57,333 nt of DNA, from assembly GCA_002898275.1 (NCBI GenBank), contig BEIQ01000008.1:1-57333 (forward strand), given 5' to 3'. Position numbers and translations under genes: made by a program. Each line of letters begins with the position of its first letter. Position 1 is the first letter of the stretch. This document shows positions 1-57,333 of this stretch, in pieces. The stretch comes from a bacterium HR40 (GTDB taxonomy: Bacteria; Pseudomonadota; Alphaproteobacteria; Geminicoccales; Geminicoccaceae). The notes below the pieces were generated by a model that did not search any database, was not told the origin of the DNA, and was given only the letters and a program-made list of their open reading frames with translations.

Positions 1-367
1 ACCCCAAAAGACCCACCTCAGGCAAGGATACCACGGACGACCTCAACCACCGCCGCCCGCACATCCCTTCCCCTCAACCATCACGATGAGAAAGAGCGAC
101 CCCGAAGAGACCACCCACCCGCACATCCAGTGGATGCGCTGCCGTGTGTGCGCCCCTCGCCGGAGAACCGCCGCCGACCGCGGCGGCGAGCGGCTATTTA
201 GGCGCCGCCGCCCCGCCGTTCAACAGGGCAGATATTCCTATGGGCTGCCCGCGACCCGTTTCGTCACTTGCCTGTCACCGCCAGCTGGCATCTACTGTCG
301 CGGGAGAGCGGAGCCCCGCGGCTCCGCCCCGCCGGCTCCAGCCAACCGGCCTTTGGGAGGATCAACC
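1..367. other. Left-edge region with no recognised gene; leader of the phosphonate importer
   Basis: No convincing gene is visible. One open frame runs through from 86 in phase with the binding protein, but its first 94 codons are Arg/Pro-rich and unlike that family, whose signal peptide begins at 368. The right half has three inverted repeats (226-231 with 245-250, 308-315 with 320-327, 331-335 with 346-350) and ends in a Shine-Dalgarno GGGAGG at 355-360. No convincing -35/-10 pair was found. Confidence 0.6.
308..350 (+). promoter_or_regulatory. Two-hairpin leader just upstream of the importer Shine-Dalgarno
   Basis: A perfect 8-bp stem GCGGAGCC/GGCTCCGC closes a 4-base loop (308-327). It is followed by a 5-bp stem GCCGG/CCGGC (331-335 with 346-350) that ends 4 bases before the GGGAGG at 355-360. 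The position suits a translational or attenuation control element, but no known riboswitch consensus was recognised, and chance pairing is easy in DNA this GC-rich. Confidence 0.35.
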
Positions 368-1331
368 GTGACCCGAACACTGGACCGCTTCGCTCCGGCG
401 CTCGCCGGATTGCTGCTCGTGGCGGGCTCCGCCACGGCCGAGACCGAACTCACGGTCTATACCGCCATCGAGGCCGAGGACCTGCCGAAATACGCCGCCC
501 GCTTCAACGCCACCCACCCCGACATCCGGATCCGTTGGGTGCGCGATTCGACCGGCATCGTCACCGCCAAGCTGCTCGCCGAGAAGGACAATCCGCAGGC
601 CGACGTGGTCTGGGGCCTCGCTGCCAGCTCGCTCTTGCTGCTCAAGGCGGAGGGGATGCTCGAGCCCTATGCCCCGAAGGGCCTCGAGAAGCTCGACCGT
701 CGCTTCCGCGACGAGGCGGATCCCCCCTATTGGGTCGGCATGGATGCCTGGGAAGCGGCCATCTGCTTCAACACCGTCGAGGCGGCGAAGGCCGGCCTGC
801 CGCAACCCCGGCGCTGGCGCGATTTGCTCGACCCCGTCTACCGCGGTCATGTGGTCATGCCCAACCCCGCCTCCTCGGGCACCGGCTTCCTGTCCGTGTC
901 CGCCTGGCTCCAGCTGTTCGGCGAGGAGGAGGGCTGGAAGTTCATGGACCAGCTGCACGAGAACATCGCCTACTATACCCACTCCGGTTCCAAGCCGTGC
1001 AAGGACGCGGCGAGCGGCGAGGTGCCGGTCGGCATCTCCTTCACCTACCGCGCGGCGCGCGCCAAGGCGGATGGCGCGCCGATCGAGGTGGTGCTGCCGG
1101 AGGAAGGCATCGGCTGGGAGATGGAGGCGGCTGCCATCGTCGCCGGCACCGACAATCCGGAAGCCGCCCGCACCCTCCTCGACTGGGCGATCTCCGAGGA
1201 CGCCATGCGGATGTACAACGAGGGCTATGCGGTGATCGCGATCCCCTCCCTCGCCAAGCCGGTGCCCCACTATCCCACCGACGTGCTGGCGCGCATGATC
1301 GACAACGACTTCGCCTGGGCGGCCCAGAACC

Positions 1332-2491
<1,160 letters not shown>

Positions 2492-2501
<10 letters not shown>

Positions 2502-4495
2502 GCGCGACGAGTCGCGTCCTCGCATGGCGCCATCGTCTGGCGGTCGACCTCTGGCTGGCGCGCGCCCTCTTCTGGGCCCTGGTGCTATGGCTCGTGGTCG
2601 CCCTCGCGCTGCCCCTCTTCGCGCTGCTGCGCAAATCCTTCGAAGTCTATCGGTTCTCTTTCGCCGAAGTGGCCCTCGAGGTCCAGCGGAACGGCGTGTG
2701 GCAGCCGCAGGGAACCCTCGCCGAATGGGTCGCCCGCCATCCTCTGCCGGAGGACGGTCCGCGGCCGACCGAACGCAGCCGTCAGCCGCTCGCGCGGCTC
2801 CTGCCCGAGGACGTCCGCACCGGGGTCGCGGCGATCCGGCTCAGGGATCTCTCCGCCGGGGGCGGCCTGTTGCTGGTCGAGGGCCGACTCAGCGCGCCCG
2901 GCGAAATCATCGAGGCGAGCCCTGCCAGCATCGGCCGGATCTTCATCCGTCCGGTCGCCGACTTCGGCCTCGACAACTACCGGTACTATTTCACCACTCC
3001 GACTCTCAGGCGATCGCTCGTCAATTCCCTCACCGTCGCCACCCTCACGACCCTGATCGTCGTGCCGTTGGCTTTCCTCTATGCCTATGCCATCGCCCGC
3101 AGCCATATGCCCGGCCGAGCCCTCTTCAAGCTGGTCGCCCTGGCGCCGCTGCTGGTGCCGTCGCTCGTGCCGGGGATCGGCCTCGTCTATCTCTTCGGCC
3201 GTCAGGGCCTGCTCACCCCGCTCCTTTTCGGCCACGACATCTACGGCCCGATCGGCATCGTCCTGGCGAGCGTCTTCTTCACGTTCCCGCACGCCTTTTT
3301 GATCCTGCTCGCGGCGCTCTCTCTCGCCGACGCCCGTCTCTACGAGGCGGCGGCCGCCCTCGGCGCATCGCCCGCCCGCATCTTCCGCACCGTCACCGTG
3401 CCCGGTGCCCGCTATGGCCTGATCTCTGCCGCTTTCGTGGTGTTCACCCTGCAGATCACCGACTTCGGCGTGCCCAAGGTGATCGGCAAGGGCTACGACG
3501 TGCTCGCCGTCGACATCTACAAGCAAGTGATCGGACAACAGAACTTCCAGATGGGGGCGGTGGTGTCGGTGCTGCTCATGCTGCCGGCCGCGGTCGCCTT
3601 TGCCGTCGACCGCTTGGCCGCGCGACGGCAGAAGGCGCTGCTCACCGCCCAGGCCGTGCCTTGGAACCCGCCGCCGCGGCCGCGGCTCGATGCGACATTG
3701 TTCGTGACGTGCTCCCTCGTCGCCCTGTTCATCCTGGGCGTGCTCGCGACATGCCAAGCCGCCGCCCTGTTCCGACTGTGGCCGTACGATCTGTCGCCGA
3801 GTCTCCGTCACTACGACTTCGATCGGATGGACGGTGGCGGCTGGCGCAGTTACTGGAACTCGCTCGAGATGGCGGGATGGACCACGCTTTACGGCACCGT
3901 TCTCGTCTTCTGCGGCGCCTATGCGGTCGAGAAGATTCGGCAGGTATCGGCGCCACCGCGGCTGTTCTTCCATGCCCTCGCCATGCTACCGATGGCCGTA
4001 CCCGGCATGGTGCTCGGACTATCGTACATTTTCTTCTTCAATTCTCCCGACAATCCTCTGCGGTTCCTTTACGGTACCATGACGATTTTGGTGATCTCGA
4101 CCATCGTTCACTTCTATACCGTTTCGCACCTCACGGCGGTCACCGCCCTGAAGCAGCTCGATCCCGATTTCGAGGCCGTATCGGAGTCCCTCAAGCAACC
4201 GCTGTGGCGCGTGTTCGGCGCCGTCACCGTGCCGGTGTGCCTGCCCACGATTCTCGATCTTGCCGCCTATCTGTTCGTCAACGCCATGACCACCGTCTCG
4301 GCCGTGGTCTTCCTCTATTCGCCGCAGACCACCCTGGCCTCGGTCGCCGTCCTCAATATGGACGATGCCGGCGACACTGCGCCCGCCGCCGCCATGGGCA
4401 TGATGATCTTCTATACCTGTCTGCTGGCGCGGCTCGTCCAGGCCGGCCTCGGTCGTCGCCTCCTGTTGCGCACCCAAGCCTGGCGCCGACGCTGA
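2492..4495 (+). CDS. phnU: 2-aminoethylphosphonate-type ABC transporter, fused double permease
   Basis: This inner-membrane channel has 667 residues with two MetI-type permease halves in one chain. The coupling (EAA) loops are visible as EAAAALGASPARIF in the first half and EAVSESLKQPLWRVF in the second. The first transmembrane segment (about residues 26-49) is separated from the next by roughly 120 soluble residues rich in charged and Pro/Gly positions, longer than usual for the family. ATG 2492 overlaps the ATPase stop, which implies translational coupling. The fused arrangement matches FbpB/PhnU2-like permeases. Substrate assignment depends on the operon, not on this protein alone. Confidence 0.85.
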
Positions 4496-4517
4496 GGGTT
4501 CTTTCCGGGAGATCTCC

Positions 4518-5228
4518 ATGGACATCGATCTCGCCAGCCTCGCACCCTCCGCCCGCTACAAACTCCTCACCGGCCTCGTGGTACCGCGGCCCATCGCCCT
4601 CGTCACCACCACGGATCCGCAAGGTCGGACCAACGCTGCGCCCTACAGTTTCTTCAACCTGTTCAGCCACGACCCGGCGCTCGTGGTGCTCGGCATCGAA
4701 CGCCGGCGATTCGACACGTCCAAGGACACCGGTCGCAACATCGACCTCGTGGGGGAGTTCGTGGTCCACCTCGTGGACGAAGAGCTGGCCGAGGCCATGG
4801 CCATCTGTGCCGTCGATTTCCCCCCGGAAGTGAGCGAGCCGGAGATTGCCGGATTGGAGCTCGTTCCTTGCCGGCGGGTGGCGCCGCGACGCATCCTGCG
4901 CGCCCCCGCCGCCCTCGAGTGCCGATGCCTGACGCTCATGCGTCTCGGCCGCACGCGCGAGCTCGTGATCGGCGAGATCCTCTGGGTGCATGCGCGAGAG
5001 GGCCTCGTCGACCCGACGACGTTGCGGGTCGACCTCGGCCGCTACCGACCGGTCGGCCGGTTGTTCGGCGATCTCTATTGCCGCATCCAGGACATCTTCG
5101 CCTTGCCGCGGCCAGCCCCGAGCGCGTTTGCCGAGGCGATCACCCCAGCCCCCGCTGGCGAGGACGGCATGCGACCAGAAGGAGCAGACCCGGCACCAGG
5201 AGCACGAGAAAGGCCGGCTGGGCAATGA
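4518..5228 (+). CDS. Flavin reductase-like domain protein (DIM6/NTAB family)
   Basis: A 236-residue protein with the FMN-binding split-barrel fold of flavin reductases. Telltale segments are LVVPRPIALVTTTDPQG near residues 20-36, APYSFFNLFSHDPALVV, and KDTGRNI followed by FVVHLVDEELAEAM. Such proteins bind FMN and reduce flavin with NAD(P)H, or serve as the reductase of two-component oxygenases. The start at ATG 4518 follows GGGAGA and lies 22 bases after the permease stop, so it probably belongs to the importer operon. No partner oxygenase is adjacent. The last 89 bases overlap the 3' end of the opposite-strand gene at 5140. Confidence 0.8.
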   Translation: MDIDLASLAPSARYKLLTGLVVPRPIALVTTTDPQGRTNAAPYSFFNLFSHDPALVVLGIERRRFDTSKDTGRNIDLVGEFVVHLVDEELAEAMAICAVDFPPEVSEPEIAGLELVPCRRVAPRRILRAPAALECRCLTLMRLGRTRELVIGEILWVHAREGLVDPTTLRVDLGRYRPVGRLFGDLYCRIQDIFALPRPAPSAFAEAITPAPAGEDGMRPEGADPAPGARERPAGQ

Positions 5229-5442
5229 GGAAGCGAACGGGCGCCCAGGCGAGACTGCCGAGATGGCTCTCCACGAAAGCCTGGAAGCCGACGAGGCTGT
5301 TTGCGTGCAGATTGAACCAAATGGAGCCGATCGACACCGGGAGATACCGCCCCGCCGCCCAGATCATCAGCAGCTGGGCAAAACCGGTGGCAGCGGCGGC
5401 CACCACCAGCACATAGCCGAGCGCGTATCCGAAGCTCCGCAT
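5140..5442 (-). CDS. Small predicted membrane protein, unknown function
   Basis: One hundred residues, very hydrophobic, with a clear segment at about 7-28 (YALGYVLVVAAAATGFAQLL), amphipathic or membrane-associated stretches at about 29-56, and a final segment at about 73-90 (LIAQPAFLVLLVPGLLLLVA). It ends in a short Arg-rich tail that should stay in the cytoplasm. No family was recognised. The ATG at 5442 has AGGGG directly upstream and a better-spaced GAGGCGG further up. It follows the SDR gene on the same strand after 95 bases and runs tail-to-tail into the flavin reductase gene with an 89-base overlap. A real gene is likely because the hydrophobic pattern persists through the non-overlapping part. 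Confidence 0.55.
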   Translation of the reverse strand: MRSFGYALGYVLVVAAAATGFAQLLMIWAAGRYLPVSIGSIWFNLHANSLVGFQAFVESHLGSLAWAPVRFLIAQPAFLVLLVPGLLLLVACRPRQRGLG

Positions 5443-5537
5443 CCCCTGTCGTCCGCCTCTCGATCGCAGGCGTAGATGTGACCCGCGGGCGACCAGGCAA
5501 CGGCATGTCCGCTGGCGTCGACGATGACCCAGTCACC

Positions 5538-6290
5538 TCAGCCGCGGCCAACGAAAGGCATCTTGGTGGCCATGATGGTCATGAACAGCACATTGGAGTC
5601 AAGGGGCAGTCGGGCCATGAAGGCGATGGCTTCGCCGACATGGCGCACGTCCATCCGCGGCTCGGGCCGGATGGAACCGTCCGCCTGCGGCACCCCCTCC
5701 TGCATGCGCGCGGTCATGTCGGTCGCCGCGTTCCCGATATCGATCTGGCCACAGGCGATGTCGTAGGGCCGACCGTCGAGGGCGAGGGCCTTGGTGAGCC
5801 CGGTCACGGCGTGTTTGGTCGCCGTATAGGGCGCCGAGAAGGGGCGTGGGGCGTGGGCCGAGATGGAGCCGTTGTTGACGATCCGCCCACCCATCGGACG
5901 CTGCCGGCGCATCAGCCCGAAGGCCTCGCGGGCGCAATAGAACATGCCGTTCAAGTTGGTGGCCACGACGCGATCCCACTCCTCCACCGCAAGCTCGTCG
6001 ACCGGCACGGCGCGCGCACCGATGCCGGCATTGTTGAAGAGGAAGTCGAGGCGACCGTAGCGCTCCTCGATGGTGGCAAAGAGTGCGCGCACGCTCTGCG
6101 CGTCGGTGACATCGGTGGGAACCGCGAGGGCCTCGCGTCCCTGCTCGCGGACGAGCCGTCCCGTTTCCTCGAGCGGCTCTAGCCGCCGGCCCGCGAGGAC
6201 GAGATCGAACCCCTCTGCCGCGAGGGCGAGCGAGGCCGCACGTCCGATGCCGCTGCCAGCGCCGGTCACGAGGGCGATTTTCCGGCTCAT
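5538..6290 (-). CDS. Short-chain dehydrogenase/reductase (SDR family)
   Basis: A 250-residue classical [11 protein letters not shown] cofactor loop (about residues 9-16), NNAG (about 85-88), catalytic Ser in NNGSISAHA, and YTATK with the catalytic Tyr and Lys. The acidic/basic pattern after the second strand (AGRRLE) suggests NADP preference. It should reduce or oxidise a small carbonyl or alcohol; the substrate cannot be told. The start [12 protein letters not shown] at 6290 is preceded by GGGAGG with good spacing. A longer open frame to 6512 exists, but its extra 74 residues are low-complexity and unlike the family. Confidence 0.85.
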
Positions 6291-6662
6291 CTCGATCCTC
6301 CCTTGGTGGCTCGGCGACCGCAGCCAAGCGCGGATGGACGCGTTCCGCAAGGCCATCGCGAAGGTGCCCATTCCGGAACCGGGCAGGGCGGCAAAGACGG
6401 GTCGCGTGGGCGCTGTCGCGCGCTGCGGGCTTCGGCTAAGGAATAGGGATCCGCGGCCGAGGGAGGCACCTACGCCAGCCCGAAGGGATGAGGCGGTTCT
6501 CGCGAGCGTCATGGGGGCGCGCAGGCCCTGCTGCCGGATGGGGCCGCGAGGCGGACTGGCTCACGCCTCGCTGCCTCGTTCGCCCTTCCACCTTCGTCGG
6601 CCACGTCATGGCCGGCCTCGTCGCGCCTCGTCTCGCCTGCCGCGGCCATCCCCGGAGGGCCT
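6291..6662. other. Intergenic region between SDR and diguanylate cyclase genes
   Basis: These 372 bases separate two divergent genes. Open frames through the region are Arg/Pro/Ala-rich and look like chance coding in GC-rich DNA. It holds the SDR Shine-Dalgarno (near 6297-6303) and that of the cyclase gene (CGGAGGG just before 6660). No clear promoter, repeat or RNA gene was seen. Confidence 0.6.
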
Positions 6663-7844
6663 ATGATCCTCGCAGACCTGCGTCGGCTCTGGCTCCCTGC
6701 CGGGCTGCTCCTCGCGCTCGCGGTCTTCAGCGCCGGCATCGTCGGTTCGAACTGGCGACTCCAGAAGGCGCACGAGGCGTCGCTACGCAGGGGCGGCGAA
6801 GCGGCGTGGCTCGCCTGTCAGCTCGAGTTGGAACTGCAGCGGCTGCTGCGTGCCGCCGAGGCCTATGTCGGCGCACCGGCGCGAGACCGCCGGGCCACCC
6901 TCGCCCTGCGTCTCGAGGCCTTGCACGATCGCGTCCGATCGGCCGCCGCCGGCGAGAGCGGCGAGCTTCTGCGCGACAGCCCCGAAAGCGCGCGCGTGCT
7001 CGCCGGGCTCGAGCCCCTGCTGCGCACAGGCGGGGCGGTCGTCGCCAGCTCCTTCCCCGATCCCCGCGCGGTCACGAGCCTCGCCGGACAACTCGCCACC
7101 TTCGAGGTGCCCTTGCACCGCGTGGCCCTCGCCGCCCAGGACGAGAGCACGCGCCGTCGGATGGAGCTCGAGCGGCGGCTCGCCGATCCGCTGTTCGCCA
7201 ACCGCGCGTCGACGATCGGCCTGATGATCACCTTCCTGTTGCTCCTCCTTCTCCTCTGGCGGGAAGGCCTGGGCACGCGCCGGGCGCTCGCGCGTTCCCT
7301 CGAGGCGACCCGCAGCGCTCGCCATCTCGCGGAACATGACGAGCTCACGGGCCTCGCCAACCGCCGATTGTTCCTGGCGCTGCTCGAGCGCACCCTCGCG
7401 GCGGTGCGTCGCGGCGAGACGCAGGCAGCCCTGCTGCTCCTCGACCTCGATCGGTTCAAGACGGTCAACGACACTCTCGGTCACGCCGCGGGCGACCGCC
7501 TGCTCGCCATGGTGGCCGCACGGCTGCGCAGCCAGGTGCGACACGAGGATCTCGTCGCGCGGCTCGGCGGCGACGAGTTCGCCCTCCTCGAAGTGGGTGC
7601 TGCCGACCCCGAGACCGCCTTGGGGCTGGCAACCCGGCTCGTCGAAGCGATCGCCCAGCCGTACGAGCTCGAAGGGCGGCGGATCGCCATCGGGGCGAGC
7701 GTCGGCATCGCCCTCCTCGGACCGAACGCGCGAGGCACCGAGGAGCTTCTCAAACAGGCGGACGTCGCCCTCTACCAGGCAAAACAAACCGGACCCATCG
7801 TGCTGTTCCAACCGCCACCGGAAAGCGGCGGAAAGCCCTCCTGA
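6663..7844 (+). CDS. Membrane-anchored diguanylate cyclase (GGDEF domain)
   Basis: This protein makes the second messenger cyclic di-GMP from two GTP. The 393 residues contain a membrane segment at about 11-30, a periplasmic helical sensor region of about 150 residues, a second membrane segment at about 182-200, and a C-terminal GGDEF domain starting at DELTGLANRR. The active site reads GGDEF (302-306). The inhibitory site RHED (293-296) sits exactly five residues before it, so product inhibition should be retained. No EAL phosphodiesterase domain is present. The sensed signal is unknown. The ATG at 6663 has CGGAGGG upstream. It appears monocistronic. Confidence 0.9.
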   Translation: MILADLRRLWLPAGLLLALAVFSAGIVGSNWRLQKAHEASLRRGGEAAWLACQLELELQRLLRAAEAYVGAPARDRRATLALRLEALHDRVRSAAAGESGELLRDSPESARVLAGLEPLLRTGGAVVASSFPDPRAVTSLAGQLATFEVPLHRVALAAQDESTRRRMELERRLADPLFANRASTIGLMITFLLLLLLLWREGLGTRRALARSLEATRSARHLAEHDELTGLANRRLFLALLERTLAAVRRGETQAALLLLDLDRFKTVNDTLGHAAGDRLLAMVAARLRSQVRHEDLVARLGGDEFALLEVGAADPETALGLATRLVEAIAQPYELEGRRIAIGASVGIALLGPNARGTEELLKQADVALYQAKQTGPIVLFQPPPESGGKPS

Positions 7845-7898
7845 CAACCCTTCCGACGCCTGGGGAACCGCCGCGCGGGCGCCGCGGAGGGGCGATTA

Positions 7899-7950
7899 AT
7901 ACGCTTGAAAAACGTATGATTGCGATATTGACTGTTGGAAAATGTAGAGT
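7899..7950 (+). promoter_or_regulatory. AT-rich control region of cysH with a 19-bp palindrome
   Basis: A markedly AT-rich island in GC-rich surroundings, 36-87 bases before the cysH start. It contains a perfect inverted repeat ATACG-N9-CGTAT (7899-7917), the size of an operator for a dimeric regulator. Downstream lie TTGACT (7928-7933) and a TAGAGT hexamer (7945-7950), but no -35/-10 pair has good spacing, so the exact promoter is unresolved. Regulation by sulfur status is an inference from the gene. Confidence 0.4.
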
Positions 7951-7985
7951 ACGTTCCGCTGCGGTTTCCGTCGCGGAGGTCTGCG

Positions 7986-8723
7986 GTGGAGCGCACGGAC
8001 GATCTCCTCCGTCCCGGTCTCGCGGAGCTGGCTCGCGGCCTTTCCGGCCTCGAAGGGCTCGAGCTCTTGCGGGCGGCCTGGAATGGACCGTTACGCGGCC
8101 GCATCGCGCTCGTGAGCTCGTTCGGTGTCGAAAGCGCCGTGCTCCTCGACATGGTGGCTTCCGTCGATCGCCGCTTCCCGGTGCTGTTCCTCGATACCGG
8201 CTGGCACTTTCCGGAAACCCTGCGCTATCGCGACGAGCTCGTGGCCCGGCTCGGGCTCGAGGACGTGCGCACCCTGGTCCCTGACCCGGCGGCTCTCGCC
8301 CGCCACGATCCCGATCGTCAGCTGTGCCGGCGCGACCCCGATCTCTGTTGCCACCTGCGCAAGACGGAGCCTCTCGATGCCGCCCTCGAGGGGTTTCTTG
8401 CCTGGGTCACCGGGCGAAAGCGCTACCAGGGCGGGCTGCGGGCCTCTCTACCGACGGTCGAAGTGGAAGGCGGCACCGGCCGACTCAAGCTCAATCCGCT
8501 TGCCGGTTGGTCGGCCGAGGATATCCGCCACTACCGGAGGCTGCGGCAGTTGCCACCCCACCCCCTCACCCTCAGGGGCTTTGCCTCGGTCGGCTGCCTG
8601 CCCTGCACTACGACCACGGCTCCGGGCGAGCCACCGCGGGCTGGACGCTGGCGCGGTCTCGACAAGACGGAATGCGGCATCCACCTCCCGCGCCTGCGGG
8701 CGTCCTCCTCTCCTTCCGGCTGA
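7986..8723 (+). CDS. cysH: Assimilatory sulfonucleotide (APS-type) reductase
   Basis: Reduces adenylyl sulfate to sulfite in cytoplasmic sulfate assimilation. The 245-residue protein has the nucleotide-binding loop VSSFGVES (43-50), paired cysteines CC at 121-122, GCLPC with C204 and C207, and the catalytic ECGIH with C230. The CC plus CxxC set binds a [4Fe-4S] cluster and distinguishes APS reductases from PAPS reductases. GTG 7986 is chosen because CGGAGG lies 6 bases upstream. An in-frame TTG at 7935 would add 17 residues inside the AT-rich control region. No other sulfate-assimilation gene is adjacent. Confidence 0.9.
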   Translation: MERTDDLLRPGLAELARGLSGLEGLELLRAAWNGPLRGRIALVSSFGVESAVLLDMVASVDRRFPVLFLDTGWHFPETLRYRDELVARLGLEDVRTLVPDPAALARHDPDRQLCRRDPDLCCHLRKTEPLDAALEGFLAWVTGRKRYQGGLRASLPTVEVEGGTGRLKLNPLAGWSAEDIRHYRRLRQLPPHPLTLRGFASVGCLPCTTTTAPGEPPRAGRWRGLDKTECGIHLPRLRASSSPSG

Positions 8724-8732
8724 GCGACAGCC

Positions 8733-9662
8733 TCAGCCCGCCGTCGGCCGGCCGTCGCGAAACGGCAGGAGCCGAGCGTAAAACCGCTCCGTCTCCGGCA
8801 CCCCGATGCCGGCGGCGCGGGCAAAGCGTACGACCGCACCGGTGAGCCAATCGAGCTCGAGGCGGCGGCCATGGGCGAGGTCCGTCGCCATCGACGAGGT
8901 CATGGCGGGGGGCAAGCCCTTGACGAAAGCGAAGGTCCGCTCGGCGAAGTCCGGCTCGAGCCGGATCCCGTGCGCCCGCGCTGTGGCCTCCGCTTCCGCG
9001 AGCAAGCGCGCGAAGGCAGCCCACAGGGTCGGATCGTCGCGCACGGCGCCAATCGGCAGGCCGGAAGCCGCGGTGATGGTGGCGAACGGAGCGAGAAAGA
9101 CGAACTTGCCCCACAGCTCGCGCGCGATGTCGGTGACCTGGACGCCGTCGATCCCGGCCCGCGCACAGGCCGCGGCAAAGCGCGCCAAGCGCTCGGACGG
9201 CCCGCCCTCGCGTTCGCCAAAGCGCAGGACGGCAAAGGGAGTGGTCACGCGGATGCGGCCGGGAGCCTCGATCGCCGCACCGATGCGCGCCACTCCGCCA
9301 CACACGCGTGCCGACGGGAGATGGCGGGCGAGGATGTCCGGGGCCTCCACGCCATTCTCCAAGGGGATCACCGCGGTCTGCGGCCCGAGCAGCCGAGAGA
9401 GCCTGGGTGCCAGCTCCGCAAGGTCGTACATCTTCACCGTGACCAGAACGATATCGAATGGCCCCTCGAGGCGCTCGGGGTCGAGCAGACGCACGGGCGC
9501 CACACGCCTTTCTCCAGCGGGTCCGACGATCGAGAGGCCGAGCTCGGCCATCGCCTGGGCATGGGCGCCGCGCGCGAGGAAGGCGACCTCGAAACCGGCC
9601 TGCTGCAGCATCGCGCCGACGCTGCCGCCCACGCCACCCGCCCCGATCACTGCGATTCGCAT
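8733..9662 (-). CDS. panE: 2-dehydropantoate 2-reductase family protein
   Basis: NADPH-dependent reductase family that includes ketopantoate reductase of pantothenate synthesis. The 309 residues begin with the dinucleotide-binding motif IGAGGVGG (6-13). They continue with KMYDL and LENGVEAPDIL around the catalytic lysine/asparagine region and end with the helical C-terminal domain typical of the family (ELWGKFVFLAPF). The start at 9662 lies inside the end of the exonuclease gene (16-base overlap), with AAGGA upstream. Many paralogues in this family act on other 2-oxo acids, so the pantothenate role is likely but not certain. Confidence 0.78.
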   Translation of the reverse strand: MRIAVIGAGGVGGSVGAMLQQAGFEVAFLARGAHAQAMAELGLSIVGPAGERRVAPVRLLDPERLEGPFDIVLVTVKMYDLAELAPRLSRLLGPQTAVIPLENGVEAPDILARHLPSARVCGGVARIGAAIEAPGRIRVTTPFAVLRFGEREGGPSERLARFAAACARAGIDGVQVTDIARELWGKFVFLAPFATITAASGLPIGAVRDDPTLWAAFARLLAEAEATARAHGIRLEPDFAERTFAFVKGLPPAMTSSMATDLAHGRRLELDWLTGAVVRFARAAGIGVPETERFYARLLPFRDGRPTAG

Positions 9663-10540
9663 GTCTTTTCCTTCCGCTGCCGAACGACCGTCGCGGCCGC
9701 CCGATCCGCGACGCGCGCGAGATCGAGTTCGACCGTGACCGGCACATGGTCCGAAGGATTGTCGAAGCCACGCACCTCGCGGTGGACCTCCGCACCGACG
9801 AGGGCCGGAGCGAGAGCGGGCGACAGCCAGATATGGTCGAGCCGCCGGCCACGATCGGATTTCGCCCAGTCCTGCGCCCGGTACGACCACCAGGTGTAGA
9901 GTCGCACCGCCGGCGGGATCACCGCTCGCACGGCGTCGATAAAGCCGTACGACTCCTGCAGCCGGCGCAGTGCCTCGACCTCGATCGGAGTGTGGGAGAC
10001 CACGTCGAGCAACGCCCGATGGTTCCACACGTCGGTCTCGAGAGGGGCGATGTTGAGATCGCCGAGCAGCACGAGCCGCGCCCCGTCGCCGCGTCGACAG
10101 GCAAAGGCCTCGGCGAGGGCGGAGAGCATATCGAGCTTGTGACGGAACTTCGGATTGACCTCGGGATCGGGAATATCGCCGCCAGCTGGAATATAGACAT
10201 TGTGGAGCTCGACGTCTCCGGGCAGGAAGCAGACCTGATGGCGGCAGTCGGGGACGTTGCACCATTTCGGCGCGGCACAGCCGGTGAGAGGCAAGCGCGA
10301 GAGGACGGCGACCCCATGGTAGGCCTTCTGGCCGTCGACGAAGATGTGCGAGAAGCCGAGATCGCGCGCCAATGCATAGGGAAAGCGGCTGTTCTCGACC
10401 TTGGTCTCCTGCAGACACAGCACGTCCGGCTCGATCTCCCGGACGACGCGACGCAGCGCCTCCTCCCGAATGCGCACGGAGTTGACGTTCCAGGTGGTGA
10501 TGCGCAGTCTCGCTGTCTCCACTTTTCCTCCCCGTTTCAC
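9647..10540 (-). CDS. xthA: Exodeoxyribonuclease III (AP endonuclease)
   Basis: Cuts DNA at abasic sites and trims 3' ends in base-excision repair. This 297-residue exonuclease/endonuclease/phosphatase-fold protein has TTWNVNSVR, the metal-binding QETK (E45), GDLNIAP with catalytic Asp and Asn, DHIW, and SDHVPV with the catalytic His. Its start overlaps the end of priA by 4 bases and its end overlaps the ketopantoate-reductase start by 16 bases, so the three genes form a coupled operon transcribed leftward. Family length is normal. Upstream in-frame start alternatives are within about 10 residues. Confidence 0.92.
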   Translation of the reverse strand: MKRGGKVETARLRITTWNVNSVRIREEALRRVVREIEPDVLCLQETKVENSRFPYALARDLGFSHIFVDGQKAYHGVAVLSRLPLTGCAAPKWCNVPDCRHQVCFLPGDVELHNVYIPAGGDIPDPEVNPKFRHKLDMLSALAEAFACRRGDGARLVLLGDLNIAPLETDVWNHRALLDVVSHTPIEVEALRRLQESYGFIDAVRAVIPPAVRLYTWWSYRAQDWAKSDRGRRLDHIWLSPALAPALVGAEVHREVRGFDNPSDHVPVTVELDLARVADRAAATVVRQRKEKTCESQ

Positions 10541-12732
10541 AGAAAGCTCCGCGGATCCACATCGATTTGCAGCCGCACGGCCGAGGACAGGCGCACTCCC
10601 GCGAGCCAGTCCCGCAAGAAGCTCGGAAGGTCGATGCCCGGGGCCGCCAGCACGAGGATCCGTTCGCGGTAGCGGCCGCGCAGCATGGCGAGCGGGGCCG
10701 GTGCCGGCCCGAGCACCCGCACCCCCTCGGGTTCGCTGGCCGCCCGCACGAGGCGCTGGGCCTCGGACCGCACCCGCGTCGCGTCGCTGCCCGAGACGAC
10801 GAGGGCGGCGAGCCGGCCGAAGGGTGGCATCGCCGCCGCAGCACGCTCGGCAAGCTCGTTCGCGAGGAAGGCATCGAGGTCGCCCGCGGCCACCGCCTGC
10901 ATCACCGGATGTTCCGGTTGATAGGTTTGGATTAGCACCCGTCCCGGTCGCTCTCCCCGCCCGGCGCGACCCGCCATCTGGTAGAGGAGCTGGAAGCTAC
11001 GCTCGCAGGCATCGAGATCGCCGCCCGATAAACCCAGGTCGGCATCGACCGCCACCACCAGGGTCAGGGCCGGGAAATGGTGTCCCTTGGCGAGGATCTG
11101 GGTCCCGACGAGGACATCGATCCGCCGTTCGGTGACCTCGCGGACTAGGGTCTCGGCATCCGCCGCGGTCCGCACCGTGTCGCTCGTCGCCAGGAAGATA
11201 CGCGTATTGGGCAGCAAGCCCGCGACCTCCTCGGCCACCCGCTCTACCCCGGGTCCGCATCCGACGAGGACCTCGACCGCCCCACACAGCGGACAATGAT
11301 CGGGCTCGGGCCGACTCCAACCGCAATGGTGGCATAGCAGTCGCCGTCGCAACCGGTGCTGGACGAGCCAGGCCGAACAGTTGGGGCAGCGCAGCCGGTG
11401 GCCGCAGGCGCGGCAGAGGGTCAGTGGCGCATAGCCGCGCCGGTTCAAAAAGACGAGCGCCTGTTCGCCGGCGGCAACGGTCGAGGTGAGCGCCTCGCGC
11501 GCCGGCGGGGCGAGAAAACCATGCGCGGGTGGCCGTTCGCGGCGCAGATCCACGAGGCGGATCTCGGGCAGAACGGCGGCACCGTGACGGGCCGGCAGGA
11601 CGAGCCGCGGCCAGGGCGGATGCGGCGGTGGGAAGGCGCGTACCGTACCGCTGTGAAAGTGGCTGGCAAGCGAAGGTGTGGCGGAAGCCAGCACGACCGG
11701 GCAGCCCTCGAAGCCGGCACGAGCGATCGCCCCAGCGCGAGCGTCGTAGACGGTTCCCTCGTCCTGCTTGAAGGAAGGATCGTGCTCTTCGTCGACGACG
11801 ATCAGTCCGAGCTCGCGGAGCGGCAGGAAGAGAGCGGAGCGGGCGCCCACCACCACCGTCACCTGGCCTTCGGCGATCCTCCGCCAGCTGCGCCGGCGTT
11901 CGGCTGACGACAGCGCCGAATGCCAAACCGCCGGGCGTGCCCCGAAACGCGCGGCAAAGCGCTCGAGCCATTGCGCCGAGAGAGCGATCTCCGGCAAAAG
12001 CACCAGGACCCGCCGGCCGCGCCGAAGCGCTTCCGCGATCGCCTCGAAGTAGACTTCGGTTTTCCCCGAGCCGGGAACACCCGCGAGGACCACCGGCTCC
12101 GCCCGACGTTCCGCGACGAGGGCACGCAGGGTGGCGGCGGCCCGCTCCTGGTCCGACGACAGTTGCGGTCCGGGTCTCGTGGGGTCGGGCGCCGCCACCT
12201 CAGGCTCGGGCACCGGCTGCGGCAGGAGGAGGCCGGCCGCCACCAGCGCCTTCACGACACCGGCACTCGTGCCCGCTCGACGCGCCAGTTCGGCGGCCGG
12301 CAGCGGCTCGCTCGCTTCCCGCGCCACCGCGATCACCCGCCGCCGCCCAGCCGTCAAGCCCTCCATCGCCACTCCCGGTGCCGCCACGAGCCCTGTCTTG
12401 CGGGCCTGCGGCTCGAGAGCCACCGACACCGGCAGGGCCAGCCGCAACACGGCGCCAAGCGGCATCAGCGTCTCGCGCGCGGTCCAGGCGATCAGCCGCA
12501 AGAGCGGCGGTGGCAGTGGCGGGCAGTCGAGAAGGCCGTGGATCGCCCGCAGGCGCCCGGGCGACGCCCGCCTCTCGGGCGGCTGGTCCCAAACCACGCC
12601 CGGCAGTCGCCGCGGCCCGAAAGGGACTTCGACGAGCCTGCCCGGCACCGGGTCCTCGACCGCGGTCCACAGATAGTCGAAGGGCGAATCGACCGGGACG
12701 GGCACCAATACCGGTACCGTACGCTCGTTCAT
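10537..12732 (-). CDS. priA: Primosomal replication-restart helicase PriA
   Basis: A 3'-5' helicase that reloads the replisome at stalled forks. In 731 residues it shows a DNA-binding N-terminal domain, Walker A GSGKT (221-225), DEEH box (314-317), a zinc-binding module with cysteine pairs (CRACGHRLRCPNC and CHHCGWS...CPLCG, about residues 438-480), and helicase motifs V and VI (VGTQILAKGHHF, QMAGRAGRG). ATG 12732 gives the expected N-terminus (PVPVDSPFDYLW). It faces xerC across a 45-base gap, a common alphaproteobacterial arrangement. Confidence 0.95.
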   Translation of the reverse strand: MNERTVPVLVPVPVDSPFDYLWTAVEDPVPGRLVEVPFGPRRLPGVVWDQPPERRASPGRLRAIHGLLDCPPLPPPLLRLIAWTARETLMPLGAVLRLALPVSVALEPQARKTGLVAAPGVAMEGLTAGRRRVIAVAREASEPLPAAELARRAGTSAGVVKALVAAGLLLPQPVPEPEVAAPDPTRPGPQLSSDQERAAATLRALVAERRAEPVVLAGVPGSGKTEVYFEAIAEALRRGRRVLVLLPEIALSAQWLERFAARFGARPAVWHSALSSAERRRSWRRIAEGQVTVVVGARSALFLPLRELGLIVVDEEHDPSFKQDEGTVYDARAGAIARAGFEGCPVVLASATPSLASHFHSGTVRAFPPPHPPWPRLVLPARHGAAVLPEIRLVDLRRERPPAHGFLAPPAREALTSTVAAGEQALVFLNRRGYAPLTLCRACGHRLRCPNCSAWLVQHRLRRRLLCHHCGWSRPEPDHCPLCGAVEVLVGCGPGVERVAEEVAGLLPNTRIFLATSDTVRTAADAETLVREVTERRIDVLVGTQILAKGHHFPALTLVVAVDADLGLSGGDLDACERSFQLLYQMAGRAGRGERPGRVLIQTYQPEHPVMQAVAAGDLDAFLANELAERAAAAMPPFGRLAALVVSGSDATRVRSEAQRLVRAASEPEGVRVLGPAPAPLAMLRGRYRERILVLAAPGIDLPSFLRDWLAGVRLSSAVRLQIDVDPRSFL

Positions 12733-12757
12733 CTGCAGGCCAGGGCTCGCGCGTCGA

Positions 12758-12785
12758 TTGACAGGAACCGCCGGGGCATGATGAT
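12758..12785 (+). promoter_or_regulatory. Candidate xerC promoter overlapping the ATG cluster
   Basis: A perfect -35 TTGACA (12758-12763) is followed after 16 bases by GATGAT (12780-12785), which matches the -10 consensus at four of six positions. If used, transcription would start near 12792, so the first codon would be ATG 12793 on an essentially leaderless mRNA. Confidence 0.35.
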
Positions 12786-13755
12786 GCGGGCGATGACGGA
12801 AGTCGACCCCCGCAGCCTATTCCGCTATCTCACTCCCGAGCTGGCGGCTCAGGTCGGTCGCTATGGCGACTGGTTGCGGCACGAGCGCCGCCTCGCGGCC
12901 GCCACGCTCCGCGCCTACGAACACGATCTCTCGGGGTTTTTCGCCTTCCTCGCCGGTCACCTCGGAGGACCGGTGTCGGTTGCCGCCTTGCTTTCCCTCG
13001 AGCTCGCCGATTTCCGTGCCTGGCTGGCGGAGCGCCAGCGCCAGGGCTACGATCGACGCAGTACCGCGCGCGCCACGGCCGCGGTGCGCGGATTCTTTCG
13101 CTTTCTCGACCGCCGTGCCGGTCTGCACAACCCCGCCCTCCTGCTCTTGCGCAGCCCGCCGGTGCGCCGCCGTCTGCCGCGGCCGGTGAGCGTGGACCAG
13201 GCCTTCGATCTGCTGGCCGCGCTGAGCGAGGAGAAGGCGCCCGCCTGGGTGCGCGCCCGCGACCGAGCGCTCTTGCTTCTGTTGTGGGGCTGTGGACTGC
13301 GCATCGGCGAGGCGCTGGCGCTCGCCTGCCGCGACGTCGGGCCGCAGCCCCGCGAGCTGCGGCGGCTGCGGGTGCGCGGCAAGGGCGGTCGCGAGCGAGA
13401 AGTGCCGGTGCTGCCGGTTGTGGCAGCGGCCCTCGCCGACTATCTGCGATCCTGCCCGCATGGAACCGCACCTGACCGCCCGCTTTTCCTGGGCGTGCGC
13501 GGTCGCCGGCTCCATCCGAGTGTGCCAACGGCTCTCTTGCGCCGGCTGCGCGTTGCGCTCGGGCTGCCAGAGACGGCCACACCGCATGCGCTCCGCCACG
13601 CCTTTGCCACCCATCTGCTCGCGGCAGGTGCGGATCTGCGGGCGATCCAGGAGTTGCTCGGGCATGCGAGCCTGTCGACGACCCAACAGTACACGGCGGT
13701 GGAGGCGACGCGCCTGCGGGAGCTCTATGCGCGCTTCCATCCGCGCGGCAGCTGA
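12778..13755 (+). CDS. xerC: Tyrosine recombinase XerC/XerD type
   Basis: Resolves chromosome dimers at dif during division. The 325-residue protein has an N-terminal SAM-like core-binding domain (YGDWLRHERRLAAATLRAY) and a complete catalytic set: R175 in CGLRIGEAL, H270 and R273 in HALRH, H296 in LLGHASLS, and the nucleophile Y305 in QQYTAV. Three consecutive ATGs (12778, 12781, 12784) and a fourth at 12793 make the start ambiguous; the conserved region begins well after all of them. XerC rather than XerD is inferred from the position opposite priA. Integrases of mobile elements look similar, but nothing mobile surrounds it. Confidence 0.88.
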   Translation: MMMRAMTEVDPRSLFRYLTPELAAQVGRYGDWLRHERRLAAATLRAYEHDLSGFFAFLAGHLGGPVSVAALLSLELADFRAWLAERQRQGYDRRSTARATAAVRGFFRFLDRRAGLHNPALLLLRSPPVRRRLPRPVSVDQAFDLLAALSEEKAPAWVRARDRALLLLLWGCGLRIGEALALACRDVGPQPRELRRLRVRGKGGREREVPVLPVVAAALADYLRSCPHGTAPDRPLFLGVRGRRLHPSVPTALLRRLRVALGLPETATPHALRHAFATHLLAAGADLRAIQELLGHASLSTTQQYTAVEATRLRELYARFHPRGS

Positions 13756-16734
13756 AGCGCCACGGGCGACGGGGCGGGAGGGCCGACGGTGCGCGTGATC
13801 GCGTACGTCCTCGCGGCGTTCGCGGCAGTGTCTCTCGCCCTGCTGCTCGTCCTGCCGCGTGGAATCGACACGCCGGCGGGGCGCCGGGCATTGGTCGAAG
13901 CGCTCTCGGATCTGACGGGCACGCCAGTGACCGTCGAGGGCACCGTGGAGTTCGACCTCCTGCCCCGGCCGAGCTTCATTCTCTCGCACGTGCGCATCGG
14001 CGACCGGGAAGGACCGAGGACGAGATCGTTGCGCGGCCGGATCGATCGCATCGATCTCGAACTCGATTGGCGCGCGCTCGTCGCTGGCAGGCTGGCGATC
14101 GGTCGGCTCACCCTCGTCCGCCCGGATCTCGAGCTGGTAACCGGGGACGCCGCGACCGATGTGCTGGCGGCCCTCGCCGCGCCGGTGCGGGCGGCGGAAG
14201 TGATCGGCGGGCGATTGCGGCTGTCGCCCGCGGGCCGGGCGCCCCTCGCCCTCGAAGAGGTCGACTTGCTGTGGCGCACCCATCCGGCCGACGGTGGCCG
14301 ACACATCGAGGCGCGGGCGCGGCTGTCGGGCCAACGTCTCGGACTCGAGCTCGAAGCCGGCATGCCGCGCCCGGGCGGTCGCACACCGGTCGATCTGCGG
14401 CTCGCCCTGGGCTCGGGCGGTGAGGGCGGGGAGATCGCCTTCTCCGGCATCCTCGCCGCCGCCGACCGCTTCTCCGGCGACCTCTCGGTGGCCCTGAACC
14501 AGCCGCAAGCCGCATCCCTGCTCGCCGCGCTCCTGGACGTTCCGGTCTCGCCCGCGCTCGCCGCCCATCTCCTGCCGGCGGCCGTGCGCGCGCGGATCGA
14601 AACCGAGGATTCCCGAGTCGGCGTGCGCACCGGCGAGATCGACCTGCCGCAGGGCAAGCTGCAGGTCGAAGGGCGAGTCTCCCTCGGCACCCCGCCGGTC
14701 CTCGATCTCGACGTCGCGGTGCCGCAGGGGTCGATACCGGCTGGCGCCTTGCTCAGCGGAGTCGCAGCTCTGCTGCACGCTCCCCCTCGGCTTCTGGTCG
14801 CCGGCGAGGTCGGCTTCTCCATCGACCGACTCGAACTCGCTGGCTTCGGCCCTCTCGCCGTCCGCGGCACGTTGCGGGCGGAACCGGACGGCCGTCTGCA
14901 TCTCCCTGCCCTCGAGGCGTCTTTCGTCGGTGGCGGCCGACTGCGGCTCGATGCGCTCCTGGCACCGCAGTCGAGCGCCGACGCCGTGCGCGCGAGCCTG
15001 GCTCTCACTCTGCCGTCGCTGCCCGAGACCCTGGCCGCAAGCGGGATCGTCGCGCCAGAATGGGCAGCCGTGGTGCCGCGGATGCTGACCGCCGATGTCG
15101 AGCTCCGCGGTCGCGCCGGAAAGATTTCGCTCGACCGGTTCGAAACGGTGGCGGATGCCATGCGCTTCTCGCTGCACGGCGAACTGCAGTGGGCGGCGAG
15201 ACCGCGGCTCGACATCGCGGGCCGTATCGTGCGGCCTGCTCTCGCCCCCCTGTTCTCGCGTCTGCACGAGAGTTTCGATCCATGGACCCGCCTCGTGTCC
15301 ACTCTCCCTTTCGATGTCGGCGCCGATCTCGAGGTCGAGTCCCTCGACCTCGGCGGACTTCGGGCGGAGAGGAGCCGGCTCCGTTTCACTTTCGAGGAAC
15401 GCGTGCTGCGGCTGCTGGAACTGGAAGTCGAGGACATCGCGGGAGCGCGCGCGTCTCTCGCCGGTGTCGTCGATGTCCCGACCGGTGCCCTCGACCTCGA
15501 CCTCGATGCCGCGGTTCCGGCGCCCGCGCGGCTAGCCCGACAGGTCGGTGTGTCCGCCGCTCCTGTCCTCGTTGCCCTCGGCTCGAGCGAGCTGCGTGCC
15601 CATCTCGCGCGCCGCGGCGGGCTCTCTCGGCTGCAGCTCACCCTCGGGACCGACCGGCTGTCGGCAAGCGCCGATATCCGCACCGACGGAGCGGCACTCG
15701 CCGATCTCCTCGCCCTCGATCTCCGCCTTGCGGTGCCGGATCTCGCCGGTTTCGCGCGCGAGGCGGGCGTGGCGCTGGCGGGACCGCCGCCCTCTGCCGC
15801 CGGCCTCGAGCTGGGCATTGCCGTCACCCGCCAGGCCGACGGACGGTTCGTCGCTGCAGCCGAGGGCGAGCTCGCTGCCGAAGCCTTTACCTTCGACGGG
15901 AATTGGCGTCTTTCCCCGGACCGGATCGCCGAGCTCGCCGGGACACTGCGCGCCGACCGACTACCGCCGGTGCCGCTTCTCGATGTTCTGTGGCGCCTGT
16001 CGCAGCCCGCCCTCGGCCTTTCCGGCTCCCCGCCTTGGTCCTGGCCGGGCGCCTGGCCGGCTACCGTTCTGGCCGGCCTCGGTACCCGCGGCTTCGCTCT
16101 CGCCGTGGGCGTCGAGCTCGCAGAGACGGGGGGCTCGTTCCGCCTCCTCGCAGCGCCCGATCGCCTGAGCCTCGAGGAGCTGCACTGGCCGCTTGCGGGC
16201 GGCACGCTCGAGGGCCAGCTGCAGCTTGCCGCGAGCGACGGCAAGATCGACGCATCCGGACGTCTCCGTCTCCGGCACCTCGACCTCGCGCGGTTGTTCG
16301 CGGAACCTTCCCCCCTGGGAGGCAGGCTCGAGCTCGACCTGGAATTCGCCGGCGAGGGCCGCTCGCCGGCCGAGATTGTCGCCGGCTTGCGGGGCAGCGG
16401 CCGGCTCGCCCTACCTGCCGTGGTCGTTCCCGATCCCCGCCTCCCGCCGGGCCCGCTTCCGGCTGCCCAGCTTGCCCAGCCGCTGACCGGCAGCCTCGGT
16501 GGCGAGGTGCGGCTGCGACGAGGATTGCTCGAGGCGGCAGGCGGACGGTTCCACCTCCTCGCCGATCCGCCTCTTTTCGTCGAAGGTCGGGTGGATTTCT
16601 ATGCCTGGATGCTCGATGCGCGCGTCCTCGACCCCTCGCCCAGCCGCCCGCAGCGCGAACTCGCGCGTCTGTTCGGGCCGCTCGGTCGGCCTGTCTGGCA
16701 GCTCCAGCAGCCGGCACTGTCCTCTTCCGGCCCG

Positions 16735-18135
<1,401 letters not shown>

Positions 18136-18206
18136 GGCCGTCCTCCCGCCCGCATGGACTGGCGGCATGGCCATCGACCGCAACGCTACGGATCGTGCCG
18201 GCCCTT

Positions 18207-18258
18207 GCCAGATGCCGCCCGAAACCGCATATAGCGCGCGACACCGGGACGATGGCAA
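18207..18258. promoter_or_regulatory. Face-to-face promoters of rimP-nusA operon and fumC sharing one -10
   Basis: Plus strand: TTGCCA (18207-18212), 17 bases, CATATA (18230-18235), reading toward rimP. Minus strand: TTGCCA (complement at 18253-18258), 16 bases, CTATAT (complement at 18231-18236), reading toward fumC. The two -10 hexamers overlap by five bases, so polymerase can occupy only one at a time. Predicted leaders are about 50 bases for rimP and about 90 for fumC. Confidence 0.65.
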
Positions 18259-18269
18259 GCGTTTCGGAA

Positions 18270-18285
18270 GTGGGTTCGCGCCCAC
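18270..18285 (+). promoter_or_regulatory. Hairpin in the rimP leader
   Basis: GTGGG (18270-18274) pairs with CCCAC (18281-18285) around a 6-base loop, 7 bases before the proposed rimP GTG. It lies downstream of the predicted transcription start, so it would be in the 5' leader. There is no Shine-Dalgarno between it and the start codon, which makes a control role possible. Confidence 0.4.
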
Positions 18286-18292
18286 GTCCCTC

Positions 18293-18805
18293 GTGGTACA
18301 TCCAGCGCGAAGGATCGGTCCATTCGACGAGCTCGCTGAATTCATCGAGCCGACCCTGCGGTCCATGGGATACGAGTTGGTCCAGGTCCGCATGCTCGGC
18401 GGTGCGCGGCCAACCTTGCAGATCATGGCCGAACCCATGGACGGGCGGCCGATGACGGTGGACGATTGTGCCGAGATCAGTCACGCCGTGTCCGCACTCC
18501 TCGATGTGCACGATCCGATCGCTGGCAGCTATGTGCTCGAGGTGAGTTCGCCCGGCATCGACCGCCCGCTGGTGCGACCGCGCGACTGGGAGCGCTTTCG
18601 GGGGCATCTCGCGAAGGTCGAGACGGAGGAGCCGGTGGCCGGCCGGCGACGGTTCCGCGGCATCATCCGCGAGGTATCGGCCGGAAGCGTCCGGCTTGCG
18701 ATCGATCAAGACACGGTGGAGGTGCCGTTCGCGGCGATCCGCCGAGCGAAACTGGTACTGACAGAGGCATTGCTGGCGGCGACCCGCCGCCCCGAGGACG
18801 AGTGA
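18293..18805 (+). CDS. rimP: Ribosome maturation factor RimP
   Basis: Assists 30S subunit maturation. Conserved blocks include [37 protein letters not shown], and [14 protein letters not shown] followed by the C-terminal SH3-like domain. First gene of the nusA-infB operon. The start is uncertain: the open frame runs back past 18135, but the predicted promoter puts transcription start near 18242, after which GTG 18293 is the first in-frame start codon. That gives 170 residues, normal for the family. No Shine-Dalgarno precedes it, and a small hairpin sits just upstream. ATG 18212 would be upstream of the predicted transcript. Confidence 0.85.
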
Positions 18806-18815
18806 GGAACCAGTC

Positions 18816-20402
18816 TTGGCCACCGAGACCCCAACCGTACTGGGCCGCCCGGAGCTCATTCGCGTCGCCGACGCGGTGGCGCAGGAAAAAGGTATCAGTA
18901 CCGAGGAAGTGCTGCAGGCGATGGAGCAGGCGATCCAGACCGCCGCTCGTCGCAAATATGGACAAGAGCACGAGATCGTCGCCGAGATCGACCGCCGAAC
19001 GGGCGAGGTCCACCTCTACCGCGAACTCGAGGTGGTGGACGAGGTCGAGGACCCCGACCGGCAGATCGCCCTCGAAGAGGCACGCCGCCGCAATCCTGCC
19101 GCCCAGGTAGGCGATCGCCTGCTCGATCCGCTGCCGCCCATCGATCTCGGACGGATCGCCGCCCAGAGCGCCAAGCAGGTGATCGTGCAGCGGGTGCGCG
19201 ACGCCGAACGGGAGCGCCAGTACAACGAGTTCAAGAATCGTATCGGCGAGATCGTCGTCGGCGAGGTGAAACGGGTCGATCGCCACGGGGTGCTCGTGGA
19301 TCTCGGCCGCGCCGAAGCGATTCTCCGTCGCGAGGACATGATCCCGCGCGAGAACTTCCGGCCCAAGGACCGTGTGCGCGCCTACATCTACGATGTGAGG
19401 CACGAGCCGCGCGGACCGCAGATTTTCCTCTCGCGGACTCATCCCGGCTTTCTCGCCAAGCTGTTCGAGCAAGAAGTGCCGGAGATCTACGAAGGCATCA
19501 TCGAGATCAAAGCCGTGGCGCGCGATCCGGGTTCGCGGGCCAAGATTGCGGTGCATTCCAAGGACAGTTCGATCGACCCGATCGGCGCCTGCGTCGGCAT
19601 GCGCGGCTCGCGCGTCCAGGCGGTGGTCCAGGAACTCGGGGGCGAGAAGATCGATATCATTCCTTGGTCGCCCGATCCCGCCACCTTCGTCGTGAACGCC
19701 CTCGCCCCGGCCGAGGTGAGCAAGGTGGTGCTCGATCCCGAGGCTCGCAGGGTCGAGGTGATCGTGCCCGACGCCATGCAGCACATCGCCATCGGCCGGC
19801 GCGGCCAGAACGTGCGGCTCGCCGCCCAACTGACCGGCTGGGACATCGACATCGTTTCGGAGAGCGAGGAGTCGGAGCGCCGCAACCGAGAGTTCCGCGA
19901 ACTCACCCAAATGTTCATGGATACGCTCAACGTCGACGAGACGATCGCCCAACTGCTGGCCACCGAGGGCTACGGCTCGGTCGAAGAGGTGGCGTTCGGC
20001 GATGTCGAGGAACTCGCGAGCATTCCGGGTTTCGACGAGGAGATCGCCCAGGCCCTGCAGGAACGGGCTCAGGAGTGGCTCGAGACGCGCGAGCGGATGC
20101 TGCGCGAAGAGGCGGAACGGCTCGGCATCGGCGACGATCTGTTGGGTTTCGAGGGGCTCGATCTCGCGAGCGTCGTCGAGCTCGGCCGCAAGGGGGTGAA
20201 GACGCTCGAGGATCTCGCCGGGCTGGCCGCCGACGAGCTCGTCGAGATGTTGCCGGATGCGGGGCTCGACACGACGACGGCCGGTGACATCATCCTCGCC
20301 GCCCGGGTCGCCCTCGGCTGGATCCAGGAGGAGGGCGAGGACGGCGGAAGCGGGGAGCGAGAGGCGAACGACGGCAGAAGGGAGGCGTCGCCGAAAGCGT
20401 GA
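18816..20402 (+). CDS. nusA: Transcription termination/antitermination factor NusA
   Basis: Binds RNA polymerase and nascent RNA to modulate pausing, termination and antitermination. The 528-residue protein has the N-terminal polymerase-binding domain (RPELIRVADAVAQEKGI), an S1 domain (GEIVVGEVKRVDRHGVLVDL), two KH domains (CVGMRGSRVQAVVQELGGEK; IGRRGQNVRLAAQLTGWDID), and a C-terminal region with helix-hairpin-helix acidic repeats as usual in alphaproteobacteria. It starts at TTG 18816, 11 bases after rimP, with GAGG in the right place. It overlaps ylxR by 4 bases. Confidence 0.96.
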   Translation: MATETPTVLGRPELIRVADAVAQEKGISTEEVLQAMEQAIQTAARRKYGQEHEIVAEIDRRTGEVHLYRELEVVDEVEDPDRQIALEEARRRNPAAQVGDRLLDPLPPIDLGRIAAQSAKQVIVQRVRDAERERQYNEFKNRIGEIVVGEVKRVDRHGVLVDLGRAEAILRREDMIPRENFRPKDRVRAYIYDVRHEPRGPQIFLSRTHPGFLAKLFEQEVPEIYEGIIEIKAVARDPGSRAKIAVHSKDSSIDPIGACVGMRGSRVQAVVQELGGEKIDIIPWSPDPATFVVNALAPAEVSKVVLDPEARRVEVIVPDAMQHIAIGRRGQNVRLAAQLTGWDIDIVSESEESERRNREFRELTQMFMDTLNVDETIAQLLATEGYGSVEEVAFGDVEELASIPGFDEEIAQALQERAQEWLETRERMLREEAERLGIGDDLLGFEGLDLASVVELGRKGVKTLEDLAGLAADELVEMLPDAGLDTTTAGDIILAARVALGWIQEEGEDGGSGEREANDGRREASPKA

Positions 20403-21049
20403 TGGTCGATCCGCGCGATCCGCGCGAGCGCCGTCCGCGCCGCCGCTCGGTCGTCGGCCGGCGCTCGGAACCCCGCGAGCGCCTCGTCCGCTTCGTGCTC
20501 GACGAGCAGAAGCGGCTGGTGCCCGATGTGCCCGGTCGGATGCCTGGCCGCGGGCTATGGCTGGAAGCCGATCGGCGGGTGCTGGAATCGGCCGAAGCGC
20601 GGCGTACATTTGGCAGGCTGGGTGTGCGCGAATTCGACCCGGGCCGACTCGCTTCCGAGATCGAACGACAGCTCGAGCGCCGCTGCCTCGATCTGCTTGG
20701 CTTGGCCCAGCGGGCGCGGGCCGTGGCGGTAGGATTCGATGCGGTGCGGCGGGCGCTCGCTGCCGATCAGGCAGCGGTGGTGCTGGTCGCCCGTGACGCG
20801 AGTCCGCATGCCCGCAAGCGCTTCCACCAGCTGCCGGAAGGGACGGTGAGGGTCGAGGCCTTTGACCGCGCCACTCTCGGGCGGGCACTGGGGCGCGACG
20901 ACGCCGTTTACGTGGCGCTGCTCAGGGGTAAACTCGCGCGGCGCTTTGTCGAGGAACTGGACAGGCTCGCCGGCTTCCGGCCGGTGGGCAGCGAAGAGGC
21001 GCCGGACGGACCGGCGCGGCGTGACGAGGACGAGACAGGACATGAGTGA
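20399..21049 (+). CDS. ylxR: YlxR-L7Ae fusion RNA-binding protein
   Basis: A 216-residue fusion of an N-terminal YlxR (DUF448) domain ([28 protein letters not shown]) with a C-terminal L7Ae/YlxQ-like domain ([35 protein letters not shown]). YlxR proteins act with RNase P or as nucleoid RNA-binding factors in other bacteria; the role here is not shown. GTG 20399 overlaps the nusA stop, and ATG 20402 is the next codon, so either may be used. The usual N-terminal cysteine/arginine signature of YlxR is only partly present. The gene overlaps infB by 8 bases. Confidence 0.85.
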
Positions 21050-23696
21050 CGCGAAGGGGCAGGATCGGAACGCTCGCATCGGGCTGTCCCGCCCGTCCGC
21101 GCGCCTCGAGCTCAAGCCGAAGACGGTCGAGAGTGGCACCGTGCGCCAAAGCTTCAGCCACGGTCGCAGCAAACAAGTGGCGGTGGAAGTGAAGCGGCGG
21201 CGGGTGGTGCGCCGGGGTGTCGGCGAATCCCAGCCGGAAACGGCCGCCGAGACACGGGCCGAGACGGCGCCGGCCGCACCCGAGCGAAGCGAGCGGACGG
21301 AGCCGCCGGCACCGGCACGGCGCGAGCGGGTGGTGCTCAAGACCCTCACCGAAGAGGAGAAAGCGGCTCGCGCCAAGGCCTTGGCCGAAGCCAAGAAGGC
21401 CGAGGAGGAGGCGCGGCGGCGAGCGGAAGAGGCGGCGCGACGGGCGCGCGAAGAGGCGGAGCGGCGGCGGGCGGAGGAAGAGGCCGCGGCACGCCGCAAG
21501 GCCGAGGAGGAAGCCCGCAGGAAGGCGGAAGAGGAAGCCCGCCGCAAGGCGGAGGAAATGGCGAAACGGCTGCTCGCCGAAGAGGAAGCCAAGCGGCGGG
21601 CGGAAGAGGAGGCCCGCAGGAAGGCGGAAGAGGAAGCCGAGCGCCGAGCCAAGGCGGCGGAGGCGGCGGCCAAGGCGGTGCGGCCCGAGCGCGAGATCGA
21701 GGACGAGGACGAGGAAATCGAGCGCGAGGCCAAGCGCGCCAAGGGTCGCCCCAAAGTGGAGAAGAAGGCCGCACCGAAGCGGCTCGAAATCCGCGATCTC
21801 AAAAAGCCGCTGCGGGTCATCCTGTCCGAGGACGAGGAAGAGGAGCGCGGCCGCAGCCTCGCCGCGATCCGCCGCCAGCGCGAGCGCGAGCGCATGAAGC
21901 AGCGGCAGATGGGCGGGCCGCAGCCGGTGGTGCGGGAGGTGGTGATCCCGGAAGCCATCACCGTGCAGGAACTCGCGGCGCGCATGGCGGTGCGTGGTGC
22001 CGAGGTGGTCAAGGTGCTGATGAAGAACGGCATCATGGCCACCCTCAACCAGACCATCGATGCGGATACCGCCGAGCTCGTCGTGGCGGAGTTCGGACAT
22101 ATTCCCAAACGGGTGAGCGAGGCGGATGTCGAGGAAGGCCTCGAAGGGAGGCCCGACCGCCCGGAGGAGCTGAGGCCGCGGCCGCCGGTGGTCACGGTCA
22201 TGGGCCACGTCGACCATGGCAAGACGTCGTTGCTCGACGCGCTGCGGCACACCGACGTCGCCGCCCACGAGGCGGGCGGCATCACCCAGCACATCGGCGC
22301 CTACCGGGTCGACATCGGCAGCGGTATGCCGGTCACCTTCATCGACACCCCCGGCCACGAGGCCTTCACGGCCATGCGCGCGCGGGGGGCGTCCGTCACC
22401 GACATCGTGGTGCTGGTGGTGGCCGCGGACGATGGGGTGATGCCGCAAACCGTCGAGGCCATCCGCCATGCCCAGGCGGCGGGCGTGCCCATCATCGTGG
22501 CCATCAACAAGATCGACAAGCCGGAGGCGGATCCCGAACGGGTCAAGACCGAGCTTCTGAACCACGGCGTCGTACTCGAGGAATACGGCGGCGAGGTGAT
22601 GGCGGTGCCGGTGAGCGCCGTCAAACGAATCGGTCTCGAACAGCTCATCGAAGCCATCCAGCTGCAGGCGGAAATCCTCGATCTGCGGGCGAATCCGAAC
22701 CGCGAGGCGCACGGCACCATCATCGAAGCCAAGCTCGACCGCGGGCGCGGGCCAGTGGCGACGGTGCTCGTGCAAAACGGCACGCTGCGGGTCGGCGATA
22801 TCGTGGTCGCCGGCGCCCATTGGGGTCGCGTGCGGGCACTCGTCGACGACCGTGGTCAGCTGGTGGAGTCGGCAGGCCCCTCGACACCGGTGGAGATCCT
22901 CGGGCTCGATGGGGTGCCCGAGGCGGGGGACAAACTCGTGGTCGTGGAGAGCGAGAAGCGCGCCCGCGAAATCGCCGAATATCGCCAGCGCAAGAAGCGC
23001 GAGCAGGAGCAGCGACTCGCCACCGCGCCGCGGTCCTCGCTCGAGGAGATGTTCGCCAAGATCCGCGAGGGCGAACTCAAGCGTTTGCCGGTGGTGGTCA
23101 AGGCCGACGTGCACGGTTCGCTCGAAGCGATCCGCGCGGGACTCGAGAAACTCACGACGGGCGAAGTCGGGGTGCAGATCCTGCATGCCGCGGTGGGGGC
23201 GATCACCGAAAGCGATGTCACCCTCGCCAAGGCCTCGGGCGCATTGGTGATCGGCTTCAACGTGCGGGCCAATGCCCCAGCCCGCGAGCTGGCGAAGCGC
23301 GACGGCGTCGAGATCCGGTATTACTCCATCATTTACGAGCTGCTCGACGACGTGAAGAAGATGCTCGAGGGCATGCTCGCCCCGGAGGCGCGCGAGCAGA
23401 TCCTCGGCCATGCCGAGATCCGCGAGGTGTTCAATATCCCGAAGGTCGGCAAAGTCGCGGGCTGTATGGTCACCGATGGTGTCATCCGTCGCAGCGCGCG
23501 CGTGCGGCTGTTGCGGGATGGTGTCGTGATCTTCGAAGGCAATATCGGCTCGCTCAAGCGCTTCAAGGAAGACGTGCGCGAGGTGCGCGAGGGCTACGAG
23601 TGCGGCATCGCCATCGAAGGCTATCAGGACATCCGCCAGGGCGACGTGATCGAGGCCTTCGAGGTGCAGGAAGTCGCACGGACGCTCACCGCGTGA
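21042..23696 (+). CDS. infB: Translation initiation factor IF-2
   Basis: GTPase that places initiator tRNA on the ribosome. The 884 residues comprise an N-terminal [16 protein letters not shown] motif, about 130 residues of highly charged Ala/Glu/Arg/Lys repeats forming a long single helix (about 100-230), the IF2_N domain ([10 protein letters not shown]), and the G domain with GHVDHGKT (388-395), DTPGHE (435-440) and NKID (489-492). The beta-barrel and C-terminal fMet-tRNA-binding domains follow. ATG 21042 lies after an AGGACA-type site within the ylxR end. The helical repeats are also visible as near-identical DNA 99 bases apart. Confidence 0.96.
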
Positions 23697-23748
23697 TCTG
23701 TCGGTGGCGCGCACTATCTTCGCATCGGCTTCGAACACGCGCGTGAGC

Positions 23749-24156
23749 ATGGGCCGACGAACCACGGAGCAGGGTCCGAGCCAGCGGCAGCTGCGAGTCG
23801 GCGAGCAGATGCGTCATCTGCTCGCGGAGTGGTTGCTGCGCCACGAGATCCATGACTCGCGGCTGGAGACCGTGAGCGTGACCATTTCGGAAGTCCGCGT
23901 CTCGCGCGATCTGCGCGACGCCACGGTGTTCGCCGCCGAACTCGGGCGGCCGCTTTCTCCCACCACGCTCGCCGCCCTCGCGGCGGCGGCGCCGCGGCTG
24001 GCTGGCCGGCTGGCGCGCGAGATGCATCTCAAATATGCGCCGCGTCTGCGCTTCGTCGCCGATCGCAGCTTCGAAGAGGCCGATCGCGTCGAACGCTTGC
24101 TCCGCGCGAGTCGGAGACCGTCGCCGGCCGGCGGAGAAGAGGGAGAGGGCTCGTGA
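23749..24156 (+). CDS. rbfA: 30S ribosome-binding factor A
   Basis: Cold-shock and 16S processing factor. The 135 residues include SQRQLRVGEQMRHLLAEWL, VSVTISEVRVSRDLRDATVF and the KH-like C-terminal part LAREMHLKYAPRLRFVADRSFEEADR. ATG 23749 gives a family-like start (MGRRTTEQGPSQRQL). An in-frame GTG at 23704, 7 bases after infB, would add 15 unconserved residues; neither has a strong Shine-Dalgarno. It overlaps truB by 4 bases (GTGA). Confidence 0.92.
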   Translation: MGRRTTEQGPSQRQLRVGEQMRHLLAEWLLRHEIHDSRLETVSVTISEVRVSRDLRDATVFAAELGRPLSPTTLAALAAAAPRLAGRLAREMHLKYAPRLRFVADRSFEEADRVERLLRASRRPSPAGGEEGEGS

Positions 24157-25079
24157 GACGAGGCTCGCGCGAACGCGGCCGACGGATCGACGGCTGGCTC
24201 GTGATCGACAAGCCGCGGGGCATGACCTCGACCTCTGTCGTCAACATCGTCAAGCGGCTCACTCGGGCCCTCAAGGCCGGACACGGCGGCACCCTCGATC
24301 CGCTGGCAACGGGTGTGCTGCCGGTAGCCCTCGGCGATGCGACCAAGACGGTGCAGTATGTGATGGAGGCGCCAAAGCGTTACCGCTTTACGGTCCGCTT
24401 CGGCGAGGCCCGCGACACCGACGACGCCGAGGGCGAGGTGATCGCGACGAGCGACCGGCGGCCGACGGATGCGGAGATCCTCGCCGCCCTGCCGGCCTTC
24501 ACCGGCGAGATCTTGCAGCGGCCACCGCGCTTCGCTGCCGTCAAAGTGGCCGGCGAGCGCGCCTACGATCTTGCCCGGCGCGGCGAGAGAGTCGAGCTGG
24601 CGCCACGCCCGGTGCAGATCTTCTCGCTCCTCCTCGTGGCGCGACCCGATCCCGACCATGCCGTGTTCGAGGCCGAATGTGGCAAGGGCGCCTATGTGCG
24701 AGCGCTCGCCCGCGACCTCGGGGAACGACTCGGCTGCTTCGCCCATGTGTGCGAGCTACGCCGACTGGCGGTCGGTCCATTCAGCGAGGAGCAAGCGATT
24801 TCCCTCGATGCCCTGAAGCAGCTGGTCGAGAACGACACGCTGCCACAGGTACTGATCTCGGTGGCGACGGCGCTGGCCGGCATCCCGGCGCTCGCCGTTA
24901 CCGAACCGCAGGCGCAGCGCTTGCGCGCCGGACAGGCCATTCGCGTGCCGCCGGCCCTTCTGCCGGAAAAGGCCCGCGAGGGGGACACGGTCCGGGTCAT
25001 GCGTGGCGGCGAACTCGTCGCCCTCGCCCGTCTCATGGCGGGCGAGCTCGCGCCGGTGCGGGTGTTCGCAACCCGATGA
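24153..25079 (+). CDS. truB: tRNA pseudouridine-55 synthase
   Basis: Forms pseudouridine 55 in the T-loop of tRNAs. The 308 residues contain GWLVIDKPRGMTST, the catalytic motif GGTLDPLATG with Asp49, KRYRFTVRFGEARDTDDAEGE (shown split as the KRYRF and DTDDAEG blocks), and a C-terminal PUA-like extension. GTG 24153 overlaps the rbfA stop by 4 bases, so translation is coupled. Length and order are typical of the operon. Confidence 0.95.
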   Translation: MRRGSRERGRRIDGWLVIDKPRGMTSTSVVNIVKRLTRALKAGHGGTLDPLATGVLPVALGDATKTVQYVMEAPKRYRFTVRFGEARDTDDAEGEVIATSDRRPTDAEILAALPAFTGEILQRPPRFAAVKVAGERAYDLARRGERVELAPRPVQIFSLLLVARPDPDHAVFEAECGKGAYVRALARDLGERLGCFAHVCELRRLAVGPFSEEQAISLDALKQLVENDTLPQVLISVATALAGIPALAVTEPQAQRLRAGQAIRVPPALLPEKAREGDTVRVMRGGELVALARLMAGELAPVRVFATR

Positions 25080-25098
25080 CCCAGGCATGGAGTGAACG

Positions 25099-25368
25099 AT
25101 GTCGGTTTCCATCGAACGCAAGCGGGAACTCATCCGGGAGTTCGCCACACATGAGGGGGACACCGGTTCCCCGGAAGTTCAGATCGCGATCCTGTCGGAG
25201 CGGATCAACAACCTCACCGAGCACCTGAAGACCCACAAGAAGGACTTCGCGTCGCGGCGCGGTCTACTCATGATGGTGGGCCAGCGGCGACGGCTGCTCG
25301 ACTATCTGCGGCGCAAGGACGAGGCGCGCTACCGCGCCATCGTCGACCGCCTCGGGCTGCGCCGCTGA
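25099..25368 (+). CDS. rpsO: 30S ribosomal protein S15
   Basis: Small-subunit protein that binds 16S rRNA in the central domain. The 89 residues match the family length and motifs: [31 protein letters not shown] and [10 protein letters not shown]. The ATG at 25099 is preceded by GGAG. It lies 19 bases after truB and 104 bases before pnp, with a long hairpin in that gap. Confidence 0.97.
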
Positions 25369-25387
25369 GCCCGGGCGCACCGGCAGG

Positions 25388-25425
25388 CCCGGCCGCACGA
25401 TCCGCGTCCATGCGAAGCGGCCGGG
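25388..25425 (+). promoter_or_regulatory. rpsO-pnp intergenic hairpin (likely RNase III/PNPase autoregulation site)
   Basis: CCCGGCCGC (25388-25396) pairs perfectly with GCGGCCGGG (25417-25425) around a 20-base loop, 48 bases before the pnp start. In enterobacteria the pnp leader forms a long stem cut by RNase III and then degraded by PNPase to autoregulate expression. The same position here suggests the same control. Confidence 0.55.
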
Positions 25426-25472
25426 ATGCGGAGACCTCGCACCCGGGCGTACAAGCGAGAGGTCACGAAAGG

Positions 25473-27614
25473 ATGTTCGAGATCACGCGCAAGGAGCTGC
25501 AGTGGGGCGGCAAGAAGCTCGTCCTCGAAGTCGGGCATATGGCCCGCCAGGCGGACGGCGCCGTGCTCGCCTCCCTCGGCGAGACCGTCGTGCTGTGCAC
25601 CGCGGTCGCCGCCAAGACCGTACGGCCGGGGTTGGACTTCTTCCCGCTCACCGTGAACTATCAAGAGAAGGCATTCGCGGCGGGCAAGATCCCGGGAGGG
25701 TTCTTCAAGCGCGAGGGGCGGCCGACCGAGAAGGAGGTGCTGACCTCGCGCCTCATTGACCGGCCGATCCGTCCTCTCTTCCCCGAGGGCTTCCGCAACG
25801 AGACGCAGGTCATCTGCACCGTGCTCGCCCACGATGGCGAGACGGATCCCGACATCGTGGCGATGATCGGGACTTCGGCCGCCCTCACCATCAGCGGCAT
25901 CCCCTTCCTCGGGCCGATCGGAGCCGCGCGGGTCGGCTATATCGATGGCGAGTTCGTGCTCAATCCGTCGATCGAGGCACTCAAATCGAGCCGGCTCGAT
26001 CTCGTGGTGGCGGGCACGCGCGATGCCGTGATGATGGTCGAATCGGAGGCTTGGGAGCTGCCCGAGGAGACCATGCTGGCGGCCGTGATGTTCGGGCACC
26101 GACAGTTCCAGCCGGTGATCGATCTCATCCTCGACCTCGCGCAGGACTGCGCCAAGGAGCCTTGGGAGCTCGACGTCCCCGACCACAGCGATCTCTACGC
26201 CAGACTCGAACAGGGCTTCGCCGACGCCCTGCGGGAGGCCTACAACGAGCCGCGCAAACAGCTGCGTCACGAACGGGTGCAAGAGATCCGTTTGCGCGCC
26301 ATGAGCGAGCTGGCAGGAGACGACCTCGAGGCCGCGGTCGCCGTCCAGGACTGTTTCCGCAAGCTCGAAAAGGCGATCGTGCGGAGCCGCATCCTCGACA
26401 CCGGACGGCGCATCGATGGGCGCGATCTCGAATCGGTACGACCGATCTCGGCGGAGGTCGGAGTCCTGCCGCGCGTGCACGGCAGTGCGCTATTCACTCG
26501 CGGCGAGACCCAAGCCCTCGTCGTCGTCACCCTCGGCACCGGCCAGGACGAACAGGTGGTGGACGCGCTCGAGGGCGATATTCGCGAACATTATATGCTC
26601 CATTACAATTTCCCGCCCTATTCGGTGGGCGAGGTCGGCCGCCTGGGTTCCCCGGGCCGGCGGGAGATCGGCCATGGCAAGCTCGCCTGGCGCGCGACCC
26701 ATCCGCTGCTGCCGCCCAAGGATGAGTTCCCCTACACGATCCGCGTGGTGTCGGAGATCACCGAAAGCAACGGTTCCTCCTCCATGGCCACGGTGTGCGG
26801 CGCCTCGCTCGCCCTCATGGACGCCGGCGTGCCGCTCAAACGGCCGGTCGCCGGTATCGCCATGGGCCTGATCAAGGAGGGCGAGCGCTACGCGGTGCTC
26901 TCGGATATCCTCGGCGATGAGGATCATCTCGGCGACATGGACTTCAAGGTGGCAGGGACCGAGGTCGGCGTGACCTCGCTGCAGATGGACATCAAGATCG
27001 CCGGGATCACCGAGGAGATCATGCGCAAGGCACTCGAGCAGGCCCGCCGCGGTCGCCTGCAGATCCTCGCCGAAATGGCCAAGGGCATCGGCATGCCGCG
27101 GCCGGAAATGCGCGAGACCGTGCCGCGGATCACTACGCTGCAAATCCCGACCGACAAGATCGGCGCGGTCATCGGCCCGGGCGGCAAGACCATTCGCGAG
27201 ATCACCGAGCGCACCGGCACCCGGATCGACATCGCGGACGACGGAACGGTGCGAATTGCCGCCGCCGATGCCGAGGCTGCCAGGCGGGCGGCAGAGTGGA
27301 TCCAGAGCCTGACCGCGGTGCCCGAAGTCGGCAAGATCTACGAGGGGCGAGTGGCGCGCATCGTCGACTTCGGCGCCTTCGTCAACCTCTTCGGCAAGTA
27401 CGACGGGCTGCTCCACATCTCGGAGATCACCGACGGCCGCGTCGAGAAGGTGACGGACGTCCTCAAAGAGGGGGATATCGTCAAGGTCAAGGTCATCGGC
27501 ATCGACGACCGCGGGAAGATCAAGCTCAGCATGCGGGCGGTCGACCAAGAAACCGGTGAGGAGCGGCGGTTGGAGCCGCGCCCGCAGCGCGGGCCCCGTC
27601 GTCGGACGGAATGA
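25473..27614 (+). CDS. pnp: Polyribonucleotide nucleotidyltransferase (PNPase)
   Basis: Phosphorolytic 3'-5' exoribonuclease and degradosome component. In 713 residues there are two RNase PH domains separated by a helical domain: the first begins [15 protein letters not shown], the second [20 protein letters not shown], with [18 protein letters not shown] in the catalytic core. A KH domain follows with [11 protein letters not shown] near residue 565, and an S1 domain ([18 protein letters not shown]) at about 625-695. The start [10 protein letters not shown] at 25473 has AAAGG immediately upstream and GAGAGG about 10 bases away; the open frame extends to 25410 without conservation. Confidence 0.97.
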
Positions 27615-27618
27615 TCCG

Positions 27619-27664
27619 AGCCGCTCGGCTATCGTCGCCAACGGCGAGCCGCCCTCGAGCGGCT
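27619..27664 (+). terminator. Possible structured 3' end of the pnp transcript
   Basis: AGCCGCTCG (27619-27627) pairs with CGAGCGGCT (27656-27664), starting 5 bases after the pnp stop codon, and a smaller GCC-AAC-GGC hairpin sits in the loop. There is no following T-run, so this is either a Rho-type end or an mRNA-stabilising structure rather than a classical terminator. Confidence 0.35.
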
Positions 27665-27747
27665 GCCGCCCGTGGCGTGCGGCGCGAGCCGGTGCCAGAC
27701 TCCCGCGTCGCGTCGCCCGCCTTTTGTCTCCGTCCGGAGCGCTGCCC

Positions 27748-29157
27748 ATGAGCGTCGTACAACCCATGATCCTTTCCGGTGCCGAGGTCTGGCCGCTCAT
27801 CGAAGGCGGCAAGGGGGTCGCCGTCACCAACGGACGCAGCGCCGGCGCCTGGGCGGCAGCCGGCGGTGTTGGCACCTTCTCCGGTGTGAACGCCGACGTG
27901 ATCGACGACAATGGCGAATATGTGCCGCTCGTCTTTCGCGGTCGCGATCGCCGCGAGCGGCACGAAGAGCTCATCTCCTACTCGATTCGCGGCGGCATCA
28001 GCCAGGCCCGCCTCGCCCACGACACACGGCGCGGCGAGGGCCGTATCCACATGAACGTGCTGTGGGAAATGGCAGCCTGCGAGCGGGTCCTCGAGGGCGT
28101 GCTGGAAGGAGCCAAGGGCCTCATCCACGGAGTGACCTGCGGCGCCGGCATGCCCTACCGGCTCGCCGAGATCTGTGCCCGTTACCGGGTCTATTACTAT
28201 CCGATCGTGTCCTCGGCGCGGGCTTTTCGGGCGCTGTGGAAGCGCGCCTACCACCGCTTCGCCGAATGGCTCGGCGCGGTGGTCTACGAGGATCCGTGGC
28301 GGGCTGGCGGCCACAACGGCATTTCCAACAGCGAGGATCCGGAAAAGCCCGAGGACCCCTACCCGCGGGTGCTGCAGATCCGCGAGTTCCTCCGCGAGAT
28401 CGGCCTACCGAAGCTGCCCATTGTGATGGCCGGCGGCGTGTGGCGGCTCGACGAATGGAAGGACTGGATCGACAATCCGGAGCTCGGACCGATCGCCTTC
28501 CAGTTCGGTACACGACCGCTGCTCACCCGCGAGAGCCCGATCCCCGAGGCTTGGAAGCGCACTCTCCTCGAGCTCGAACCCGGCGACGTGCTGCTGCACC
28601 GCTTCAGCCCCACCGGCTTCTACAGTTCGGCGGTCAAGAACGAGTTCTTGTTGGAGCTCATCCAGCGCTCCCAGCGGCAGGTGCCCTTTGCCGAGGAAGA
28701 GCGACCGGAAGAGGGTTTTACGACCTACTTCCCCCTCGGTCGCCCCGGCCGCGGCGTGTGGCTCAAACCGGCCGACTGGCTTCAGGTCGAGGAGTGGTTG
28801 CGGCTCGGCTTCACCCAGCCCCTGCGCACCCCGGACCATACGCTGATCTTCGTCACCCCGGAGAAGGCGCGGGAGATCCGCCGCGATCAAGCGGACTGCA
28901 TGGGGTGTCTCAGCCATTGCCGCTTCAGCGGCTGGAAGGATCACGACGATCACACCACGGGCAAGTTGCCCGACCCGCGCTCCTTCTGCATCCAGAAGAC
29001 CCTCCAGGATATCGCCCACGGCCGCGGACGGCCGGCGCACCAACAGCTGATGTTCGCTGGCCACAATGTCTTCCGCTTCAAGACCGACCCGTTCTACGCG
29101 AACGGCTTCGTGCCTACGGTCCGCCAGCTGGTCCGGCGCATCCTCACCGGTGCCTGA
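27748..29157 (+). CDS. Nitronate monooxygenase-like flavin oxidoreductase
   Basis: FMN-dependent TIM-barrel protein of the nitronate monooxygenase/2-nitropropane dioxygenase family, 469 residues. Visible blocks are GGKGVAVTNGRSAGAWAAAG near the N-terminus, HMNVLWEMAACERVL, GLIHGVTCGAGMPY, the phosphate-binding AGGHNGISN, and AGGVW followed by GPIAFQFGTRPLL. A C-terminal extension holds CMGCLSHCRFS and a later FCIQK, a cysteine group that could bind metal or an iron-sulfur cluster. Actual substrate is unknown; many members are not nitronate enzymes. The ATG at 27748 gives the family N-terminus. It may be read through from pnp or have its own promoter. Confidence 0.8.
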   Translation: MSVVQPMILSGAEVWPLIEGGKGVAVTNGRSAGAWAAAGGVGTFSGVNADVIDDNGEYVPLVFRGRDRRERHEELISYSIRGGISQARLAHDTRRGEGRIHMNVLWEMAACERVLEGVLEGAKGLIHGVTCGAGMPYRLAEICARYRVYYYPIVSSARAFRALWKRAYHRFAEWLGAVVYEDPWRAGGHNGISNSEDPEKPEDPYPRVLQIREFLREIGLPKLPIVMAGGVWRLDEWKDWIDNPELGPIAFQFGTRPLLTRESPIPEAWKRTLLELEPGDVLLHRFSPTGFYSSAVKNEFLLELIQRSQRQVPFAEEERPEEGFTTYFPLGRPGRGVWLKPADWLQVEEWLRLGFTQPLRTPDHTLIFVTPEKAREIRRDQADCMGCLSHCRFSGWKDHDDHTTGKLPDPRSFCIQKTLQDIAHGRGRPAHQQLMFAGHNVFRFKTDPFYANGFVPTVRQLVRRILTGA

Positions 29158-29169
29158 ACGAGCCCGTAG

Positions 29170-30558
29170 CTAGGAGCCGAGCTCGGCAATCCGACGAGCG
29201 ACCTCGGCGCGGGCCGGCGAGTCGGGCGGCAGATGCGCGAGCAGCTGCGTCCACAGCCGGCGGGCCTGCGCGGCATCCCCCCGTTGCGCCGCGGCAAGCC
29301 CGAGGTAGAAGAGCGCTTCCGGCTGGCTGGGATCGCGCTCGTGCGCGCGGGCGAAGATCGCCACGGCCTCTTCCGGTAGCGGCGCCCCAGGATCCGCGAC
29401 CGCCACGAGGGCCAACGCATAGTCGATCTGGGCCCGCATGTCCTCGGGCCGCTTTTCCGCGAGATGGCGGTAGGCGGCGACCGCCTCGCGGTTCCTGCCG
29501 AGAACCCGGTAGGAACGGGCGAGCATCCGCCAGCCCTCGAGGTCGTCGGGCCGGTCGGCGAGCCGCGCCGCCAGCCGGTCGACCATTTCGGCGATGAGCT
29601 CCTGTCCCTCCTTCCCCAGTCCCTCCGCGATTCGGCCATCCCGTGCCCCGGCAGCCGGCTCCTGCGGCGCCGCTGCCCCTACCTCGGCGAGCAACGGTGC
29701 CGGATCGCGACCGAGTTCTCGGGCGACCGTCTCGATGCGCTCGCGCAGCTGGGGCAGCCAGGGCGCATCGGCGGCCGAGCTGCGGCCGAGATCGAGATAG
29801 CCCGAAAGGGCCGCCTCGAGCTCGCCCGCCTGCTCGCGCGCCAACGCCAGATAGAAACGGGCCCGCGGGTCCTCGGGATGGCGCGACAGCTCGCGCTCGA
29901 AGGCCGCGCGCGCGTCGGGAGTCACCACCCCTTCGGCAGCCATCACCAGGGCCTCGCCGCGCGCCGCATCGAGTCCGGGCCGCTCGGGGGCGAGACCTCG
30001 CGCCCGTGCGAAAGCCTCGGCAGCGCGCTCGTAGCGGCCGAGCACCATGTTGGAGCGGGCGAACATGAGCCATCCTTCCAGATCCTCTGGCTCTCGCGCG
30101 AGCCGCGCCTCGAGCCGGGCGACCATCGCCTCGACGTTCGGCATCTCGCTCGCCTCGGCGGTCTCGGCGTCGAGATCGCGGGCGGCAAGCGGCAGGTCGG
30201 GCAGGTCGGGGCGCCCGAGCGATTTGTAGAGCGCGAATGCCGCGACCGGCACGAGCAGGGCGCAGACCGCGGCGACGGCCCGGGAGCCTGTCCGCCAACC
30301 CTGCTCGAGCTCCGCCCGCCGACGGTCGAGGGTCAACATGCGTCGCTGGATCTCGAGCCTCGCTGCCTGGGCCGCCTCCGGGTCGACGAATCCGAGGGTC
30401 CGATCCCGCTCGACCTCCTCGAGCTGCGCCCGGCACAGTGCGAGCTCGGACTCCACCCGGTCGGCGGCTCTTCCCTGCCGGCGCAGCAGCGGGAAGAATA
30501 GGAGCAGGAGCGTGAGCGCGGCGAGCGCGAGAAAGGCGGGCTGGATCGCAGACCACAC
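29170..30558 (-). CDS. ccmI: Cytochrome c biogenesis protein CcmI (TPR)
   Basis: Apocytochrome c chaperone of system I cytochrome maturation. The 462 residues contain a first membrane segment (about 7-26), a cytoplasmic helix with RVESELALCRAQLEEVERD, a second membrane segment (about 96-113), then a periplasmic domain of TPR-like repeats (LEGWLMFARSNMVLGRYERA; LEGWRMLARSYRVLGRNREA). GTG 30558 has GGGAG upstream. Other ccm genes are absent from its sides; ccmA and ccmB lie about 2.1 kb away at the end of a different operon. Transcribed away from the divergent cupin gene. Confidence 0.88.
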   Translation of the reverse strand: MWSAIQPAFLALAALTLLLLFFPLLRRQGRAADRVESELALCRAQLEEVERDRTLGFVDPEAAQAARLEIQRRMLTLDRRRAELEQGWRTGSRAVAAVCALLVPVAAFALYKSLGRPDLPDLPLAARDLDAETAEASEMPNVEAMVARLEARLAREPEDLEGWLMFARSNMVLGRYERAAEAFARARGLAPERPGLDAARGEALVMAAEGVVTPDARAAFERELSRHPEDPRARFYLALAREQAGELEAALSGYLDLGRSSAADAPWLPQLRERIETVARELGRDPAPLLAEVGAAAPQEPAAGARDGRIAEGLGKEGQELIAEMVDRLAARLADRPDDLEGWRMLARSYRVLGRNREAVAAYRHLAEKRPEDMRAQIDYALALVAVADPGAPLPEEAVAIFARAHERDPSQPEALFYLGLAAAQRGDAAQARRLWTQLLAHLPPDSPARAEVARRIAELGS

Positions 30559-30661
30559 GGCACAGCTCCCGCAGCAGTGTCGGGATTCCGTTGCCTATCT
30601 GGCGCGAGGCTTCGGCGCTGCAAGCGCGGGCGGCAGGCGGTCGCGGCCATGGGAGAGGACG

Positions 30662-31276
30662 ATGGAGACGGACCGGACGTTGCAAGGAATAGCGCCGCAG
30701 CTCCTGTTCCTCGAACCGGGCGAGGACGTGCCCAATCATCCCCTGCTTCCGGTCCTCCTCTACGGGCGGGTGCTGCCGAGCCGGGCAGCGAGCGCCGCCG
30801 ACGTCTGGTTCGTCCAGCGCCTGGCAGCAAATGGTTGGGGTGGGATCTGGCGCGGCGGCATCTTTTCTTTCCCGCACTTCCACACCACCGCCCACGAGGC
30901 GCTCGCCGTAGCCCGCGGCCGGGCGCGATTGCGGCTCGGGGGCCGCCGGGGTGCGGTCCTCGAGGTTGGAGCTGGAGACCTGCTCGTGCTGCCCGCGGGA
31001 ACCGGCCACGAGCGCCTCGCGGCGTCGCGCGACCTTCTCGTCGTCGGCGCCTACCCTTCCGGCCAGAGCTGGGATCTCGGGCGGCTGGGCGAGGATCTGC
31101 CATCGGCCCGCCGGCGCATCGCCGGCGTGCCGCTGCCTGCCACCGACCCGCTCTTCGGCGTCGACGGCCCCCTCGTCCACATCTGGCGCCAGGCGGTCGG
31201 GTGCTCCGGTCGCGGAAGCGACGGCGTCGTTCAGGAATGGAGCAGAGCCGATCGGCGCGGGACCAGCACCCAATAG
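30662..31276 (+). CDS. YjlB-like cupin protein
   Basis: A 204-residue cupin beta-barrel protein like Bacillus YjlB. Metal-binding residues are visible in FPHFHTTAHEAL (His, His, Glu pattern) and in the second motif GDLLVLPAGTGHERL. WRGGIFSFPHFH and VVGAYPSGQSWD are the family hallmarks. Biochemical function of the family is not established. ATG 30662 gives the expected start (LFLEPGEDVPNHPLLPVLLY soon after). Its last 46 bases overlap the end of the mesaconyl-CoA hydratase gene on the other strand. Confidence 0.78.
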   Translation: METDRTLQGIAPQLLFLEPGEDVPNHPLLPVLLYGRVLPSRAASAADVWFVQRLAANGWGGIWRGGIFSFPHFHTTAHEALAVARGRARLRLGGRRGAVLEVGAGDLLVLPAGTGHERLAASRDLLVVGAYPSGQSWDLGRLGEDLPSARRRIAGVPLPATDPLFGVDGPLVHIWRQAVGCSGRGSDGVVQEWSRADRRGTSTQ

Positions 31277-32298
31277 TCGAGGTCGAGCAGGACCGAGGGA
31301 TCGTACCGGCCCTCGGCGTCCCGCAGCGGAAAACCAGCCGCCGACCGATTCTTCACGGCGACGAGACGCAGCCGCAACGCCCCGACGTCGTCGCGCCCTG
31401 GGAACTCCGCCTTATCGAGCACTTCCGACCAAGCGTAGATGGTGTCCCCCGCCACGCAAGGATTGGCATGGGTACCGGCATTGATCGCCAGCAGATGCAA
31501 GGCGTTGGCGAGACCGTTGACGGAGAGCGCGCGGGCAATCGACATCACCACGCCGCCGTAGACGATGCACCGGCCGAGGCGGCTTTCCCGCTGCACCTGG
31601 TCCTCGAAGTGAACGCGAGCGGTATTCTGGTAGAGACGAGTGGCGAGGCGATGTTCGCTCTCCATCACCCCCATGCCATCGACATGGTCGATGCGCTCGC
31701 CGATCTCGTAATCCTCGAAGCACCAAGGGTAGCCCGTGGCGCGCGGATCGACCGCGAGGCGCGAGAGCCTCGGCGGCAGTACCAGGGCCTGCGGGGGTAC
31801 CACCGACCGGAGTTCGGGCACCGCCACCTCCGACGTCGCGCTGTCCCGGCTGCGCTTTCGCACGAGCACCCAGCGCACATATTCGAGGACTGGCCGGCCA
31901 TCGGCGAAACCGCGCGTGCGCACCCAAACGACACCGTTTTCGCGGCTCGCCGTCTCCCTGAGGCCGATGACGTGGGAGACCGCGGTGATGGTCTCGCCCG
32001 GCCAGACGAAATCGAGGAAACGCCCCTCGGCGTAACCGAGGTTCGCGACCGCATTGAGCGAGATATCCGGTACGCTCTTGCCGAAGACCGTGTGGAACAC
32101 CAGCAGGTCGGCGAGTGGCGCACGCGGCAAGCCTTGGCGGCGGGCAAAACCGTCGTCGCAATGGAGGAGGAGGCGGGAGCCGGTGAGGGCCAGATAGATC
32201 GCCGCGTCCCCTTCGGTGAGGGTGCGCGGCGTGGCATGCACGATCTCTTGGCCGAGGCGAAAGTCTTCGAAGAAACGTCCGCGGGTCGCTTTCTCCAT
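31231..32298 (-). CDS. mch: Mesaconyl-CoA hydratase (beta-methylmalyl-CoA dehydratase), MaoC family
   Basis: Hydrates mesaconyl-CoA to beta-methylmalyl-CoA in the ethylmalonyl-CoA pathway of acetyl-CoA assimilation. The 355 residues form a tandem hot-dog MaoC protein. Segments FFEDFRLGQEIVHATPRT, LLVFHTVFGKSVPDISLNA, RLYQNTARVHF, IVYGGVVMSIARALS and GDTIYAWSEVL match what I recall of the Rhodobacter enzyme. The ATG at 32298 has GGGAAGGGGC upstream. None of the other pathway enzymes is in this window. It shares its 5' side with the copper-responsive promoter of copZ on the other strand. Confidence 0.85.
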   Translation of the reverse strand: MEKATRGRFFEDFRLGQEIVHATPRTLTEGDAAIYLALTGSRLLLHCDDGFARRQGLPRAPLADLLVFHTVFGKSVPDISLNAVANLGYAEGRFLDFVWPGETITAVSHVIGLRETASRENGVVWVRTRGFADGRPVLEYVRWVLVRKRSRDSATSEVAVPELRSVVPPQALVLPPRLSRLAVDPRATGYPWCFEDYEIGERIDHVDGMGVMESEHRLATRLYQNTARVHFEDQVQRESRLGRCIVYGGVVMSIARALSVNGLANALHLLAINAGTHANPCVAGDTIYAWSEVLDKAEFPGRDDVGALRLRLVAVKNRSAAGFPLRDAEGRYDPSVLLDLDYWVLVPRRSALLHS

Positions 32299-32391
32299 GC
32301 CCCTTCCCTTCTCTCCTGCCAGCTGCCGGCGCCGGCTAGCGCGGTACCCTCGGCCGCGCAACCCTGGCGCGGGCTCCGGTCGCAGCCCCAC

Positions 32392-32422
32392 TTGACCTTC
32401 CCACGAAGGAAGGGTCCAGATG
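32392..32422 (+). promoter_or_regulatory. CueR/HmrR-type copper-responsive promoter of copZ
   Basis: TTGACC (32392-32397), a 19-base spacer, and CAGATG (32417-32422): the long spacer is typical of MerR-family promoters. The spacer carries the dyad CCTTCC-N6-GGAAGG (32396-32413). Known CueR sites, such as the E. coli copA promoter, have the same half sites with N7, so this copy differs by one base in the centre. It sits 28 bases before a small copper-chaperone-like gene. Confidence 0.7.
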
Positions 32423-32450
32423 AGGAGCGGATCGACGAGGAGTTCGAACC

Positions 32451-32663
32451 ATGCGACTGCGCGTAGCCGGCATGAGCTGCGATCATTGCGTGCGGACGGT
32501 GCGCGAGGCGGTGAAAAGGGTGGCACCACAAAGCGAGGTGCGCGTCGATCTCGCCTCGGGCGTCGTCGAGATCGCGGGAGCAGCCGATCGCACCGCGGTC
32601 GAGGCCGCCATCCGCGAGGCCGGGTACGAGGTCGTGGGCGAAGCCACTTCCTCCTCGCACTGA
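32451..32663 (+). CDS. copZ: CopZ-like heavy-metal-associated domain protein
   Basis: A 70-residue stand-alone HMA domain, with the metal site MSCDHC at residues 8-13 and the ferredoxin-like fold pattern (VREAVKRVAP, SEVRVDLASGVVEI, AIREAGYEVV). It should bind Cu(I) in the cytoplasm and hand it to a P-type ATPase or to CueR. No copper ATPase is adjacent. It is preceded by GAGGAG and by a CueR-like promoter, which supports the copper role. It ends 13 bases before the convergent end of ccmB. Confidence 0.88.
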   Translation: MRLRVAGMSCDHCVRTVREAVKRVAPQSEVRVDLASGVVEIAGAADRTAVEAAIREAGYEVVGEATSSSH

Positions 32664-32676
32664 CGCGCGAGCCGCG

Positions 32677-33342
32677 CTATTCGGCAGCAAGCCTGAGGGC
32701 GGCGGCGATCGCCAGGGGTGCGAGCGCCAGCGCGAGAAGCAGCATGGCGGCGAGGATCAAGAGCTGTGGCCTGCCGCCGAGTCCGAGCAGATAGCCATCG
32801 ACCGCCCCGACGCCGAAGATCAGGACCGGAATCCACAGCGGCAGCACGAGGAGTGCCACGAGGGTGCCGCCGCGGCGACTGCCGACGAGGAGGGCGGCGC
32901 CGATGGCACCCACCAGTGTCAGGGTGGGTGTGCCGATCAGAAGGGCGAGCGGCAACACCCAAAGGGCGGTCTGCGGCAGCGCCATGAGAAGCGCGAGAAG
33001 GGGCGAGACGAGAACCAAGAGCAATCCGGTCGACAGCCAGTGGGCTAGGCATTTGGCGAGCACGAGCAGGGCGAGTGGCTGGGGCGAGAGCAGGAGGAGT
33101 TCGAGGCTGCCGTCCTCATGATCGGCCTGGAACAGTCGATCGAGGGTGAGCATCACGGCGAACAGGGCCAGCACCCAGATCACACCTGCGCCGATGCGGG
33201 CGAGCAGGTCGGCCGAAGTCCCGATCCCGAGCGGGAAAAGCGACAGCGCGAGGACGAAGAAGACGCCGGCCAGCAGGGTCTCGCCCAACCGGCGGCGGGC
33301 GATGGCGAGATCGCGCCGGACGAGCGCGAGGAACGCGTTCAC
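32677..33342 (-). CDS. ccmB: Heme exporter/cytochrome c maturation permease CcmB
   Basis: Membrane subunit of the CcmAB ATPase that releases holo-CcmE during cytochrome c maturation. The 221 residues hold six hydrophobic segments and the family pattern RRDLAIARRR near the start, then LDRLFQADHEDGSLELLLLS. GTG 33342 overlaps the ccmA stop by 4 bases (GTGA). It is the last gene of a ten-gene leftward operon. The expected ccmC does not follow; the next gene is convergent. Confidence 0.92.
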   Translation of the reverse strand: MNAFLALVRRDLAIARRRLGETLLAGVFFVLALSLFPLGIGTSADLLARIGAGVIWVLALFAVMLTLDRLFQADHEDGSLELLLLSPQPLALLVLAKCLAHWLSTGLLLVLVSPLLALLMALPQTALWVLPLALLIGTPTLTLVGAIGAALLVGSRRGGTLVALLVLPLWIPVLIFGVGAVDGYLLGLGGRPQLLILAAMLLLALALAPLAIAAALRLAAE

Positions 33343-33968
33343 GCCGCGGACTCCGGGAACGTCAGGACGAACGCATCGCCGAGTTCGATGTCGCCATGGG
33401 TGGCGACCACGCAGATCCCGCCTGCCTGACGATGGCCGGTGACCAACTCGGCGAGGCGTGCGCAGTTGCGGCGATCGAGCCCCACCGCTGGCTCGTCGAG
33501 CAGCCACAGGGGGCGCGGTACGAGTGCGAGCCGAGCCAGTGCGAGACGACGCTTCTGCCCGGCGGAAAGCCAGCGCACCGGAATATCGGCGAAGGGAACG
33601 AGATGGAAGGCGGCGAGCGCCGCATCGAGATCGGCCGATCCACCGAGCAGGGCAGCGACAGCTTGGAGGTTCTCGCGCACCGTGAGCACCGCTTTGGCGC
33701 CGTCGACATGGCCGACGAAGTGCAGCCGGGCCCGGTGCGCTTCGCTCGTCGGATCGACCCCCTTCCCCTGCCAGCGGAGTTCGCCCGCTGCCCGCGGTGT
33801 GAGGCCGGCGAGCAGGCGCAAAAGGGAGGATTTGCCGCTGCCGTTCGGTCCGCGCAGGACGAGCGCATCGCCCGGATAGAGGGCGAAGCCGAGATCCGCA
33901 AAGACGAGGCGTCCGGCGCGGATGCAGGCCAGGCCGCGCGCCTCGAACAGCGGTTCCGCGGCGCTCAC
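33339..33968 (-). CDS. ccmA: Heme exporter/cytochrome c maturation ATPase CcmA
   Basis: ATPase of the CcmAB complex, 209 residues: Walker A GPNGSGKS, the variant signature WLSAGQKRRLALARLAL and Walker B LWLLDEP. The family-typical VGHVDGAKAVLTVRENL is present. GTG 33968 overlaps the end of the phenylacetate-CoA ligase-like gene by 4 bases, so it is translationally coupled to that gene and to ccmB. Being tied to an uptake/activation operon is unusual for ccm genes. Confidence 0.93.
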   Translation of the reverse strand: MSAAEPLFEARGLACIRAGRLVFADLGFALYPGDALVLRGPNGSGKSSLLRLLAGLTPRAAGELRWQGKGVDPTSEAHRARLHFVGHVDGAKAVLTVRENLQAVAALLGGSADLDAALAAFHLVPFADIPVRWLSAGQKRRLALARLALVPRPLWLLDEPAVGLDRRNCARLAELVTGHRQAGGICVVATHGDIELGDAFVLTFPESAA

Positions 33969-35218
33969 GGAACGGGGCGTTCGTCGGCGATCACCCGACC
34001 GTCGTTGGGAAGGCTTCCCACGGGCACCAGCTCGACCTCCCCGCGCAGTCCGGTGACCGCGCGAATGGCCTCGGCAATGCGCTCTGCGAGCCCCTCCGCC
34101 TGCGGTGCGGGGCACTCCGCTCGCAGCACCATTTGGTCGCGCCCCTCCTCGCTCCTCACCACGAGGCGCACCCGACCGAGTTCCGGGAATCGGCGCGCGA
34201 TCTCGGCCACCTGCTTCGGGTGGACGAACATGCCGCGGACCTTGGTGGTCTGATCGGCCCGCCCCATCCAGCCGCGGATACGCAGATTGGTGCGCCCGCA
34301 GGGGCTCGGGCCAGGGAGAATGGCCGACAGGTCGCCGGTTCCAAAGCGGATCAGCGGATAGTCCGGGTTGAACACCGTCACCACCACTTCGCCAACCTCG
34401 CCCTCGGGCAGGGGTTCATCGGTACCGGGTCGCACGATCTCGAGCAGCACCGCCTCGTCCACGACCAGACCCTCGCGCGCCGACGTCTCGTAGGCGATGA
34501 GACCGCACTCCGCAGTGGCGTAACACTGATAGCCGTCGATGCCATGGTCGGAGCGAAGCCGGTCGCGCAGGCTCGGCGGGAAGGCCTCGCCAGAGACCAG
34601 GGCCTTGGTGAAGGAGAGAGGTCCGCGCCCCTTCGCGGCTGCGCTCTCGAGCAGGATCTTGAGAAACGACGGGGTCCCGGTATAGCCTTGCGGCTTCAGG
34701 CGCTGGATGGCCTCGATCTGCAGTTCGGTCTGGCCTGTCCCGGCGGGGAATACGGGGCAGCCCAGTGCGCGCGCGCCGGCATCCAACATCTCGCCAGCCG
34801 GCGTCATGTGATAGGAGAAAGCGTTGTGGACGAGGTCGCCGCGGCGGAAACCCGCGGCGAACAGGGCCCGTGCCATCCGCCAATAGTCGGCACGCACGCC
34901 GTGCGGCTCGTAGATCGGGCCAGGCGACTGGAAAACATGGGCGAGGCGAGAAAGCGGTGTCGCCGCCAGCCCGCCGAAGGGCGGATCCTCCTCCTGGAGC
35001 GCGAGGAGTTCGGACTTGCGCAACACCGGCAGACGCGCCAGGGCGGCGTGGTCGGTCACCGCTTCGGGATCGATGTCACCCAACCGCCGTCGATAGAGCG
35101 GGGCATTCTCCAGCGCGTGGCGCAGCAAGCCGGGCAGGGCATGGAAGAGCGAACGTACCCGCTCGGCGTGGGGTCGGACTTCCTGGCGGTCGTAGTAGAC
35201 GTTGCCGCTCTCGGGCAT
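33965..35218 (-). CDS. Phenylacetate-CoA ligase-like AMP-forming enzyme
   Basis: A 417-residue adenylate-forming enzyme of the PaaK type, activating a carboxylic acid to its CoA ester. Visible blocks are VFQSPGPIYEPHG (an unusual form of the Thr/Ser/Gly-rich P-loop), GYTGTPSFLKILLE, CYATAECGLIAYE, FGTGDLSAILPGP and RIRGWMGRADQTTKVRGMFV. It ends with the PaaK C-terminal domain (GLRGEVELVPVGSLPNDG). The weak Thr/Ser content of the P-loop is odd. ATG 35218 is chosen over 35263 because GGGAGC lies before it. Substrate is unknown; the operon suggests an aromatic or branched carboxylate. Confidence 0.8.
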   Translation of the reverse strand: MPESGNVYYDRQEVRPHAERVRSLFHALPGLLRHALENAPLYRRRLGDIDPEAVTDHAALARLPVLRKSELLALQEEDPPFGGLAATPLSRLAHVFQSPGPIYEPHGVRADYWRMARALFAAGFRRGDLVHNAFSYHMTPAGEMLDAGARALGCPVFPAGTGQTELQIEAIQRLKPQGYTGTPSFLKILLESAAAKGRGPLSFTKALVSGEAFPPSLRDRLRSDHGIDGYQCYATAECGLIAYETSAREGLVVDEAVLLEIVRPGTDEPLPEGEVGEVVVTVFNPDYPLIRFGTGDLSAILPGPSPCGRTNLRIRGWMGRADQTTKVRGMFVHPKQVAEIARRFPELGRVRLVVRSEEGRDQMVLRAECPAPQAEGLAERIAEAIRAVTGLRGEVELVPVGSLPNDGRVIADERPVP

Positions 35219-35240
35219 GCCGGCTGCTCCCGCTTCCTCT

Positions 35241-36137
35241 TCAGCTCGCGCTGCAGTGCACAAGAACCGGACGGGGCCAGGCGGTCAAGGGTGCAACGTA
35301 GCGCGCGAGCAGACGGCGAGCGTGCTCGCGCAGCGCCGGTGTCGGCGCCGTTCGCGACCATGCCTCCCACAAGTCGGCGAAACTGGCGAAGCCGAACTCG
35401 ACGGCCGAACCCCGCGATCGCTCCTCGAGCCACGCGAGCTCCTCGCGGTGGCGGGCGAAGAGGGCAGTGCTGCGGGCGCCTGGCGGCTCGAGGAAAAGGT
35501 AGAAAAGCCGCCGCTGGACCGCGGGGAAGTTGCGCGCAAGGGCGAGGGCGATACGGTACAGACGGGCAGCGGCGAGATGACGCAGGGGCTCGCCCGCCGG
35601 CCCCACACCGGCGGCGGCAGCCTGCCAGGTGCCAAGGCCCAGGATCTCGCCGAGCTCGCGATGACCGGCAGCATGGCGGCGGTCGGGGCGGCGGAGCCAG
35701 CTCAAGGCGAGCGCTTCGATGGCGACCACGGCTTGCGGCCCGCAGGCGAGGACGGGAACCGTCGGCGGCGCCCCGCGCATGCCGGTCGGGCAGAAGAGCA
35801 GGAAGTGAAGGGCCGAGAAGCCCGAACAGCCGGCGAGCTCGAGGCTCGCCGGATGGTCTCGCCAGGGCAAGAAACTGTTGAGCGCGAGCGCGAGCGGACT
35901 GTCGATGCGCGACAGCTGCGGGCCGATGGCGCGCCGGGTCGCGAGTTCGCCGAGCTCGACGCCCTCGAGCAGATTGTCGCGGAAGTCCCGCAGCAATCCG
36001 TTACGGCTCAGGGCGCCGGGCGGAAAACAGCGGGCGAGGCGAGCGACCAGTTCCTGCTCTAGCCACGTACCGGACGCTGCGCTGCGATCGCCTTCGCCCG
36101 CCTTCGCGATGGGCGGGCGCGTTGCCTCGCGTTCCAC
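35241..36137 (-). CDS. Degenerate PD-(D/E)XK nuclease-like protein (PGN_0703-like), probably inactive
   Basis: A 298-residue protein starting at GTG 36137, immediately after the livF stop. Blocks NGLLRDFRDNLLEGVE, SPLALALNSFLPWRDHP, CPTGMRGAPPTVPVLA and VVAIEALALSWL resemble, from memory, the PGN_0703 putative restriction-endonuclease family. In those I expect PPhLDLLA and AvESKcTE. Here the Asp of the first motif reads Val-Pro and the E-x-K lysine is lost (EAL), so nuclease activity is unlikely. A later part (LYRIALALARNFPAVQRRLF, LFYLFLEPP) fits the family's C-terminus. Its role in a transporter operon is unknown. Confidence 0.5.
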   Translation of the reverse strand: MEREATRPPIAKAGEGDRSAASGTWLEQELVARLARCFPPGALSRNGLLRDFRDNLLEGVELGELATRRAIGPQLSRIDSPLALALNSFLPWRDHPASLELAGCSGFSALHFLLFCPTGMRGAPPTVPVLACGPQAVVAIEALALSWLRRPDRRHAAGHRELGEILGLGTWQAAAAGVGPAGEPLRHLAAARLYRIALALARNFPAVQRRLFYLFLEPPGARSTALFARHREELAWLEERSRGSAVEFGFASFADLWEAWSRTAPTPALREHARRLLARYVAPLTAWPRPVLVHCSAS

Positions 36138-36989
36138 TCAAAGCCACCGTTTGCGTCGTTTGTAGCTCTTGATGTCGCGGAAGCTCTTCCGTCCCGATCC
36201 GGCGAGACCGAGGTAGAACTCCTTGACGTCCTCGTTATTGCGCAGGGCTTCGGCGGTCCCGTCGAGCACCACCCGACCGTTCTCGAGGATGTAACCGTAA
36301 TGGGCGTAGCGCAGCGCCACGTTGGTGTTCTGCTCGGCGAGCAGGATGGTCACCCCTTCCTGCCGGTTGAGCCGACCGACGATCTCGAAGATCTCCTCGA
36401 CCAGCTGAGGGGCGAGCCCCATCGACGGTTCGTCGAGCAGCATCACCTTGGGGCGTGCCATGAGCGCTCGGCCGATGGCGCACATCTGCTGCTCGCCGCC
36501 CGAGGTGTAGCCGGCCAGCGACCGGCGCCGCTCGCGCAGCCGCGGGAAATAGTCGTAGACCATCTCCAGATCGCGGCGGATCGCCTCGCGCCCGTCCTTG
36601 CGGGTATAGGCCCCGGTGAGCAGGTTCTCCTCGACCGTCAGATGCTCGAAGACGTGGCGCCCCTCCATCACTTGGACGACGCCGCGGCGGACGAGCGCCG
36701 GCGGATCGAGGGCGTGGACGTCTTCGCCGCGGAAGACGATCGAGCCGCGCGTGACCTCGCCTCGTTCGGTGCGCAACAGATTGGAAATCGCCTTGAGGGT
36801 GGTGGTCTTGCCAGCGCCGTTGGCGCCGAGCAGGGCGACGATGCTGCCCTCCGCGACCTCGAGCGAGACGCCTTTGAGCACCAACACGACATGGTCGTAG
36901 ACCACCTCGATATTGTGCACGGCGAGGAGCGGCTCCCGCTCCCCGACCGGCCGCCCTGTGGGTGGGCGTTCGAGCACAGCGGTGCTCAT
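36138..36989 (-). CDS. livF: Branched-chain-type ABC importer ATPase LivF
   Basis: Second ATPase of a LivFGHM-type importer, 283 residues, with Walker A GANGAGKT, signature YTSGGEQQMCAIGRALM, Walker B VMLLDEPSMGLAP and the switch histidine position replaced by Gln in LLAEQNTNVALRYA, as usual for LivF. The C-terminus has an extra basic tail (SYKRRKRWL). ATG 36989 has GGGAGCGGG upstream; an in-frame ATG at 37010 would add 7 residues. It directly abuts the following nuclease-like gene with no gap. Confidence 0.93.
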   Translation of the reverse strand: MSTAVLERPPTGRPVGEREPLLAVHNIEVVYDHVVLVLKGVSLEVAEGSIVALLGANGAGKTTTLKAISNLLRTERGEVTRGSIVFRGEDVHALDPPALVRRGVVQVMEGRHVFEHLTVEENLLTGAYTRKDGREAIRRDLEMVYDYFPRLRERRRSLAGYTSGGEQQMCAIGRALMARPKVMLLDEPSMGLAPQLVEEIFEIVGRLNRQEGVTILLAEQNTNVALRYAHYGYILENGRVVLDGTAEALRNNEDVKEFYLGLAGSGRKSFRDIKSYKRRKRWL

Positions 36990-37022
36990 CGGCGTCCCGC
37001 TCCCTGCCACCTGCGCCCGCGA

Positions 37023-38351
37023 TCAGCCCTGCGGGCAGTCGCGCAGGGCGATGCCCTTTTCCTTAGCGTAGGCGGTCGCCGATTCGACCATCATCGGCCA
37101 GACCACATCCCGCATGGGCGGGATCCAGTCCGAGATCCGCTGCCACTTCTTGCCGTCCCATTGCTGGATGTAGACCGGACCGCCACCCTCGTGGTCCTCG
37201 CAGGTGACCTTGATCGGCTGCATGAAACCTTCGAGACCGAGCTCCTTCAGCCGCTCTGCCGTGAGATCGAGTTTCTCGAAGCCATCGCGGACCTCCCAGC
37301 CGGTGAGCGGGCGCGCCCCGTACATCGCTTGGGCGGTGCGGATGGCTTCCGTCACGATGACGGCATTGGCGATACCGCGGTTGTAGAGGACCTCGCCGAC
37401 CCGGTCGCGCTGGCCAGCACCCTTGCCCTTGTCGTAGAGATAGGTGAAGATGTCGCGATGCACCGGCCAGTCCGCACCGGCACCGTGGAAGTTGGCGCTC
37501 TTGTAGCCGATCGCCGCGTCGCCTGCGGGCTTCACGTCGTTCTCGGAGCCCGACCACCAATTGCCGATGAACCGCTCCATGGGGTAGCCGACGGCGGCGG
37601 CTTCCTTGATCGCCGTCGAGTTCATCACTCCCCATCCCCACATCACCACCCAGTTCGGACGCAGTCGCCGACCGATCTCGAGCCACGTCGCTTTCTGCTC
37701 GAGGCCAGGATGGGCGACGGCGAACAGGCTCAACTCGTAGCCGAACATGTCCTTGAGTTTCTGCAAGGTCGTGATCGGCTCCTTGCCGTAGGCGGAATCG
37801 TGGTAGACGAGGGCGATCTTCTTGCCCTTGAGCTTGTCCATGCCGCCTTCCTGGGCGCCGATATACTGGATGATCGAGGTCGCCTGCGACCAATAGCTGG
37901 CCGGCACGGTGAAGACGTGCGGGAACACGCGGCCGTAGGCGGCATCGGTACGACCATAGCCCATGGAGAAGATCGGGATCTTGTCGGCCAGGGCTCGCTC
38001 GATCAAGGCATAGGTGATGCCCGTCGACAGCGGACTGAAGATGGCGGCGCCAGTCGGTCCCTTGTTCTTCAACCGCTCGTAGCATTCGACACCCTTGTCG
38101 TTATTGTACTGGGTGTCGCACTCCTCGAACATGATGCGCACGCCGTTGATGCCGCCGTCGCGCTCGTTGACCAGATTGTAATAATCGGCCACCCCGTTGG
38201 CGAAGGGTTCGCCGTTCGGTCCATAGGGTCCAGTGCGGTAGACCAGAGAAGGAATGAACTGGACCTTCTCTTGAGCTGCCGACAGCTCCGGCAGGGCGGC
38301 GAGCACCATTGCTCCCGCCGCGAGCCCCAGGCTCAACGACTTCCACGTCAT
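37023..38351 (-). CDS. ABC importer periplasmic substrate-binding protein (LivK-like)
   Basis: A 442-residue periplasmic-binding protein of the Leu/Ile/Val-binding type, larger than true LivK (about 350). It has a signal peptide (cleavage likely after LSAAQ, about residue 27) and two-lobed receptor motifs such as YRTGPYGPNGEPFANG, INGVRIMFEECDTQYNN, GATG-like GPTGAAIFSPLSTG and KKIALVYHDSAYGKEP. This larger group occurs with acyl-CoA ligases and is thought to bind aromatic or other carboxylates rather than amino acids. ATG 38351 has GGGAGG upstream. Confidence 0.85.
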   Translation of the reverse strand: MTWKSLSLGLAAGAMVLAALPELSAAQEKVQFIPSLVYRTGPYGPNGEPFANGVADYYNLVNERDGGINGVRIMFEECDTQYNNDKGVECYERLKNKGPTGAAIFSPLSTGITYALIERALADKIPIFSMGYGRTDAAYGRVFPHVFTVPASYWSQATSIIQYIGAQEGGMDKLKGKKIALVYHDSAYGKEPITTLQKLKDMFGYELSLFAVAHPGLEQKATWLEIGRRLRPNWVVMWGWGVMNSTAIKEAAAVGYPMERFIGNWWSGSENDVKPAGDAAIGYKSANFHGAGADWPVHRDIFTYLYDKGKGAGQRDRVGEVLYNRGIANAVIVTEAIRTAQAMYGARPLTGWEVRDGFEKLDLTAERLKELGLEGFMQPIKVTCEDHEGGGPVYIQQWDGKKWQRISDWIPPMRDVVWPMMVESATAYAKEKGIALRDCPQG

Positions 38352-38405
38352 ACTCCTACCCTCCCGTTTGGTTCGACGCCGCGGGACATCTCTACACGCC
38401 CGACC

Positions 38406-39485
38406 TCAATAGGGGAACGGCCATCTGCGCAATTTTTCCTTGAGGATCTGCCATAGCCGCGCGAGACCGTGCGGCTCGACGATCAGGAAGAAAATGATGA
38501 GCGCCCCCATGATCATGGCCTCGAGGTGCGAGGCGAGGGCCACCGCCTCGGCGAGGCCCAGAGCCAAGAGCGTGTTGTTGAGGAAGATCGGCAGCAGCAC
38601 GATGAAGGCGGCGCCCATGAAGGACCCGCAAATCGTGCCGAGACCCCCGATGATGATCATGAACAGCACCCGGAAGCTGACGTTGATCTCGAACGCCAGG
38701 GCCTCGACCGCCCCGGTGTACACAAACGCCCAGAGCGCTCCGGCGATGCCGCAATAGAAGGAGCTGATGGCGAAGGCGGAAAGCTTCGTCGTCATCGGCC
38801 GGATGCCGATGATCTCGGCGGCGATGTCCATGTCCCGGATGGCCATCCAGGCTCGCCCGATTTTGAGCCGGGTCATGTTCTTGGCAGCGAGCGCCAGGAT
38901 CGACACCAGGCTCAGGGTGAAAAGATACTTGGCGACCGGAGTCGCCTCGAAACCGGTCACCCAAATATCGCCGAAGATAGCCAAGGGCGGCGCGCTGATC
39001 ACTCCGGACGAGCTGTAGTTGGTGAACCACGGCACCCGGTTGAACAGCCACAGCAGGAAGAACTGCGCCGCGAGAGTGGCCACGGCCAGATAGAAGCCCT
39101 TGATGCGCAGACTCGGCAGACCGAACAGGATGCCCACGGCGGCCGTGATCGAGCCCGCGAGAACCAGCACCAGCAGCACGTGCAGGTCGGGAAAGGCAGT
39201 GGCGAGTTTGTAGGCCGAGAACGCGCCGCAGGCCATGAAGCCGCCGGTACCGAGGGACAACTGGCCCGCATATCCCGTGAGCAGGTTGAGACCGATCGCT
39301 GCCAGCGAATAGATGAGGAACGGCAGCATGATCGTCTCGAGCCAGTACTGGCTGCCGACAAGCGGCATGACCACGAAGGCGAGGAACAGGATCGCCCCCA
39401 TGCCGATCCTGTCCTCGACCAGCCGGAAGATCGCCTGGTCGGCGGCGTAACTGGCCTTGAACTGCCCGGTCTCGCGATAGATCAC
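38406..39485 (-). CDS. livM: ABC importer permease LivM
   Basis: Inner-membrane subunit, 359 residues with 8-10 hydrophobic segments and the conserved blocks LNLLTGYAGQLSLGTGGFMA and GRAWMAIRDMDIAAEIIGI, then FAISSFYCGIAGALWA and IIGGLGTICGSFMGAAF. GTG 39485 has GAGGCGG upstream and lies 7 bases after the livH stop. An N-terminal cytoplasmic extension of about 28 residues precedes the first membrane segment. Confidence 0.92.
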   Translation of the reverse strand: MIYRETGQFKASYAADQAIFRLVEDRIGMGAILFLAFVVMPLVGSQYWLETIMLPFLIYSLAAIGLNLLTGYAGQLSLGTGGFMACGAFSAYKLATAFPDLHVLLVLVLAGSITAAVGILFGLPSLRIKGFYLAVATLAAQFFLLWLFNRVPWFTNYSSSGVISAPPLAIFGDIWVTGFEATPVAKYLFTLSLVSILALAAKNMTRLKIGRAWMAIRDMDIAAEIIGIRPMTTKLSAFAISSFYCGIAGALWAFVYTGAVEALAFEINVSFRVLFMIIIGGLGTICGSFMGAAFIVLLPIFLNNTLLALGLAEAVALASHLEAMIMGALIIFFLIVEPHGLARLWQILKEKLRRWPFPY

Positions 39486-39492
39486 GGCCGCC

Positions 39493-40428
39493 TCACACTC
39501 GCTCGATGATCCGTTCGCCGAACAAGCCCTGCGGCCGCACGAGCAGGAACAGGAGGGCCAGCACATAGGCGAACCAGTCCTCGACCGCTCCTCCCACCAG
39601 CGGTCCCCAGAAGACCTCGGCCACCTTTTCGCCCGCACCCACGAGCAGGCCACCGACGATCGCTCCGGGCACCGACGTGAAACCGCCGAGGATCAGCACC
39701 GGCAGCGCCTTGAGGGCGATGAGCGACAGATTGAACTGGACTCCGAGTTTGCTTCCCCACATCACGCCGGCGACCAAGCCGACGAGGCCGGCGACCGACC
39801 AGACGATGGTCCAGATGACGTTGAGGGGAATGCCGACGCTCATCGCCGCCTGATGATCGTCGGCCACCGCCCGCAGCGCCCGGCCGGTCGGCGTGAATTG
39901 GAAGAAAAGGGCGAGGACCGTCACGAGCAGCCCGCAGATCACCGCAGCGAACAGGTCGAATTGATTGATGTAGAGGTCGCCCACGATGAGCGGGGTCGTC
40001 GGGATGCCGACATCGAGCCGGCGGACATCGCTACCCCAGATGGTCTGGCCGAAGCCGTCGAGGAAGAAGGTGATGCCGATCGTCGCCATGAACAGGATGA
40101 TCGGTGGCTGATTGACGAGGGGCCGCAGCACCACCCGCTCGATGGCGAAGGCGAGCGCCACCATGACGACGACGCTGCCGGCGACGGCGAGCCAGACCGG
40201 CCAGCCAAGCTCGAGAAAGCCCACGAAGAACAGCGCGGCGAACAGCACCATCGCTCCCTGGGCGAAGTTGAACACCCCCGAGGCCTTGAAGATCAGGACG
40301 AAACCGAGGGCCACGAGAGCGTACATGACACCCGACATCAGCCCGCCGATGAGCACTTCCAGAAAGAACATCGGCGTCTCGGCGATCGACCGGAACGGTT
40401 GGAGGAGGATGTGCTCGAGGGTCTCCAT
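39493..40428 (-). CDS. livH: ABC importer permease LivH
   Basis: Inner-membrane subunit, 311 residues, with about eight membrane segments and family motifs GLMSGVMYALVALGFVLIFK, FNFAQGAMVLFAA, GRALRAVADDHQAAMSVGI and PGAIVGGLLVGAGEKV. The start ATG 40428 lies 16 bases after livG. Together with LivM it forms the channel; the operon supplies both ATPases and one binding protein. Confidence 0.93.
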   Translation of the reverse strand: METLEHILLQPFRSIAETPMFFLEVLIGGLMSGVMYALVALGFVLIFKASGVFNFAQGAMVLFAALFFVGFLELGWPVWLAVAGSVVVMVALAFAIERVVLRPLVNQPPIILFMATIGITFFLDGFGQTIWGSDVRRLDVGIPTTPLIVGDLYINQFDLFAAVICGLLVTVLALFFQFTPTGRALRAVADDHQAAMSVGIPLNVIWTIVWSVAGLVGLVAGVMWGSKLGVQFNLSLIALKALPVLILGGFTSVPGAIVGGLLVGAGEKVAEVFWGPLVGGAVEDWFAYVLALLFLLVRPQGLFGERIIERV

Positions 40429-40444
40429 GCGTCCCGCTGTCCGC

Positions 40445-41287
40445 TCAGTCGTGCACCAAGCCGAGATAGGCCTCGATGACGCGCGGATCGTTGCGCACCT
40501 CGTCCGGCGTGCCATCGGCAAGGAGTTTGCCGTAGTCCAGAACTACGACTCGGTCGGAAATGTCCATCACCACGCCCATGTCGTGTTCGATGAGGACGAC
40601 CGTGGTGCCGAACTCTTCGTTCACGTCGAGGATGAATCGGCACATGTCCTCTTTTTCCTCGAGGTTCATGCCGGCCATCGGTTCGTCGAGGAGCAGGAGT
40701 TCCGGCTCCATGGCCAGTGCCCGGGCGAGCTCGACTCGCTTTTGCAATCCGTAAGGCAATTTGCCCACCGGCGTGTGGCGGATGTGCTGGATCTCGAGGA
40801 AGTCGATGATCCTCTCGACGAAGGCGCGGTGCGCGAGTTCCTCGCGTCGCGCCCGACCCCACCACAAGGCCTGCTCGAGGAAGCTGGCCCTCATCTTGAG
40901 GATGCGGCCGGTCATGATGTTATCGAGGGTGGTCATGCCCTTGAACAAGGCGATGTTCTGGAAGGTGCGGGCGATGCCCAGGGTGGCCGCGAGGTGGGGC
41001 CGCATGCGCGCGAGCCGCTCGCCTTTCCAGACGAAGGAACCTTCTTGGGGCTGGTAAAAGCCGTTGATGACATTGAGCATCGACGACTTGCCCGCGCCAT
41101 TCGGGCCGATGATGGCGCGGATCTCGCCTTGGCGAACGTCGAAGCTCACCCCCGAGAGCGCCTGCACGCCGCCGAACCGCAGCGAGACGTTCTCGACCGC
41201 GAGCAGAACGCCGCCGATCCGTCGCTGCCGGCGGCCGGTGGCCGCCTGCCGACTGTCGAGGCGGAGGTCCGTCGCGGCCGTCGTCAC
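40445..41287 (-). CDS. livG: Branched-chain-type ABC importer ATPase LivG
   Basis: First ATPase of the importer, 280 residues: Walker A GPNGAGKS, ARTFQNIALF, signature-region KLPYGLQKRVELARAL (LPYG in place of LSGG, normal for LivG), Walker B LLLLDEPMAGMN, and switch histidine in LIEHDMGVVMDISD. GTG 41287 overlaps the upstream ligase stop by 4 bases. The C-terminal DPRVIEAYLG is typical of LivG. Confidence 0.93.
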   Translation of the reverse strand: MTTAATDLRLDSRQAATGRRQRRIGGVLLAVENVSLRFGGVQALSGVSFDVRQGEIRAIIGPNGAGKSSMLNVINGFYQPQEGSFVWKGERLARMRPHLAATLGIARTFQNIALFKGMTTLDNIMTGRILKMRASFLEQALWWGRARREELAHRAFVERIIDFLEIQHIRHTPVGKLPYGLQKRVELARALAMEPELLLLDEPMAGMNLEEKEDMCRFILDVNEEFGTTVVLIEHDMGVVMDISDRVVVLDYGKLLADGTPDEVRNDPRVIEAYLGLVHD

Positions 41288-43209
41288 GCTGCCCTCTCGA
41301 GGGTCGCGTGGTGGGCAGCAGTGTCCCGGATCGCGAGCTCGGCCGCCACCCGGCCACGGCGGCCGTCCTCGAACGTCACCTCGCCCTCGAAGAAGACGCG
41401 CTCGCGCCCGCTATAGATGGCCTCGATGACCGGCGCGTAGCGTTCCTCGATCACGTTGCGACGCACTTTCCGGGTCCGCGTCACCTCGCCGTCGTCCGGA
41501 TCCAGCTCCTTGTGCAACAGCACGAAGCGGCGAATGCGATGGGCCTCGGGAAGGCTGGCGTTGACCTTCTCCACCTCCTCCGCCAGCAAGTCGTACACTT
41601 GCGGATTGGCGGAGAGGTTCTGGTAGTTGGTGAAGGCGATACGGCGGTTCTCCGCCCACTTCGCCACCATCGACCACCGGATGCAGAGGATCGCCGCCAG
41701 CCAGGGCCGTCGATTGCCCAAAACCACCGCCTCGCCGATGTAGGGCGAGAATTTCAGCTTGTTCTCGATGAACTGCGGGCTGAAGCGGGCTCCCCTGGCG
41801 GTGACAGCGAGATCCTTGAGCCGGTCGATCACCACGAGACGTCCCTTGGCGTCCAAATAGCCCGCATCTCCGGTCCGCATGAAGCCGTCGGCGGTCAGGC
41901 TCTCGCGCGTGGCTTGATCGTTGCGGTAATATCCTTTGAACATACCGGGAGTCTTCGCCTGGATCTCGCCCACTCCGTTCTCGTCGGGGTCGGCGATGCG
42001 GACCTCGCAGCCGGGGAACGGCGTGCCGGAGCTGTCGAAGTCGATCTCGCCGGGGCGCTGGATGGTGTAGGCTCCGCACAGTTCGGTCTGGCCATAGAGT
42101 TGCCGCAGCGGTACGCCCATGGCGAGGAAGAAGCGGAAGGTATCCGGGCCCAGGGCCGAGCCGCCGGTCGCCGCCGCCTTGAGCCGGGAGAAGCCGAGCC
42201 GATCCCTCAGCGCCCCGAACAGCAGCATTTCCGCCAAACGGGAATGGCTGCCGCGGTCGAGCGCGCGGTAGCCCAGTTCGTAGGCGCGCTCGAAGATCCA
42301 CTGGTTCAGCCGGTTGGCATCCATCACCCGCGAGCGGACGTCGGCCGCGATCTGTTCCCACACCCGCGGCGCGAGCAAGATATGGGTCGGCCCGATCTCC
42401 CGCAGGTCCTGCATCGCCGTCTCGCGGCTTTCCGGGAAATTGACACGGATGCGGCAGAGCAGCGGCATCGCCACCGCATAGACCTGCTCCATGATCCAGG
42501 GCAGCGGCAGGATGCTGACATATTCGTCCGCCGGTCCGCGCGGCTCGACCTCCAAATAGGCCAGCATGTGGCGCAGGAAGGCGCCATGCTGCAACATGGC
42601 GAGCTTGGGATGGGCAGTGGTGCCGGAAGTGGTGCAAAGGATGGCGACGTCCTCGCCCCGGCCGCGGGCGATCTCCTCCTCGAACAGCTTCGGCCGCTTC
42701 TCGCGCACCTCGCCGCCGAGCGCCACCAGGCGCGGCCAGCTCACGAGCCGCGGATCGGCGTATTTCCGCATGCCGCGATCGTCGTGGTAGACGATCCAGC
42801 GTACGCTTGGAATGCCGTCGCGCAGCTCGAGCAGCTTGTCGACCTGCTCCTCGTCCTCGGCGACGACGATCGCTGCCCCGGATGCGTTCAGCAGATAGCC
42901 GGCCTCGGGCCCGAGCACATCCTCGTAGATGCCGACCGTCATGGCGCCGAGGCTGTGGGCGGCGAGCTCGCTCCATACCCAGTTCGGTCGATTGCGGCCG
43001 ATGAGGGCCACCACCTCGCCGCGCCCCAAGCCGAGCGCGGCCAGTCCGTAGGCGATCTCCCGCACGCGGTCGCGGTAGTCGCGCCAAGTGAACTCGTTCC
43101 AGATCCCGAACTCCTTCTCCCGCATCGCCACGTCGTCCGGCCAGTTGGCCGCATTGTGCAGGAGCAGCTTCGGAAACGTATCGAGTTCGCGGACGTCGGG
43201 AAATCTCAT
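41284..43209 (-). CDS. Long-chain-type acyl-CoA synthetase (AMP-forming)
   Basis: First gene of the operon: a 641-residue AMP-dependent CoA ligase. Motifs are ILCTTSGTTAHPKLAML (P-loop), YGQTELCGAY, and GFMRTGDAGYLDAKGRLVVI followed by DRLKDLAVTARGARFSP (A8 hinge region). TGTTAHPK carries His at a position often Gly. Such ligases at the head of liv operons act on imported carboxylic or fatty acids. ATG 43209 has GGTGGGA upstream. A candidate promoter lies about 95 bases upstream. Confidence 0.88.
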   Translation of the reverse strand: MRFPDVRELDTFPKLLLHNAANWPDDVAMREKEFGIWNEFTWRDYRDRVREIAYGLAALGLGRGEVVALIGRNRPNWVWSELAAHSLGAMTVGIYEDVLGPEAGYLLNASGAAIVVAEDEEQVDKLLELRDGIPSVRWIVYHDDRGMRKYADPRLVSWPRLVALGGEVREKRPKLFEEEIARGRGEDVAILCTTSGTTAHPKLAMLQHGAFLRHMLAYLEVEPRGPADEYVSILPLPWIMEQVYAVAMPLLCRIRVNFPESRETAMQDLREIGPTHILLAPRVWEQIAADVRSRVMDANRLNQWIFERAYELGYRALDRGSHSRLAEMLLFGALRDRLGFSRLKAAATGGSALGPDTFRFFLAMGVPLRQLYGQTELCGAYTIQRPGEIDFDSSGTPFPGCEVRIADPDENGVGEIQAKTPGMFKGYYRNDQATRESLTADGFMRTGDAGYLDAKGRLVVIDRLKDLAVTARGARFSPQFIENKLKFSPYIGEAVVLGNRRPWLAAILCIRWSMVAKWAENRRIAFTNYQNLSANPQVYDLLAEEVEKVNASLPEAHRIRRFVLLHKELDPDDGEVTRTRKVRRNVIEERYAPVIEAIYSGRERVFFEGEVTFEDGRRGRVAAELAIRDTAAHHATLERAA

Positions 43210-43303
43210 TTCGTCCCACCCGGCTCCCCGTGACGCGGCCGGGAAGCGGGGGCAGCGCCTCCTGGGGCGTGCTCGACCCGTGCCCTCCCTCACCGCGCCC
43301 GTC

Positions 43304-43333
43304 TTATAGCACGCGACCGCACGTCCGACGCAA
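43304..43333 (-). promoter_or_regulatory. Candidate promoter of the ligase-liv-ccmAB operon
   Basis: On the minus strand TTGCGT (complement at 43328-43333), 18 bases, then CTATAA (complement at 43304-43309). It resembles the fumC promoter, TTGCCA-N16-CTATAT, and is the only A/T-containing -10-like element in the 254-base gap upstream of the ligase gene. The predicted leader is about 90 bases. The rest of that gap holds nothing recognisable. Confidence 0.5.
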
Positions 43334-43463
43334 GCGCCGGTCCAGCGTCGACCGATGGCATCGCGAGGGTAGCGTCACGCCACCTGGCGATCGCCGCCTT
43401 GGGACGTCGTGTCGCAGGTGGAACCCTCCGGCCACCCCGGCCAAGCCTCGCCAGCGCCTTGCC

Positions 43464-44381
43464 TCATCCCTCGAGGATGCGGGCTGCGGGCAGGTGGGAA
43501 AGGCGAGCGAGGATGGCGGCGCGATCGGGCTGGCCACTGCGCGCACCCACGGCCGTGCAAGCGAGCGCCCCGGCCACCGCCGCCTCGGCGAGTGCCGCTT
43601 CCCATGACGTCCCACGGTCGAGCGCGGCCGCGAAGACACCGGCAAAGGCGTCGCCGGCACCCGTCGTGTCGACGACGTCGACGGCGAGCGCTGGCTGGTG
43701 CAACAGCCGCCCGCGCGCGGCGAGAAGAGCACCCTCGGCCCCGAGAGTCACCACCACCGCGCAGCCGTACTGGCGGTGAAGGGCCATGGCTCGCTCGGCC
43801 GCTTCGCCGGAGCGATCGCCGGCAACGGTGTGGAGTTCGGCGGCGTTGACGAGGAGGGCGTCGATCTCGGCGAGCAGCTCCGAACGGAGCTGAGTGGCGG
43901 GCGCGAGATTCCAAAGGCAGCGCGCTCCGCGCGCCCGGGCCCGGGCGAGCAGGGCCGTGCTCTCGCGAAGCGGCACCTCGTTCTGACACAGGACGGTGGT
44001 CTCGCGACCGAGCAGGCCATCGGGAACCTGCGCCGCTGTCGCCTCGCCATTGGCGCCAGCCGCCACCACGATGGCATTCTCGCCGCTCGCTGCCACCATC
44101 ACCACCGCCGTGCCGCTCGGCTGATCGCTCTCTCGCAACAGGCTGGTGTCGACCCCTGCCTCGACGAGCCCGGCGCGCAGAACGGCACCCCAAGGATCGC
44201 GACCGATGCAGCCCGCAAACAGCACCTTCGCTCCGGCTCGCGCCGCCGCCGTCGCCTGGTTGGCGCCCTTACCACCATGCCGGAACAGGAAACGCGGACA
44301 GAGCACGGTCTCGCCAGCGGCGGGCAGATGCTCCACCGGGAAAACGAGATCGGCGTTGATCGAACCGAAGACGACAAGCAT
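43464..44381 (-). CDS. rbsK: Ribokinase-family sugar kinase
   Basis: PfkB-family kinase, 305 residues. It begins VVFGSINADLVFPVEHLPAAG-like (FGSINADLVF), has the substrate motif RHGGKGANQATAAARAGA, and the ATP/catalytic signature DTTGAGDAFAGVF with the catalytic Asp. These fit ribokinase most closely among PfkB kinases; deoxyribokinase or another pentose kinase is possible. ATG 44381 has GGGGAAGG upstream. No ribose transporter is adjacent. It lies downstream of rpsI on the same strand. Confidence 0.85.
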   Translation of the reverse strand: MLVVFGSINADLVFPVEHLPAAGETVLCPRFLFRHGGKGANQATAAARAGAKVLFAGCIGRDPWGAVLRAGLVEAGVDTSLLRESDQPSGTAVVMVAASGENAIVVAAGANGEATAAQVPDGLLGRETTVLCQNEVPLRESTALLARARARGARCLWNLAPATQLRSELLAEIDALLVNAAELHTVAGDRSGEAAERAMALHRQYGCAVVVTLGAEGALLAARGRLLHQPALAVDVVDTTGAGDAFAGVFAAALDRGTSWEAALAEAAVAGALACTAVGARSGQPDRAAILARLSHLPAARILEG

Positions 44382-44474
44382 GGCCGCCTTCCCCGACGCC
44401 GGGCACCGGGTCCGCACGGCCCGGTCCCGCCCCAGCCCGTCGCAGGCGCGGCGAAACCCAGCTGTGGCGAATCC

Positions 44475-44498
44475 GGGCGGGCTGCGGCCGGCCCGCCC
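44475..44498 (-). terminator. GC hairpin at the end of rplM-rpsI
   Basis: GGGCGGGC (44475-44482) pairs with GCCCGCCC (44491-44498), 18 bases beyond the rpsI stop. No T-run follows in the direction of transcription, so termination may be partial and the ribokinase gene may receive read-through. Confidence 0.4.
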
Positions 44499-44515
44499 AC
44501 CGCAGCGACCCGCCT

Positions 44516-45004
44516 TCAGCGCTTGCTGAACTGGAAGCTCCGCCGCGCTTTCCGCCGGCCGTATTTCTTCCGCTCGACCACCCGCGCGTCACGGGTCAAA
44601 AAGCCGCCGGCCTTGAGGACCGGGCGGAGCGCCGGATCGAAATTCACGAGCGCCCGGCTGATCCCGTGGCGCACCGCACCCGCCTGGCCGGAAAGGCCGC
44701 CACCTTTGACCGTGCAGTACACGTCGAACTCGCCGAGGCGATTGATCGCCACGAACGGCTGGTTGACGATCATCTGCAATACCGGCCGGGCGAAATACTT
44801 CGTCATCTCCCGGCCATTGACGATGAACTTGCCGGTCCCGAGCTTCACCCAGACCCGCGCCACCGCGTTCTTCCGACCACCCGTGGCATAGGCCCGTCCG
44901 AGGGGATCGAGCTTCGCCTTCGGCTCCTCGATCTCCGGCTCGGGACGGATCGCCGGCCGCAGCTTGGCCAAGGTCTCGAGGCCGGCCGTCTGCACCTCAG
45001 CCAT
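44516..45004 (-). CDS. rpsI: 30S ribosomal protein S9
   Basis: Small-subunit head protein, 162 residues; the C-terminal core is conserved: [55 protein letters not shown] and the terminal SKR tail that reaches the P-site tRNA (here FQFSKR). About 35 extra N-terminal residues are typical of alphaproteobacterial S9. The start overlaps the rplM end by 8 bases. Confidence 0.97.
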
Positions 45005-45473
45005 GCGAGGCCTCCACTGCCCGGTTCTTGCGATTGAGCGCACCGAGGTCGATGGGCTCCGGCTTCTGCGCCGCGTGGGGGTGGTGCGGACCCTTGTACA
45101 CGTGAAGCTTGCGCAGCACCTGCTGGCGCAACGGCCCCTTGCTGATCATGCGCTCGACCGCCTTCTGGATCACCCGTTCGGGGAACCGGCCCTTGAGGAT
45201 CTTCTCGGCCCGCTCTTCCTTGAGGCCGCCCGGGTAACCCGTGTGCCGGTAGTAGACCTTCTGCTCCAACTTGCGGCCGGTGAGCACCACCTTCTCGGCA
45301 TTGACGATCACGATATGATCGCCGCAGTCGAGATGTGGCGTCCAGATGGGCTTGTGCTTGCCGCGCAGACGGTCGGCGACAAAGGCCGCGAGGCGGCCGA
45401 GCACCAGACCGTCGGCGTCGATCACGTACCAGCCGCGCTCGATCTCGCGAGGCTTGGCCGAATAGGTCTTCAT
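44997..45473 (-). CDS. rplM: 50S ribosomal protein L13
   Basis: Early-assembly large-subunit protein, 158 residues: [45 protein letters not shown] and [18 protein letters not shown]. It starts with MKTYSAKP, the usual alphaproteobacterial N-terminus; GGAAAG lies upstream. First gene of the two-gene operon with rpsI, 110 bases after a good promoter. Confidence 0.97.
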
Positions 45474-45582
45474 GCCGCGTCTTTCCGCATGCGTGCGCGG
45501 AGCCTGCGAGCGGCCCCCTGCCGCACCGCCGGCACGCGCTTCGGATGGAAGGGACGGAGCCAGAGCCCGTCGATGCCGCGCC

Positions 45583-45611
45583 CATGTAGTGAGCCCGATG
45601 GCGCCTGTCAA
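45583..45611 (-). promoter_or_regulatory. rplM-rpsI promoter
   Basis: On the minus strand: perfect -35 TTGACA (complement at 45606-45611), 17 bases, -10 TACATG (complement at 45583-45588). The predicted 5' leader is about 105 bases, long enough for a ribosomal-protein control structure, although none was recognised. Confidence 0.72.
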
Positions 45612-45678
45612 CGCCACGGGCGAGGAAGCGAGATGACGCCGGCTTTCGGCGGGCGGGCGCTCGCGCTAGGAGGAAACG

Positions 45679-47550
45679 GTGAACGAGACGACCGGCGGAG
45701 GAGGCATGCAGACCATCGAGCTCACTATGGCCCAGGCGCTCGTCCGCTTTCTCATGGCCCAACGGACGCGCATCGACGGCCGCGAGGTGCCGCTGTTTCC
45801 CGGCGTGTTCGCGATCTTCGGCCACGGCAATGTCACCTGTCTGTCCGAGGCGCTGGAAGCGGTCAAAGACGAGCTTCCCACCTGGCGCGGACAGAACGAA
45901 CAGGGCATGGCGCTCGCTGCCATCGCCTTCGCCAAGGCGAAGAAGCGCCGCCAGATCATGGTGGCGACCAGTTCGATCGGGCCAGGAGCCACCAACATGG
46001 TGACGGCGGCGGCAGTCGCCCACACCAACCGCCTCCCGGTGCTGCTCCTCTCCGGTGACTATTTCGCCAGCCGGGCGCCGGATCCGGTGCTCCAGCAGGT
46101 CGAGCATTTCGGCGATCCGACGATGTCGGTCAACGACGCCTTCCGCGCCGTCACCCGCTTTTGGGATCGGATCACCCGCCCCGAACAGATTCTCCAATCG
46201 CTGCCGCAGGCGGTCGCCACCATGCTCGATCCGGCCGACTGCGGACCCGCCTTCATCGCTCTCTGCCAGGACGCCCAGGCCGAGGTCTTCGCCTACCCGG
46301 CGCGTTTCTTCGAGCCCGTGGTGCACGATCCGCGTCGACCGCGTCCCGATCTCGGCGAGCTCAGGCAGGCGGCCGAACTCCTTCGCATGGCCGCACGGCC
46401 GCTCGTGATCGCGGGTGGCGGCGTGCGCTATTCGGAAGCCGAGGCGGAGCTCTCCGCCTTCGCCAGCCGACACAACATCCCGGTCGCCGAAACCATCGCC
46501 GGGCGGGCGGTCCTCGCCCACGACCATCCGCTCAATGTCGGCCCCATCGGCATCCTCGGCGCGGTCTCCGCCAATCGCCTCGCCGCCGAAGCGGACGTGG
46601 TGGTGGCGGTGGGGACCCGGCTGCAGGATTTCACCACCGCCTCCTGGACGCTGTTCGCGCCGGATTCCCGCTTCATCGCCATCAACGCCGCCCGTTTCGA
46701 CGCCTGCAAGCACAGAGCCCAGCCGGTGGTGGGCGATGCCCTCGTCAGTCTGCGCGAACTCTCCGCAGCCCTCGGCGCCTGGCGGGCGCCCGACGGCTGG
46801 CGGGAGCGAGCCGCTCGCGAATACGCGGCCTGGAACGCCTTCGTCGAGGAGCGCACGCGGCCGACCAATGCCGAGCTTCCGACCTATGCCCAGGTGGTGG
46901 GAGCTGTCAACCGACTGGTGTCGGAGCGCGACCTCGTCCTCACCGCCGCAGGCGGGCTCCCGGGCGAATTGTGCATGAACTGGCGAGCCAAGGCCCCCGA
47001 CAGCTTCGACTGCGAGTTCGGCTATTCCTGCATGGGCTACGAGATCTCCGGCGCCTGGGGAGCGAAGATGGCCGATCCCTCGCGGGAGGTGGTGGCGATG
47101 GTCGGCGACGGCAGCTACCTCATGATGAACTCGGACATCTACAGCTCGGTGCTCTCCGGCCACAAACTCATCGTCGTCGTCTGCGACAACGGCGGCTTTG
47201 CCGTGATCGACCGGCTGCAGCGGGCGAAAGGCATTCCCGGTTTCAACAACCAGCTGGAAGACTGCCGGATCCGGGAGCTCGTGCGCGTCGATTTCGCCAA
47301 ACACGCCGAAGCCATGGGGGCGATCGGCATTCGCGCCCGCGGCATCGGCGAGTTCGAGGATGCCTTTCGCCGAGCCCTTGCCGCCGACCGCACGACCGTG
47401 ATCCACATCGAGACCCATCCCCGCGACTGGACCGAGGGCAACGGCGCCTGGTGGGAGACCGGGACGCCGATGCGCTCGCCGCGGGAAAGCGTGCAGCGCG
47501 CCTTCGCCGAGCACCTCACCGGCAAACAGCGCCAGCGTTTGGGCGTCTAG
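45679..47550 (+). CDS. iolD: 3D-(3,5/4)-trihydroxycyclohexane-1,2-dione hydrolase (inositol catabolism)
   Basis: Thiamin-diphosphate enzyme that opens the ring in myo-inositol degradation. The 623 residues have the N-terminal TPP-activating glutamate in WRGQNEQGMALAAIAFAKAK, a central Rossmann domain (RPLVIAGGGVRYSEAEAEL) and the TPP/Mg motif MVGDGSYLMMNSDIYSS. Specific IolD features are FAIFGHGNVTCLSEAL and HIETHPRDWTEGNGAWWETG. GTG 45679 has a near-perfect AGGAGG 5 bases upstream. No other iol gene is in the window, so a solitary iolD or a related TPP enzyme is possible. Confidence 0.85.
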   Translation: MNETTGGGGMQTIELTMAQALVRFLMAQRTRIDGREVPLFPGVFAIFGHGNVTCLSEALEAVKDELPTWRGQNEQGMALAAIAFAKAKKRRQIMVATSSIGPGATNMVTAAAVAHTNRLPVLLLSGDYFASRAPDPVLQQVEHFGDPTMSVNDAFRAVTRFWDRITRPEQILQSLPQAVATMLDPADCGPAFIALCQDAQAEVFAYPARFFEPVVHDPRRPRPDLGELRQAAELLRMAARPLVIAGGGVRYSEAEAELSAFASRHNIPVAETIAGRAVLAHDHPLNVGPIGILGAVSANRLAAEADVVVAVGTRLQDFTTASWTLFAPDSRFIAINAARFDACKHRAQPVVGDALVSLRELSAALGAWRAPDGWRERAAREYAAWNAFVEERTRPTNAELPTYAQVVGAVNRLVSERDLVLTAAGGLPGELCMNWRAKAPDSFDCEFGYSCMGYEISGAWGAKMADPSREVVAMVGDGSYLMMNSDIYSSVLSGHKLIVVVCDNGGFAVIDRLQRAKGIPGFNNQLEDCRIRELVRVDFAKHAEAMGAIGIRARGIGEFEDAFRRALAADRTTVIHIETHPRDWTEGNGAWWETGTPMRSPRESVQRAFAEHLTGKQRQRLGV

Positions 47551-47556
47551 GATGCG

Positions 47557-47588
47557 GGGCCCGCGGCGCGCGGCTCCGCGGGCCCTTT
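47557..47588. terminator. Two-way intrinsic terminator between iolD and the hydroxylase gene
   Basis: GGGCCCGCGG (47557-47566) pairs perfectly with CCGCGGGCCC (47576-47585), followed by TTT on the plus strand. It fills the 50-base gap between two convergent genes and should end both transcripts. Confidence 0.75.
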
Positions 47589-47600
47589 GCGTACGAGCGG

Positions 47601-49919
47601 TCAGGCAGCCTCGCGGGCTCCGGCGAGGACCGACCACACGAGCTCGGGCGTGGCCGGCATGTCGATGTGCCGGATACCGTAGTCCCGCAGCGCGTCGACC
47701 AGGGCATTCATCACCGCGGCACAGGCGCCGACCGAACCTGCCTCGCCGCAGCCCTTCACCCCGAGCGGATTGTTGCGGCAGGGCACTTCGACCGTGGAGA
47801 AATCGAAGAACGGCACATTGTCCGCCCGCGGCAAGCCATAATCCGAATACGAACCGGTCAGGAGCTGACCACCTCGGTCGTAGACCGTGCGCTCGAGGAG
47901 CGCCTGGCCAATGCCTTGCACCACACCGCCGTGCACCTGGCCGGCGACCAGAAGCGGGTTCAGCACCACGCCGAAGTCGTCGACCACGGTATAGCGCACC
48001 ACCTCGACCGCGCCGGTGGCCGGATCCACCTCGACCTCGGCGATGTGGCAGCCGTTGGGGAAGGTCCAAGCGGAGAGCCGAATCTCCGTCTCCGTGTCGA
48101 GCCCGCCCTCGAGTCCGGGCGGCGGATTGGGCAGGTTGCGGGCGAACCGTGCGAGGTCGAGAATGCCGATGGCCCGATCCGTACCGGCCACCCGAAATGT
48201 GCCGTCGGCGAACTGAATGTCGGCCACCGCCGCCTCGAAGTGCAAGGCGGCAAAGGCCCGCCCCTTCTCGATCACTTTGTCCGAGGCATCGAGGATCGCC
48301 ACCCCTTCGGCGGTGAGGGAGCGCGAGCCGCCGGTGCCACCGCCCGACGGCAAGGCGTCGGTATCGCCCTGGACGATGCGGATGCGTTCGAAGGGAACTC
48401 CGAGCCGTTCGTGCAACACCTGGGCGAAGGCCGTCTCGTGCCCCTGACCGTTGGACTGGGTGCCGACGTAGACGGCGACCCTGTCATCCTCCTCGAACAC
48501 GATCTTCGCCCGCTCGCTCGGATCCCCCATGGTCGACTCGATGTAATAGCAGAGGCCGATCCCCCGGAGCCGGCCGCGCTTCGCCGCTTCCTCGCGTCGC
48601 GCCCGAAATCCCTTCCAGTCGGCGCGCTCGAGCGCCCTGTCCATGACCCGCTCGAACTCGCCCGAATCGTAGGTCTCGCCGACCGCAGTGGTGAACGGCA
48701 TGCGCTGCGGCGGGATGAAATTGCGCCGCCGCAATTCCACCCGGTCGATGCCGAGCTCGCCCGCAGCGACATCCATCATCCGCTCGATGCAGTAGATGCT
48801 CTCGGGTCGTCCGGCACCGCGATAGGCATCGACTGGCACCGTATTGGTGAACACTCCGGTTACCCGGTAGTGGACGCGCTCGACGTCGTAGACGCCGGGC
48901 AGCACTTTGATGGCCGCGAGGGTGGGGATATAGGGCGCGTAGGTATAGAGATAGGCACCCATGTTGGCGGTGACGTGGACTCGGTAGCCGAGGATGCGGC
49001 CCTCCCCGTCGAACGCCATCTCGGCCACTGTGACATGGTCGCGGCCCTGGGTGTCGGAGACGAAGCTCTCGCTGCGTTCGGCTGTCCATTTGACCGGCCG
49101 ACCCAGCTTCAGCGCGGCGAAGGCGCAGAAGACGTACTCCGGGTACACGAAGGCCTTCATGCCGAAGCCGCCGCCTACATCGGGCGTGAGAACCCGCACC
49201 TTCTCCGCCGGCAAGCCGAGGGTCTCGGCGATCACGTCGCGGTGCATCCAACCGCCCTGGGTGGGACAGTGCACCACGAGACGGTCCCCGTCGAGGGCAG
49301 CCACACAGGCGCGCGGCTCCATGGCATTGACCACCACCCGATTGTTGACGAGCTCGAGCCGCACCACCTTTTTCGCTCGGGCGAAGGCCTGCTCGATCGC
49401 CGAACCATCGCCATATTCCCAATCGAAGGCGATGTTCCCCGGCGCTCCCTCGTGCAGGGCCGGGCTGCTGCCTGCGGCGGTCGCGGTATCGACCACCGCC
49501 TCGAGTTCCTCGTAATCGACCTCGACGAGTTCCGCGGCCTCGCGGGCCAGCGCTCGCGTCTCCGCCACCACGAAAGCGACCGGCTCGCCGACATAGCGCA
49601 CCTTGCCGCGCGCCAGCATCGGATGGGGTGCCTCGGCCCGGCTGCTCCCGTCGCGATTGCGGAGCGGGATGAGGCAAGGGATCCTGGCCCGCCCGGCGGG
49701 ATCGAACTCGGCGGCGGTGGCCACCATCAGGACACCTTCCGCCTGCTGCGCCGCTCGCGTGTCGATGCGGCGGATCCGAGCGTGGGCATGGGGCGAGCGC
49801 ACCACCACGAGAAAGGCCTGGCCCGGATACGCGATGTCGTCGGTATAGCGGCCGCGGCCGCGCACGAACCGCTGGTCCTCGACCCGTCTGACCGGCTGCC
49901 CGATGCCGAATTTGGCCAC
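47601..49919 (-). CDS. Molybdenum hydroxylase large subunit (CoxL form II / aldehyde oxidase-like)
   Basis: Catalytic subunit of a xanthine-dehydrogenase-family enzyme, 772 residues. It has the cofactor-binding GGGFGMKAF, the active-site loop VDAYRGAGRPES (the form II motif AYRGAGR, unlike the AYxCSFR of true CO dehydrogenase), GTQSNGQGHETAF, and the catalytic glutamate in KGCGEAGSVGA. It probably oxidises an aldehyde or N-heterocycle at Mo-cytosine dinucleotide. Medium (FAD) and small (2Fe-2S) subunits are missing from the neighbourhood. GTG 49919 lies behind GGGGGAGGAG, a strong ribosome-binding site. Confidence 0.85.
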   Translation of the reverse strand: MAKFGIGQPVRRVEDQRFVRGRGRYTDDIAYPGQAFLVVVRSPHAHARIRRIDTRAAQQAEGVLMVATAAEFDPAGRARIPCLIPLRNRDGSSRAEAPHPMLARGKVRYVGEPVAFVVAETRALAREAAELVEVDYEELEAVVDTATAAGSSPALHEGAPGNIAFDWEYGDGSAIEQAFARAKKVVRLELVNNRVVVNAMEPRACVAALDGDRLVVHCPTQGGWMHRDVIAETLGLPAEKVRVLTPDVGGGFGMKAFVYPEYVFCAFAALKLGRPVKWTAERSESFVSDTQGRDHVTVAEMAFDGEGRILGYRVHVTANMGAYLYTYAPYIPTLAAIKVLPGVYDVERVHYRVTGVFTNTVPVDAYRGAGRPESIYCIERMMDVAAGELGIDRVELRRRNFIPPQRMPFTTAVGETYDSGEFERVMDRALERADWKGFRARREEAAKRGRLRGIGLCYYIESTMGDPSERAKIVFEEDDRVAVYVGTQSNGQGHETAFAQVLHERLGVPFERIRIVQGDTDALPSGGGTGGSRSLTAEGVAILDASDKVIEKGRAFAALHFEAAVADIQFADGTFRVAGTDRAIGILDLARFARNLPNPPPGLEGGLDTETEIRLSAWTFPNGCHIAEVEVDPATGAVEVVRYTVVDDFGVVLNPLLVAGQVHGGVVQGIGQALLERTVYDRGGQLLTGSYSDYGLPRADNVPFFDFSTVEVPCRNNPLGVKGCGEAGSVGACAAVMNALVDALRDYGIRHIDMPATPELVWSVLAGAREAA

Positions 49920-49962
49920 GATGCTCCTCCCCCGGTGAGCCCGGATGCCGAAGTCCGCGCGC

Positions 49963-49990
49963 ACTCTAGTCCGGGCGACGCCCGCCGCAA
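49963..49990 (-). promoter_or_regulatory. Candidate promoter of the molybdenum hydroxylase gene
   Basis: On the minus strand TTGCGG (complement at 49985-49990), 16 bases, TAGAGT (complement at 49963-49968), in the 80-base gap after the transporter gene. The match is moderate. Confidence 0.35.
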
Positions 49991-49999
49991 GGCCCGGCG

Positions 50000-51238
50000 T
50001 CAGGGAGCGACGAGCCCGAACGCGGCGAGCCAGAGCGCCGCGAAGGCCATGGACGCGAGCGTGATGGGAACCCCCAGTCGGGCGTGAGCGAGAAAACCGA
50101 TCGCGACTCCTTCCTGGGCTGCCCGCTCCACCGCGATGATGTTGGCGAGGCTGCCGGTGAGCAGGAGGTTGCCCGCGAGGGTCGTGAGCAGGGCCAAGGC
50201 CAACAGCACATCGGCCGAGAGTCCCCCCGCGAGGTCCAAAAGGAGCACGACGAGCGGCACATTGCCGATCGTGTTGGAGCCGAGGAGGGAGAGCGGCACG
50301 AGCAACCGCAGGCGATCGAACAGGAGGCCGGCCTCGAACAGCGTGGCCAGCAGACGGCTGGCAAGCCCGGTGGCGGCAAAGGCGTCGGTGACGGTGAACA
50401 GCGCGGCAAACAGCAGGAGCAGGTGCCAGTCGACCATGCCAAGCATGCGGCGGGTGGCGAGCCTGCGGCTCACCAATAGCCCACCGGCCACCGCCAGCAC
50501 CCCTTCCACCTGCGGCAGCGGGCTCGCGAAGAGCGCCAGCAGCAAAAGGGTGGCGACCGCGGCCTTCACCAGCCCGGAGCGGTCGACCGCGGGGAGCTCG
50601 GATGGCGGCGGCGCGATAACCGCCCGCCCCAGGCTCCGCCGTTCGAGCCAGGCGATGACGAGGTAGACGGCGACCAGCGCCATCGCCGCCGGCGGACCGC
50701 AGATCGCGAGGAAATGGAAGAAATCGAGGTTTCCGGACTGGGCGATCAGGATGTTCTGGGGATTGCCGATGGCGGTCGCGGCGGAACCGGCATTGGCGGC
50801 AGCGGCGAGCGCGATCACGAACGGCCGCGGGTCGAGGCCGCGGGCGAGCAGACCGCGGCAGAGCATCGGCGTCATGGCGAACACCACGACGTCGTTGGCG
50901 AGGACCGCCGAGAGGATGCCCGAGGTCGCCACCGTGAGGGCGAGGAGCGCCCTCGGCGACAGCCGCGCGGCGGCGATGCGCGCCGAACACCAGGCGTAGA
51001 AATCGCAGGCGGCATACTGGGCGGAAAGAATCATGAGACCGAACAGCACGACGAGCGTCGGGAAGTCGATCGCCGCCAGCACCCGCGGGCCGTCCACCAC
51101 ACCCGCGAGGTGCAGCACGATGGCCCCGAGCAGAGCGATGCCGGTGCGATCGATGGCCAGGCCGGGCACGCGGCCGAGCGCCATGCCGAGATAGACGGCG
51201 GCGAACACGAGGAGGGCCGTGGTCTGGCCGTCGCTCAT
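50000..51238 (-). CDS. Anion/citrate transporter-like membrane protein (SLC13/ArsB superfamily)
   Basis: A 412-residue integral membrane protein with about eleven hydrophobic segments. It shows the two inverted motifs of the ion-transporter superfamily: LSAVLANDVVVFAMTPML with AATAIGNPQNILIAQSG in the first half, and LLGSNTIGNVPLVVLLL with LLTGSLANIIAVERA in the second. SNxxxNxP-like and GNPQN elements suggest sodium- or proton-coupled transport of an oxyanion or dicarboxylate, as in YbiR-like proteins. Exact substrate unknown. ATG 51238; it lies 42 bases after the ETF-QO stop and may be co-transcribed. Confidence 0.78.
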   Translation of the reverse strand: MSDGQTTALLVFAAVYLGMALGRVPGLAIDRTGIALLGAIVLHLAGVVDGPRVLAAIDFPTLVVLFGLMILSAQYAACDFYAWCSARIAAARLSPRALLALTVATSGILSAVLANDVVVFAMTPMLCRGLLARGLDPRPFVIALAAAANAGSAATAIGNPQNILIAQSGNLDFFHFLAICGPPAAMALVAVYLVIAWLERRSLGRAVIAPPPSELPAVDRSGLVKAAVATLLLLALFASPLPQVEGVLAVAGGLLVSRRLATRRMLGMVDWHLLLLFAALFTVTDAFAATGLASRLLATLFEAGLLFDRLRLLVPLSLLGSNTIGNVPLVVLLLDLAGGLSADVLLALALLTTLAGNLLLTGSLANIIAVERAAQEGVAIGFLAHARLGVPITLASMAFAALWLAAFGLVAP

Positions 51239-51280
51239 GGACGGGCGCTCCGCGGCTGCACGGCGAGCCGCCGGAGGTTC

Positions 51281-52921
51281 CTACATGTTGGCGTAGTTCG
51301 GACCGCCACCGCCTTCCGGCGCCACCCAGTCGATGTTCTGGGTCGGATCCTTGATGTCGCAGGTCTTGCAGTGCACGCAATTCTGGAAATTGATCTGTAG
51401 CCGCTTCCCCCCTTTTCCGTCGTCGACGAACTCGTACACCGCCGCCGGACAGTAACGCTGTTCGGGCCCGTCGTATTTCGCCAAGTTGATGCGGACGGGC
51501 ACTTCGGGATCGCGCAGCTGCAGATGGCAGGGCTGATCTTCCTCGTGATTGACGTTCGCCAGATAGACCGAGCTCAATCGGTCGAAGGTGATCCGGCCGT
51601 CCGGCTTGGGATAATCGATCTTCGGCGCCTTGGCGGCCTCCACGAGACACTCGTGGTCGGCATGGTGGCGGAACGTCCACGGCGCCCGACCGCGCAGCAC
51701 ATAGGTATCGATGCCGGAATAGAGGAGACCGCCCCAGAGGCCGAAGCGGAAGGAGGGGCGAACGTTGCGAGCGCGGTAGAGCTCGTCCCACAGCCAACTC
51801 TGGCGCAACCGCTCGGGATAGCTCTCCAGGAGGGGCCGATCGGCACCGGCCGCGAGCGCCTCGAAGGCGCATTCCGCCGCCACCATGGCCGACTTCATCG
51901 CCGTGTGGGTGCCCTTGATCTTCGGCACATTGAGGAAGCCAGCGCAGTCGCCGATGAGCGCCCCGCCCGGAAAGACGAGCTTGGGGATCGCCTGGAACCC
52001 TCCCTCGACCAGGGCCCGGGCGCCATAGCCGATGCGCCGGCCACCCTCGAACAGGGGGCGGATGGCCGGATGCCGCTTGAACCGCTGCATCTCCTCGAAG
52101 GGCGAGAGATGGGGATTGCGGTAGTCGAGCCCGATCACGAAGCCATAGGCGAGAAAGTTGTCGCCCCAGTGATAGAGGAACGAGCCGCCATAGGTCCGCC
52201 AGTCGAGGGGCCAGCCCACCGTGTGGACGATCTTGCCCGGCTCGTGCTTGGCCGGGTCGATCTCCCACAGCTCCTTGATGCCGATCGCATAGGTCTGCGG
52301 CCCGATCCCGTCGCGCAAGCGGAAGCGTTCCGTCAAGCGCTTCGTCAGATGGCCGCGGCAGCCCTCGGCGAACAGCGTGAGCCGCGCCCGGAGCTCCATA
52401 CCGGGCTGGAAGTTCGGACCCGGCGTGCCGTCGCGCCGCACCCCCATGTCCTTGGTCACCACCCCGCACACCCGTCCGTCCTCGTCATAGAGCACATCGG
52501 CGGCGGGAAAGCCGGGGAACACATCGATGCCCATCGCCGTCGCCTGCTCGCCGAGCCAGCGGCAGAGGTTGGACAGGCTCACGATATAATTGCCCTCGTT
52601 GCGCATCTGCGGCGGCGTCGGCAGGCGAAAGGCCCGCTTTTCGGTGAGCAAAAGGAAGCGATCCTCCCGCGCCGGCGTGGCGAGCGGAGCACCGCGCTCG
52701 CGCCAGTCGGGAAAGAGCTCGCCCAGCGCGCGCGGCTCGAGCACCGCACCGGAAAGGATATGGGCGCCCACTTCCGAGCCCTTCTCGAGGACCACGATCG
52801 CCAGCTCGCGACCGGCGGCATCGGCGAGCTGCTTGAGGCGAATGGCAGCGGTGAGACCGGCAGGACCGGCCCCGACGATGACGACATCGACCTCTAGGCT
52901 CTCGCGCGCGATGGCGGCCAT
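51281..52921 (-). CDS. etfD: Electron transfer flavoprotein-ubiquinone oxidoreductase
   Basis: Passes electrons from ETF (fatty and amino acid oxidation) to ubiquinone at the inner membrane. The 546 residues include FAD-binding VIVGAGPAGLTAAIRL, VLEKGSEVGAHILSGAV, the quinone-pocket region HTVGWPLDWRTYGGSFLYHW, and the C-terminal [4Fe-4S] ligands CPAAVYEF and NCVHCKTCDIKDP. ATG 52921 gives the normal N-terminus; the frame continues to 53020 without conservation. A candidate minus-strand promoter about 270 bases upstream may serve this gene, the proposed tracrRNA, or both. Confidence 0.95.
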   Translation of the reverse strand: MAAIARESLEVDVVIVGAGPAGLTAAIRLKQLADAAGRELAIVVLEKGSEVGAHILSGAVLEPRALGELFPDWRERGAPLATPAREDRFLLLTEKRAFRLPTPPQMRNEGNYIVSLSNLCRWLGEQATAMGIDVFPGFPAADVLYDEDGRVCGVVTKDMGVRRDGTPGPNFQPGMELRARLTLFAEGCRGHLTKRLTERFRLRDGIGPQTYAIGIKELWEIDPAKHEPGKIVHTVGWPLDWRTYGGSFLYHWGDNFLAYGFVIGLDYRNPHLSPFEEMQRFKRHPAIRPLFEGGRRIGYGARALVEGGFQAIPKLVFPGGALIGDCAGFLNVPKIKGTHTAMKSAMVAAECAFEALAAGADRPLLESYPERLRQSWLWDELYRARNVRPSFRFGLWGGLLYSGIDTYVLRGRAPWTFRHHADHECLVEAAKAPKIDYPKPDGRITFDRLSSVYLANVNHEEDQPCHLQLRDPEVPVRINLAKYDGPEQRYCPAAVYEFVDDGKGGKRLQINFQNCVHCKTCDIKDPTQNIDWVAPEGGGGPNYANM

Positions 52922-53067
52922 GACCCCGACCCAGTGGCTGGCGGCCGGTCGCTCTCCGGCCCTCTTTCCGAAGCCGCCGCTAGCACGAGCGCAGGCCGCG
53001 GAAAAGCGACGAAGCGCCATCGCCTCGCGCAGCGACGACCACCCACGAGCCCCTTCGATCGACCGGG

Positions 53068-53192
53068 AAAAAACAGAACGCCCGCGAGGAGATCCCCCCT
53101 CCCCTCCAGCGAAGCCGAAGGGGAGGGGGTAACCCTACGGATAGTTGCCTATCCTTGCCGTGGAACCGCCACGGCCTTCCCTGTGCTAAGCG
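53068..53192 (-). ncRNA. Candidate tracrRNA upstream of cas9
   Basis: Proposed from four observations. First, the minus-strand promoter TTGCCA-N16-CTATAA (53199-53226) predicts a start near 53192. Second, the RNA runs through a 7-bp hairpin (53157-53175) and then AAGGATAG-GCAA-CTATCCGT (53137-53156). The AAGG plus TCCGT arrangement recalls the nexus that follows the anti-repeat in known tracrRNAs. Third, an 11-bp GC stem (53095-53129) could end it, with a T6 run at 53068-53073 further on. Fourth, no other gene occupies the region. The CRISPR repeat is outside the window, so the anti-repeat (expected within about 53157-53192) is untested. An ordinary etfD leader is the alternative. Confidence 0.45.
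53095..53129. repeat. 11-bp-stem GC palindrome between etfD and cas9
   Basis: CCCCCTCCCCT (53095-53105) and AGGGGAGGGGG (53119-53129) are perfect complements around a 13-base loop CCAGCGAAGCCGA. It looks like the dispersed REP-type palindromes of GC-rich proteobacteria and could act as a terminator in either direction. Only one copy is present in this window. Confidence 0.6.
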
Positions 53193-53196
53193 GCGC

Positions 53197-53226
53197 TGTT
53201 ATAGGATCGGGCTGCCCCTTTGGCAA
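53197..53226. promoter_or_regulatory. Overlapping promoters between cas9 and the tracrRNA candidate
   Basis: Minus strand: TTGCCA (complement at 53221-53226), 16 bases, CTATAA (complement at 53199-53204), reading away from cas9. Plus strand: an extended -10 TGT-TATAGG (53197-53205), reading into cas9 with a leader of about 36 bases but no good -35. The -10 elements overlap, as at fumC/rimP. Confidence 0.5.
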
Positions 53227-53247
53227 GGCATTTTCGGAGGTGCCGTC

Positions 53248-56200
53248 ATGGCTCGCGTGCTCGGACTCGACATCGGCATTGGCTCCTGCGGCTGGGCGGT
53301 CGTGGAACTGCCCGAGATCGACCCCGAAACCGGCGAGATCGCGGGGGAGTTCGCCATCCTCGGCTGCGGAGTGCGGGGGTTCCAGGTACCCGAGGAACCC
53401 GACACCCGCGAGCTCAAGAACAAGCAACGCCGCCAGAAGCGCGGCCAGAGGCGGGTGATCGCCCGCCGCCGTCTGCGCATGCGGCAGATCCGCCGGCTCC
53501 TGAGGGAGCAGGGGCTCCCCGCCGATCCCGGGCCCCTGCCTCCCGGCTCGCCGCACGACCTCGTCTGGCGGCTGCGGGTGGAGGGCCTCAGCCGTCTCCT
53601 CGCACCGGCGGAGTGGGCACGGGTGCTCATCCACATCGCCCGCCACCGCGGCTTCCGCGCGACCAGCAAGCGCGACCGCAACAGGGGGGCCGAGAGCCGC
53701 CTCGCCGCGACGCCGGCGTCGGAGCCGGACGAGTCCCTCACCTACGCCCAGCGGGTGATGCGAATAGCGGCGGCGGAAGGCTGCTACCGCAATCGCGTCG
53801 GACGGTCCGAGCCGACCCCGCCGTCGCGCGACGAGGTGGAGCGGCAAAGCCGCGCGCGAGCTTTTGGCGTCGATCGCACGCCGTTGCGCGACGAGGTGGA
53901 GCGGGAAGCCCAAAGACTGTTCGAGGTCCAGCGCCGCTTCGGCAATCCCGCGACTTCGCCCGACTTCGAGCGCCAGTATCGACATACCGCCTTCAGCCAG
54001 CGGCCGCTGCAGGGGATCGCGGAGCTCGTCGGCCGCTGCCGCTTTCTGCCGGAAGAGAAGCGCGCCCCCAAACAGGCGCCCTCCTTCGAGCTCTTCCGCT
54101 TCCTGCAAAGCCTTGCTCACTTGCGGCTGGTGGAAAGCGGCTCCCGCGAGCGGCCGCTCGGCGCGGAGGAACGGCGCCAGGCGGAAAGCCTGTTCGCCAC
54201 CCGCAAGCACGTCACCTACGCCCAATTGCGCAAGCGACTGGGTCTGGCGCAGGATGTCCGGTTCGCCGGCCTCGTCTCCTCGCGCAAGAATCCTGCGCGC
54301 AAGAGTCCGGAAAATCCCGAAGACAAGACCTTCGCGAGCTGCGAGGGTTCCCATCTGCTGGCCGAGGCCCTCGGCAGCCAACGCTTCTTCCAACTCCTCG
54401 ACCAGGCGCCCGAGCAGCTGGACCGGGCGGCCGAGATCCTCATCCGCGAAGAGGACATCGCCACCATCCGCCAGCGCCTGGCGGAGGCCGGCTTTCGCCC
54501 CGAGGAGGTGTCCGCCCTCACCCGTGACGAGGTGCTCGACACCGTGAGCGGCTTCAAGGGGGTCGGCCATATCTCGACCGCCGCCTGCCGCCGCCTGATC
54601 CCGCATCTGCGAGAGGGCCTATCCTATACCGAAGCCTGCGCGCGCGAGGGCTGGGATGCGACCGCCGAGGGCGACCTCCGCCTGGAAGACGTGCGCAATC
54701 CGGTGGTACAGAAAATCCTGCGCGAGAGCCTCAAGCAGATCGACGTGGTCGTTCGCGAGTTCGGCGAACCGGATCGCGTGCACCTCGAGATGGCGCGCGA
54801 CATCGGCAAGAGCCCCTTCGACCGCCGCGCCATCGCCAGGGCCATCCAGGAGCGGACCAAGGAACGGAACGACAGAGCCAAAGAATTCGAGAACTTGTTG
54901 AACCGCCAACCGAACGACGAAGAATTGCTGCGCTTCGAACTGTGGAAGGAACAGGGTGGGCGCTGCCCCTATACCTTTCCCGACGAGTCCGCCTACATCC
55001 CGGTCGAAGCCCTGATCGCCAGCGACAATCGGGTACAGGTGGACCACATCTACCCCTATTCGCGCTCGGGGGACGACAGTTTCCGCAACAAGGTCCTGTG
55101 TTGGACCTCGGCCAATCAGCAAAAGCGCCGGCGCACGCCTTTCGAGTGGTTCTCCCAGGACCGGCCCGATTTGTGGGAGGCGTTCGAGAAGCGGGTGCAA
55201 CACGACTTTCCCCACATGCACAAGGAGAAGAAGCGCAAGCTCCTCGCCCGCAGCTTCGCCGAGCGCGAGACCGAATACCGGCGGCGTCATCTCAACGACA
55301 CCCGCTATGCCATGCGGGTGCTCGCCAGCGCGCTGCGCCAGCGCTTTCCGACTGTCGGCACACGGCGCGTGTTCGCGCGGCCCGGACAGATCACCGCCAT
55401 CGTGCGCCGCGCCTGGGGTCTCGATTCGCTCAAGCGGAACAACGAGCTCGGCGACCGCGACCATGCCCTCGATGCCATCGTCGTGGCCTGCACCAGCGAG
55501 AGCCTGCTCAACCGCCTCACCCGTTTGCACCAAAGGCTCGAGGAGCTCGGCCGCGGTCGCCTCGTGCCGGAGATCGAAACGCCCCTCGGCAGCAGCAGCG
55601 AGGCGCGCGAGCGCTTTCGCACGCTGGTGAAACGAACGGTCGAGGCGGTGCTGGTCTCGCGCAGCGAGACGCGACGCGGACGCGGTCCGCTGCACGGCGA
55701 TACGCTCTATGCTTTCACCCGCCTTCCCGACAACTCCGAGATCCAGTACGAACGCAAATACGTATGGGAGCTGACCCGAGCGGACCTCGACCGCCTCAAG
55801 GATCACGACACCCGGGGCCGGAGGGTGCGGGAAGCGCTCGAGGAATGGTTCGAGCGGGCAGAACGCGCCGAGAAAGATCTCGGCAAGACGTCCCGCGCCG
55901 AGAAACTCCAGCACTTCTGGCGCCAGAGCCCGCCCCGGATCGGCCAGGGTCCGGCGATCCGACGGGTGCGGCTGAAACGGCGCACCACCGCCGGGATCAA
56001 GTTGCGGCGGGGAGAGGGGGTCGCGCACGCCGACCAGGAGACGATGGTGCGGATCGACGTGTTCGAACATGACGGCAAATATTCCATCGTCCCCATCTAC
56101 GCCTGGCAGCTCGCCCTTCTCGACAGCCCGCCCAACCGCGCGGTCAGGAGCGGTAAGGGGGAAGACGAATGGGAGGAGATCGGGCCAGAGCATCGTTTCC

Positions 56201-56457
56201 TCTGGTCCCTCTATCCCGGGTCCTTCATCAAGGCGGAGACCAGAGACGGCAAAACTTTCAAGGGTTACTATCGGTCTTTCGATCGCAATACGGTGCGAAT
56301 TAGCATCACTCCCCCTCACCTCTGGGATAGCCGCGCCATCGAGCGCTTCGGCAGCCGGACGCTCGCGCGCTTCGAGAAATGGCATGTGGACCGGCTCGGC
56401 CGGCTGAGCCGCATCGCGCAGGAGGTGCGAACATGGCGTGGCGAGCCGTGCTCCTGA
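53248..56457 (+). CDS. cas9: CRISPR-associated endonuclease Cas9, type II-C
   Basis: RNA-guided DNA nuclease of 1069 residues, in the compact II-C size range. Order: RuvC-I with D8 in LGLDIGIGSCGW; arginine-rich bridge helix (about 56-85); recognition lobe; RuvC-II with E514 in VHLEMARDIG; HNH with D599 and H600 in QVDHIYPYS, then N614 and N623; RuvC-III with H739 and D742 in DHALDAIVVA; a C-terminal WED/PAM-interacting region. That region resembles Neisseria Cas9 (KYSIVPIYAWQ at 944-954, FEKWHVDRLG at 1042-1051). All catalytic residues are kept. ATG 53248 follows CGGAGG. Residues about 192-219 carry a duplicated motif. It overlaps cas1 by 25 bases. Confidence 0.95.
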   Translation: MARVLGLDIGIGSCGWAVVELPEIDPETGEIAGEFAILGCGVRGFQVPEEPDTRELKNKQRRQKRGQRRVIARRRLRMRQIRRLLREQGLPADPGPLPPGSPHDLVWRLRVEGLSRLLAPAEWARVLIHIARHRGFRATSKRDRNRGAESRLAATPASEPDESLTYAQRVMRIAAAEGCYRNRVGRSEPTPPSRDEVERQSRARAFGVDRTPLRDEVEREAQRLFEVQRRFGNPATSPDFERQYRHTAFSQRPLQGIAELVGRCRFLPEEKRAPKQAPSFELFRFLQSLAHLRLVESGSRERPLGAEERRQAESLFATRKHVTYAQLRKRLGLAQDVRFAGLVSSRKNPARKSPENPEDKTFASCEGSHLLAEALGSQRFFQLLDQAPEQLDRAAEILIREEDIATIRQRLAEAGFRPEEVSALTRDEVLDTVSGFKGVGHISTAACRRLIPHLREGLSYTEACAREGWDATAEGDLRLEDVRNPVVQKILRESLKQIDVVVREFGEPDRVHLEMARDIGKSPFDRRAIARAIQERTKERNDRAKEFENLLNRQPNDEELLRFELWKEQGGRCPYTFPDESAYIPVEALIASDNRVQVDHIYPYSRSGDDSFRNKVLCWTSANQQKRRRTPFEWFSQDRPDLWEAFEKRVQHDFPHMHKEKKRKLLARSFAERETEYRRRHLNDTRYAMRVLASALRQRFPTVGTRRVFARPGQITAIVRRAWGLDSLKRNNELGDRDHALDAIVVACTSESLLNRLTRLHQRLEELGRGRLVPEIETPLGSSSEARERFRTLVKRTVEAVLVSRSETRRGRGPLHGDTLYAFTRLPDNSEIQYERKYVWELTRADLDRLKDHDTRGRRVREALEEWFERAERAEKDLGKTSRAEKLQHFWRQSPPRIGQGPAIRRVRLKRRTTAGIKLRRGEGVAHADQETMVRIDVFEHDGKYSIVPIYAWQLALLDSPPNRAVRSGKGEDEWEEIGPEHRFLWSLYPGSFIKAETRDGKTFKGYYRSFDRNTVRISITPPHLWDSRAIERFGSRTLARFEKWHVDRLGRLSRIAQEVRTWRGEPCS
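53821..53904 (+). repeat. In-frame 24-bp direct repeat with palindromes inside cas9
   Basis: Bases 53821-53844 recur at 53881-53904 with 23 of 24 identical, exactly 60 bases (20 codons) apart; the products are PSRDEVER and PLRDEVER. Between and within the copies lie GCGGC-AAA-GCCGC (53841-53853) and GGCGT-N7-ACGCC (53866-53882), and TCGCGCG (53824-53830) is inverted as CGCGCGA a few bases beyond the first hairpin. The combination resembles an inserted palindromic element that kept the reading frame. Confidence 0.75.
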
Positions 56458-57326
56458 CCGGTCGCGCGCGGCTGCGGCTCAACCAGCAATGCTGCCTCGT
56501 CGAGCGCGACGAGGGGGAGATCCGCCTCGCCTTTGAGGACCTCGCCGGGGTCGTCCTCGACACCCCCGAGGTCTCCCTCTCCTCGGCCCTTCTCGCGCGC
56601 TTTGCGCGCGAGAAGGTGCTCCTCGTCACCTGCGACGAGCGCCATCTGCCCAACGGCGCCCTGCTGCCGCTCCAGGGTCATTTCCGCCAGCTCGCCACCC
56701 TTCGCCGGCAGCTCGCCCTTCCCCTCAAGACCAAGAAACGGCTGTGGCAGCGGCTCATTGCCGGCAAGGTGGCGAACCAGGGCCGGGTGCTCGCCCGCTT
56801 CGGCCACAAGGAGGCCTCGGCTCTTTTCGCCATGGCCGAGCGGGTCGCCCCGGGCGATCCCGACAACATCGAGGCGCGGGCAGCTCGCGACTATTTCGCT
56901 CGCCTCTTCCCCGACTTCCGCCGTCGACCGCGGGAGGGCGACCTATGCAACGCCATGCTCAACTACGCCTATGCCCTGCTGCGGGCCGGGCTCGCACGAG
57001 CCCTCGTGGCTCAGGGTTTCCATCCAGCCCTGGGCATCTGGCACGACAGCGTCGACAACCCCTTCAACCTTGCCGACGACCTCGTCGAGCCCTGGCGCCC
57101 ACTCGCCGATCTCCACGTGGCCCACCACTTGGGCGCGCGCCAATCCGCGCCCGATGAGCTCACCACCGAGGATCGCCGTGAGCTCGCGCGGCTTTTGGTG
57201 AGCGAACTGCGCCTCGACGGCCAGATCACCACCTTGTCCTGGGCGCTCGAGCGCTTCGTCGACAGTTTTCTTTTGGCCATCGAGCAGCAGCGCGCCGAGG
57301 CTCTGCTGCTTCCTGAACCGGTGTGA
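56433..57326 (+). CDS. cas1: CRISPR-associated integrase Cas1, type II
   Basis: Metal-dependent integrase that inserts new spacers with Cas2. The 297 residues match type II Cas1 in length. Predicted catalytic residues are E147 in NIEARAARDYF, H204 in LGIWHDSVDNPFN and E219 in ADDLVEPWRPL; the H-to-E spacing of 15 is the type II pattern. ATG 56433 has GGAGG 7 bases upstream and lies inside the end of cas9, so the two are translationally coupled. cas2 begins 4 bases after its stop. Confidence 0.95.
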   Translation: MAWRAVLLTGRARLRLNQQCCLVERDEGEIRLAFEDLAGVVLDTPEVSLSSALLARFAREKVLLVTCDERHLPNGALLPLQGHFRQLATLRRQLALPLKTKKRLWQRLIAGKVANQGRVLARFGHKEASALFAMAERVAPGDPDNIEARAARDYFARLFPDFRRRPREGDLCNAMLNYAYALLRAGLARALVAQGFHPALGIWHDSVDNPFNLADDLVEPWRPLADLHVAHHLGARQSAPDELTTEDRRELARLLVSELRLDGQITTLSWALERFVDSFLLAIEQQRAEALLLPEPV

Positions 57327-57330
57327 GACC

Positions 57331-57333
57331 ATG
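57331..57333 (+). CDS. cas2: First codon of the next gene, probably cas2 (cut by window edge)
   Basis: The window ends in ATG four bases after the cas1 stop. In type II-C loci the gene after cas1 is cas2, followed by the repeat-spacer array. Only the start codon is present, so identity is an inference from position. Confidence 0.5.

Follow-up and report, generated by a model that had tools for sequence, protein, structure and literature searches.

The window, the whole stretch of DNA analysed here, is contig C8 (57,333 nucleotides), one of the 8 contigs of a 2.89 Mb genome, and it carries type II cas genes close to its end. The cas9 gene (53248–56457, plus strand) encodes a protein of 1069 residues that matches TIGR01865 at 560 bits, as well as PF13395 and PF18541. 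It is a full open frame with the RuvC and HNH domains expected of a type II-C enzyme, and residues D8, E514, D599, H600, N623, H739, and D742 are invariant in an alignment of six Cas9 sequences; by comparison with the known Cas9 motifs, these would be the catalytic positions. The protein is at most 45% identical to the closest relatives found, and the other 30 genomes of the order contain no Cas9 match at E ≤ 1e-100. A type II cas1 gene (56433–57326, plus strand; TIGR03639, 259 bits against a cut-off of 120) adjoins cas9, as is usual in type II-C loci. The ATG at 57331–57333 (plus strand), at the very end of the contig, is the expected start of cas2, judging from the known type II-C gene order. 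Searches of the genome gave no match to cas2, with a control that was found in 7 of 14 genomes, and none to csn2, with a positive control that was likewise silent. The assembly is rated 100% complete, although cas2 is absent from it; since C8 stops at the would-be start codon, the contig gap can explain the missing gene. RNase III is encoded in the genome. The stretch of interest, 53068–53226 on the minus strand, is read away from cas9, and directly beyond it, on the same strand, is the gene for ETF-QO.

The window itself contains no CRISPR array. A search of the genome with bases 52900–53400 returned, besides that segment, 13 hits with E ≤ 0.001. All of them are at the beginning of contig C2, and their spacing in multiples of about 67 bases reveals an array (C2:1–903) of 13 full repeats and one more that is cut by the contig start. 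The repeat, GCCGTGGTTCCCCCACGGTCTCCCCTGTGCTAAGCAC on the crRNA strand, is 37 bases long, close to the roughly 36 bases of type II-C systems, and recurs with a period of 67 (37 + 30); the arrays of seven relatives that were measured have a period of 66. The repeats run from the contig start in the same direction as those of the relatives, with the CCACGGC end on the cas9 strand. Although cas9 and the array are on different contigs, the expected order is C8, a gap that would hold cas2, and then C2. The array would in that case be linked to cas9 across the gap, following the cas genes and transcribed in the opposite direction, an order and direction suggested by the pairing described below and by the relatives.

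Bases 1–233 of C2, which comprise three spacers and their repeats, are identical to bases 671–903. Either a block of ten spacers is truly duplicated or the contig end overlaps itself, and the identity may be the cause of the assembly break at this place. Of 385 genomes of the class, just this one carries the repeat when up to 2 mismatches are allowed, and the exact 21-base core of the repeat has no match in viral contigs. Comparison of the array with 50,697 phage and 72,556 plasmid records yielded no match to any spacer, nor did 20-base seeds from 5 of the 10 distinct spacers match viral contigs (0 of 5). With no spacer targets found, there was no basis for deriving a PAM.

The reverse complement of the repeat aligns to 53157–53193 of the minus strand, where 30 of 37 letters are identical and 31 of 36 positions pair when wobbles are included; the stretch thus holds an anti-repeat complementary to the repeat of its own genome. 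An earlier note on this DNA had placed the anti-repeat at 53157–53192, correctly to within a base, and had proposed alignment to the repeat as the check, expecting complementarity of roughly 15 bases or more and no clear anti-repeat elsewhere in the locus. The array on C2 supplied the repeat for that alignment, and the outcome upheld the prediction. Moreover, the pairing ranks first among 5728 sixty-base stretches of the window, at −65.6 kcal/mol against −48.3 for the best place elsewhere and a background mean of −26.4 (sd 5.5). The calculated energy of the repeat:anti-repeat duplex is −63.9 kcal/mol, as compared with −12.2 and −13.0 for the separate hairpins, a gain of roughly 39. Letter for letter, 10 of the first 11 bases of the anti-repeat agree with the repeat, whereas in 42 relatives the median is 3 and the maximum 8. 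A longer duplex than that of the relatives was considered and is not claimed, because with gaps and wobbles allowed the relatives pair no fewer positions of the repeat (median 31, maximum 35) than the 31 paired here.

The minus strand from 53060 to 53197 folds better than all of 200 shuffled sequences (z −3.5), and every sequence element that the earlier note listed between 53226 and 53068 is present, some of them with a different meaning. The 7-bp hairpin, GCCGTGG-CGGTT-CCACGGC (53157–53175), exists as described, yet it arises from the self-complementary 3′ half of the anti-repeat, which folds back and would pair with the repeat instead whenever crRNA is present. It is followed by AA and then, at 53154–53139, by the hairpin GGATAG-GCAA-CTATCC, which precedes GT exactly as had been noted; by its fold and its place in the covariance model introduced below, this is the nexus. 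Its likeness to the AAGG...TCCGT nexus of Streptococcus pyogenes is a coincidence of letters: the stem letters of the relatives differ, with compensating changes. A third hairpin of 16 pairs, wobbles included, spans 53129–53094 and corresponds to the GGATTACCCC...GGGGGATTCC element of many relatives. Its outer 11 pairs, read as unbroken Watson–Crick pairs, are the GC stem of 11 bp that the sequence had first suggested. The anti-repeat is thus followed by a nexus and a 3′ hairpin, the arrangement that characterizes tracrRNAs.

Promoter-like elements lie immediately before the anti-repeat. The note had read TTGCCA-N16-CTATAA; both motifs are there (CTATAA at 53204–53199), but a better reading is TTGCCA at 53221–53226 (−35) and TATAAC at 53198–53203 (−10), 17 bases apart on the minus strand, with 10 of 12 consensus letters. 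A strict sigma-70 scan of 52800–53500 listed no promoter; that scan demands the final T that TATAAC lacks. Among the relatives, TTGAC occurs 24–50 bases before a common anchor at 53 of 59 loci (median 34 bases), compared with an average of 1.5 loci and at most 6 in 200 shuffles, and the −35 element of the window is 44 bases before the same anchor. Judging from the distance of 6–8 bases after the −10 element, the RNA would begin near 53190–53192, where the anti-repeat sets in.

The 3′ end is less sharply indicated. The run of six T residues at 53068–53073 was correctly seen, about 20 bases past the third hairpin, and is a possible transcript end, although it does not directly follow a hairpin, and a terminator scan did not list the GC stem together with it. 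Within the stretch inspected, a run of four T residues is present in 39 of 59 relatives, the median distance from the AA behind the anti-repeat being 64 bases; the corresponding distance here is 81. When the RNA is co-folded with the repeat and its tail is extended to the T run, the lowest-energy structure opens the nexus, whereas with an end at 53084, 53086, or 53093 both the nexus and the third hairpin form. The favoured reading is a transcript that would end soon after the third hairpin.

A broader view of the locus comes from the relatives. The six-sequence Cas9 alignment retrieved 115 of them, at one genome per species, and the best 80 were kept. An array is detectable in 57, and in 49 of these the anti-repeat precedes cas9 and is on the opposite strand, with a median distance of 83 bases to the beginning of the cas9 match. 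It is on the cas9 strand in 6 (L086, L095, L096, L098, L099, and L100), which according to their record titles are an armatimonad, a synergist, Paenibacillaceae, and Clostridia. In the other 2 no anti-repeat was found; the contig positions at which their cas9 matches begin are 21 and 145. The array starts 1251–1302 bases past the end of the cas9 match in 45 of the 57 relatives and 1310–2474 bases past it in the rest. Two observations on individual genomes may be added. A metagenome-assembled genome (JAIUOD01, Proteobacteria HYPHO1 spades-bin.45) carries two related Cas9 loci (L079, L080) with nearly the same repeat and tracrRNA, and in one genome of the class a related cas9 matches two overlapping but separate open frames (L018, L020; G117:C104:16400–19347).

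For structural comparison, 59 of the 80 loci were anchored and 21 missed. A first covariance model (R1), with an automatically derived structure, caught only 8 pairs and was replaced by a model with a hand-written structure (R2), built from the 36 of 59 anchored relatives that have a compact nexus and third hairpin; 23 were set aside by eye, and the window was held out. The sole match to R2 in the window, up to E = 10, is 53077–53182 on the minus strand (32.5 bits, E 5.6e-8). This is also the best match in the genome (E 2.8e-6; 150 of 638 candidates scored), ahead of a stretch of CRISPR repeat on C2 with 18.4 bits (E 0.027) and a short segment of contig C5 with 16.6 bits (E 0.087). R2 matches at the same place in 60 of the 80 relatives, or in 24 of 44 when the training set of 36 is removed. 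It also matched many CRISPR arrays (606 matches in all), because anti-repeat and repeat share letters, and a stricter cut was used for the count of pairs. The score of the window is below those of all 60 matched relatives (46–92 bits), which marks it as a divergent member of the group.

Covariation supports the stems themselves. Across 60 relatives, 14 of the 15 pairs in the nexus (helix 1) and the third hairpin (helices 2 and 3) change on both sides, compared with a mean of 9.7 in shuffles, 2 of 500 of which reach as many. The covariation score is 0.488, compared with 0.186 ± 0.011 in shuffles (0 of 500 as high), and 149 double-change cells fall in the stems, as against 38.7 ± 7.1. Because the alignment was fitted to the model structure, the counts lean towards that structure, and the guard against this is a control in which the partners are slid by 1–3 columns, whereupon the score falls to 0.13 or less. 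The repeat and the anti-repeat also covary in trans: 19 of 36 positions change on both sides among 43 loci, the window included, and 98 double-change cells are seen, compared with 32.6 ± 6.3 when repeats are re-dealt among loci (0 of 500 as high). The shuffles, for the stems and in trans alike, leave the relatedness of the sequences in place, so that the counts are not probabilities. The window takes part in this joint change. Where the relatives commonly have CGGTAG, its repeat and its anti-repeat both have CCGTGG.

Pairing with the repeat of the same genome, a match to a model from which the window was withheld, the layout of the relatives, and covariation thus bear out what the earlier note had predicted, and 53068–53226 (minus strand) is almost certainly the tracrRNA gene of a type II-C CRISPR-Cas9 system, read away from cas9. 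Its layout is the usual one among the relatives, and the gene is that of an ordinary, rather divergent type II-C tracrRNA. By the mechanism proposed, an RNA of about 100–125 bases would start near 53191, and its first 35 or so bases would anneal to every repeat of the pre-crRNA. First contact would probably be made between the exposed 5′ end of the anti-repeat and the exposed 3′ end of the repeat, whereupon the two hairpins would open into the long duplex. RNase III would cut the repeat:anti-repeat duplex, the nexus and third hairpin would hold the crRNA:tracrRNA pair in Cas9, and Cas9 would cut DNA that matches the spacer. Transcription, processing, loading into Cas9, and the connection of cas9 with the array over the contig gap are the presumed part of this scheme.

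Among the alternatives, one accepts the gene as real but considers it the decayed remnant of a dead locus that has lost cas2 and whose array is no longer linked. The absence of cas2 from the genome, the lack of any spacer target among the records searched, and a model score that is low for an RNA of this kind would all fit. Against these stand an intact Cas9 frame with the expected catalytic residues, and 13 full repeats that are identical over the 34 letters compared. In addition, 31 positions of the anti-repeat pair with the repeat of this genome, against no more than 29 (median 27) with the repeats of 42 relatives, and the contig ends just where cas2 should begin. Decay is therefore unlikely, though it is the alternative that fares best.

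A second proposal concerns the self-complementarity of the anti-repeat. Its 3′ half forms a hairpin of 7 Watson–Crick pairs, whose closing pair has a probability of 0.989 in the free RNA. The letters of this stem are those of the crRNA duplex in its first 7 pairs, so that the hairpin copies the lower stem of the duplex within one molecule. With G–U pairs allowed, 0 of 59 relatives have 7 such pairs and 2 of 59 have 6. The 5′ half of the repeat folds likewise, with 6 Watson–Crick pairs and one G–U, and at −13.0 kcal/mol it is the most stable of 58 repeats compared (next, −11.5). Since perfect 6-pair stems are common in the repeats (31 of 58, the window's own included; 7 pairs in 3 of 58), it is the place of the inverted repeat that is unusual and not its existence. 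It could be imagined that repeat and anti-repeat are jointly self-complementary so that free tracrRNA locks into a hairpin resembling a single-guide RNA, leaving Cas9 that holds tracrRNA alone either idle or aimed at repeat-like DNA; this is a distinctly improbable idea. If it were true, Cas9 with tracrRNA could be directed to the array, which apparently lacks a PAM, or to a solitary repeat-like element on C2 that is followed by AGG, and would act there as a repressor and not as a nuclease.

No more probable is the companion suggestion that free tracrRNA is also a native single guide, its own hairpin standing in for the lower stem and its 5′ end of about 16–19 bases directing Cas9. Its DNA target would contain CTTAGCACAGGGAAG beside a functional PAM. 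When up to 2 mismatches are allowed, the 15-base guide matches its own gene, the 13 array repeats, and two places outside the array, as many as a control read backwards; one of the two (C2:485943–485957) is intergenic and is followed by AGG. Both mismatches at that site fall in the seed, with the PAM 3 and 7 bases away. Cas9 usually tolerates few mismatches that near the PAM. The other place is followed by TGT, the tracrRNA gene by GCC, and the repeats by ACC, and an exact 11-base seed next to NGG, a PAM assumed from the related EHCas9 as described (PMC10281378), occurs nowhere in the genome. The AGG site, the nearest approach to a target, resembles the repeat over 29 of 37 bases, well beyond the guide part, and a relic repeat therefore explains it. 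The crRNA duplex is, moreover, far more stable than the two hairpins from which it would form. S. pyogenes does offer a proven natural single guide, tracr-L, and its tracrRNAs, tracr-S and tracr-L, share with the present RNA the nexus hairpin and possibly the single-guide fold; that system, in the account available, is of type II-A, and tracr-L is made from a second promoter and is directed at the cas promoter (PMC11417352). Searches of the genome with the guide and its seed found no equivalent of the tracr-L target.

The weakest explanation, that the stretch serves the opposite ETF-QO gene as leader or terminator or is a chance GC-rich fold, could draw on the GC-rich stretch, on ETF-QO directly beyond it on the same strand, and on an Rfam search that returned no tracrRNA match and just one sub-threshold chance match on the other strand, but it is refuted by the match to the CRISPR repeat, with the held-out model match and the covariation, and can be dismissed.

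The solitary element (C2:485924–485960, minus strand) shares 29 of 37 letters with the repeat's reverse complement. The search with bases 52900–53400, which contain the anti-repeat and not the repeat, had not returned it. In a search of the genome with the array as query it scores E 5e-4, beside 7.7e-5 for the anti-repeat of the window, and is the only other repeat-like place outside the array at E ≤ 0.001; the next is at 0.042. Six random 2.9 Mb genomes with the third-order letter statistics of the window gave best repeat matches of 24–26. The element is intergenic, about 27–30 bases before an open frame for a methyladenine glycosylase (PF03352), and a gene for RNA 3′-phosphate cyclase (PF01137) is divergent from it. 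AGG follows its guide-like part. The tracrRNA model has no match within the 3001 bases around it, and it is not near cas genes, so that it is no competitor as tracrRNA. The anti-repeat of the window pairs with it weakly when compared with the cognate repeat (−34.3 vs −63.9 kcal/mol). In the family's other genomes, the 200 bases before 16 glycosylase matches (a fragment match, L169, being left out) hold nothing above shuffles. The element could be a relic repeat, or a site for Cas9 or tracrRNA; the simplest reading would be a relic or stray CRISPR repeat.

The tracrRNA gene also has a place among known systems. In the type II-A system of S. pyogenes, tracrRNA is encoded on the minus strand upstream of cas9. 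That was the precedent first cited for the present gene, and the upstream, opposite-strand position is indeed the rule among the array-bearing relatives; they and EHCas9 (PMC10281378), as far as its description goes, are the nearer precedent. EHCas9, the nearest published system found, is a protein of 1070 residues in a cas9-cas1-cas2 locus whose closest homologues are in Alphaproteobacteria, and its tracrRNA gene is upstream of ehcas9 with a predicted promoter and terminator (PMC10281378). As described there, the likeness to the present locus extends to the cas9-cas1-cas2-array order, to the size of Cas9 (1070 residues there, 1069 here), to a tracrRNA gene that is about 100 bases long, precedes cas9, and has a predicted promoter of its own, to nearest homologues in Alphaproteobacteria, and to an array apparently read in the direction of the tracrRNA (PMC10281378). 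In contrast, its repeats have 36 bases, whereas those of this locus have 37 and a self-complementary 5′ half, and it has an NGG PAM and a cas2 gene, the latter not seen here (PMC10281378). Within a Cas9 clade, tracrRNA genes are reported as a rule to keep their position and direction (PMC7606464), and a type II-C array can, by one account, run opposite to the cas operon (PMC3936727).

The type II-C relatives are, by their record titles, mostly Alphaproteobacteria, including Magnetospirillum, Azospirillum, Tistrella mobilis, Rhodopila, Bombella (L075, L077), and others (among L021–L083, L092). Like the present locus they have an anti-repeat opposite cas9, then AA and a nexus, and often GGATTACCCC...GGGGGATTCC; their −35 element is TTGAC, and their repeats begin with GCCGTGG on the crRNA strand (CCACGGC at the end on the cas9 strand; 43 of 55 near-full-length repeats). 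They differ in that their repeats have 36 bases, with a last third that matches the anti-repeat poorly letter for letter, and in that their Cas9 proteins are no more than 45% identical to that of the window. An inverted repeat, CCTACC...GGTAGG, further distinguishes 29 of 55 of their repeats (among L022–L082); it may have a role in spacer integration.

No long-standing question is answered by this gene. What it does provide is the set of guide-RNA parts, namely the repeat, the tracrRNA, and their direction, for one more type II-C Cas9 of 1069 residues, and these parts are enough to design and test a dual guide for the enzyme. The repeat and the anti-repeat are, in addition, seen to change together in trans.
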